DNA of 64,000 nt, taken from NCBI RefSeq assembly GCF_051622035.1, contig NC_135355.1, positions 20,910,986 through 20,974,985 of the forward strand. Direction: 5' to 3'. Positions 1-64,000 of the stretch are shown here, in pieces. The position numbers and the translations under genes were made by a program. Below the pieces are notes generated by a model, which did not search any database, was not told the origin of the DNA, and worked only from the letters and a program-made list of their open reading frames with translations. How positions within the stretch are numbered: position 1 is the first letter of the stretch; the number at the start of each line of letters is the position of its first letter. This DNA is from Arctopsyche grandis (Eukaryota > Arthropoda > Insecta > Trichoptera > Hydropsychidae).

Positions 1-61
1 TCGATTGGTTGAATATTATTTTTTTTCGAGTCAAATAAATTTGGTAAAAATGCAAATAAAT

Positions 62-134
62 ATTCACTATTAGATTCGCCATGTTTACGCTGTTTATATC
101 ACAAATACTGAGCGAAGCCGGGTAAAACAACTAG
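62..134 (+). mobile_element. Helitron-like 3' end fragment
   Basis: The segment ends GAGCGAAGCCGGGTAAAACA then ACTAG, preceded by a TAGATTCGCCATGTTTA-like stretch. It matches the right ends of the complete elements at 46945 and 50177 and, inverted, 18323. The CTAG end followed by T is typical of Helitrons. The rest of the element lies outside the window or has decayed. Confidence 0.55.
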
Positions 135-240
135 TAAATAATAAAATAAACTTGTAATGAATATCGCTGTGCGTGTAATTCGTTTCTGATTGGCTGTCGT
201 TAAATTTTTTTTTTCGATTCAAATAAATGTAATAAAAAAT

Positions 241-333
241 CAAATGAATGTTTAATTGTTTACTATTAGATTAGCCATGTTTAAGCGTTTTATTTGACAA
301 ATATCGAGAAAAGCTGGGTGGAACAACTTGTAG
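241..333 (+). mobile_element. Degenerate Helitron-like 3' end
   Basis: This is an older copy of the end at 62-134: the TTAGATTAGCCATGTTTAAG core is recognisable, followed by a diverged AGAAAAGCTGGGTGGAACAA and CTTGTAG. It lies about 110 bp from the younger end, in the same orientation. Confidence 0.4.
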
Positions 334-1588
334 TAACATAGTAAAACAATTTCACAGAGTTTTTCATTTCGGTTCTACATATGTACTATACAAATGTACT
401 AGACTAAACCAAATAAAGTTTATTCGATTCATCGAATACTTTGGCGTAAAACTGGCATTTCAACGCCACCGGTTGAAATTTTTTCAGTTTTAAAGATAAT
501 AAATAATTATGCTCATTTAGAGTTAATGCACAGTTTTAATTTTTGTTACGTATCATACAAACATTTTTTATACAATGTTCATAATAATATGATACTTTTG
601 CTTATTGGGATATCAATATAAGAATTTGAAAATATACATATGTATGTACATACATACATATGTACATAAATATATAAATGTGCATAAGAATGAATTAGTT
701 TTTTTTTATATGCTTACATATACATAAGTATAGCGTTTAAAGATAACTTTTACACATATACCACCCTACCATACATTTGTTCATGTGGATAATTAATTTT
801 AATTTTATTATTTGTTTGCTGGCAAGATTTGGAGTAAAAGAGAGAAATACCTTCTCTATTTTTTTTACGATTGACTGAATTCGGTGATTGTATTGTTGAG
901 ACGTTTCCATGTAAACATTTGCAACAGCTTCATAACCATTGCTAAAATTCGATCATGTCGTTTACAGAAGGCGACAGTAAGCCCTAGAAAAATGTCATTA
1001 CGCAAGATATTTCAATAAATGAGATACCGTTATGTACATATTTCGCGGATAAAATGTACGTATATAGCGACATTCGAAATAAAGTATGCACAAGATGAAT
1101 GTTTGTTTGTTTGTCTGATATACATACTAAAGTTTTCCAACTTTCACTTGTTGAATAATGTCTAGCGATTCGGCTGATTTATGACAAAACGAGTCTAAAT
1201 GATTGCCGATCTATCAACATTAAGACGGTATCTTTATCTCACGATTCGAAGTGATCTAATACAACTATATGTGCATTTTCTTCTTATATATGTATGTGTA
1301 TGTACTTAAGACCCTGCCAAATAGAATTGGTAAAATATCGAGAGATGAAGACATCGAGTTTTTCAAATATGTATGTATTTTGACGACGATATTCTTATTT
1401 TGCGAAAGTTCATTGCAACATCGATCCCATGATTCATCTCCAGCGACGCCGACGACTTCACCGCTTGCATTCCGAGTTCTATAATTACCGAAACGTCTTC
1501 GTGTCCAGGATGGACGCGCTCCTGTCCATCCGGATGGTCTTGGAAGAGGTCGCCGATGACAGTGCGAGCGGGACACAAACCGTCAGTT

Positions 1589-1625
1589 TATTTATACAGT
1601 GGGAATGTCGCGCACGCTAGTCAAT
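1589..1625 (+). promoter_or_regulatory. Candidate TATA/initiator pair upstream of the Zasp-like gene
   Basis: TATTTATA at 1589-1596 is followed about 30 bp later by TCAATC around 1621, the right spacing for an insect TATA-Inr core promoter. It sits in a GC-richer block (about 1430-1900) unlike the AT-rich surroundings and about 290 bp upstream of the start codon at 1911. This is inference from motif and spacing only. Confidence 0.3.
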
Positions 1626-1910
1626 CTCCTTCCCCTTTGGTCGTGGTGGTCGTCTTCGTCGTCGTGGTCGTCTTCGTGGTCGACACCACCAAACCAGTGT
1701 CGCCAAGAATACCGCAGGGCTGCCTAGAGTCCCAATTGTGCAACGTGCCTCTGCTTCGCCAAATCGTTACACTTTCTCCAACGATTGCGATCGGAATTCC
1801 GCAATTGCGACCCATACGTACCCAGCGGTCGTTCCTTCCGTCTGCTTTTTTTGTGCTTGTCGCGGCTGGTTGACGTCGTCGTCGCGGGTGTTGACTGGTG
1901 TTTGAGGAAT

Positions 1911-12307
<10,397 letters not shown>

Positions 12308-12985
12308 TGATATATTTTATTATTCATTAGGAAAAAATTATAAAAATATTATTTTAACTTCATAAGTATTGTATTTATTTAAATGATTTAAATGTACGTA
12401 GTTATATTAATATGTATGATAATTAATATGTGAATGTGTATGTATGTGTGAGAACAATAAATTTATTTTAGTATTACTTTATGTGTAAATTATTAAAATT
12501 CTGTGTACATGGATCATATTTCTGAAATTAAAATAAGTATACAGATTTTATTCCTCGTTCAATTTCGATAGTTGAGTGATCAACCATTCGATTTGTTGCT
12601 AAACATTGATGTTGCGCTTTGTAGATTGGTGACCCAATTAATAGTCCATCTCTTAAATCTGGACATTGCTTAGATACAAAATATTTTTAATATGTCACGT
12701 TATCGCCAACAGTCATCAGAATATTATGTCAGTAATGTATAAAAAGAAAAACATTTTATATTTTCGAGTTCAATAGAGTATTGTAGCACAGTTTCCACGT
12801 TTATCAAACGATATTTGTTCGATTATGACACCTAGTGTCCACCAGGTCGGTGGCCGAACATTGCCATACCGCGACGATGGACACGGTTCACTACCGAACT
12901 CGCTCCAATGCTTTGGTTCTTTCACCAAAACGTATCAGCAACAGTATTGTGGACAAAAAAAAAACAATTGGTTACAAAACCCAAC
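12308..12985. other. Intergenic region between the Zasp-like gene and the cysteine-module gene
   Basis: AT-rich 3' flank with a polyadenylation signal at 12456, then a GC-richer block (about 12820-13010) that is probably the promoter region of the next gene. I see no further gene. Confidence 0.6.
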
Positions 12986-13016
12986 TATAAAATGCTTCAG
13001 TGCCGGCTGACGCCAG
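12986..13016 (+). promoter_or_regulatory. TATA box and start-site candidate
   Basis: TATAAAA at 12986-12992 is followed 29 bp later by CCAGTTAC (A at 13015), ideal spacing for a TATA-type core promoter. It would give a leader of roughly 110 nt before the start codon at 13129. Confidence 0.5.
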
Positions 13017-13128
13017 TTACTTTCTTCAAAGTGGTCTCCGGAGAAGTCGCCAGTGCTTTGTGGTATTCATATAACGATATTGTTCTCGAGTGCTTCCCGT
13101 ACGGGAGCTTTCTTCTCCTGACAGGATT

Positions 13129-15701
13129 ATGGACTACGCGAAGACGTTAGGACTTACGGTACACATTCGAAAAATATGTGATGTGATGTTCATATGAAAA
13201 ATGAATTATCAATTACAACAGTTAAAATTTTGAAAAACAAAATACAATTCTTAAATTTTCGTGTCAGGATAGAGTTTACATTCATCGTTGTAAATGCACC
13301 GTTACATTACAATATCTTTAAATTGCAGGTGACGGTACTTTACTTGGCAAAGTTTGCCGTTTGCCAACACTACGATGCTCCATACGATTATTCGTCTGAG
13401 AGTGAAGCAAAAGATGATACGCCCGAGGACAATGGATTTGTGACGCCCCTGGATTTTTCGCCCCTTTTCGGTGAAGGCAGTTTTGGTATATATTCAGTTT
13501 AATTTTTCAGCTTTATCCAGTTTTAAAAAATGTATAATTACGATATACATATGTATATGAACGTATAAACATAATATTAATTATATTTAGGTTTGAGCAG
13601 TGCAGCATCTGCAGATGTCTTTCAAAAATTACCTAAACAGTACCAATCCGCATTCGACGTTGGAGGCTCCGAATCTCAGGTTATAGGACAGGATATCTTC
13701 GGCGGCCAGTCAGCATCAGATAAGCAATTCTCTCCACAAAGTTTTGGATTCATACCGACTTTTAGTCAAGGTTTAGCTGATGATGTCGTACCTCAGCCGA
13801 ATCGATATCAGCAAAATAGAGTTGAAATTGAAAGAACGAAAGCGACCGCGCAAACCTCAGCTATAAGTCGAGCACCTCTTCAATTCAACTTAAAGACTAA
13901 GCACGAAAATAATTACAAGAAAAATCAAGAAGCTGGCAGTGGTGGTCCGTTGGCCGCTTATAAAGAAAAGTCTTCTCATCTATATACTCCTCCGACAATT
14001 TCCAATTATAATGTGCCACATTTGAATGAAGCTCCTCGCCCCAAAAGCGAAGATCACCTACTTCCTTATAAAAAGTATAGTTTTCAATCTGTACCTGCTG
14101 CCATCCCCACTTACCAAACTTTAGCAGCTGCCGGATACTCTGGGGGAAATCCATATGCCCAACTGCCTATACTTGACCCAAAATTATTCCGTTCCAAAAG
14201 ATACTCTGGAAACAGGAGGAGTCAGAAACAAAGAAAATCCGAACAACAAAGTGATGAGCCTTCTTATGGATATCATTCCGATTACAATTCCAGACCTAAA
14301 GAATTTGACGAAAGTAGTCGTTACACTGCTCCAGATTTCGGAGGCTACGGAGATGATTCTAAGCAAAAGGAATACGAATACGGATCAGATGAAGAGTATG
14401 GATCTGATGAGTACGAAAAAATAAAAAGTCAATCTGAAGAGCAAGCTGCTGAAGTGAAAAAGAATCCTGAGAATTGCAAGAAAGTACAAAAAGATTCTAT
14501 GACGTGCATGGTGTGTCAAGATCCGAAAACGGGAGGTAGTTTCGAATCATGTTCATATGTTTCAGAGCCTAAAAACAATAAATACGCGTACGTGAAAGAG
14601 CAAAAGTACGACAGCAATGATGAGCCAGAAGAACCAGAAGAGACTGCTAAATCGGAGCACAAAGAAAAACCAACGACTCAAGAATCGGCACCATTGACAA
14701 AATCTCAAAAAATTATTGAAAGTAAACTGCCAACTCGAGGCGAAGCTAGATATCAAGTGAACCCCAAAAAATCACAAAAGTTGGTAAAACAACCAAAGTA
14801 TCACAGTTACTATACCCAATCTCAAAATCCAGAGATTGATTCTTCTGAATCCAATAAATATTCAGAATACAAACAACAACAACCTGAAAAATCTGATGAC
14901 TATGATGAAGAAGAGAAAGATTATAGTTCGTCTATTCCTGGATTCTTTACTGACAACGAACCAAAGAAGAATGTCGAACATGTATTGGCTGAATTTGCGA
15001 AGAAAGATAGATCAGATTGTAAAAAGGTGTTCAAAAACCACATGACATGTTACCAGTGTACTGATAAAAATGGTTTGAAACACGAGGAGTGTATGTTTGT
15101 ATCAGAATCAGCACCAAAAAGCAGTCATTTAGCATATAAAGAAGTTAAAGAATTTAACTCAAAGCCAGAATCCCAAAATCCAAACAATTCCGGAAATGAT
15201 GAGGCAGAAAGTCAAATCGTATCTACATCTAAACCTGCTCCAGCGAATGAATTTATCTTGTCCACTACAGAATATCCCATTTATCCACCTATCAACCTTA
15301 AGAAAAAACAATTCTTCAAAAAATATGGAAGTCAAGATGACAAAAAAATATCCGAGCTATCCGAAAGTGAGGCTAATAAATATTACATCGTCGGAGATCC
15401 CACAGAAGCTAGCAAACTTGAGGGTCCAGTTAAAAGAAACGTCAAAAGAAGTGCCACAAAGGAGGAGAGGAAAGCAAGAGCAAATGAAAATACACCACTA
15501 GATGAGAGTCCCTCAGCTCACTCGAGATTGGACGATATTGCTGATCCTACAGAGTTTGCATCAGAAGAATCAAAAGGTGCGTTTTGGGTAGAAACTGTTC
15601 CTAGATATAGTAAATCCTTGGGAGTTTCATTGCCAGAATTTATGCTGACCAAATCGGAACACGAAGCATATTTTGACGAGCATCTATCTCGCGATACTTG
15701 A
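13129..15701 (+). CDS. Secreted low-complexity protein with two four-cysteine modules
   Basis: Exons are 13129-13158, 13329-13485 and 13591-15701, 2298 nt in all, giving 765 aa. The first ATG plus exon 2 makes a clean signal peptide (TVTVLYLAKFAVC then QHYDAPYDY). Without the 10-codon first exon there is no start, which fixes the gene model. The mature chain is hydrophilic and rich in S, E, K, Y, Q and P, with a basic stretch KRYSGNRRSQKQRK. Two related modules of pattern C-x9-C-x2-C-x10/11-C occur at 14475-14573 (CKKVQKDSMTCMVC) and 15017-15110 (CKKVFKNHMTCYQC). Each is followed by E-x-C-x-[FY]-V-S-E and a tyrosine-lysine tail. I do not recognise a named family; an extracellular or cuticular role is inference from secretion and composition. 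AATAAA lies at 15721, 20 nt after the stop. The first donor (ACG/GTACAC) is weak. Confidence 0.8.
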
Positions 15702-16287
15702 TTTAAAAGTTCAAGTTATAAATAAAAATGAACTAAGAAGAGGTTAGTAATGAATACCAACAAACATAATCATATTAAAAAATAGCCAAAGAAAATGATG
15801 ACATTTGTTTTAAACCATAATATGCTCGTATAATATAAAATTGAACATTTGAAAATCAGAAATATGAACAACATTTATTAAAAATTGTTACTAAATATCT
15901 GTTATTTAGTTATAGGATGTATTGTTTTTAATAATAAAAAAATATCTTTTTTATAACCTATTTTTATTATTATACTTGAATGTATGTATATACACTATAT
16001 GTACTTTTATTGCTATATTTTATGTTTTAAAGGGAATTAAAAATAAGATGATATACATACATATGTATGTATATAGAAGACGGAGGACTTACATGTTGTC
16101 AACTAGTAAAGGTAGGAATGTAAGGAGATATAAAATGAAATTAAAAAACAAATGTATACATGTGTAAATGTATGTACGTATGTACAATTGAATTCTAATA
16201 TAATTATTTTTTTTAATAAACATAGCTACTACATTTGGGTATATACTAAAAAATAAATTTCATTGGTGTTACATCTTCAATTAAATT
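15702..16287. other. Short intergenic region between convergent genes
   Basis: AT-rich sequence between two 3' ends, with poly(A) signal-like motifs and an ATACATATGTATGTA palindrome. I see no gene. Confidence 0.6.
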
Positions 16288-17779
16288 TTATCCACTTTTG
16301 TAGTTATCATCTCTCAAAATGCCGCCACGAGCCTTTGGGAAAGGACTCTTTTTGAAAGCAAAACCAAATTCGAAATTGGGAAGATCACAGCAATAAGTAT
16401 AACCATCGACAATTGTCTTGCGTTCAAGGAAATTTAGCCAATTAACGTTTTTGCATATATCTTCACATAACACAAAGCTGTCAATGTCGGTCAAAGTTAG
16501 ATGAGGGTTGTTGATTTGAATTATTGCAACAGACTTTTGTGAATGTGGATCGTATACAACCTGAAATTAATTTATGGTCAATCATTTATATGAAAGTATT
16601 TTCTTCATAATTAATATGCAAATAAAGAATAAAACAAACCTTCCAGATGTAAAGTGGGACTGGAATTGCTTTATCAGAATCACTATTATAATGTAAATAC
16701 ATGTCTTTGTATGAGAATCCCCATTTGGCTGGAAGACTCATTTTCCTGTATGTGCCTGTATATACTGTAAGCGGCCTATTGAAAGATTTAGCTAAATTAT
16801 TTACTCTTTTCTCAATTTCAATCCAATTTTTCTGAAATATTATAAATTAAAATTAGTATTATTTCATTACTATTACATTACCAATACCAATAATAATGAA
16901 TATAATTTTTTTACCCTGTTGCACGTACTCCATTGTGGTACTGCATTTAAGTAATGAGAGGTTGATGCTTGTTCCGGTAAAAATAAAAGATCTGAATTTG
17001 AAACTAATTTCCCTTTCTCTAAATAGCATCTATCTTTATCAAAGAAATCTTTGTTCAGTATTTTTTTAAACGTTTTTGCTTGGTTGCTTGATACATAAGC
17101 AGAATCAACATCAACGTTGCCAAACTGACTTAGACTTGTCGTCCAACTCTGATCATATTTAGCCGTTACTGCTTTTTCAATGTCGCCAGAAACTGTCACT
17201 TCTGTGTACAAGGTGAGCTTTTCCTTTTTGTTGAAACAAACTGTATATTCGGCGACAAAATCTCTATCAATTTGGAAACCAATTTTAATAAGCTCAGTGT
17301 CAGACCCCAGGCATTGTTGCCCTGTGCTCACTTCGGTGAACTCAGGAGGATAATTGCACATGAGGTCACTGAATTTATATGTCTTTTGGCTTATTTCAAA
17401 CTCCTTGCCGCTTTTACATTTCGCTGAAACTACCGTTGACCGAAGATCAGCAGATTTAAAAGAATTCTTTTTGGACGAACTTGCCGATGGGCATGCAAAG
17501 CGAACAATTTCATCTCGTTCTATATCGACAGATCCTTTAGAAGAGTGAGCCAATGATATCCATTTATCATCATGTCCTGATAATATTAATGGATGATTTT
17601 TGTTAAGATCTTCTTTGACATTCAGCACGCAATCTACATCAATTTATAAAAATAAATTTAAGGTTAAACGTAGGTATATGCATATTATGAAATTTGTTTT
17701 TTGTGTGAAAAATTTACTCACTTGCATTGATGACATCAACATAAAATATAGCAAATGTGAAAAAATATGCTTTCCACAT
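16288..17779 (-). CDS. Secreted DNA/RNA non-specific endonuclease-like protein, catalytic His replaced
   Basis: Coding exons on the minus strand run 17779-17722, 17633-16915, 16831-16640 and 16560-16288, 1242 nt, 413 aa, all in phase. A signal peptide opens it (MWKAYFFTFAIFYVDVINA). The fold is that of the insect secreted DNA/RNA non-specific endonucleases (the gut dsRNases of moths and locusts, Serratia nuclease family): LTLYTEVTVSG, then YLEKGKLVSNSDLLF, then YLNAVPQWSTCNR-KNW, with the C-terminal NWLNFLERKTIV block and paired cysteines. Active members have G-H-L in the second block; here residue about 228 is Lys (codon at 17008-17010). The metal-binding Asn region (NAVPQW...N..NW) is kept. 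It is therefore probably not an active nuclease; it may bind nucleic acid. The frame is intact across all four exons, so it is not obviously a pseudogene. Confidence 0.85.
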
Positions 17780-17999
17780 ATCGATTTATGTATATTATTT
17801 GAAGACGATGTTCGAGTTCCACCAACGCAGAATGACTGCTCAAACCTCAAAATGAAATCTTGTTCAACGTCAATTATATCAGATGTTGTTGTAAATTAAA
17901 ATGACCTCTGCTATCTCAATACACTATTGTGTCATAGGTGAACCACGTAAATATATTATTGTAATATTTCATGGAATTAGATAGGATAATTTCATAATA

Positions 18000-18079
<80 letters not shown>

Positions 18080-18322
18080 AATTATGTCATGATGCTGAAT
18101 ACTATTTAAAAATAATTAATTATAGAATTAGATTCATCAGTGTAGTAAAGCAGCATCTGTATTTTATAGATACATTTAGAGTTCTGATTTACACCTAGAA
18201 AATTTTATTACAAATGCTACACACAATTACATATGTAAAAATATTTATGTCATATGTAATGTAAGGTTTCAACAATTTGAGGAGTTTAAAAAACCAAGGT
18301 TACGAAAGATAGTTATATTTTA
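17780..18322. other. Intergenic region with (TA)n tract
   Basis: AT-rich 5' flank of the endonuclease-like gene. It contains a (TA)n microsatellite at about 18004-18077. I see no gene. Confidence 0.6.
18004..18077. repeat. (TA)n microsatellite
   Basis: Uninterrupted TA dinucleotides for about 74 bp. Confidence 0.95.
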
Positions 18323-18559
18323 CTAGCTGTATTACCCGGCTTCGCTCAGTGTTTATAATATAAACCGCTTAAACATGACTAAGCTAATTTAATTAAAAAA
18401 AAAAAAAATTTAAAATAAATTTAAAAATTTAAAAAAAAAATAAAAAAAAAATAAAAAAAAAAATCAAAAAAAAAAAATAAAAAAAAATCAAAAAAAAAAT
18501 AAAAAAAAAATCAAAAAAATTTTTTAAAAAAATCAAAAAAAAAAAATCAAAATTTTTTT

Positions 18560-19860
18560 TTGCCTTCTAGGGCTTCGCCCCTCCACGCCCCATGAGCAAT
18601 TGCCGTTTAGGGCTTCGCCCCCATGATCAGTTGCCTTTTAGGGCTTCGCCCCTCCGCGCCCCCATGATTAAAAGCCGTCTAGGGCTTCGCCCCCCTAAGT
18701 TAATGCCTTTTAGGGCTTCGCCCCCCGCGCCCCAAAGGTTAATTGCCGTTTAGGGCTTCGCCCCCCTTAGTTAATGCCTTTTAGGGCTTCGCCCCTCCGC
18801 ACCCCCATGATTAAATGCCGTCTAGGGCTTCGCCCCCCTTAGTTAATGCCTTTTAGGGCTTCGCCCCCCGCGCCCCCAAGATTAATTGCCGTTTAGGGCT
18901 TCGCCCCCCTTAGTTAATGCCTTTTAGGGCTTCGCCCCTCCGCGCCCCCATGATTAAATGCCGTCTAAGGCTTCGCTCCCATGATCAGTTGCCTTTTAGG
19001 GCTTCGCCCCCCACGCCCCCAAGATTAATTGCCGTTTAGGGCTTCGCCCCCCTTAGTTAATGCCTTTTAGGGCTTCGCCCCTCCGCGCCCCCATGATAAA
19101 ATGCCGTCTAAGGCTTCGCCCCCATGATCAGTTGCCTTTTAGGGCTTCGCCCCCCGCGCCCCCAAGATTAATTGCCGTTTAGGGCTTCGCCCCCCTTAGT
19201 TAATGCCTTTTAGGGCTTCGCCCCTCCGCGCCCCCATGATTAAATGCCGTCTAAGGCTTCGCCCCCATGATCAGTTGCCTTTTAGGGCTTCGCCCCTCCG
19301 CGCCCCCATGATTCAAAGCCGTCTAGGGCTTCGCCCCCCTTAGTTAATGCCTTTTAGGGCTTCGCCCCCCGCGCCCCCAAGATTAATTGCCGTTTCGGGC
19401 TTCGCCCCCCTTAGTTAATGCCTTTTAGGGCTTCGCCCCTCCGCACCCCCATGATTAAATGCCGTCTAGGGCTTCGCCCCCCCTAGTTAATGCCTTTTAG
19501 GGCTTCGCCCCCCGCGCCCCCAAGATTAATTGCCGTTTAGGGCTTCGCCCCCCTTAGTTAATGCCTTTTAGGGCTTCGCCCCTCCGCGCCCCCATGATTA
19601 AATGCCGTCTAAGGCTTCGCCCCCATGATCAGTTGCCTTTTAGGGCTTCGCCCCCCGCGTCCCCAAGATTAATTGCCGTTTAGGGCTTCGCCCCCCTTAG
19701 TTAATGCCTTTTAGGGCTTCGCCCCTCCGCGCCCCCATGATTAAATGCCGTCTAAGGCTTCGCCCCCATGATCAGTTGCCTTTTAGGGCTTCGCCCCTCC
19801 GCGCCCCCATGATTAATTGCCGTCTAGGGCTTCGCCCCCCTTAGTTAATGCCTATTAGGG
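18560..19860. repeat. Array of GGGCTTCGCCC hairpins
   Basis: Dozens of copies of the self-complementary GGGCTTCGCCC occur every 30-40 bp, separated by three alternating spacers (TTAGTTAATGCCTTTTA, CTCCGCGCCCCCATGATTAA, ATGCCGTCT). The order of spacers repeats, so this is a higher-order tandem array inside Helitron-like copy C. Confidence 0.9.
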
Positions 19861-19861
19861 C

Positions 19862-20860
19862 TTGCGCCCCATGAGGCTGGGCCCCCCGGGCCCCCTTCGG
19901 GGCCCCACGGGGCTGCGCCCCTTGTGGCGCCCCCTTTTGAGCCCCATGGGGCTGCGCCCCATGAGGCTGGGCCCCCCGGGCCCCCTTCGGGGCCCCACGG
20001 GGCTGCGCCCCTTGTGGCGCCCCCTTTTGAGCCCCATGGGGCTGCGCCCCATGAGGCTGGGCCCCCCGGGCCCCCTTCGGGGCCCCACGGGGCTGCGCCC
20101 CTTGTGGCGCCCCCTTTTGAGCCCCATGGGGCTGCGCCCCATGAGGCTGGGCCCCCCGGGCCCCCTTCGGGGCCCCACGGGGCTGCGCCCCTTGTGGCGC
20201 CCCCTTTTGAGCCCCATGGGGCTGCGCCCCATGAGGCTGGGCCCCCCGGGCCCCCTTCGGGGCCCCACGGGGCTGCGCCCCTTGTGGCGCCCCCTTTTGA
20301 GCCCCATGGGGCTGCGCCCCATGAGGCTGGGCCCCCCGGGCCCCCTTCGGGGCTTCACGGGGCTGCGCCCCTTGTGGCGCCCCCTTTTGAGCCCCATGGG
20401 GCTGCGCCCCATGAGGCTGGGCCCCCCGGGCCCCCTTCGGGGCCCCACGGGGCTGCGCCCCTTGTGGCGCCCCCTTTTGAGCCCCATGGGGCTGCGCCCC
20501 ATGAGGCTGGGCCCCCCGGGCCCCCTTCGGGGCCCCACGGGGCTGCGCCCCTTGTGGCGCCCCCTTTTGAGCCTCATGGGGCTGCGCCCCATGAGGCTGG
20601 GCCCCCCGGGCCCCCTTCGGGGCCCCACGGGGCTGCGCCCCTTGTGGCGCCCCCTTTTGAGCCCCATGGGGCTGCGCCCCATGAGGCTGGGCCCCCCGCG
20701 CCCCCTTCGGGGCTTCACGGGGCTGCGCCCCTTGTGGCACCCCCTTTTGAGCCCCATGGGGCTGCGCCCCATGAGGCTGGGCCCCCCGGGCCCCCTTCGG
20801 GGCCCCACGGGGCTGCGCCCCTTGTGGCGCCCCCTTTTGAGCCCCACGGGGCTACGCCCC
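19862..20860. repeat. 90-bp G+C-rich tandem array
   Basis: About eleven near-identical 90-bp units, each holding ATGAGGCTGGGCCCCC, the palindrome-rich CTTCGGGGCCCC and TTGTGGCGCCCCCTTTTGAG. Copies differ at only a few bases. Because 90 is a multiple of three and the unit lacks stops in several frames, long open frames appear on both strands; these are not genes. Confidence 0.95.
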
Positions 20861-21199
20861 TTGTGGCGCCCCTGGCGGGGCCCCATGAAACTACTCGCTT
20901 TGCGCCCCCGCGGGGGTGAATCCATTGAAACGAAAAAAACAAATCGGCGCCCATGGATCGAAAAAAAAAAAATCGAATCACGTGTTCGATGACGTCACCG
21001 ATCTACGGACGAAGACGACGACGACGAAAACGACGACGACGACCAAGGATATTTACATACATACAAAGTCCCTTTCCAAATTATAGATTAGATTAAAAGC
21101 ATATAAATACTGTAGTATGTCAAAAATCTTTATTTTTCAATATTAAATACATGTTTTTAACAAAATAAAGAATTTTTGCTTGATGTCTATATAAGAAAT

Positions 21200-23135
21200 T
21201 TAGTAGTTTGTTGTTGTTCTTATGTAAACACATCCTGAAGGCATGGTAACAGTGTCGATACCTTTTGGAAACAATCTTTTTATTTCATCATCAGATACAT
21301 CAGGTAAAATCATGACCTTTTCCCCGGGCTGGAAAACAAGATAATATAATATCTATTTATTGCAAGAAAGATAAGTAAGAGAATGATAAAACTTTATCAC
21401 TTACCACCCAGTTTGCAGGAGTTGCGATTACTTTCATTTTATCAGTGAGTTGCAGAGAATCAATTACACGTAGTATTTCACTGAACACATATTAATTCAA
21501 TAAAAAAAATTACATACATTATAATATTATACATAAATGAAATAATAATATTTGGATACTGACTCAACGTTTCTTCCAGTTGATGTTGGATATTGCATCG
21601 AAAGTCTAAGTTTCTTGTTTGGATCTATGATATACAAAGATCGTACGGTCATGGCCATCTCAGGATTGTTGGCATCTTTCTCGTCGATCATGTCTAATTT
21701 AATAGCCAATTCTCTTGTCTCATCTCCGATAATAGGATAAGGAAATTCCCCGGGAATATCAAGACAATATGACTTAATATCCTGTGTGAGCAAAAATAAG
21801 GCTTAAACACCACTGGCATCAAATAATTTTCGATGTAAAAAAATTCTACTAACATTAACCCAATCAATATGGCTTTGAAGTTTGTCGCATGAATGTGCTA
21901 AAAGTTTAACACCCCTCTTTTCAAAAAATGGAAAATGTACAGCGATTCTACCCAATTCAGTTGTGCAAACTGGAGTGAAATCAGCTGGATGAGAGAAAAG
22001 AACACACCACCTGATAAATAAAAATCTATTAGTTTTAATCGGTTTTATATCATGATGGTGAAATTTAGCATAATGGATTTTATACTACATGAAAATGTAT
22101 GTATATGTTTGTATAATGTATTGGAAATTTATGATGTTTGACATAATCTCAAACAATATTATATGTGGTACATTGTCATGTATGTGGTGCATTGTCAATA
22201 AATGTATGTATTATTCGTATTATACACTTTAAATAGATAATTCACGATATTTATCATATAAATCAATATCCTAGAGTTATTTTTTACTTCAATAATGATA
22301 ACACTGTTTAATCTACACTGATTTTCATCATTTAAAAAAATATAATTTTTCATTTTGGGAATCATAAAACAATTTTACTTTTATTTATATTGATTTTTAT
22401 CTCATTTAGTAAAAAATAACAATTAAATGAAAACTTTCAATAAATCACTAACACAACTATCGCCCATCTTTATTTTGTTTAAATAATATGCAGTACTAAT
22501 TTAAACTTTTACAATGTCATAAATTCATGACAATCAATTTTTTTATACAATACGGTCACTTTCAATGTCAATAATTTGTATGTATCAGTATAATGCTTTT
22601 TTCCCATGTAACGTGGAGGAACGGCGTTCCGGCACCTTGTTTTCTCGGCATTTTTTTATGTTTCAAACGAATATTTTATATAATATAATTTGAATATAAT
22701 CTTTTCAAATAATAAAACTTGAGGAGAAGTGAGTTCCGGCACCTGTTTTTTCAAAAAAAACCCTGTTATAATGTATACATACACACTAAGCATATGATTG
22801 TATGCTATATCCAAATTAGTCAACCAGTAAAGCAGAAAGACCCATTTAAAACCAAATAACATTTAAAAATAGTTACCTTAACCTAGAATGTATGCAATAT
22901 AAAAATAAGAAAATATCTCAATGGCTATTGGGCTAGAACATAGGACCCAAGTATGTACATACATACATATGTATGTCGATCATAGAAACTTGTTATGGAA
23001 ATGTTAATGTTGCGCAACTACAAATTTGTTATTATGTAAAGCATGCTGCAGATTATGATAATAATAAAAGTAATGTTGCATATATCTTATAGTTAAAATC
23101 ATTTACATACAAATACATCCTGCATACTGATGTAC

Positions 23136-23213
<78 letters not shown>

Positions 23214-23675
23214 TATACATATGTATATTAACCTATCTATAAATATTATTTAAAGTGTATTTGTATGATATAGTATAATATATACTATAAAATATAAGCA
23301 CTGGAAATAATGCAGAACATGCTTGTGAAAAAAAATCTAATTTTATCTTGTACATTAATCACCAATAACTAAATACATGTAATTTAATTTTTTTTACTAA
23401 ATTTTACACCTGATAGTACCCGATTAAAATAAATACTGAGTCCAAATATTTTAATGGAACTTTAATTTTTAATTGTTTTTTTTTTATATATGCTGGCATA
23501 AAGTTAGTAACTATGTACCGAATCAAATAATTTTTAAATTTACACTTAATTTAAAAAAGGAATTAATTTACGAATTTGAAATAATAACTCACGAATTTCC
23601 AACCCATGAATAAAAATCGATGGGTCCCTTTGTGGTGTTAGATTTAAAGTTGGGAATAGTAGCTCCTAAACGCAT
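21200..23675 (-). CDS. Prx6: 1-Cys peroxiredoxin (peroxiredoxin-6 type)
   Basis: Five minus-strand exons: 23675-23593, 22010-21860, 21781-21564, 21480-21405 and 21328-21200. They sum to 657 nt, 218 aa, the usual length for Prx6. The enzyme reduces hydrogen peroxide and lipid hydroperoxides in the cytosol. Exon 2 carries the peroxidatic cysteine in FTPVCTTELGR, preceded by LFSHPAD. Exon 3 carries GDETRELAIKLDMID and the RSLYIIDPNKKLRLSMQYP strand. The C-terminal dimerisation arm is ATPANWVPGEKVMILPDV...LFPKG, as in the one-cysteine class, and no resolving cysteine of the two-cysteine class is seen. The first intron (21 codons after the start region) is 1.6 kb and holds a TA microsatellite. A minus-strand AATAAA lies at 21129-21134, about 70 nt past the stop and close to the Helitron-like copy that ends at 21092. 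Confidence 0.95.
22011..23592 (-). other. First intron of Prx6
   Basis: AT-rich intron with a (TA)n tract at 23140-23208. Two related GTTCCGGCACC blocks preceded by GAGGA (22615-22645 and 22722-22745) suggest a small repeat. No exon is recognised. Confidence 0.6.
23140..23208. repeat. (TA)n microsatellite
   Basis: About 69 bp of uninterrupted TA/AT dinucleotides inside the first intron of Prx6. Confidence 0.95.
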
Positions 23676-24765
23676 GATGATGGAAGTGTTGTGATCGCTA
23701 AGTAGAACTGGCTGGTAGTGAATCAATTCAACGGTAACAAGCTTGATTATATGTACATATAATATTACATAAGGCTACATACATACATATGTACATTGTA
23801 CGTAAGTTCATACAACACCATGGCTCTACAACTTTCACTACTAGCAATTTGAGTTATATGTACATATGTACATGTCACGTCCTTAGAGTGCAATGGCAGT
23901 ATGCCCATAAAAACCATTTAATCAGGATAACGTTTTAAAGTATGTAATAAAATAGGGGACTGAATATAAAAACCAAGAAAAACCTTGTAATCAAGATGGT
24001 TAAAATTGTAGCATTTTTTAAACGTGTCTATTACGATTATTTTTCACCATCGTACTGGCGGAATTGATTTGAATATCTATTGTTGACCAAACTGCGCAAA
24101 ATAGCAAAGTTTCAAAACGATCGGAAGAATGTAGGATATAATATCAATATGTTGTCAGACCAATGAGTGAAGTAAAATATAGAAGAGCCTTTTAAAACAA
24201 TTATTCAAAATTGTACTACGGTTAATTACGATCTTTCAATTAAGTTTTTTTTTTCATTTCAGCTGGTAGATTTGAAAATGAATTGATATATGATTTAATA
24301 TTAATAACCCTTAGCATTTGTACAATATATATGTACATATTATTTTGAAAATTGATTGACCAAATTGGATTATTATTAGAGAAACGAAAAAAAAAACACA
24401 TACTCTTTTTTACTCCATTGTTGAAATATATACATGTACCTACATTTTTAATTGGAAGTAATGAAAAAACAGACAATAGCTATTTTAAGTGATTCACAAA
24501 ACGCGCAATCACTGTCACGTGGATATGACGTACATAAATATACATACACATGTGTTTCGAAGGATTGGTCTATCGCCAAATTATTCGCGGAAGCAAATTT
24601 TTTCAAAACCGGAACGCTGTAAAAATAGACATTCTACCAGGAACGTTTGTTAGTGTGCAAGTTACTTGATCGAGAGCTAAATAAATTTTAATATATTCAC
24701 AATTTTAATACTGATAATTCAAATAAAAACGGGAAGTAAAATATAATATTAAATTTTATTTATAA
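23676..24765. other. Intergenic 5' flank of Prx6
   Basis: AT-rich sequence with short ACATACATATGTAC palindromes. I see no gene or clear element. Confidence 0.5.
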
Positions 24766-25160
24766 CTAGCTGAATCCGGCATGCGTTGCAATGCTACAAT
24801 AACGCATGCAATTCCTGTTCCCGTTCCCATTTGTCGGAAAAAACGCAGGCGGCGAACTTGACTTGATTTGATTAGAAAAAACAAAAGAAGGCGGCGAACA
24901 CTTTTTCAATTATTCTATTGTTTGTTTATTTTACCATAACAACGTAGGTTGCGAACTGATTTGAAATTATTTGCCATGCAATGCCACTCATTCCCGTTTA
25001 TTTTTTCCATTTCCGTTCCCGTTTTTGGGCGATTTTTTTTACAGAAACCATCGCGGACATGCACACAATAACTCCTCTAAGTTTCATCGCAATCGGTTGA
25101 ATGGTATAGGAACGCATATGTGACAGACAAACAGACAAACATTTTTACATATGTATGTAC
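24766..25160 (-). mobile_element. Second Helitron-like family, near-complete copy
   Basis: On the plus strand it begins CTAGCTGAATCCGGCATGCG and continues with a GTTCCCGTTCCC run. It then has AACGCAGGCGGCGAAC blocks and closes with CATCGCAATCGGTTGAATGG and a CAGACAAACAGACAAAC run. The CTAG end matches the fragment at 6585. The far boundary near 25160 is approximate. Confidence 0.45.
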
Positions 25161-25165
25161 TAGCT

Positions 25166-25365
25166 CGGTCTCTGTCACGGGCCCGAGTGTGAAACACCCG
25201 AAAACACAAATATCGGAAGGCAAAGATCGAAAATCGAAAGATCTTAAGTCGAAAGATCAAAAAAAAGGGTGCATGGTAAACGGTACATACTCACTTAATT
25301 TGCGCGAGCAGGATACAACAGGAACAAGAGGAACAGGCTTTTCCTCCCGTATTAATGTGCGCGCG
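25166..25365. mobile_element. MULE-like palindromic repeat, truncated copy
   Basis: It begins CGGTCTCTGTCACGGGCC and continues with AACACAAATATCGGAAGG, GGGTGCATGGTAAACGG and GGAACAAGAGGAACAGG. This is one arm and part of the centre of the element at 32753-33126; the second arm is missing. Confidence 0.6.
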
Positions 25366-25974
25366 CAGAGTTTTGGAGACACGGGCATACTTGCTAGTTG
25401 CTAAATTCAAATAATAAACAACTACACCAGTAATTAAATTATCATGATAATCTACGTATGTATATTCGGAAGTTTCTGCATATCGAATGATTTTTTGGCA
25501 TTGTGATGATCCAATTTTGGGCTTAAATTATTGAATTTCAGACAAGTATACAAAGTATATGATATTTTCAATTTAATAATTACATTTTTACTTTAACTAT
25601 TTGAAAACACTGATCAAACAATCATTCAATGCAATTTAAATGGTGAATGTTACATATAACCTTGAATTTATCCTACATTCAATTTGATAGCATCATATTT
25701 GTAGATATGTATGTATGTACATATGTATATACACAAAAGTACTCTGATGCTAACAATATTTTTAGTATCACTTATTTGTCTGGAAATATAATATATGTAC
25801 TTCATTAGGTAACATTATATATAACTTTGATACGGGAATTTAAAATTATGCTATTATTGATACTGGTCAAAAATAAAAAAAGTGCAATAAATATTATATT
25901 TTTGAGTATTTTCCCCTCCACTATTAGGGGGGGGGGGGGCGAGTCCTTTCGTCAGATTGTCAACAGCTTTAGTA

Positions 25975-26330
25975 TGACTTACTGGTAAACGGACTACTAG
26001 TCACATGTGAACCAGTCACAGGACAACCGGTCGCTCTAAATCGGTCACACGTGATCAGCCGTCACACTAAAACTGGTCACGAGAAAACTGGTCACACCCG
26101 AAAATTAGTCACGAAAAAACAGGTCACACCCAAAAATTCGACCAATTTTTAATTTTTGGGTGTGACCAGTTTTTTCGTGACCAATTTTTGGGTGTGACCA
26201 GTTTTAGGGTGTGACCAGTTTTCTCGTGACCAGTTTTAGTGTGACGGGTGATCACGTGTGACCGATCTAGAGCGACCGGCTGTCCTGTGACCGGTTCACA
26301 TTTGACTAGTTATCACCGAACCGACTTACT
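25975..26330. mobile_element. Foldback element built from a GGTCACAC motif
   Basis: The left half contains GTCACAGGACAACCGGTCGC, CGGTCACACGTGATC, AACTGGTCACGAGAAAAC and ACTGGTCACACCC. The right half gives the inverse in mirrored order, with a turning point near 26150. Only a few percent of positions mismatch. Within each arm the GTGTGACCAGTTTT motif is itself repeated 4-5 times. Non-coding. Confidence 0.75.
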
Positions 26331-27179
26331 AAGTATAATATAACGACGACTAAGTATAATATTTCCCGTACATATATAAGTAAATCTGAAATATTTATCA
26401 GTTTTCAAAGAAGAATTTAATAAATTTTCCCGCCAAAAAGAATTAAATTCAAAATGGGCACCACAATAGAGTCAGTAGACATGAACTATCACAGTAGTGG
26501 AGGGGCATTTTCACGTGGTGTTGGATGATAGCCAGCTTGTGCGTGCCCTTGGAGTTGGATTTGTAGTTTGCAATCTTCAAATGGTCACTTCCTCGCCAAC
26601 TGCCGTGCTTCCCTACACTCCAACACTTCTCATCCCATCTGGTGAATATTGCATATTATGTATATCAGCTGTCATCACATAACCTCTTGCACTGTTGCAT
26701 CATCTGTCAAAAATCTTGCAAATCACATACTGTACGAAATATAAGGGGTTATGCATTGCATAAGTGAATTAGATTGTCTATATGTCTTCAAATATGCTGT
26801 GAAATTTGTAATAATAGTACATTATTTTCATAAGAATTGTAGTTTAAAAAATGCATCTGAAAAGGACATTGCCAGCCAGAGAGATGTAATTATGTATATA
26901 CATTTCTCTGTTGCCAGCTTAATACGTGCCTATTCGGATATATTAAAAATTTTATAACACAGATTGTCGCTTGTGTACATAGATATCATATCACAGTTTA
27001 AAAGTATCCACGAACCATCATTTGAGGAAATGTGTGGTGTTTATATTATTTTAGTTTGTTATTCATTCTAACCAATGCTGATTTTTATATCTCGTTGTAG
27101 GAGAATGTGGAATTAATCTGTGATACATATATTTTAATTTAATCTCAATAGTTTAACGTTTTATTCTTAAACATTAAAT
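26331..27179. other. Intergenic sequence upstream of the Mpv17-like gene
   Basis: A GC-richer patch (26490-26680) follows the foldback, then AT-rich sequence. A weak inverse pair, CCCCTCCACTATTAG near 25915 and CAGTAGTGGAGGGG near 26492, may bound a larger element that contains the foldback. I see no gene. Confidence 0.4.
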
Positions 27180-28304
27180 ATGTCTAAGATTATCTTATCG
27201 CTCGCTTCCTTCGGTACAAAAATTGTGGCCTTCAGCAATAGACATCCAGTATGTCGAGGAATGGTATCTTACGGTGCTATATGGCCGACTTCATGCTTAA
27301 TACAACAAACGATCAACGGCAAACGATGGGGTGAGTGTTATTGTTTTAACTGACACAAAAAAATCCTTGAATGCGAAAATATCCACCAAAGGTACATTAT
27401 TGAAGCTATGTATATCTGTTTTTATTTTATTTATTTTTTCAACCTATTTTAGATACCTATGATTGGGGCCAGTGTGGGAGATTTGCGCTTTATGGGTCAT
27501 GTTTTACGGCACCGACACTATACTTATGGGTGAGACTTCTAACCAAAGTTTATCCAAAAACGACTTTTAAAGCTGCAGTTATTAAGGTATTTATTAAATG
27601 ATTAAATTATTATACAATTATTTGGTTTCTGTTAGTATTCATTTGGTTTATATACTCTCAGGCAGTTGTAGAGCAAGTGTCTTATGGCCCCAGCGCTATG
27701 ATATGTTTCTTTTTTGGAATGAGCATTTTGGAGGGAAGGAGTATAGAGCAATCCGTTGAGGAAGTCAAAGTTAAATTTTGGCCTACTTATAAGGTATATT
27801 ATTTTCCATATATAATAGGTATAATATTATACTTATATTTGAATATGTAGTTAGCCTCTAAAAATTATCAAGTCCGTTTTAAGTATGTACTGGATGATTT
27901 ATTTTTTTGTCTCATTTTTATTTTTATGAAATTGAAATTCGTTGCATGTAAGGTTTTTTAAAACGTCATATAAAACGAAAACAGACAATATTCATATACA
28001 TGTGTATGTATGTACATGGCAGAAAAACATGTTTTCTTCTATAAAAAAAAGTGAAATATGTAGACATGCTAGTTTTTTTTTTAGTATTATGCACTACATA
28101 TTCAATTTCATGAAATAATTCAATTTTTTTCAGGTTGGTTTCTTCTTTTGGCCAAGTTTCCAAACAATAAATTTCTATTTTATCGCTGAAAAGAACCGAG
28201 TACCATTTGTAAGTGTGTGTAGTCTTGTTTGGACAATTTTCTTATCATATATGAAACAACTTGAAGCTGATAAAATTGCCAAAGAAGGTTTATTAATTAG
28301 TTGA
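27180..28304 (+). CDS. Mpv17/PMP22-family inner-membrane protein
   Basis: Four exons, 27180-27330, 27453-27586, 27662-27793 and 28134-28304, sum to 588 nt, 195 aa, all in phase with GT-AG introns. The Mpv17/PMP22 family are four-helix membrane proteins of the mitochondrial inner membrane or peroxisome, proposed to act as channels. Family signatures are present: the G-x-x-x-P-T start region (YGAIWPTSCLIQQ), RFALYGSCFTAPTLYLWVR, FWPTYKVGFFFWPSFQTINF (the WP..NF motif) and the closing VCSLVWTIFLSYMK. It resembles the Mpv17-like group; I cannot choose among the several insect paralogs. It is followed 660 bp later on the same strand by IFT81. Confidence 0.9.
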
Positions 28305-28961
28305 TATAAATTTTGTGTTTATTTCGGATATTAATGATGTTTCACTAACTAATGTGAATATCTTCCGATTTAAATGCGAAATTTAAAAAAATTAGACAAA
28401 TTTACACTAATGTATTTTTTATTTATTTCAAATCAACATTCCATAGTTGATGTTTGATGATTGTTATATGTTCTATGAAAATTGTTTTATCTCTGTTAGA
28501 TGTTGTATAATTAAAAAAAAATATATATATATATATGAATATTGTTTTATTTTACAAAAAACTCCATTTCGCCAATTACATATGCACATGTGCATACATT
28601 TTATTTTTATATTTACATACCTACATCATATATGCCATGACAGGATTTACCCCAAGGCGACGCATATGTTTAGATTAATTTTTGTACATAAGTACTAATA
28701 ATTTACAATATGAAATTGCATATATTGACTTAAAACTTATATAATTGAAACATGCGTTTTTTAAGTGGCAGTTTCTGCTACTCATCATGAAAAGATATTT
28801 TTTTCGTCGATTATAGGTTTTATGTGATAACATTGTGTGGATTTCTTTTGGTTGCCATAGGAATAAGTGATTGCACAACACTGAGTTTGCTTTCATTGAT
28901 TGGTTTTTGTGCGACCGTGATAACAAATAATTGGAATATCTTGTTATAAAATTATTTTAAT
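28305..28961. other. Intergenic spacer before IFT81
   Basis: AT-rich, no gene seen. The last 100 bp before the IFT81 start probably holds its promoter and leader. Confidence 0.5.
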
Positions 28962-30673
28962 ATGACTGAGCAACTTAAATTTATTATAACTGAGTTAAAT
29001 AAAGAACTTGGAACCTCGTATGATCTCATAAAGTTTGATTCTTTGAATGAAGTTCAGCATCTGCAGGTACTAGTCGATCTTCTAGCAAATCTGGATGCTG
29101 GTCAAAAGGTAATGACTAAAAAATATTGCTTTACATATTTTTTTGAAATGTTTATGTAAATTAAATAATGCTTTAATTACTAGTTTGATGTGAATGAGGA
29201 GGAACCAGAGTCCATCTCGGTGAAGTTGTTGGATATGATACGAAATGTAAAATACAGACCGGATGTCGGAATTGAAATATCACTTTTCCGTAAAAATCTC
29301 CTTACAGGAGAACGTACCACTATATTTTCGATACTTGAATGGCTTCTGAAAAACAGTAATCAAGTAAAAAAAACAGCATATTTGGCTAAGTTTCTCATAC
29401 GACCAGATATACCAAATGATATATTAGGAAATGCTGATATGGCAGAGCTTCTTGAAGTCCATGATAAACTGGTCGAAGAATTCAAAGAATCGCATAGATA
29501 TACCGCTTCAATGGAACATAACAATCCATCAGAAGTCATAAATGACATCAAAGAGATGGCGATGGAGAGGGATATTGGTAATTAATGTTTTTAATGAATA
29601 ATTTTTGATTCTTTTTTATTCTCAAATTCAATTTAATTTTCAGTAATTAAGAGATTGGAAGTGGCACAGTTGAATCTTTCCGATGTTTCAAATAAAGAAA
29701 CAGTTTTGAGTACGGCGAAGAGTATGAGAATTCAACAAGAAAAATCAAAAAAGCTCACATCACAAGTAATATATGTAAATACTGGAATATTTCAACAAAA
29801 AAATTGATGTTGATTTAATAATAATATTATGTTTTAGTTGTCAGAACAAAAAGAAAAACTGAAACGAGCATCTGATCAACTACAGCGTAACCTTGGTGTA
29901 TTTCGTGGACAAACGTCGGCACCAAGAGCTCCCGGTGATTTAATCCAAAAATTGAACGAAGAACTCAAGGTTCACTCGTTTGTATAAAAAATATAGCATT
30001 GATACATTCAAGTTTTGGTCTTCTGGAATTCAATTTTTATTTTATTTAGGTTAATGAATATCTTGCTAAAGATAAATTGCCGCAGGAACTTAGTAATGTG
30101 AGACGGGATGTTGAACTTCTTCAGAGTGTTCACAGCTATGGACATGTACAAAGAGAGAATCTTCTTCAAATACAAGAAAAAGTAATCTACAAATGAAACA
30201 TATTGATTTCAGTAATTCATGCAGGCCGTATAATTACATTGTTGAATTTTAGATTGATAATGTGAACAAAGACATTGAATCGTTGGTGCAAAAAAAACTA
30301 GCACTAACAGATCCTCACGATGATAAATTGGCCCCATTTAGACATCAGGCGGCTATTATTAAGCGTAATAAGGAAGCTGTTGCTGAAAAATTGGAGGAGT
30401 TGAAAAATGAATTTCGAGAGTTGGAAGCACAATTGTCTGAAAAACAATTGCAGGTCTATAATCATAGTACTTATTTACATATGACACGAACTTTTAGTGC
30501 AAACAGTTATCAAAATGACTTATTCACAGGTCCAAAAGCTACTTGGCGATACAGTTTTAAGGGGCGAGGAATTAAAAAAATACGTCAATAAATTAAGAAC
30601 CAAAAGTAATGTTTACAAAAAGCAAAGATCTACCCTATCTTCTTTGAAGGTGATTCATTATTTAGTAAAAATA

Positions 30674-30759
<86 letters not shown>

Positions 30760-31785
30760 GTATGATACTAAAAAAATATTTTTTTACTAGACAGAGGTTG
30801 GCGTATTGTCTAGAACTTTGGAAATTTTACAAACAAGAGATGCGACACTTGAATTAGCTCTTCTTAACCATAAAAAGTTGAACATAAATTTAGATTCAAG
30901 CGATATTCATGATGATATTGATACTGATGATCTTTCAACAAAAACTCCACAAGAACTATCTCAGGTATAAAATGCTACTACGTAGAGTCTACGTCGTAGA
31001 CCATGTTTAAAAATGAAAAGGTGAAGTTACAAATGGAATTTATTAAGTTAATTAATTTTGCAGATAATCGTTCAAATTTCTGGTAAGTTAAATGAGGTAA
31101 AGCAAGATATTTTACCAATTTCTAACCACCTAAAACCTTTGAAAGAAGAATATCAACAATTACAACAACAACATGATCAGAAAAAAAGAGTGTGTTTCAA
31201 TTACATTATTTTATAAAAAAATTGATTTAATTTACTTCTTATATTATTATATTAAATGTTCATTTTCAGGTATATGATTCAACATCAATTAATTTAACAT
31301 CGCAAATGGAACCATTAGATCAAGAAGTCGCTGATTTACAAAAGAAATTGGAATCGAAAGAAGACGAATGGAAAGTTTTGCGGCAAAGAATTGAAAAAGC
31401 TGAACAATTGCTAAGTGTTATTGAACAAGAAAACGTATCGAGGAATATCGAAGTTTCAACACCAAGACAGCCTTCGCGTTTAGAAACATTACAAATGCAG
31501 ATACACCAACAAGAAAAACAAGCAGCACTATTAAAAGAGGTATAATATAATTTTTACTGTATTAATGAAATTTTTTGTTTTTGAAACGAATGTAATTAAC
31601 GTTAATGAAAATTTTGTTAGGAACAAAAGTTTGTAAGTGAACGGCAATCTATGCTCGGAGAACAATCAATGATGTGGAATCATTTATTAGAGCTTCTTGA
31701 ATGTAAAATTCAATGCATGGATGATGCTGTGGATAAACAAGGCTCGGTCACCATTACAAAACAATCTCAAACTTTAATTTTGTAA
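28962..31785 (+). CDS. IFT81: Intraflagellar transport protein 81
   Basis: Eleven exons: 28962-29108, 29184-29577, 29644-29765, 29838-29969, 30050-30181, 30253-30453, 30530-30649, 30791-30964, 31064-31189, 31270-31539 and 31621-31785. The total is 1983 nt, 660 aa, close to the 676 aa of the human protein. IFT81 is a core IFT-B1 subunit that pairs with IFT74 and carries tubulin into cilia. Residues 1 to about 130 are the calponin-homology-like tubulin-binding head (MTEQLKFIITELNKELG, FDSLNEVQHLQVLVDLLANL, FLIRPDIPNDI). The rest is coiled coil, rich in Q, E and K. In insects cilia are limited to sensory neurons and sperm, so expression is expected there. Exon 8 is preceded by an 80-bp (TA)n tract inside a 141-bp intron. 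AATAAA is at 31813. Confidence 0.95.
30676..30754. repeat. (TA)n microsatellite in an IFT81 intron
   Basis: About 79 bp of TA dinucleotides occupy more than half of the 141-bp intron between exons 7 and 8. Confidence 0.95.
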
Positions 31786-32467
31786 ACGCAAATTTGAAAT
31801 GATTTTTTTTTAAATAAATTGAGTGTGTATGGAATTATTTTATTTTTTCATTTATATATTGAGAAATAATAGTCAAATTTATTTTTGACAAAACTGCATA
31901 TAAGTATGTATGTATAATTAGTAGTAGTCGATACACGAAAAAAGTGTTTAAATGAAATTAAAATTATTACTATAAATCTGAAATTATTTTTTGCATAAAA
32001 ATAATACTATATCACTGAATAAATAATAAAAAAGCTTGTGAAAATGACGCTCAATAATAATAATAATAATTAAAAGTTAGTCTAGTGATACAATGTTTAT
32101 ATGCAGTATTGCGTCAAAGTTTAGGATCGTTTTATGTGAAATTTTGTTTTATGTGAAAGATGTTCACAAACCAAGTAATACATATATAACCATGGCAATA
32201 ACGACGAATCTTTGTAAAATAAATGATATTTTAATTTTTGTAAGAGTTTGTAAGTTAGGATTGTATACACATCGATCTTATTTTGGTCCCAATATTTTTT
32301 ATAATTTTAAAATCTAGTTAAATACTTTAAGTGAAATCAAGTATTCTCTCCATTTCATCTTTACTAACCTTTTCTTAGTTCTGAATCGATTTTGTCGTCT
32401 GACGAAGTTTGGGTTCTTATCCGATCGTTTTCAAACTTTACCATTTTGCTCGGTTTGGTCATTTAAT

Positions 32468-32697
32468 CAGGGGCGGATCCAATAAATTGACAAGGTAGGG
32501 GCCATTCACAATTTGTAATACACATATACAATTTTTTCAATAATAAAATGTTTAATCAGTTATAAAATTATTATCATAATTTGTAAAACATTATTTTGAC
32601 TGAATTATAAAAACACACAATACATAATTTTGATCATGTAATTCTCTAGGGAGGGGGCCAATAGCTCCATACTTCCCTCCCCTTGGATCCGCCAGTG
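32468..32697. mobile_element. hAT-like MITE
   Basis: Termini CAGGGGCGGATCCAAT and, inverted, TTGGATCCGCCAGTG, the common hAT MITE end type. The flanking 8-mers match only partly, so it is old or the ends are slightly off. The interior is AT-rich. Confidence 0.55.
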
Positions 32698-32752
32698 CTT
32701 TCATACATACATATGTAAATCACTTTCGATGTAAATCACATATGTATGTATT

Positions 32753-33126
32753 CGGTCTCCCTCACGGGGCCGAAAGTGAAACGTCCGAAAACGCAAATAT
32801 TGGAAAGCAAAGATCAAAAATCGAAAGATAAAAAAAGGGTGCATGGTAAACGGTACTATGTATATAGAATATATATGAGTGGCATGCGGTGAAATTATCT
32901 CTCTTTTTGTCATACAGCCTTGTTTAATGTGCGCGCGCAGAATACGGGAGGAAAAGCCTGTTCCTCTTGTTCCTATTGTATCCTGCTCGCGCAAATTAAG
33001 TGAGTATGTACGACGGGGGGAGAGACCTTTTTTTATCTTTCAACTTCAGATCTTTCGATTTTCGATCTTTGCCTTCCGATATTTGCGTTTTCGGGCGTTT
33101 CACTTTCGGACCCGTGAGGTAGACCC
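32753..33126. mobile_element. MULE-like palindromic element with 9-bp target duplication
   Basis: Ends are CGGTCTCCCTCACGGGG and, inverted, CCCGTGAGGTAGACCC, flanked by the perfect 9-bp repeat GTATGTATT (32744-32752 and 33127-33135). Long arms with 9-bp duplications are the mark of Mutator-like elements. The centre holds a hAT-type MITE-like segment (AGTGGCATGCGGTGAAAT...) also found at 50388-50554. No coding sequence. Confidence 0.7.
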
Positions 33127-33306
33127 GTATGTATTATAATTTCCTTTTCACAGACGGACAGGCGATATATGAATTATACGTGTAGTATTTTCTTGTGTTG
33201 CGGCCAAATGTAAAAGTGGTTGTCAATTGTCACGCGGCCACAAACATAACCTCGGAGGGCTCGTGTCAGCTATCGTTTGCGTCCATGTATTTTAGTGTTT
33301 AATATC

Positions 33307-36300
33307 ATGGACGAGGACGAAGATTTGCCAGGATTCAACATCGATGGTGGCAATGAAGATGACAACGAAAATGCCACCAAAAAGACATCGAAGAAGAAAG
33401 GGGGAGGCTTTCAATCGATGGGATTTTGCGCTTCTCTTCTTAAAGGGATTAAAAATAGAGGTTATAAACTTCCAACGCCGATTCAACGTAAAGTGAGTAT
33501 ATTGATGAATTATTATTTATTTATATTTAAATGAAATCGCAGAAACCACTAACCATCAATTTATTTCAGAGTATCCCATTAGCACTAGAAGGTAGAGATG
33601 TTGTAGCGATGGCTCGCACGGGTTCAGGAAAAACTGCCTGTTTTGTTCTTCCAATATTGGAGAAACTTCTTTCTACCTCGGGAAGAACGTCCTCAGTTAA
33701 AACAGTTCGAGCACTTATTCTGACTCCCACCCGAGAATTGGCTCTACAAGTAAGTTGCAGATTAAATTATTGTCATTGAAATAAAATATTTCTACTAAAT
33801 CGTGTTATTATTTCAGACTTTGAGATTTGTAAGGGAATTAGGAAAGTTTACTGGTTTGAAAGCCAATGCTGTTCTTGGTGGTGATTCTATGGAACAACAA
33901 TTTACGACGATGCATTTGGGAAAACCGGATATTATCATTGCTACTCCTGGTCGTTTTTTACATCTTTGTGTTGAAATGGATTTACAGCTTTCTAGTGTTG
34001 GTGTGTAACATTTATTCATATGTGCATATGAATACATACATATATGTGTTCAATTTACATATAATGTATAATTTTTATTTGATGAATTTTAGAAATATTA
34101 GTGTTTGATGAAGGCGATAGACTATTCGAACTTGGTTTTGGTGAACAACTTCGTGAAATTTTAGCTCGTTTACCAATTTCAAGACAAACTTTACTGTTTT
34201 CTGCAACATTGCCTTCAGCACTTGTTGAATTTGCAAGAGCTGGATTGTCGGATCCAATTTTGCTGCGGTATGTATAATACTTTTTATTTTATGGATTCTT
34301 AATTTTTTACTTGTATTTTAATTTTGCTATTTATTTAGTCTTGATGTTGAGTGGAAATTGCCTCCAGCGTTGTGGCTAGGCTTCATTTGGTGCCGAAGTG
34401 AACAACGAGAATCTGCTTTACTTTTACTGCTCTCCTCATTATTAACGAAGTCTTCACCTCAAGCTGTTGTTTTTACTGCTACTAGACATCATTGTGAATA
34501 TTTACATCTTGTAAGTTAACTTACTCTTTTACATATGTTTCAGATAAATATTGATTTTTTTTAGAATGTATCTAATGAATCCTTTGTAGATTTTAGGCCG
34601 TGCTGGAATTAATTCTGTGTGCATATATTCTGGGTTAGATAGTTCTGCTAGAAAAATTGCAGCTGCTAAGTTCACATCACGTAAATGTGCTGTTTTACTT
34701 GTAACTGATGTTGCAGCCAGAGGCTTAGATTTACCAGCCTTGGATACCGTTATAAACTATCATTTTCCAGCAAAACCTAAACTTTTCGTTCATAGAGTTG
34801 GTACGTTGATAAATATTTCTGTTGCATTGATTTAATTTATTTTTATTAAATTTATGGTAGAGTATTTTCTATATTGTGTTAAATTTTAGGAAGAAGTGCT
34901 CGTGCAGGACGATCTGGTAGAGCAATATCATTAGTCACTGTTGATGATATTCCTCATTTGTTAGATCTGCACCTGTTTCTTGGTTCTAATCCCACCACGG
35001 CTGATTCTCTATCGCAGACAACATTTGGCAAAGAAAATAAAAACTGTCCATCGGGACTGTGGGGTTGCCTTTCATCTGATTTATTGGAAATGCGACAGTC
35101 AGATGTTTTGCTATGGCAGAATGAAGCCACAGATATTGTTAATACACCTATTTCTTGAAGTAAATTAATTTTATTACTAACATAAATGTATTTACATATT
35201 TTTATCAATTTCAGACTGAAATGCATAGAGTGTGTCGGAATGCTTGGGGTCAATATCTTCGCTGTCGTGAAACTGCATCAAATGAGTCCAATAAACGTGC
35301 AAAGCTCTTAAAACCACCGAATAAAGTTCATCCATATTTTTCTACCAATAAAGAAACTGCAGAAAGTGCTGCAACGGATAATTTGATTTTGGAAATGAAA
35401 AAATACAGACCCAAAGGAGTGAGTGTTTATATAGATTTTTTTTTATGATTTTTTTTGTCTTTATTGATGAGTTCTTTTTTTTTGGTTTAGACAATTTTAG
35501 AAATTGGTGCTAAAAGTGATGCCCCCAATTATTTAGCAATGAAAGCTAAACGGCTATGGCATAAAGATAAAATTATACCAATTCAAGAAGATAAACCTGT
35601 GACCACAAGTACACAAGCGCTTGTTTTGGTAAGTTTATTTAAATTTAAATATATTATGTGATTTATTTCAAAATGCTCTAGAAACAGAGTAAAAGTTTGA
35701 AATTTGAAAATTTTGTAGCATGAATCAAACGATGAAACTAAAGAAGAGGATTTGACTGCTGCATTTTCAACAATAATTGGAGGTCATACAAAATTTGATG
35801 CGAAAAAGATTTATAGTAAAAAGAAAAAGAAAACGAATGAAGTTGTTAGAGATCCTAATTATATTCCACATGAAGCAAGTGATCGTCACACTGAAATGGG
35901 GTATTAAATCAGTTAAAATTTTGAATTCTGTAATTCTAAAAATATTTTTTTATTAAATTCTTATATACTTTTTAGGTTGGCTGTTAATTTTGGAAGTGAA
36001 GCACAAAAAGCAGAACTGGAATTGGCCCCCGATACTCACGAAGACTTGAGAAAAGGTCATCAACAGTTAAAGTGGGATCGTAAAAGGAAAAAGATGGTTC
36101 ACGTTGATCCTGTAAGTTTCCCTCTTTGTATTTATTAATAAAATATTTTTTACTTTTACATTACTGTTCATATTTGTTTTAAGGACGGCGGACGGGGTAA
36201 GATGATTCGCACAGAATCTGGTAATCGAATTCCAGCATCATATAGAAGTGGACGATATGAAGCTTGGAAACAAAAATACCATCAAGCTGAAGACAATGAT

Positions 36301-36619
36301 GACGATGATGAAGATGAAAACCAACCTCGTCCATTTACTAAGCTGGGTATGAATTTATAATTTAATTTCAAATATTAAATTATATTAAATATATTAATAT
36401 TGAATTCATGCTATTTTTTTAATATTATTTTTAGTTTCCGAGTTCAGGCCGCGCTGGGTTAAGCATAACGAAAAACTTGCTTTGAAAAAAGCAAATAAGA
36501 CTGGTAGTGAATTGAAAACCAACCAGCAAATTTTGAAAGACAGACTTAAGAAACAAAAGATGAAGTCTAAGAAATCAAAGGGGAAAAAAGTGAAAGGGGG
36601 CCGTGGGAAAAGACGTTAA
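33307..36619 (+). CDS. DDX54: DEAD-box RNA helicase DDX54/Dbp10 (with DEGD in motif II)
   Basis: Thirteen exons: 33307-33492, 33570-33749, 33817-34000, 34093-34267, 34339-34510, 34590-34800, 34890-35137, 35215-35418, 35491-35628, 35719-35900, 35976-36111, 36184-36346 and 36435-36619. The total is 2364 nt, 787 aa. DDX54 (yeast Dbp10) acts in the nucleolus in large-subunit ribosome assembly. Motifs in order: Q motif (LPTPIQRK), [39 protein letters not shown] and [11 protein letters not shown]. The DDX54-specific tail is present: [48 protein letters not shown], and a lysine-rich C-terminus. Motif II reads VFDEGDRL instead of VFDEADRL. The exon 7 donor is the weak GTTAAT; the stronger site downstream (GTAAAT) would follow an in-frame stop and break phase. 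AATAAA is at 36668. Confidence 0.93.
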
Positions 36620-37296
36620 TGACACTCATCTGTAAAATAATTTATATGTGAATTGTATTTGTTTTATAATAAATAATACAATATTTTAGTATAAAAATTT
36701 TTAATCAATATATTACATATATGTAATTAGGTATACATTGGACAACTTATTTGAACTCAATTATCAATATGTAGTGAGAATCTTTAAATGAGTGGTAACA
36801 AAATAGTTTAATTTGTTCTGTGTTAGCAAATTATTCACATATATTCATACATATTTCTATATACACTGAAAGTAAATTTTGAATCATTGAAAACCCGAAT
36901 TAAAATTGATAATCCACGTATAATTCGCCAAAAAGATAACGTATGATAATCTTTAATAAAAAGCTTGATAAGAGGTGAATTACCTGAACCTTATATTTTT
37001 AAAAAGCTCGACATTAAAATAAATCAATTATATCTCATTCAGAAGATGAGAACTGTTTTATCGACTTTAATATTGTAGATAGTTTTTTCAAATTTTACAC
37101 AAGTGGTTTCGACAAATATCTAGCTTTAAATGACAAACAAATTGTTTTTGGCCATAAGTGGATTGACGACGTGTACGAATATGCTATTTTCTACCTCGAG
37201 TTAATTCGTTGAACTAGTGTTTAATATTTTCACATTGTTTGCACATGTTTTAGCATGAGATGATGAAATTAAGTATTTACATATGTATATATTATA
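36620..37296. other. 3' flank of DDX54
   Basis: AT-rich, no gene seen up to the start of the Helitron-like copy at 37297. Confidence 0.6.
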
Positions 37297-37340
37297 TCTA
37301 ATCTATAATTTGGAAAGAGACTTTGTATGTATGTAAATAT

Positions 37341-38138
37341 TGTTACGGGGACAAGTAGGAGATGGTGTAGAAATATTATAGTCACAGTTTTTTTTATAAG
37401 ATCTTCTTTAATAGTAGTAAGTATACACGAGATAAGTTTGTATTACACGTTACTAGTTAGTGGTTACTAGTTAAGTCGTCTAATCGCGAGTCACTAGTTA
37501 GACGGTTCAATTGTAAGTCAGTGATTAGTAAGAGACGGTTCGATCGCAAGTAACTATGTATGTATGTAGTAATCACAAGTTACTAGTAAGGCAGTTTAAT
37601 CGCAAGTAACTATGTATGTAGTAATCACAAGTTACTAGTAAGGCAGTTTAATCGCAAGTGAGGTTCAATAGATCTAACATGAGCATTTATACACAAAAGA
37701 ATGATAAGCTTTAACCAATCACAGAATTTTGGTAAATAACAAAGTGATTAAGATACAGAGCAACATCCGTGTGTAAGACAGTTTTAATATTTGATTTATG
37801 TATCCTTTGAGAGTATCGAGACATTTTTTAGTAGAAACACAATTTATCATAGAGATAAATAGAGATAATAATATTTTAGGGTTTACACGTATCGTGGGAC
37901 AAAATGCAGCTATAGCAATAAAGATTATTAAAAGTAATACTTTGTATTTCAACAGGTCATTAACTGTGTCGTCTTATATAGCAATCGTGTTAGAAACTCG
38001 CATAAATTATAATAGATAAGAAGTTAAGTAGATAGAGTTGATCATAAGTAGTTAAAAATGAAACAGATGTTCAAACTTAAGGTTAAAGGGTATTATACAT
38101 AAGTATATACATAGGTCGTAAGATCCTACCACATAACA
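37341..38138 (-). repeat. LTR (3' LTR in the element's sense)
   Basis: 798 bp, ends TGTTACGG...CATAACA (palindromic TGTTA/TAACA termini). It matches the copy at 45295-46092 in length and at every block I compared. Confidence 0.9.
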
Positions 38139-41100
38139 TCCCCATCGTTAGATTAAACATATGGCGGGAGTGCCATGTGATTTAACAATAAAATTAAAGT
38201 ATTTTGTATAAAGTTTTAAGAATTACAAACATCGTTATAAGAATTCCATGTGATCTAACATGTAAAGTAATAAAGTATTATATAATCACTTAATATAATT
38301 ATTATAAAAGTTAAGTTTTTCAAAAGACTCTAATATAAGATGTTACAAAAATAGTAATTGTAAATGTACATGTTATTGAAACCTCTTTTTTTTTTTTTTT
38401 AATATACAAAAAATTATAAAAATATTGATTATAGGAAAAATCACAAAAATATATAAATTAATCACAAGATTAATAACTATACTATATCAGAAATAGTAAA
38501 AGTAATTACATGTTTAAACCTATAACAATAAAATTGTATAAATCAATTGAAATAGTAAAAGTTGAAAGAATAATAATGATTTTGTATTTGTTTACAAAAC
38601 TTAATGAAATGAAAATATAATATACGAATTAATAGAATATAATAATCGTGTAGGATTTTTACAATTGGTATAAATGTATTAAGTTAGTAAGAATTCAATA
38701 ATATTTTTCTTCAAGTAATAGTAATACATTGGTTTACTTGAAATCTATAACTATACTATAAATTAGAATAATATATGTTTGTTGAACTGCGAAATACAGA
38801 TAAAAAATTAAAAAGTTTAAGAATTAAAGATTAAATTATATTATATAATTTTCAAATATAAAGTTTCAGTAAAAGTATTTTGTTATATAAAACATTATAA
38901 TTATTAAGATTAAAAGTTTATTTACTTTTCTTAGTAAGCTATTTGTAACCTTTCAATAAGAGATTGGATTGATAAAAGTTAAAATATTGATTTCCACATA
39001 TGAAATCAAATTTTATAATTAGTTTAAAATGATAATTTCATTTTAAATGTGTCTATAATATAATATAATTGTTCAATCAAATCAACGTCTATAATATAAT
39101 TGTTCAATCAATTTTTTTCTAAAACATCCATTGAATTTCAACAGGCACAATAATAATTCATTAAAATGATAAAATAATGTTTCTGAATATATAGAATATA
39201 AATTTTTAAAGTGTAAACTTAAATTGTTTAAAGATTTTTTTTTTTTTATAATTAAGAGATTACACAAATTAAAAATACAAGAATAATAGTTATAAACATT
39301 AACAATAATTAATAAGATAATTGAGAAATAATGACAACAACAATAATTAATACGATGGTTGGAAATCGCTGAATTAAGTAGATAAAGTAGATAAAGAATT
39401 GCTACTTTCGAAGAGGAATTCGAATAGTTTTTTTATTTAACGTGTTGTATATAGCGTTAACTTTTCGAATATAATATTCCATTACATTATTCTATGATGT
39501 ATGGTATATTTTATTTTTGATATCGTCAATATGTGATGACAATATACGTATATGAATAAATTGTCATTGCATTAAAATAATTCAAAAATCTTTTATTTAT
39601 CAACAACTTTGTCTTCTTTATTTTTATATTATTGATGTATACATGAGAGTTCAATAATGTTATACATATTTATTTTTAAATATTATGTTCATAGTTCTGT
39701 AATAGAACTAAATTAATTGTTATTTTTAAATTTCTTTATGTATTTTACTGGTTATCGACATTTATAAAATATTAATAAAATATAAATTTTAACGTTGAAA
39801 CTAACATGTCGATATTAAACTTTTGGGTATCAGGATAAACTGATTTAATTAAATTTAAACAATTTAATTAATTTTCAAGTCATATTTATTTATAAAATAT
39901 AAAATATTTTATGGGATTCACTGTTATAATAAGATTTATATTTGTTTCTAAGAAATTTACTTTTAGCTTTAGATTTCGGTTTATTTAGGTTTTTATAACT
40001 ATGTTGGTTTACGATTTATATTAGTTGTATGTAGATTGCGAATGTAAATGGTTGTCGATTACTTACAATCTTCTTCTCGAAATTTCACATGGTTTTTTAT
40101 TTTATTTATTTTTTATTCTATATTATTTAAAATCAGGATTTAATTTATTTTACGATTTACACTTGCGTATACATACATATGTATGTGTATGTAGTGTTTA
40201 AGAACATATCAATTACGTAATTTATATGTATATGTAATTCTATTCTAATCAGTTTGTTTATAATCCGTGTAACGAAGGTGTTATATAGTCATTTGAAATA
40301 GTTCGACTGCAAATGTATGTTCGTTCAAAAGAATAATTTATTTTTTAATTGACAATAAGTAGTTTGAATACATTGAAAAGTTTTACAACTACTGTCAAAA
40401 TTAGATGTGAAATCTATTTTTCGATTAATCTAATACATAAATTATTATATAACTTTAATAAGTGAAACGTAAAAGAGGTTAGTAAAAATAAAGAAATTTC
40501 AAATTGTCTGTTGCAACAATTTATTATTGATTATAATGATTCTTAAAAGAATGAGTTTATGAGTATTAACTATCATCATTTGGAATAGTTTACGTTTTCG
40601 ATTTAAGTAATTGAATTTTTTTTTATTATTATTATTTTTTTTTAATATTTCAAAAGCAATTAGTAATATATTTTTTAATTCTTAATTAAATAATATTTAT
40701 AATAGTAGTTTTAATTATTCATAATCAAATTATTCAACTCACGTCTAAGTTGTAATAGTGAAACTGAATTCTATATTTTTAAATATGTATAGGTTGTTTA
40801 TAAATTTTATAAACTTAAGATTTTTAAATATATATATTTGATAAGTAAGATTTTCCATAATCTTTTATTCTTTTATGATGAAAGATTTTACACTGACCTT
40901 TCATTATTAATCTCAAGACGATAATAATTTCTTTATATTCGATAATATATGATTCGAGTATAATAATTCGATAATAATTCCTTTATAGTATTTTAAAATA
41001 TATTTGACTTTTCATTTGATATAATTTTTTTTTTCATAGATAGTGATAATTTTAATTATTTATAATTTGAAATAATACATTTTATTTCTTCAACAATATA

Positions 41101-42855
41101 ATGCAATGTGCTGCATAATATATGATCCTTATGATCCAAAGAGATTCGTCAATCTTAATAAGATAATTTCATTAGTTCATAAGTTTGGTAATGAAATTTT
41201 AAAATTCGTAATAATTTAATCTATGTAGTTCTGATTCCATTATACCATTATATTATATCTGATTCTAATTCCATTATATGGACATACGTTATATGTACGT
41301 AGTCAAAACAGTAGTGTTGAAGTTAATTTTAACAGATTTATGAACGATATTATAATCGTATTCTTCTAATAATGATTTCTGTTTGATGGACCTAGATTCA
41401 AGATCTTTGATTTAAAATAGCTATTGACAAGTGATTTATAACAAATGTGAACTTTCAACAGATGAAGTATGTTCTAATGTTGAATAATTCCATCATTCTA
41501 ATTTAATTTTTTTTTTTTTTTTTTTTTGAAAGTATACATTTATGTGAAAAGTAGATATTTAGATATCTTACTTTGTAATATTTAATATTACTAGCTTTGT
41601 TAGTGAAAAGAAAAGAGTTCAGAAAAATAAGGAGTTATAAAGTACGAAATTAGTATTAATTTTGTTGATCTGATCACTTCAATAGATTTTTATTTATTTA
41701 ATAGAGATGTGAGGGTTTAAATGTTCCTCATCAAAACTTTGGATTTAAGATAATAATAATAAGTAAATAATCCTAGAGATATTATAATAAGCATCTTTCG
41801 CGTGTTTGTATTTTATTTTGGAGAATTCGAATTTGTCGAATTATATTTTATTCCTTTCATTTTATTTTTCAAAATGAAATCCAAAAATGATTATCAAGTT
41901 GATACATATTTATTCCTAAGTATCAGTAAGTCAATTGATACTTCTTATCTTATCTAATATAATAATTTTAATTATCTAAAAGAAATAATTTTTATTTATA
42001 GTATATTTATTATTTATAACTTCAAATCAATTTTCAAATTTTTTTTTTTTTTTTTTTTTTTTTATATATGCATTTAGTATACATATACATATTAATAGTA
42101 TTGTATAGATGAGAGGGATCGTATAACCCTATTTATACGATAAATTATTAATTGCTTCAAAATAATCGTCGATATATGCAAATAAGTTGCTTGTCGATAT
42201 GTGCATCGATATTACATATATAATATATCCTTCGTTTATTATTAATTGATTCGATATATGTATGCTTAAATAATATTTAGCATAGTATAATATTTAAATC
42301 CTTTTTTTTTATAACTAATTAATTGCTCTTATGAAATGTTAATAATAGCATACATCACTGTCTGTGATATAATTTAATTCATAATTGAAATTTTTAACTT
42401 TATCTGACAACTTTCTGCTTGAGTTTCTTAAAAAACAACATGTTTTTTTTTATTAAAAATAAAATAATAGATCAAAACAATAAATTAATTTGAATCTATG
42501 TATTTATGTTGATGATTTAAAGTTTAGTATACATACATGTAGAATGTACATACATATGTCATAAGTGATTTTAAAAAGAGAACACTAGTCATAAATCGTG
42601 ATATTATCTAATTTACGATTCTTCCTTTGGGTGTTTCCATTATCAGTTTTGTTATTTTTTTTTTTTTTAGATACTTCCCAGATTAGTATTCGTCTACGGG
42701 ATTTACGGTTTTACTTTGATTATCAATTTCTTATTTCGGAATTACCGAACTCAATAACACATTTTCTATGAAATAGTTAAAACGAGTTGGTTTGATATAT
42801 TGTCGATACATACAGATAGTTAAATTGTCAGTTAAATGCATTCAATAAAAATTAT

Positions 42856-44800
42856 TTATTTTTTTATTCTTGATAACATGTTCGCATTCATGTTATTTAA
42901 ATTTCCGTTACAATATCGATTATTGCGATGTACTTGAACGAAAGTGACATGATTTTTAATTTTTATACTTCTTCGAAGTGAATTTATTTTTATTTTTATT
43001 TTTACCGTAGGTTTGCATAACGTTTTGTTAGTGAATCGAAGTTCATTTATAAATTTATGTTTATTATGTTCGCTTATTTTCATTTTCTTATTTATCTTCA
43101 TTTTAATAGTTTTATTCATTTTTATAATTAATTTGTTGAAGACCATATCTTCTGACAAATTAACGAATTCATTTTTAACATAACGTTCAATTATTTTTAT
43201 TTTATTTTTAATCTTCAGTTTAAAATTTTTATCATTGCTCAGGAACATATCTTCTGGCAATTTGACTTCTTTAATGAATTCTTCTTTTATATTACGATTA
43301 ATAATTTTCTTTTTAATTTTCATCTTTTTATTTTCATTTAAACGATTGCACAGGATTTTATCATCTGGCATTGTAATTTCTTCAATGGATCCTTCATTAA
43401 TAATATGATTAATTATTTTATTTTTACCTTTTATTTTCGCCTTTTTATTTTCATTTAAACGATTGCACAGGATTTTATTATCTGGCAATGTAATTTCTTC
43501 AATGGATCCTTCATTAATAATATGATTAATTATTTTATTTATATCTTTTATTTTCGCCTTTTTATTTTCATTTAAACGATTGCACAGGATTTTATCATCT
43601 GGCAATGTAATTTCTTCAATGGATCCTTCATTAATAATAAGATTAGTTATTTTATTTTTATCTTTTAGTAATTTTAATTCATCAATAGATTCATTATTAA
43701 TTATTTTTATTTTCGCGTTTTTATTTATATGATTGCACAGATTCACATCTTTTGGCAATATTATTTCATTAATAGGTTCTTCATTAATTGTTTCGTTTTT
43801 TATATTTTTATTTAGGCGATTAGTATCATCTATCAGCGTATCATCTATAAGAGTATCATCTATTAGCTTATCGTTTACTAACGATTTTGATTCATTAGAA
43901 TCACGAAAAGATTCACGTAAATTTTCAATAATGTTTTTATCATCGTTACAAATAGCTAAATTGGGTAATAATTCATTTTCGATAGACTCTGAATATGAAT
44001 CAATAGCAGGCGAATGTAATTTTTTTAAATGAGATATCGTATTCGAATTTAAATTAACTGATGACGATTCGGTTTTATGTTCGATTGAAATATCGTCAAC
44101 ATTATCATCTTCTATTGGAAAAACTGTATCGAAGACGGTTAGAGTATTTTTGGTATAATCAAGTATTGCTCCACTTGCTATTAAAAATTCGTTAGGTAAT
44201 ATTCCGTCAAAAGGTAAATTGAATTTTTCTATTACTGCTTTATGAGCATTATGTAAATATGTGACATGACGTCTACTTTTAATAATGGGGTTTTCTTTTT
44301 TTGGATTTCTACGATCATATGAAATAAACGTATTTTGAATTCTTAATATTTTTTTTCTCGATATCAAAGCCATTACCTTGAAAAATGAAATCAGCGCCAA
44401 GAACGCCGTTAAAATCTTTGTTAAAGTTGTTATTAATTAATTGGAAAGAGAATGGTAAAATATTATTATTTTCTAAAATTAAATGAACGATATCACGGGA
44501 ATATTTATTTTGTGATATATTTAAATTTTCAATTGATATGAATGAAAAAGAATGAAAAGGGTTAAATAAAAATTTAAGTTTTTTATTATTTGCTTCTACT
44601 GCGTCTATTTCTATATAATAGTCATAATTAGAATTAATTATTACTTCGTTAATTTTTTCTGGATTTTCTATAAATGATAAGTTTGAATAAACAGGTTCAT
44701 CGATATATGTCGATTTTTTAAAATTTGATTTGGGTTTTCTATAACATCGTCGCGAATATTGATCCGAATATTGTCGTGAATAATAATTGTTGTATGCCAT
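42856..44800 (-). other. Coding block of the LTR element, protease-like region plus 117-bp repeats
   Basis: The minus-strand coding block near the 5' side of the element contains stretches resembling the end of a retroviral-type aspartic protease (for example LPFDGILPNEFLIASGAI). Downstream is a lysine- and asparagine-rich region with three 117-bp (39-codon) tandem repeats at about 43330-43680. No gag zinc knuckle is evident. This is a fossil part of the LTR element, not a host gene. Confidence 0.5.
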
Positions 44801-45294
44801 TTTACAAAATAAAATATTTAAATCAACACATTAAAATAATACAATAAGGGTATAGTAAAGGAGAAAAGGTTTAGGATTAGGAGAAAAGAAATAGTCTCTT
44901 ATCTGAATTTTTGTTGATGAAACTGGATGATGATATACACATAGTGCTGGATCTGCTTGGATCTCGAGTTGTACTCGTACGTGCTGCTAGTTCTGCGTCA
45001 CGGACTTGCGATGTCCTCAGAGGATGCACCGTTTCCTTTGAAGATTATATGGTAGATCTGCTCTCTCTGCATACTGTGAATTGGTTCTGCACACTGTCTG
45101 CTTTCTTGTCAGTTGTCCCGTTAGAAGTTAGAAGTCTCCGCTTAGAAGATTCTGGTAGTTGGATTTTTCGCTAGATTTTAAGGATGAAAATCCACCTGGT
45201 CCACTTCGAAGTTGTCTATACAACGGTTGTTCCTTCGTTTAGTAGTGATGTCCAGTTGTTCAGCTATATCCGCACCCGCTACCACCAATTTTTA

Positions 45295-46092
45295 TGTTAC
45301 GGGGACAAGTAGGAGATGGTGTAGAAATATTATAGTCACAGTTTTTTTTATAAGATCTTCTTTAATAGTAGTAAGTATACACGAGATAAGTTTGTATTAC
45401 ACGTTACTAGTTAGTGGTTACTAGTTAAGTCGTCTAATCGCGAGTCACTAGTTAGACGGTTCAATTGTAAGTCAGTGATTAGTAAGAGACGGTTCGATCG
45501 CAAGTAACTATGTATGTATGTAGTAATCACAAGTTACTAGTAAGGCAGTTTAATCGCAAGTAACTATGTATGTAGTAATCACAAGTTACTAGTAAGGCAG
45601 TTTAATCGCAAGTGAGGTTCAATAGATCTAACATGAGCATTTATACACAAAAGAATGATAAGCTTTAACCAATCACAGAATTTTGGTAAATAACAAAGTG
45701 ATTAAGATACAGAGCAACATCCGTGTGTAAGACAGTTTTAATATTTGATTTATGTATCCTTTGAGAGTATCGAGACATTTTTTAGTAGAAACACAATTTA
45801 TCATAGAGATAAATAGAGATAATAATATTTTAGGGTTTACACGTATCGTGGGACAAAATGCAGCTATAGCAATAAAGATTATTAAAAGTAATACTTTGTA
45901 TTTCAACAGGTCATTAACTGTGTCGTCTTATATAGCAATCGTGTTAGAAACTCGCATAAATTATAATAGATAAGAAGTTAAGTAGATAGAGTTGATCATA
46001 AGTAGTTAAAAATGAAACAGATGTTCAAACTTAAGGTTAAAGGGTATTATACATAAGTATATACATAGGTCGTAAGATCCTACCACATAACA
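45295..46092 (-). repeat. LTR (5' LTR in the element's sense)
   Basis: Second 798-bp LTR, followed directly by ATATCCTTGG of Helitron-like copy A. The sense is minus because the primer-binding-like site and coding block lie to its left. Confidence 0.9.
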
Positions 46093-47149
46093 ATATCCTT
46101 GGTCGTCGTCGTCGTCTTCGTCCGTAGATCGGTGACGTCATCGAACACGTGATTCGATTTTTTTTTTTTTCGATCCATGGGCGCCGATTTGTTTTTTTCG
46201 ATTCAATGGATTCACCCCCGCGGGGGCGCAAAGCGAGTAGTTTCATGGGGCCCCGCCAGGGGCGCCACAAGGGGCGCAGCCCCGTGGGGCTCAAAAGGGG
46301 GCGCCACAAGGGGCGCAGCCCCGTGGGGCCCCGAAGGGGGCCCGGGGGGCCCAGCCTCATGGGGCGCAGCCCCATGGGGCTCAAAAGGGGGTGCCACAAG
46401 GGGCTCAAAAGGGGGCGCCACAAGGGGCGCAGCCCCGTGGGGCCCCGAAGGGGGCCCGGGGGGCCCAGCCTCATGGGGCGCAAGCCCTAATAGGCATTAA
46501 CTAAGGGGGGCGAAGCCCTAGACGGCAATTAATCATGGGGGCGCGGAGGGGCGAAGCCCTAAAAGGCAACTGATCATGGGGGCGAAGCCTTAGACGGCAT
46601 TTAATCATGGGGGCGCGGAGGGGCGAAGCCCTAAAAGGTATTAACTAAGGGGGGCGAAGCCCTAAACGGCAATTAATCTTGGGGGCGCGGGGGGCGAAGC
46701 CCTAAAAGGCATTAACTTAGGGGGGCGAAGCCCTAGACGGCTTTTAATCATGGGGGCGCGGAGGGGCGAAGCCCTAAAAGGCAACTGATCATGGGGGCGA
46801 AGCCCTAAACGGCAATTGCTCATGGGGCGTGGAGGGGCGAAGCCCTAGAAGGCAAAGGCTCAGGGGGGCGCAGAGGGCGAAGCCCTAGAAGGCAAAAAAA
46901 AATTTTGATTTCGATTTTTTGAGCGAAGCCGGGTAATACAGCTAGTCTAATCTATAATTTGGAAAGAGACTTTGTATGTAAATATCCTTGGTCGTCGTCG
47001 TCGTCGTCATCGTCCGTAGATCGGTGACGTCATCGAACACGTGATTCGATTTTTTTTTTTTTTCGATCCATGGGCGCCGATTTGTTTTTTTCGATTCAAT
47101 GGATTCACCCCCGCGGGGGCGCAAGGCGAGTAGCTTCATGGGGCCCCGC

Positions 47150-48500
47150 CAGGGGCGCCACAAGGGGCGCAGCCCCGTGGGGCCCCGAAGGGGGCCCGGA
47201 GGGCGCAGCCTCATGGGGCGCAGCTTTATGGGGCACAGCCTTATCGGCCGCAGCCTTATGGGGCGCAACCTTATGAGGCGCAGCCTTATGGGGCGCTGTC
47301 TTATGGGGCGCAGCCTTAGGGGCGCAGCCTTATGGGGCGCCGCCTTATGGGGCGCCGCCTTATGGGGCGCCGCCTTATGGGGCGCCGCCTTATGGAGCTA
47401 AGCCACATGGGGCCCCGAAGGGGGCGCAAGGGGGCGCAGCCTCATGGGGCGCAGCCCCATGGGGCCCCAAAGGGGGCGTAGCCTCATGGGGCGTAGCCCC
47501 ATGGGGCCCCGAAAGGGGCGCAGGGGGGCGGAGCCTCATGGGGCCCCGAAGGGGGCGCAGCCTCATGGGGCGTAGCCTTATGGTGTCTTATGGGGCACAG
47601 TCTTATGGAGCTTAGCCGCATGCGGCCCCGAAGGGGGCGCAGCCTCATGGGGCGCAGCCCCATGGGGCCCCAAAGGGGGCGCAGCCCCATGGGGCACCAA
47701 AGGGGGCGCAGCCTCATGGGGCCCCGAAGGGGGTGCAGCCTCATTGGGCCCCAAAGGGGGCGCAGCCCCATGGGGCCCCGATGGGGGCGCAGGGGGGCGC
47801 AGCCTCATGGGGCGCCGCCTTATGGGGCGCTGCCTTATAGGGCGCCGCCTTATGGAGCTAAGCCACATGGGGCCCCGAAGGGGGCGCAAGGGGGCGCAGC
47901 CTCATGGGGCCCCAAAGGGGGCGCAGCCCCATGGGGCCCCAAAGGGGGCGCAGCCTCATGGGGCCCCGAAGGGGGTGCAGCCTCATTGGGCCCCAAAGGG
48001 GGCGCAGGGGGGCGCAGCCTCATGGGGCGCCGCCTTATGGGGCGCTGTCTTATAGGGCGCTGTCTTATGGGGCGCAGCCTTATGGGGCGCCGCCATATGG
48101 GGCGCTGCCTTATGGGGCGCCGCCATATGGGGCGCTGCCTTATGGGGCGCCGCCTTATGGGGCGCCGCCTTATGGAGCTAAGCCACATGGGGCCCCGAAG
48201 GGGGCGCAAGGGGGCGCAGCCTCATGGGGCCCCAAAGGGGGCGCAGCCCCATGGGGCCCCAAAGGGGGCGCAGCCTCATGGGGCCCCGAAGGGGGTGCAG
48301 CCTCATTGGGCCCCAAAGGGGGCGCAGCCCCATGGGGCCCCGAAGGGGGCGCAGCCTCATGGGGCGCCGCCTTATGGGGCGCTGTCTTATAGGGCGCTGT
48401 CTTATGGGGCGCAGCCTTATGGGGCGCCGCCATATGGGGCGCTGCCTTATGGGGCGCCGCCTTATGGGGCGCCGCCTTATGGGGCGGCCCCGAAGGGGGC
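47150..48500. repeat. Heterogeneous GC-rich array (GGGGCGC units)
   Basis: Short units such as CTTATGGGGCGCCGC and CCCCGAAGGGGGCGCAG are mixed. A block starting AGCCACATGGGGCCCCGAAG recurs 320 bp apart (47861 and 48181). The long open frames on both strands are by-products of stop-free GC units. Confidence 0.85.
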
Positions 48501-50010
48501 GCAGCCTTATGAGGCGAAGCCCTAAACGGCAACTGATCATGGGGGCGAAGCCCTTGACGGCATTTAATCATGGGGGCGCGGAGGGGCGAAGCCCTAATAG
48601 GCATTAACTAAGGGGGGCGAAGCCCTAGGCGGCATTTAATCATGAGAGTGCGGAGGGGCGAAGCCCCAAAAGGCATTAGTTAAGGGGGGCGAAGCCCTAA
48701 ACGGCATTTAATAATGGGGGCGCGGAGGGGCGAAGCCCTAAAAGGCATTAACTAAGGGGGGCGAAGCCCTAAACGGCATTTAATAATGGGGGCGCGGAGG
48801 GGCGAAGCCCTAAGAGGCAACTGATAATGGGGGCGAAGCCCTAGACGGCATTTAATCATGAGGGTGCGGAGGGGCGAAGCCCCAAAAGGCATTAGTTAAG
48901 GGCGGCGAAGCCCTAAACGGCAGTTAATCATGGGGGCGCGGAGGGGCGAAGCCCTAAAAGGCATTAACTAAGGGGGGCGAAGCCCTAGACGGCAGTTAAT
49001 CATGGGGGCGCGGAGGGGCGAAGCCCTAAAAGGCAACTGATCATGGGGGCGAAGCCCTAGACGGCAATTAACCATGGGGACGTGGAGGGGCGAAGCCCTA
49101 AAAGGCAACTGATCATGGGGGCGAAGCCCTAGACGGCATTTAACCATGGGGACATGGAGGGGCGAAGCCCTTATCGGCAACTGATCATGGGGGCGAAGCC
49201 CTAGACGGCATTTAATCATGAGGGTGCGGAGGGGCGAAGCCCCAAAAGGCATTAGTTAAGGGCGGCGAAGCCCTAAACGGCAGTTAATCATGGGGGCGCG
49301 GAGGGGCGAAGCCCTAAAAGGCATTAACTAAGGGGGGCGAAGCCCTAGACGGCAGTTAATCATGGGGGCGCGGAGGGGCGAAGCCCTAAAAGGCAACTGA
49401 TCATGGGGGCGAAGCCCTAGACGGCAATTAACCATGGGGACGTGGAGGGGCGAAGCCCTAAAAGGCAACTGATCATGGGGGCGAAGCCCTAGACGGCATT
49501 TAACCATGGGGACGTGGAGGGGCGAAGCCCTTATCGGCAACTGATCATGGGGGCGAAGCCCTAGACGGCATTTAATCATGAGGATGCGGAGGGGCGAAGC
49601 CCCAAAAGGCATTAGTTAAGGGGGGCGAAGCCCTAAACGGCAGTTAATCATGGGGGCGCGGAGGGGCGAAGCCCTAAAAGGCATTAGCTAAGGGGGGCGA
49701 AGCCCTAAACGGCAATTAATCTTGGGGGCGCGGGGGGCGAAGCCCTAAAAGGCATTAACTAGGGGGGGCGAAGCCCTAGACGGCATTTAATCATGGGGGT
49801 GCGGAGGGGCGAAGCCCTAAAAGGCATTAACTAAGGGGGGGCGAAGCCCTAGACGGCTTTGAATCATGGGGGCGCGGAGGGGCGAAGCCCTAAAAGGCAA
49901 CTGATCATGGGGGCGAAGCCCTAAACGGCAATTGCTCATGGGGCGTGGAGGGGCGAAGCCCTAGAAGGCAAAGGCTCAGGGGGGTGCCGAGGGCGAAGCC
50001 CTAGAAGGCA
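48500..50010. repeat. Hairpin array with 360-bp higher-order repeat
   Basis: The inverse of the hairpin array in copy C (GGGCGAAGCCC every 30-40 bp). The segment 48841-49200 is repeated at 49201-49560 almost without change, and a third partial copy begins at 49561: a 360-bp higher-order repeat. Confidence 0.9.
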
Positions 50011-50387
50011 AAAAAAAATTTTTTTTTTTTTGATTTTTTTTTATTTTTTTTTTATGTTTTTTTAAATTTTTTTTTTAAAATTTAAAATTTTTTTTTTTTT
50101 TTTTTAATTAAATTAGCTTAGTCATGTTTAAGCGGTTTATATTATAAACACTGAGCGAAGCCGGGTAATACAGCTAGTATACAATAATGTAGTGTTTTAT
50201 TGTTGAAATAAAAATTGATACGACAGCTAAGTAAAATGTTTGGGATAAATCAGCGGCGTAGCGTGAATTCCAGGTGCCCCCCCGCAAAATATTTTAAGGC
50301 GCCCCCCCCCCATATATTTGGGTGACCGTGAAAAAGTCGAAAATATTCGTTTATCATGCATACATATGAAAAACGGTTAGTATATAT

Positions 50388-50554
50388 CAGTGGCGTGCGG
50401 TAAAACTCTCCCCCCCCCTCGTACATCCTCGCTTATTTTGCGCGAGCAGGATACAACAGGAACAAGAGGAACAGGCTTTTCCTCCCGTATCCTACGCGCG
50501 CACATTAAACAAGGCTGTATGACAAAAGAGAGGTAATTTCACCGCATGCCGCTG
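50388..50554. mobile_element. Small hAT-like MITE nested in a larger hAT element
   Basis: Ends CAGTGGCGTGCGGTAAAA and, inverted, TTTCACCGCATGCCGCTG, inserted in a TA-rich site (flanks GTATATAT and ATATATAT). The centre shares GCGAGCAGGATACAACAGG and GGAACAAGAGGAACAGG with the MULE-like palindromes. Confidence 0.6.
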
Positions 50555-50639
50555 ATATATATATTATATATATGTATTTTTATTTATTTATTTATATATA
50601 ATTTTAGCTATTAGCTAATGTATGTATGTCTGTATGTAC

Positions 50640-50757
50640 ATACATAGTACCGTTTACCATGCACCCTTTTTTCTGATCTTTCGACTTAAGATCTTTCGAT
50701 TTTCGAACTTTGCCTTCCGATATTTGCTTTTTCGACCTTTTCACTTTCGGTCCCGTA
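50640..50757 (-). mobile_element. MULE-like arm
   Basis: ACCGTTTACCATGCACCC, CTTTCGACTTAAGATC and TTCCGATATTTGC lead to CTTTTCACTTTCGGTCCCG. It shares the TTTTTCGACC variant with the arm at 62599, so these two form a subgroup. Confidence 0.55.
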
Positions 50758-51218
50758 AAATAAATTTCCAAATTAATAATTCAAACCTTTTTACGTACAT
50801 ATACCTATATATCGAAGTGCACAATCTGTTTAAAGCAGGGGAATTTTCGCATGATCACAAAACTTCATCTATTGTTACTACGTAAATCGATAAAGTAAAT
50901 ATACAAGAATAAGAGAGAATTCTCAGAAAATAGTTTTAAAAATGGCACTGACGTTCAAAAAATGGAAAAAGACGGCAGTCTTCTAGCCCTATTGGCATAG
51001 ATCAATTACACAATGAGGATGAATTCAAAATATAATAATGTATGTACATATAGTACATACAATAAAACGAGATGCAAATAGGTAGAAAAATAAGAGGTTT
51101 TTAAAAAAATATTACAAAGAAATTACAGAACAAATTAAAAAATCCGTAAAAAAGGCGCGCCGCTTTGTGGCGCCCCCCCCGCATTGCGGGGTCTGCGGGC
51201 GCGGTAGGTACGCCACTG

Positions 51219-51740
51219 GGATAAATATAAACAACTAGGAGTAAATTGTAACACTACTTATACACGTGTTTAAATGATCAAATTGTAGACTAGTTTTTAT
51301 TATAGATGGGCAAAAATGGGAATTTTGAACGAACGGGAAAAAACCGGAAACTGGGATAATTGGAGTTATTTTTACATAAAACTATTTTTTTAATTGAGAA
51401 TGACCAAAAAAATACAACATACATATTTTAGTACATAGGTAATAATTATAGAAAGGTCACATTAATTTAAACAAGAGTTGTTATAAAATTATTTGGATTT
51501 CAAATATAACATTTATTCAAAATGTATGCATACAATACATTTGATATTATACAAAATCCTCTTTAACATTGAAAATTTGATGTATTTATATTTCAACAAT
51601 GGATAAAGGACAGTTTGACGCATATATTGCTTTATCAAGTTGATGACATTCAGAATCAGTAATATGTATTGTCAAAATATAATTCTATTCGCCTACGTCT
51701 CATGCTAGGTAAACGTGCAGTAGATGCAATGCATGAAGAT
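51219..51740. other. AT-rich spacer
   Basis: No gene is recognised between the hAT element and the BED-finger remnant. A GGGAATTTTGAACGAACGGG stretch near 51318 may be a MITE end. Confidence 0.4.
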
Positions 51741-52337
51741 TCAGAAGTAGTGGGTTGATCTATTGCATCTACATAAGTCAATAATGTCGTTATCCATTAA
51801 AAGTGATGTCTCAACTACGTGATTTTCTTGATATTTAGCGCACGTAGATTGTAGATTTGGAAATTCATATTTCGTATCACAATATCTACATACAGCTGCA
51901 AACTTCTTAAGGTCTGTTCATACCTATCCAGCACGACCCGAATCCTGCAAGTACGGACAGTATTCGTTAGTACATTCTATATGGACGCGTATGAATGCGT
52001 AAATGCGCATGCGCGAATGGAGTATGAATACGTCCATATAATGTACCAAAGAATACTATCCGCACTTGCAGGATACCTGCAGGATACGGGTCGTGCTGGA
52101 TAGGTATGAACAGACCTTTACTTGTTCCGAATTCTTGCTGAATTCTTTTATAGTGATTCCAAACTGTTGATTTTGGTCGTACCATTTTCTAATGGGGTGA
52201 AAATATGAATGAATAATAGAATTATATTTTTGAATGAATGAAACCAAATGATATTGAAAAGAATTTATTACCTTGGATGAAAACTCTTTATATACAAGAT
52301 TCCGAATTCCGAGACCGTCGTAGTTTAGGGCTGCCAT
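51741..52337 (-). pseudogene. BED zinc-finger fragment split by a MITE
   Basis: Minus-strand exon 52185-52118 encodes MVRPKSTVWNHYKRIQQEF and, across the inserted 208-bp MITE, 51909-51741 continues KFAAVCRYCDTKYEFPN...TCAKYQENH to a stop. This is a BED-type zinc finger (W-x-x-Y...C-x2-C...H), the DNA-binding head of hAT transposases and genes derived from them. An upstream in-phase exon may lie at 52337-52268 (donor GTAATA, acceptor CATTAG); its ATG falls in the terminus of the neighbouring hAT element. With the MITE in place the frame runs on into MITE sequence, so the finger is broken. I cannot tell a domesticated host gene from a transposase remnant. Confidence 0.5.
51910..52117. mobile_element. 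PIF/Harbinger-like MITE with TTA duplication
   Basis: 208 bp with near-perfect inverted ends AGGTCTGTTCATACC...GGTATGAACAGACCT. The next bases, TATCCAGCACGACCCG, are also inverted on the other side. Flanked by TTA on both sides (51907-51909 and 52118-52120), the 3-bp duplication of PIF/Harbinger. Confidence 0.7.
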
Positions 52338-53814
52338 AAGTGTCGGAGCACCGACGGGGACAACCCCCTAAAAAAAAAAAACAAAACAATTTTCTTTTTT
52401 CAAAAATTGAATTCAAAGAAAAATTTAAAGATTGATAATAGGTTTTTTTTGTGGAAGCGTCTGTACCAAATCTAAAATAAATAAATATAGATAATTGGAC
52501 GATTCAAATAAATTTAACTAAATGAAACCTTACATTAACATTTTATTTCATGTACAGTAGCCTATTCTTCTATCGCCTTCACTCTTCTCTGATTTCCGTG
52601 ACTTCATTATCATCGCTCTTCTTTGCCCAATCATATTTTTCCGATGTTTTCGTTTTTTGAAGTAACTCTTTTTCCCCTTTTATATAATTATAGAATTCAA
52701 TGCATGACATTTTATAATTTAAAGTACATTGAATTATGCTTTTTACTCTGTCAATTGAAAGCGAATTGCGCTCATCTGTCCATTGAGTTTAAATTAATGA
52801 GAACACACGTTCAACATGTGCATTGTGCGGTGGGATGGCGAACAAGTATTGGCACATTTTCAGTAGATTAGCTTTTCTTTCTGTCTCTTCAGTTTTTTTG
52901 AAATAGTAGAACTATTTATCATGCACATCTTTCGTTTTCCATTCTTCGGCTTTTTTATTTTCGATAAATGACTTCATATAATGACTAGTCACCGGAGCCT
53001 GAGGGGGCCGTGTATTGTTCAAAGGTTGTAAATGCATTGTTAAAGGTTTGCCGAACAATGGATAGCACTGTGACTATCCTACCTCTAATAATGACAATAT
53101 TCCCATTTCACTTAAATAAGCAATAGTTTTTTCAACATGTTCCCATTCGGGTACTTCATGGAGAAGCATCCATGAAAACATCATATTTCGCCAGTGGAAC
53201 TGATCACTTTGCCAAATAATTAATTCCAACGTTGTAAAAATTCTCTACATCTTTTTCAAATGCTTCTACTTGTGTCGTCGTAATGTCCAAGTGTTTTTTC
53301 AGTTTATTGTATGCCTGGGTTGCTTGAATACCTAGATATTTACTATTATATTTACTATGTATTGAAAAACTTACATCAAAATATCAGTCCTTTTCGATCA
53401 GAAACAAACAGAACAAATGGATATTATCAGCAGACAGTAAACGAACTGCGCGCGCTTCGTACTTGTCAGTGTTATTGTCGGTGTTGCCAGCTGGCAAAAT
53501 TGGGCAGTGGGCATCCGCCGCTCTCGTTGTCGGTGTTGCCAATATGCGCGCGCGTATCCATATTAGATATTATGTGGGTACAATTTTTGACGTGTAAACG
53601 TCTTTCCTTTTTGGACCACAGTATAGAGAGTGCATCCTGAGATTTCTTGGTTCAAAAGGTCTTGTTCGATAGATATTAAAAAATAATTGAATAATTTTTT
53701 TAAATGTCTAAATTTTGAAATTGACTGGGACAAATGACTCTCGGACTGGGACACCGGGACACAGACCTCGAAACTGGGACATGTCCCTGTCAACGGGGAC
53801 GTATGGCAGCCCTA
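52326..53814 (-). mobile_element. hAT element with decayed transposase C-terminus
   Basis: Ends TAGGGCTGCCATAAGTG and, inverted, CGTATGGCAGCCCTA. Flanks TCGTAGTT (52318-52325) and TCATAGTT (53815-53822) are a 7-of-8 target duplication. Minus-strand translation around 52720-52870 gives NAHVERVFSLI, then a stop, then TQWTDERNSLSIDRVKSII, the hAT dimerisation domain. The N-terminal part of the transposase is not seen, so it is a deleted copy. Confidence 0.7.
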
Positions 53815-55177
53815 TCATAGTTGCCACTTGCAAGCCGCGTATTTCGAACAAGCGATAATAACTAATAGGTTATTTACGTAAAGCATCCGACTCAAACACA
53901 AACCGGACATTTACAGTACTAAATGAAAACTTTTAGATTCATTCAAGTATTGTATGTATCCAATGGCAATGACTCAATGCGAGTATCTAAAATGTGTGGA
54001 TTTGAAAATTTGATTGATATACATTTTTTCAATTTTACCAAAATTTCCATCGTCCAAAGGTCCCAGGGAAAAAAACCCGGTTTATAAATCTCTTGTTTTA
54101 ATGCACGGTGTTGTGAATTATTAAAATTTCACTGTGAAGAACAATTATAATTTTAGCAATGTATAATATGACGTATGCAAGCACATTTGCATGCTATGTA
54201 CTGCATGCAGATGAAAGATGAGGTTTCGTAGCTGTTGTTCTTATACACCACAAAGTTGGAGGAGAATTTTTCTCGCCAGTTTTCAAGCGTTCTTGACTTG
54301 TCTTGGCAAAATTGGGCTTTTCAACTTCAAAGAGTTGGAGCTTCATCAAATCACATAAAAGTAATCTCGCTCGGAAAAGTTGAATATTTCGCAGCTGAAG
54401 GTGCACATTCCCCAGGGAATGGTCTCACAAACATTTGCATTTACGTACCTGGAATCCTCTTGAATTCAACATGGCGTTTATGTGCGCTCGTTCATTAATA
54501 AAATGTAGGTACATAGTGAGTAATATAATTAATTATATTTTATTAGCACTTGCAAGTATTTGATACCAAGTTCGATCGATTCAAGTGAATATGTGATGTC
54601 GTGTTTTGTTAAATTTCTTTCGACACTAGGGAATTCCGATTGTAACGGTGGCAGATAAAGACATCGTTAAAAGTTAAGTTTTCGCGGTAAATTGGCGCCT
54701 TCGCGGTGTTATACAAAAGCTCGACTAACTTTACCAATAAAATAGCCCATTAATGGTCCATAGCTCTGTAGATCGGGAGAATTATTGTTGTCTTTTTGCC
54801 AATATTGCTCGAAACGGTGCAAAGACTGAAACGTCGGAAAGAACGTAGATGCTTGATATTTTTGCGATGAGATTTAGTGTCGATACTTAACAGCAACCAA
54901 AAAACAAATGGAAGTACAAAATGATCATTAGAAACTTCAAATTATTGAAATTAAAGATTTGAAAAATTTTATAAGTTTTAAAATGCGATAGCATATTTTT
55001 AATGCAGACATCAGGCTAAGACGTTTAATATGTATTATTTAATAATACGATTTTCTTATATCAATACGGATTTTCCTAAGCTATTTGCGTTCGAATCCCT
55101 ATTGGTTTATTCCGATGAATCGTCAACAGAAGCCAGCGTCGTGTTTAATTAACTGATGTAATTGATATCTTCTTTTT
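53815..55177. other. Unassigned region
   Basis: No gene is recognised. A GC-richer patch at 54190-54500 has an open frame on both strands (54235-54498 plus, 54194-54406 minus), but neither resembles a known family. Confidence 0.4.
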
Positions 55178-55563
55178 CGGTCTCCGTGACGGGCCGGAAT
55201 GTGAAATTACCGAAAACGCAAATATCAGAAGGCAAAGATCGAAAATCGAAAGATAAAAAAAGGGTGCATGGTAAACGGTACATACTCACTTAATTTGCGC
55301 GAGCAGGATACAACAGGAACAAGAGGAACAGGATTTTCCTCCCGTATTCTGCGCGCGCACATTAATACGGGAGGAAAAGCCTATTCCTCTTGTTCCTGTT
55401 GTATCCTGCTAGCGCAAATTAAGTGAATATGTACGTGAGTATGTACCGTTTACCATGCACCCTTTTTTTTGATCTTTCGACTTAAGATCTTTCGATTTTC
55501 GATCTTTGCCTTCCGATATTTGCGTTTTCGGTAATTTCACATTCCGGCCCGTGAGGTAGACCC
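55178..55563. mobile_element. MULE-like palindromic element, complete
   Basis: A 386-bp near-perfect palindrome ending CGGTCTCCGTGACGGG and, inverted, CCCGTGAGGTAGACCC. The flanking 9-mers CTTCTTTTT and TTTCTTTTT match at 8 of 9 positions. Both arms share a private variant (GGAATGTGAAATTACCG) where the other copies read AAAGTGAAACG. Confidence 0.7.
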
Positions 55564-55743
55564 TTTCTTTTTAATCGTATATTCAAACCCTAAATTACTG
55601 GGCTTAATTAAATCGTGAGAATTTGAAATTGTTTAACATTTTTCATTTATACCAGGTTCATAAGAATCCAATAAATATCTTTCTACACTTAAAAAACAAA
55701 TTCTTCGCCATATAGTATTACAGTTTATTAGCTATACAGAACA

Positions 55744-56105
55744 CTAGTTGTTTTACCCGGCTTCGCTCAGTATTTGTAATATAAACAGATTAAACATGGC
55801 GAATCTAATAGTAAATATTCATTTGTTTTTTTATTAAATTTATTTGAATCGAAAAATATATATGTATATCGAATCGTCATAGAAACTGTAATATAATCTA
55901 ATATATAATTTCGAAAGAGACTTTGTATCTTTGATTGGAACTTCGTAAACAAAACAGTTTATATTAGATGTTTTATATCTTCGATGTATTATATATGTAT
56001 GTATATATTATAGAATCGTCATAAAAACCGATTTGTTTTCGATGTTACGAACCAAAATGATGTATTTACATACTTGCAAAGTCTTTTTCGAAATTATATA
56101 TTAGA
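55744..56105 (-). mobile_element. Helitron-like remnant with two facing 5' ends
   Basis: The left end is the inverted 3' terminus (CTAGTTGTTTTACCCGGC) and the right end the inverted 5' terminus (GAAATTATATATTAGA, 56105). Inside, near 55894, a second 5' terminus (TCTAATATATAATTTCG) points the other way, so 55894-56105 has inverted 5' ends. Confidence 0.5.
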
Positions 56106-56282
56106 TATTAGTTTTTACGCGAACTAATCCTGGTCAGTTATATTGTACACAAAATACTAAATTGACAAACGAGCTACATAGTTCGTTGATGCACCATTTT
56201 TGTGCGTAGGCATTAGTATTTTTAATCGTTTTCCCATCCTCTATCTATGTACATACACACATATATATGTACATACATATGT

Positions 56283-56527
56283 GTGCTTACTCTGGGTTGC
56301 AATATTTTAAATATTAGTGGAGATGGGAATTATAGCAACGTTGTAATGTGGATTCAATAGGATTTCCATTTTAAATACTTGGCGCTTTGACATCTCAAAA
56401 GTTTCATGCGACACCTGGTGAGTCTATTTGAAGACTTTGACTGTTAGCACTTACATATACTACAATCAATAGTTCGTGTATGAACTAATGAAAACTAGTA
56501 TGTTCATGAACGAACCGGAGTAAGCAC
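56283..56527. mobile_element. MITE with GTGCTTACTC ends
   Basis: Ends GTGCTTACTCTGGGTT and, inverted, AACCGGAGTAAGCAC. The interior has a smaller inverse pair (GTTCGTGTATGAAC, GTTCATGAAC). 245 bp, non-coding, superfamily not assigned. Confidence 0.45.
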
Positions 56528-56553
56528 TTGGACTGAAACATGTATGTACATAT

Positions 56554-57467
56554 TAGGGTTTCTGATTTCCCGGACTTTTGCAATTCCCGGGACACGGGAT
56601 GGAGCCTGGGATCGTTCCCGGGATTCCCGGGATCCCGGGACACATGTAAAAAAACTTTTTTTTTTCAATTTAATATATTTTTTATTACTAAAAAAATAAT
56701 TATGTGTTTACAAAATTTAAAATAGTAAATAACACATGATACATCTATTAACTGGAAAAAAACTTGGTTTTATTGTTAAAAGGGATGAAATTTTTTTTTA
56801 ATTATCGATTTTTTCTCCTGTCTGTATGTATATTTTAATTTCTTTTTTAAAGTTGAGATTATTTTTATTTACGTTATTTTATATATTTGTCTTTGATAAC
56901 GCCTTATTTAATTCTTCATTCATCGTCAAGCACACAATTTTTTCATCTTCATCCGAATCTAAAACAGTTTCTATCACTGTGGAATCGTCAATACAAGAAG
57001 GATATACTCGCTTCATAATATTATAGTTTCACCGTAGGATACACATTCGCTTTTATTACAAAACTCAAGAATGTTTTGTTCGGTATAAAATTATAATTAT
57101 TTAAAATTTGTGTTCAAAAAATCAAGTTTAAGGCTTCCTCTTACTTCGATTTTAATTTTCAATTCTTGGAATAATTCATTGGTAAGGTCAAGTCCTTCGG
57201 TATTGAGATTTTCCAAAAATATAATTATAAGAAACGATTTTGGCCATTATATAAAACTTCCACGTTCGGGGGAATGCGCTGTACTTAGTGCTAAATAACA
57301 AACCTTTTGAGAATATTTTACAATTCTTTGTGTATTTTATTTATTATTTCATACGAGAAAATGTTGTAAATTTTCAAGATTTTTTTAAATCCAATTCCCG
57401 GGATTCGAGATAAGAATTCCCGGGACACGGGACAACATAAACCCCGGGACCCGGGTCAGAAACAGTA
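56554..57467 (-). mobile_element. hAT element remnant with CCCGGGA-rich ends
   Basis: Ends TAGGGTTTCTGATTTCCCGG and, inverted, CCCGGGTCAGAAACAGTA, with a perfect 8-bp duplication GTACATAT (56546-56553 and 57468-57475). CCCGGGA repeats lie at both ends. The minus-strand interior has scraps of an acidic protein (YPSCIDDSTVIE) consistent with a decayed transposase. Confidence 0.65.
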
Positions 57468-58140
57468 GTACATATACACAAAGATTTGATAATATTTTAG
57501 AAAAAGCTTGATTACATATATTTGTAGGGCCATGCAAGAGAACTATGTATTATATGTATATGTATGTATGTACGTACATATTTGCAAGTATTGGTTTCCT
57601 GTCAAATGAACATGAAAATGGACGTAGGACGTAGTCTGCGATAAATTTTATCGACACGGTATTTCACCAGAAAGACGACAATTTTCCCAACCGTCACACT
57701 CAGACGTAATTCTGCTCTCAATTTTTCGAAATGTTTTATTTCATCTCTTGCGGCGTATTGCAATTGCATTTTCTTAGAGAACTCTTATAAATATGTTCAA
57801 CTGAACGTTTAATAAATTTGAATCGTTCATATGTACATACATAAGTTTGTAAATAAACAAGTACATATACATACATAAATATATGCAATATAATCTGTAT
57901 ACGCGTTTATTTGTAATATTCAAATCGTGTAAACTAAATTGTTACAGGAGGTTTGTTTTATAGACTCAATAGAATAGACCATTAGACGGTTTAATCCCGC
58001 GAGATGTTTAACAGCAATGGCGTAAACTTTCCCGATTATTATTATTAGATCTCAACTAACGGCTAGTTCTAAAACACTTGCAATTACTGCATACAATTCA
58101 CACTCAGCCGAGTTTATAAATGTGTTTAAAATTAGAATAT
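57468..58140. other. AT-rich spacer
   Basis: No gene seen. It contains several ACATATGTATGTAC palindromes. Confidence 0.5.
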
Positions 58141-58189
58141 TATTACATGTATTTACCGTTGATATTGATATTGAAGTTCTTAATAATAA

Positions 58190-58800
58190 TAATTTTTATC
58201 CCCGACGACAGGGAGAATAATGCAATCCCTATCGTCCATATAAACAATAATATATAATTCAAATGATAAAATAAATATAATAATAATAATATACATATAT
58301 GTAATAAAAAATAATTTATGGTGGTTAGTTTCATCCATTGAATAAACAGTGATGAATAGAATTGAGTAGTCGCGGCAACAAGAATATAATTTAACGATAC
58401 AAAGACAAGATAACGTAAGGAGGCCGCTCTCATCCTGAGAAAGGCCCAAGTGAGGTAAGTGCCCTTCCACAAACATCTGCGAAGCTTTGCAACTCCTTGA
58501 TAGCCTGAAAAGAGTACGGTAGCAGTTGTTGTATTGTACTTTTATTCTCTGCATTGTCTCCTGCTTGTATTTAGTCCATTGTTCTACAATATAGAGACTA
58601 GTACAAAAGGACAAATAATAGTCTCCTCACCTTTATACTGGATTGGTAAAACCATATTACTAGCATATTTGATTTTACAAATAGTGCTATTCTTTGCTTT
58701 TCAATGTCACGTCATCGGAGTGATTCTCCGTCAGCAAATCCGATTTTAAAATTCCATCCAAAATTACGTTGGGAACAAAATGGAGTCCTTGAAAGTATCG
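58190..58800 (-). mobile_element. LINE (non-LTR) reverse-transcriptase C-terminal fragment
   Basis: Minus-strand translation at about 58614-58450 reads LYIVEQWTKYKQETMQRIKV, QYNNCYRTLFRLSRSCKASQ, MFVEGHLPHLG. This matches the region after the RT fingers in CR1/Jockey-type LINEs (the LWSxYKxxTxxKLxVAYNNAFR block). The sequence to its right is the upstream part, in disrupted frames. Old and broken. Confidence 0.6.
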
Positions 58801-60760
58801 GAAAATCTTAAAGGTAATACTTTTCTTATTTGATTAAAATAGAAAATGATTGATTTGATTAACAATTTACTATTGTTTTTTTCATAAACGAAATTCAAAA
58901 TACCGAAATAAAAAATATATATAAGTTTTTTATGCAATTTTGAAAAATTCCTACTTAAATGTATTATTATTTTTTATATAATATTATATATAATATTTTC
59001 ATATTAAATTGTATCATTTGTTAACAATTTGTGATTGTACAATATATGTATGTACTTTTTAGTTCCATTAAATTTTATTTAAAAAAATGTCATTAGGTTG
59101 GGGATGTAAACTAAATTCATAAAACTATGTCCCCAATGGACGATTATTTAAAATTATTAATAGAAATTTGAGGTTAAATCTATGTTCGATGAAACAGTTT
59201 GAGAAGTATAGCAATAGTAGAAACTGCTGCAATCCGAGCTTCAATGACGTTTCTACGACCCAATTGGGATTAAAATAAGCTCTTTTATATAGCAAAGTTA
59301 TGGCGCAGTAGAAGGCTAACGCTTGTTACCTGTAAACCATGTGCAACATACAAATAGCTATTCATACATATGTACATATGTACATACAAATATATTATGA
59401 ATTTAAATGTAGGTATATAGAAATGATCTTATATTTTTCAACCGACTCTTCTTCCACTTTCCATTTGAAAAAAATTGTAGTACATTCCGACATTTAGAGA
59501 TAAGATTTACAAATTGGAATTTCTCACATATGGTATTGTAGCGTATGCACAAAAGGAGCCGCCATTGTAATTGGTTTTGAGGATTATCTCCAGGCTAAGT
59601 GCAAGTCGGCTAACAATGGAGACCCCCGAATTGACTTAGTGGTCGGCACGGCTTCCCGCTAGATTTCTCATTACAAAGCGTGGGACTGCGGGCCTTGGAC
59701 CGTGGGACTGCATGTCCGTGTACGTGTCTAAACCATGGCGAAGTAAACGGACAGCTAAGATGCAGTGAGCGACCTGCCCTTTTTAAGCAGGTACTTGGGC
59801 CATATCAAGGCATTTTGGACGGAGCACTGGCAGTGCGTGGATCTCCTTAATCACCCAATACATGTTGTGAAGCGACTTTAGCCTATTATTTGGATCCTCC
59901 ACCCACCCCTACGCAACAGTATTAACGATTTTTAATAAAAGCAATATAATTTACCCATTTTTTTCACGTTAGAAATAAAATTCAATGTTTCAAAATCGAC
60001 ACAAATGTATCAAAATAAACTGACTCCGTATAATGTATTTTATGATAATGTGTGCAATGTGTGGAAATCTTGCATACATTAAATAATATTATAGAAGACG
60101 CAACAATAGGGTATTATGTATGTACATACATATGTACTATGTATATATGCAAAAGAAAAACAAGTGGGAAAGAATGAAAAAAGAGGGTTTTTTTTCTTGT
60201 TCTTAGAAATATGTATATACTACAAGGAAAATGTATGATATCTGTGGGCAAACGACCGGTATATGAAGTCGGGAAAAATGGAAAAGCATGCACACACCTA
60301 CCGGGATATAGGCTCACTTTGTCTTTGGTTGACAACGCATTATTTCATTTTTCCCGTTACGCGTCTGATATATAGAAATAAGTACATACATGTATCTGTA
60401 TCCGTATATTATACTTTTGGTCTCGTTTCGCGTGTTGCGCTCAGTGTGAAATAGTGTTGTTGTTTTATTAGGAAAAAATACCGTTATATGTCCAGGGAAA
60501 GGATTGCAAAACTGCATTCATGTTTTATTTTTATTTTAATTTATTTTAAAAATCAATACCGCAGTGACTTTACATGTAGCCCCAATGCGTCACTACGGTT
60601 ATAATACAAGAAAAAAAATTCGGATGTGACCAACCCATGACTTTATCTATGTATTTGAAGAATATAAGAAGGTCACAAAACAAAATTCGATATTGAACAG
60701 TACAGGCACATTTACAAATGCCGGCAGCATTATGAAATAATAATAGCTATGACAGGATTT
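58801..60760. other. AT-rich region with one unexplained GC-normal block
   Basis: Mostly AT-rich. At 59520-59930 lies a block of normal GC with no long frame; it could be a SINE, a structured RNA or old foreign sequence. I found no tRNA-like box pair that I would defend. Confidence 0.4.
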
Positions 60761-60799
60761 TTGATACAAATTGAGCGCAAATGTATGGAAACTTGCATA

Positions 60800-61400
60800 A
60801 GACAAAAGTTTTACTTCCGGTTGTCAGATTTTGTTAAATTTTTTTTATTACTTAAAATCACTATCAGTATTATACACATTAAATATCAAGAAACTTAAAT
60901 TATTTAAAAGGTCAAAATAAAATAATGAAATATTTAAAAAAAAAATACTAATTCCGGTTTTTGAATTCCGACCAAAACGTTATCAGCTCTAAGTTATTAC
61001 ATAAAGAATACAAATATAAATTTTCAGCTTGATACGTTCAGGGGTGTGGGCAGAATAGTGGCCATAACATTTTTGACTTTTCTAAGAGTTCAAAATCCCA
61101 CTTTCGGTTTATAAAATTTAGTGATTTTTTTTATTTTCATCACATTGATACAAAAATTTAACTTGAATTTTTTCGTGAAGAGCACACATGTTTAAGGGGT
61201 CGAAAAAAATAGTGGAAGAAAAATCGAACAAGAGTAAACTGCCGCTTTCGGTTGACGGATGCTTACTAAATTTTATAAATAACTTGGTATTAAACTTCTA
61301 TATATGAAGTTTAAGTTCAATAAATCAAAAGGTTTCTGAGAAAAACATAAAAAGCCTCGATTCTATAGAGTAAAAGTACTACTGCCGGTTCAGGTAAAAA
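60800..61400. repeat. Degenerate tandem repeat, unit about 136-150 bp
   Basis: Five diverged copies of a YTTYCGGTT core occur at about 60815, 60951, 61101, 61245 and 61384. Several are followed by AAATTTT and a later ATCAAGAAACTTA-like stretch. Spacing of 136-150 bp and shared order of blocks point to an old tandem array. Confidence 0.5.
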
Positions 61401-62598
61401 TATTCAATAAATATTAAGTTATATAGATTATAATATCTAATACATGTTAAAAAATGTCAGTCTCCGATTCTATTTCTAAATGGCGGATACAGATTGCAAT
61501 AGAAACTCTGCTTTGATCATTGAAAAAAATATTTGCTATTTAAATGTGTATTACAGTGACCAAAATACGAACCGACAACGACCAACGCTTCTCTACCAGA
61601 TTCCTTCTTTTTTACTCCTCGGCTTGCGACGTTCGAGACCTGCGACCTTGACTTCGACTCTATTCATTCAATGTACCAATGACAATGTATCAATGACATC
61701 ATCATTCATATTCATACTTAATACGTAAACAAAAGTAAACACTTTTGACAGTTGACACTTTTTGTATCTATTCTAATGCTAAAATCTATTTTTTCGAATG
61801 ATCGTTTCATTTTTTTTTTTGGTCTCTTATAATGCCAAAATATTTTATTCGATGCAGAATACGAGATTGTTTAATGCACCGAAAATAATGCAATTTTTTT
61901 CGATTTTAATGCACAAACATTTTTTTTAAGATACAAAATATTTTTGTCAATGTACAGTTAAATCGTACCTATAAATAATTCACTTAGAGGAAGAGAATCA
62001 TGAAATACTGAATAGAAGAACGTGAACGAGAGTAAGAAATGACCCCACACTAAGGGTATTGAAGGGAAGTTTATTGACATTAGTCCATTCAAAAATAGAA
62101 TTTAAATCCTCTTGCAAATAAGGACCGTCAGGTAAACCAATAATTATCCTATACATTTTTAGGTCTTCTGTATATAATAAAAATTTGGAATGGAAATACA
62201 TACACATATATGTATGTATCAATATACATATGTAGTATGTACCTACTAAAGAATAAAAAATATATCTATCTATGTACATACATACATATGTAAAATGGAC
62301 GAATGTGGAATGGATTCCATTATAGTATATTTTATTATAATGTACATATGTACTGTCAGGAATTTTGTGCGAAAATTGGTATTCGGTAAGCTAGCGAAAT
62401 GAAGGCAATAGACCAGAAATCTCATTTCGATAAACGGAAATTGAATGCGATACAAAACGATAATTCCGCTGGATTTACCTACGTGCGAGCATTTCTTCTG
62501 CATTCGAAGCATTCTCATTTAAATTGATACATTATCAAATATCGTTTTCATAAATGCCTCATTGTATCATATACAATACAGAGGTATATATGTACATA
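61401..62598. other. AT-rich spacer
   Basis: No gene or clear element recognised. Confidence 0.45.
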
Positions 62599-62732
62599 CA
62601 TGGGTCTACCTCACGGCACCGAAAGTGAAAAGGTCGACAAAGCAAATATCGGAAGGCAAAGATCGAAAATCGAAAGATCTTAAGTCGAAAGATAAAAAAA
62701 GGGTACATGGTAAACGGTACTATGTATATACT
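62599..62732 (+). mobile_element. MULE-like arm
   Basis: It begins GGGTCTACCTCACGG and continues AAGTGAAAAGGTCGAC, CGGAAGGCAAAGATCG, GGGTACATGGTAAACGG. Single arm, same subgroup as 50640-50757, next to the LINE 3' end. Confidence 0.6.
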
Positions 62733-62894
62733 AGTGTTGGGCCCGTTGATTTCATCGGGTGGTTTCGAAAAGGAATTGAAACTCGAATAAAAATAAAGTT
62801 AAAGATATTGAATCGACTGGTTTCGGAAAGAAATTGATGCACGAATTAGAATTGATTATATTGCTGTCGGTTCCCTCATCACTGAGGATCGTGA

Positions 62895-64000
62895 CTATGA
62901 TGTGCGGTCAACCAGCTGCCTCCATTCAGTTCTAAATTCGGCCAGGCGAAGACTTGCTACCGTGGAAGCGCCCGTCGCTGCAGATACTTGGTCAGTCCAG
63001 CGTGCGGGGGATCTGCCTCTGGCTCTTCTGCCTTCGACGCTACCAACCACAACCAACCGCTCCAGGCTCTCCTCACCTCTTCGTGCAATGTGGCCGAAGA
63101 ACTGCAATATACGTTTCAGGCATATTGTTGACAATCTATCCTTGATTTTCAATTCTTCAAGAATAGACACATTCGTGCGTTTGTCGGTCCAAGGCACGCG
63201 CAGTAGCCGTCTCCAGGACCACATCTCGAAGGCATCGATTCTCCGTCTATCCGCCGCCTTCATGGTCCACGTCTCGACACCATAAAGGCAGACAGAAAAA
63301 ACGAGACTCTTCACGAGACGGATTTTGACAGCAGTTGTAATGGCTCTATTCTTCCAAATCTTCGTTAGTTGTGACATTGCCGATTTTGCTAATGTAATCC
63401 GGCGCCGTATTTCCAATTCGCTGCCGCCGTTGTTAGATATGAGTGACCCCAGATAGACAAAATTATCAACCACATCTATACCGTTTAAAGCTGAGTTGTT
63501 GTTTTGCAGCTGTTGGTGACGGTCAATTATCATAATTTTTGTTTTGGGGCGGTTTATCTGGAGGCCAAGCACATTACTCTCTGTCTCAACACGACGGATC
63601 AGTTCGGCCATTTCTTCATGATTATTAGCTATGAGCGTTGTGTCATCCGCATACCGAAGATTGGATAGTTTTTTTCCACCAATGGACACTCCACCCTTCC
63701 AACCATCCAGTGCTCTACGCATTATATACTCTCCATATATATTAAATAGGTCTGGAGATAATATACACCCTTGCCTTACTCCACGTTGTACTCGAAAATT
63801 TGTCGAGTTTAGCGAATTGATTCGAACTACTGCATTGTTATCATTATACAAGTTATGTATTATTTTTACAAGATGCATGGGGACTCCCATGTCCAGTAGA
63901 ACTTTCCACAGATAGTCCCAGTTCACAAAGTCAAAAGCTTTTTTATAGTCTATAAAACAAAGAACGGCTGGAGTTTGAAACTCCCGACATTTTTCAATGA
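62895..64000 (-). mobile_element. RTE-like LINE reverse transcriptase, 5' end beyond the window
   Basis: An open minus-strand frame runs from the window edge to a stop at 62895 (about 368 codons visible). It encodes the reverse-transcriptase palm and thumb: CFIDYKKAFDFVNWDYLWKV, then GVRQGCILSPDLFN, then the catalytic YADDTTLIA, then GLQINRPKTKIMI. It ends with the RRLLRVPWTDKRTN...ILQFFGHIARR tail typical of RTE/BovB-like elements. The visible frame has no interruption, so this copy may be young. The endonuclease domain should lie beyond 64000. The 3' untranslated part occupies about 62735-62894. Confidence 0.85.

Follow-up and report, generated by a model that had tools for sequence, protein, structure and literature searches.

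How can one element keep its ends and the order of its parts constant from copy to copy while the body between them differs so much in length? This question is raised by three related copies, A, B and C, in a 64,000-nucleotide stretch of the Arctopsyche grandis genome, hereafter the window (C1:20910986-20974985; assembly of 475.7 Mb in 189 contigs). An earlier note had described the three as a Helitron-like family with common TC...CTAG ends, an A/T insertion site and the same internal order, and reading the copies confirmed that A, B and C indeed agree in their 5'-TC...CTAG-3' ends, in their A|T flanks and in the order of their parts (Table 1). From TC to CTAG, this order comprises a 5' module, a GC-rich array 1 of the GGGGCGCAGCCCC type, a GC-rich array 2 of the GGGGCGAAGCCC type, a T-rich tract and a 3' module. 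The arrays were also rightly called GC-rich in AT-rich surroundings, the GC fraction being about 0.6-0.75 in the arrays of copies B and C versus about 0.3 across most of the window. They do vary in length, as had been claimed, but the 0.9, 2.8 and 3.2 kb assigned to them are the lengths of whole elements and not of arrays, for which Table 1 gives the measured values.

Copy A had been taken as one 9.6-kb element (37297-46945), which proved wrong: it amounts to 897 bp in two pieces (44 + 853 bp) that are split by an LTR element. The two 798-bp LTRs of this insertion are identical over the full 798 bp, and the LTR element is young. Its interior has about 20% GC over most of its length; in the two frames scanned, Pfam detected no retroviral domain and a single SfsA_N hit, which falls short of its cut-off. 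Copy A lacks the greater part of its 3' module, and its shortened 3' end probably reflects a local deletion, since it is found once in the genome; for the same reason we rejected this end as a minimal mobile terminator. Between copies A and B lie zero bases (46945|46946). The resemblance of the ends is not due to chance: a degenerate 23-nt pattern for the 3' end, with two N and as many as 3 mismatches allowed, had five matches in the window and none in 100 shuffles; three of the five belong to the array family and two to an array-less relative, family D.

Table 1. Coordinates of the array family and associated features within the window.
Feature	Position	Strand	Remarks
Copy C, complete	18323..21092	-	2,770 bp; 5' TC at 21092, 3' CTAG at 18323; host A before, T after
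Copy C 5' module	20916..21092	-	TCTAATCTATAATTTGGAAAG..., GTC microsatellite, ...GATTCACC
Copy C array	18561..20915	-	2,355 bp; 65 GNA-triloop hairpins in copy C, element strand
Copy C array 1	~19858-20915	-	90-bp period
Copy C array 2	~18561-19870	-	GGGC-GAA-GCCC type, 143-bp period
Copy C T-rich tract	18401..18560	-	A-rich on plus strand; limits approximate
Copy C 3' module	18323..18400	-	GTTTAT-ATT-ATAAAC palindrome, GCGAAGC mini-hairpin, CTAG
Copy A 5' piece	37297..37340	+	44 bp
LTR element inserted in copy A	37341..46092		LTRs 37341-38138 and 45295-46092; 4-bp duplication ATAT
Copy A 3' piece	46093..46945	+	853 bp; array 679 bp; 16 GNA hairpins
Copy B, complete	46946..50177	+	3,232 bp; adjoins copy A head to tail (CTAG|TC)
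Copy B array	47109..50010	+	2,902 bp; 61 GNA hairpins in copy B
Copy B array 1	47109 to ~48512	+	several short periods
Copy B array 2	from ~48513 to 50010	+	72/360-bp period
Copy B 3' module	50108..50177	+	terminates in GAGCGAAGCCGGGTAATACAGCTAG
Paralogous empty site for the L051 insertion	50757..50821	+	...ACGTACA^TATACC..., without duplication
Family D copy (array-less relative)	55744..56106	-	363 bp as taken; same end type (TCTAATATATAATTTCG...AACAACTAG)

Genome-wide, the ends coincide. The exact 44-nt 3' end was found 924 times, the exact 33-nt 5' end 923 times, and neither of the reversed control patterns at all. For the 100 first-listed 5' ends, which all lie on C1, an exact 3' end was located at a distance of 919-4,423 bp (median 2,022) in 84 cases; as only exact ends were taken for this pairing, a long pair may conceal a diverged end. 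Ends that fail to coincide across the genome, one of the results by which the earlier note would have been refuted, were looked for and not found. Array and ends also belong together: there are 1,092 occurrences of the final array unit together with its A-run, and this array end lies 158-307 bp upstream of 77 of the 81 exact 3' ends listed for C1 up to 23.5 Mb. Conversely, an exact 3' end follows 77 of 100 listed array ends, the remaining 23, copy A among these, having none within 60-400 bp. Viral contigs gave no match to the family 3' end.

Canonical Helitrons (HLE1) have 5'-TC and CTRR-3' ends with a palindrome hairpin near the 3' end, insert between A and T without duplication, and move through a rolling-circle intermediate, with autonomous relatives that carry a Rep-helicase between the same ends. 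The insertion site was read in a sample consisting of the window and part of the best 40 or 41 matches among 1,004 and 1,389 candidates. T follows all 33 sampled 3' ends, in 16 cases because the next copy begins there, and 2 of the 17 unjoined T-followed ends belong to family D. Of 46 sampled 5' ends, 16 are preceded by CTAG, one of which (L039) is not part of a family 3' end; the other 30 are preceded by A in 22 cases (three of them family D), by T in 7 and by C in 1, and the sample also includes the duplicated pair L026/L027 as well as L025, which repeats a joint of the window. In a second set of eight plus-strand copies from the start of C1, hand-picked by position and not by score, T follows all eight and A precedes seven, the eighth being joined to a D-family 3' end. 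Together, T therefore follows 25 of 25 unjoined 3' ends (17 in the first sample and 8 in the second). The eight first-sample 5' ends without a preceding A show, by eye, short T/C-rich leaders before TCTAAT, and two of them lie behind the CTAG of another copy.

No clear target duplication, the other result that the earlier note had named as refuting its reading, was found at eight copies with both flanks read or at one paralogous empty site. Matches between the end of one flank and the start of the other reach 2, 5, 12 and 2 bases in four of these copies, in A/T-rich or TA-repeat flanks, and are absent from the other four; one copy sits in a TA repeat, and at one the 5-base match TATTA is readable as a duplication. 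At the empty site, window 50757-50821, lies an element-free copy of the host repeat that the flanks of the L051 copy match when split at A^T; the L051 insert starts with a leader, TTTCTTTTCT, before TCTAAT and not with TC. Some 5' ends carry terminal reiterations, of 31 nt in L068, of 11 nt in L067 and, present twice, of 46 nt in L069. To read them as nested insertions finds no support, as nothing left over from an older copy lies beyond the 3' end. The T^T insertion of Helentron/HINE-type (HLE2) elements was not observed, the flanks here being A^T, and neither were the terminal inverted repeats or LTRs with duplication that mark cut-and-paste and LTR elements; the two ends are dissimilar by eye. 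The Helitron label is supported by the TC and CTAG ends, the A^T site and the head-to-tail joints described below.

An autonomous RepHel relative between the same ends, which the earlier note had also proposed to look for, was not found at the Rep-domain loci. The PF14214 profile has 16 matches in the genome, and the family ends (TCTAATCTATAATTTGG...GTAATACAGCTAG) are absent from the 3-15 kb read around each. Among these places, a C13 locus combines an 836-aa frame containing the Rep domain with a frame for a PIF1-like helicase, a C3 cluster has Rep matches at an exact 9,032-bp spacing, and a C9 match is degenerate and contains stop codons. In the stretches read, the C13 locus, part of the C3 cluster and the C9 locus gave no support as partners: sensitive BLAST against the family ends returned only short matches of 12-20 nt, with a best E of 0.02. 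Further downstream at the C13 locus, a GDFN-like motif can be seen by eye; the neighbouring 173-aa frame, when scanned, gave no Pfam match.

What, then, fills the space between these constant ends? Array 2 is built mostly of 31-, 40- and 41-bp units, and array 1 is more mixed. We counted perfect stems of at least four pairs with three-base loops on the element (TC...CTAG) strand of 26 units, L027 included, and found 927 GNA and 0 TNC loops among 1,314, compared with 20 GNA and 22 TNC among 394 in the window outside 18323-21092 and 37297-50177; the array units are related by descent, so that these counts are not independent and p-values are indicative only. The main types are GGGC-GAA-GCCC (557), GGGC-GCA-GCCC (235) and CCCC-GAA-GGGG (121). 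For the sets on loop type and neighbour similarity L027 was left out, giving 24 units and nine neighbour pairs, and in these 24 units the number of GNA hairpins ranges from 4 to 78 per copy. Moreover, when array 2 was cut at the spacer motif, hairpin columns were conserved at 0.993, 1.000 and 0.999 in the 31-, 41- and 40-bp units, respectively, versus 0.764, 0.940 and 0.918 for the spacers. The GCGAAGC core recurs at the end of the element. There, read by eye, it forms a GC-GAA-GC mini-hairpin on the TC...CTAG strand at 16 nt from the CTAG end, and a 15-nt palindrome rich in A/T is placed 28 nt from that end. The palindrome typical of a Helitron 3' end is weak here, since folding of the terminal 78 nt does not surpass that of shuffles (z -0.28). 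By eye, 9 of 10 bases around GCGAAGC are common to the array unit and the terminal hairpin, a match too short for proof, and we make no claim that the unit descends from that hairpin.

These properties raise the possibility that the array is functional, with GNA mini-hairpins on the transferred strand serving as extra terminators or nuclease shields, so that longer arrays would be beneficial. Such a role would account for the one-sided loop count, for three stem types with mainly GNA loops, for the conservation of the hairpin columns and for the similar motif at the terminus. DNA mini-hairpins in which a GNA loop is closed by at least two G-C pairs have been described as exceptionally resistant to heat and nucleases, GCGAAGC having a Tm of 78 C (PMC4686876; on stable DNA mini-hairpins in general, PMC10527192). 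In Helraiser, termination depends on a 3' hairpin with an important loop; changing the loop had the effect of deleting the hairpin, and swapping the stem left about 90% activity (PMC4778049). The loops themselves give a divided answer, since GGGC-NNN-GCCC stems carry GNA in 789 of 800 cases, with all four bases in the middle position, whereas CCCC-NNN-GGGG stems do so in only 123 of 184 and GCCC-NNN-GGGC stems carry GGG in 82 of 86. In addition, the stretch of array 2 that was folded did not outdo its dinucleotide-shuffled versions, whichever strand was taken (z +0.47 and -0.30, with an energy model that may omit a GNA bonus), and copies with four hairpins occur, also in tandem (L026). An array 1 stretch folds better than shuffles on both strands (z -3.56 and -2.61). 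When the window control is restricted to G+C-rich stems, it yields 3 GNA and 0 TNC among 14, too few to call the bias unusual, and kinship among the units weakens the counts further. We therefore regard a functional array as unlikely and prefer to see the GC block as a satellite riding inside the element.

The earlier reading of a mobile element that carries and amplifies a satellite is upheld by array lengths that differ even between near-identical tandem neighbours. The two full neighbours at L064 show one mismatch in 2,763 aligned bases, together with a 105-bp indel in array 1 and a 3-bp indel near position 45, in the microsatellite. Whatever the mechanism, array length has here changed in the time taken by a single point change. 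From the differences in length, we infer that arrays grow and shrink by slippage, which the hairpins may assist, or by unequal exchange between units. The family thus presents a tandem array of variable copy number between conserved transposon ends, as in satellite-carrying rolling-circle elements.

The arrangement of copies A and B recurs throughout the genome. The exact 28-nt joint CAGCTAG|TCTAATC... occurs 167 times, with 0 for the control and 0.006 predicted under random A^T insertion, and the first 100 joints listed fall into 70 places (47 single, 16 double and 7 triple). Inner copies of tandem stacks, where read, keep both ends. As sequences, the 167 exact CTAG|TC joints are compatible with a rolling-circle intermediate. 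Joined neighbours also resemble each other, with a median containment of 0.67 (9 pairs; range 0.25 to 0.98) versus 0.40 for different loci (265 pairs; p = 0.005). Their mean |ln length ratio| is 0.20 versus 0.59 when shuffled (p = 0.003) and, without the short L026 pair, 0.22 versus 0.36 (p = 0.044), based on nine pairs of fully read units from which the spacings L059 and L065, not being single units, were excluded. Near-identical neighbours suggest co-duplication.

Joints are also formed by family D, whose exact 20-nt 5' end occurs 4,646 times, some of these probably as internal inverted copies. We found 54 D-D joints, 17 of which lie in one array, mostly in 226-bp steps (C2:4,381,402-4,385,200). 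Set against 5' ends, this is 54 joints for 4,646 ends versus 167 for 923 in the array family; family D is probably older and more decayed, and its denominator is probably inflated by internal copies. Mixed joints occur as well. Twelve lead from an array-like 3' end to a D 5' end, where 0.03 are expected by chance under random A^T insertion, an estimate that ignores AT-rich site preference, and in 6 of the 12 the upstream partner carries, in the sequence read, the exact 44-nt array-family 3' end. In the order D 3' to array-family 5', there are two. The direction is thus 12:2 (p = 0.013, with only the D 5' ends counted as targets), or 6:2 (p = 0.29) when the exact end is required.

Since mixed joints are not single-donor concatemers, the resident end was probably the target in them, and the 12:2 direction is a hint that new copies come in at the A|TC boundary. 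Boundary targeting is plausible because the Helraiser protein cuts the left terminus at the TC end and at an internal AT (PMC4778049). It is nevertheless doubtful that every joint arose by such self-targeting: only half of the twelve have the exact end and 6 versus 2 is not significant, the rate per target is 12 in 4,646 D 5' ends compared with 167 in 923 own 5' ends, and near-identical neighbours favour co-duplication. The opposite extreme, in which every joint results from rolling-circle read-through and each stack is a one-donor concatemer, would explain why the L064 and L026 neighbours are nearly alike and why neighbour lengths are similar. We consider this improbable, as the diverged family D takes part in exact joints in either order, which points to insertion at a resident end, and one pair of neighbours has a containment of just 0.25; the mixed joints may speak against read-through as the only source unless later recombination made them. 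That the family is merely an ordinary GC-rich satellite whose shared flanks spread through recombination, with no Helitron involved, is extremely improbable and contradicted by the coincident exact ends, the A^T flanks, the empty site and the regular spacing of array end and 3' end, despite arrays that are tandem and variable in length and the 23 array-end motifs that lack an exact 3' end.

Taken together, the elements are very probably canonical Helitrons that are not autonomous and would be mobilised in trans by RepHel; as a family they have reached high copy number, appear young, carry a satellite and would form their joints in two ways. Points against this reading are that no family ends were found in the stretches read around the Rep-domain matches, that the 3' palindrome is weak, that eight of the 30 5' ends, and likewise the L051 insert, have a leader at the start, and that one copy has the TATTA match. 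A RepHel protein would move the copies by way of an intermediate, single-stranded or circular, similar to that of Helraiser. Some joints could then stem from co-duplication or rolling-circle concatemers, as the near-identical neighbours would indicate, and others from a new copy that inserts precisely at the edge of a related copy already in place. A bolder and rather unlikely proposal is that the strand-specific array of GNA mini-hairpins, which would be of extraordinary stability and either multiplied from or convergent with the terminal GCGAAGC, provides serial terminators or nuclease shields on the displaced strand and that, at the same time, the transposase prefers the A|TC boundary of residents, leading to stacking and to satellites that grow within a moving element.

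Tandem-repeat-carrying rolling-circle elements (Cg_HINE, DINE-TR1, Hel-2) and tandem Helitrons are already known, and the following comparison refers to those parts of the published descriptions that were accessible. Like Helibat1/Helraiser, the array family has TC...CTAG ends, A^T insertion without duplication, precise TC/CTAG head-to-tail junctions, which in Helraiser are those of circles, and a candidate hairpin near the 3' end; unlike these, it shows no visible coding capacity and contains a large internal hairpin array (PMC4778049; PMC5876387). The Helraiser terminator is a palindrome of 19 bp that lies 11 nt before the end, whereas the candidates here are a 7-nt mini-hairpin at 16 nt and the 15-nt palindrome at 28 nt. 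Similar to the Cg_HINE Helentrons of Crassostrea gigas, which have satellite-like repeats at their centre, the family is non-autonomous and of rolling-circle type, with a tandem array between conserved ends, two arrays in order (in HINE sometimes) and empty sites without duplication (PMC7492417). Cg_HINE elements, however, prefer TT and have subterminal inverted repeats, in contrast to A^T and CTAG here, and their arrays consist of 140-180-bp monomers, mostly five or fewer per array, compared with units of 31-41 and 90 bp here, where a copy has from 4 to 78 GNA hairpins. DINE-1 and DINE-TR1 of Drosophila are likewise non-autonomous rolling-circle elements with internal tandem repeats, but they are of Helentron type, and the sections consulted do not mention GNA hairpin units (PMC12628747; PMC7492417). 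The insect Hel-2 Helitrons are short and non-autonomous, with TC/CTAG ends, A/T flanks, a 3' stem-loop and, in a legend, internal tandem arrays; their consensus is 250 bp, and the accessible text does not mention a GC hairpin array such as the one carried here (PMC4344730). Head-to-tail arrays have been described for plant Helitrons and attributed to rolling-circle amplification (Xiong et al., 2016, as reported in PMC12628747), and many of these plant arrays have multiple 5' ends and one 3' end, whereas the inner copies read here keep both. A one-strand GNA mini-hairpin array and such a share of exact two-ended joints are not mentioned in the accessible parts of the literature compared, from which we do not claim their absence from print. 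What this family adds to the known systems is a series of some 920 copies in one genome with constant ends and between 4 and 78 GNA hairpins each (24 units), many with the terminal GCGAAGC core, and an internal satellite whose length differs between 2.8-kb copies that are about one point mutation apart. Comparison of copies would allow hairpin number to be related to termination, capture and stacking, and the family is thus a natural test of how Helitrons start, stop and stack.

In three genomic loci carrying full copies of the array family, the non-autonomous Helitron-like elements with a GC hairpin array, the 5' terminus is reiterated (see table), and either an A stands at the end of the reiteration unit ahead of TC or a TCT leader is present. 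We searched all three loci for the leftover of an older copy 3' of the full copy's end and found none. At another locus (L026, ~1465-1500), a leader, TCTAGTCTAGTCTTCTAGTCTATC..., precedes a 5' end and resembles minimal end joints in repeat. Two further array-family copies lie in opposite orientation (L041, 1475-1501), their 5' ends ~25 bp apart with TA-rich DNA between them.

Within the LTR element that splits copy A of this family, no pol-sized frame was found among frames of at least 75 aa, and a Pfam scan of its two listed frames returned zero matches above the cut-off.

Features in the window and in sampled genomic loci (L, own coordinates)
Feature	Position	Strand	Remarks
LTR element	37341-46092		identical LTRs, 798 bp each; interior GC ~20%
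526-aa frame in LTR element	42856-44436	minus	overlies 117-bp repeat
Second frame in LTR element	44315-44830	minus	
Frame with a match to DNA/RNA non-specific endonuclease	16876-17643	minus	PF01223, E 1.6e-11
5'-terminal reiteration, 11 nt	L067 117-127		immediately upstream of full copy
5'-terminal reiteration, 31 nt	L068 223-253	reverse	immediately upstream of full copy
5'-terminal reiteration, 46 nt, x2	L069 273-364		immediately upstream of full copy
836-aa frame with Helitron Rep domain	L058 2277-4784	minus	PIF1-like helicase frame adjoins

Elsewhere, Rep-domain matches recur at a spacing of exactly 9,032 bp (G000:C3:20695959-20738225; L055 and L056), apparently as a tandem duplication. Family D, the array-less relative, forms 17 exact head-to-tail joints, mostly spaced 226 bp apart, at G000:C2:4381402-4385200, and this array is a Helitron-derived tandem satellite.
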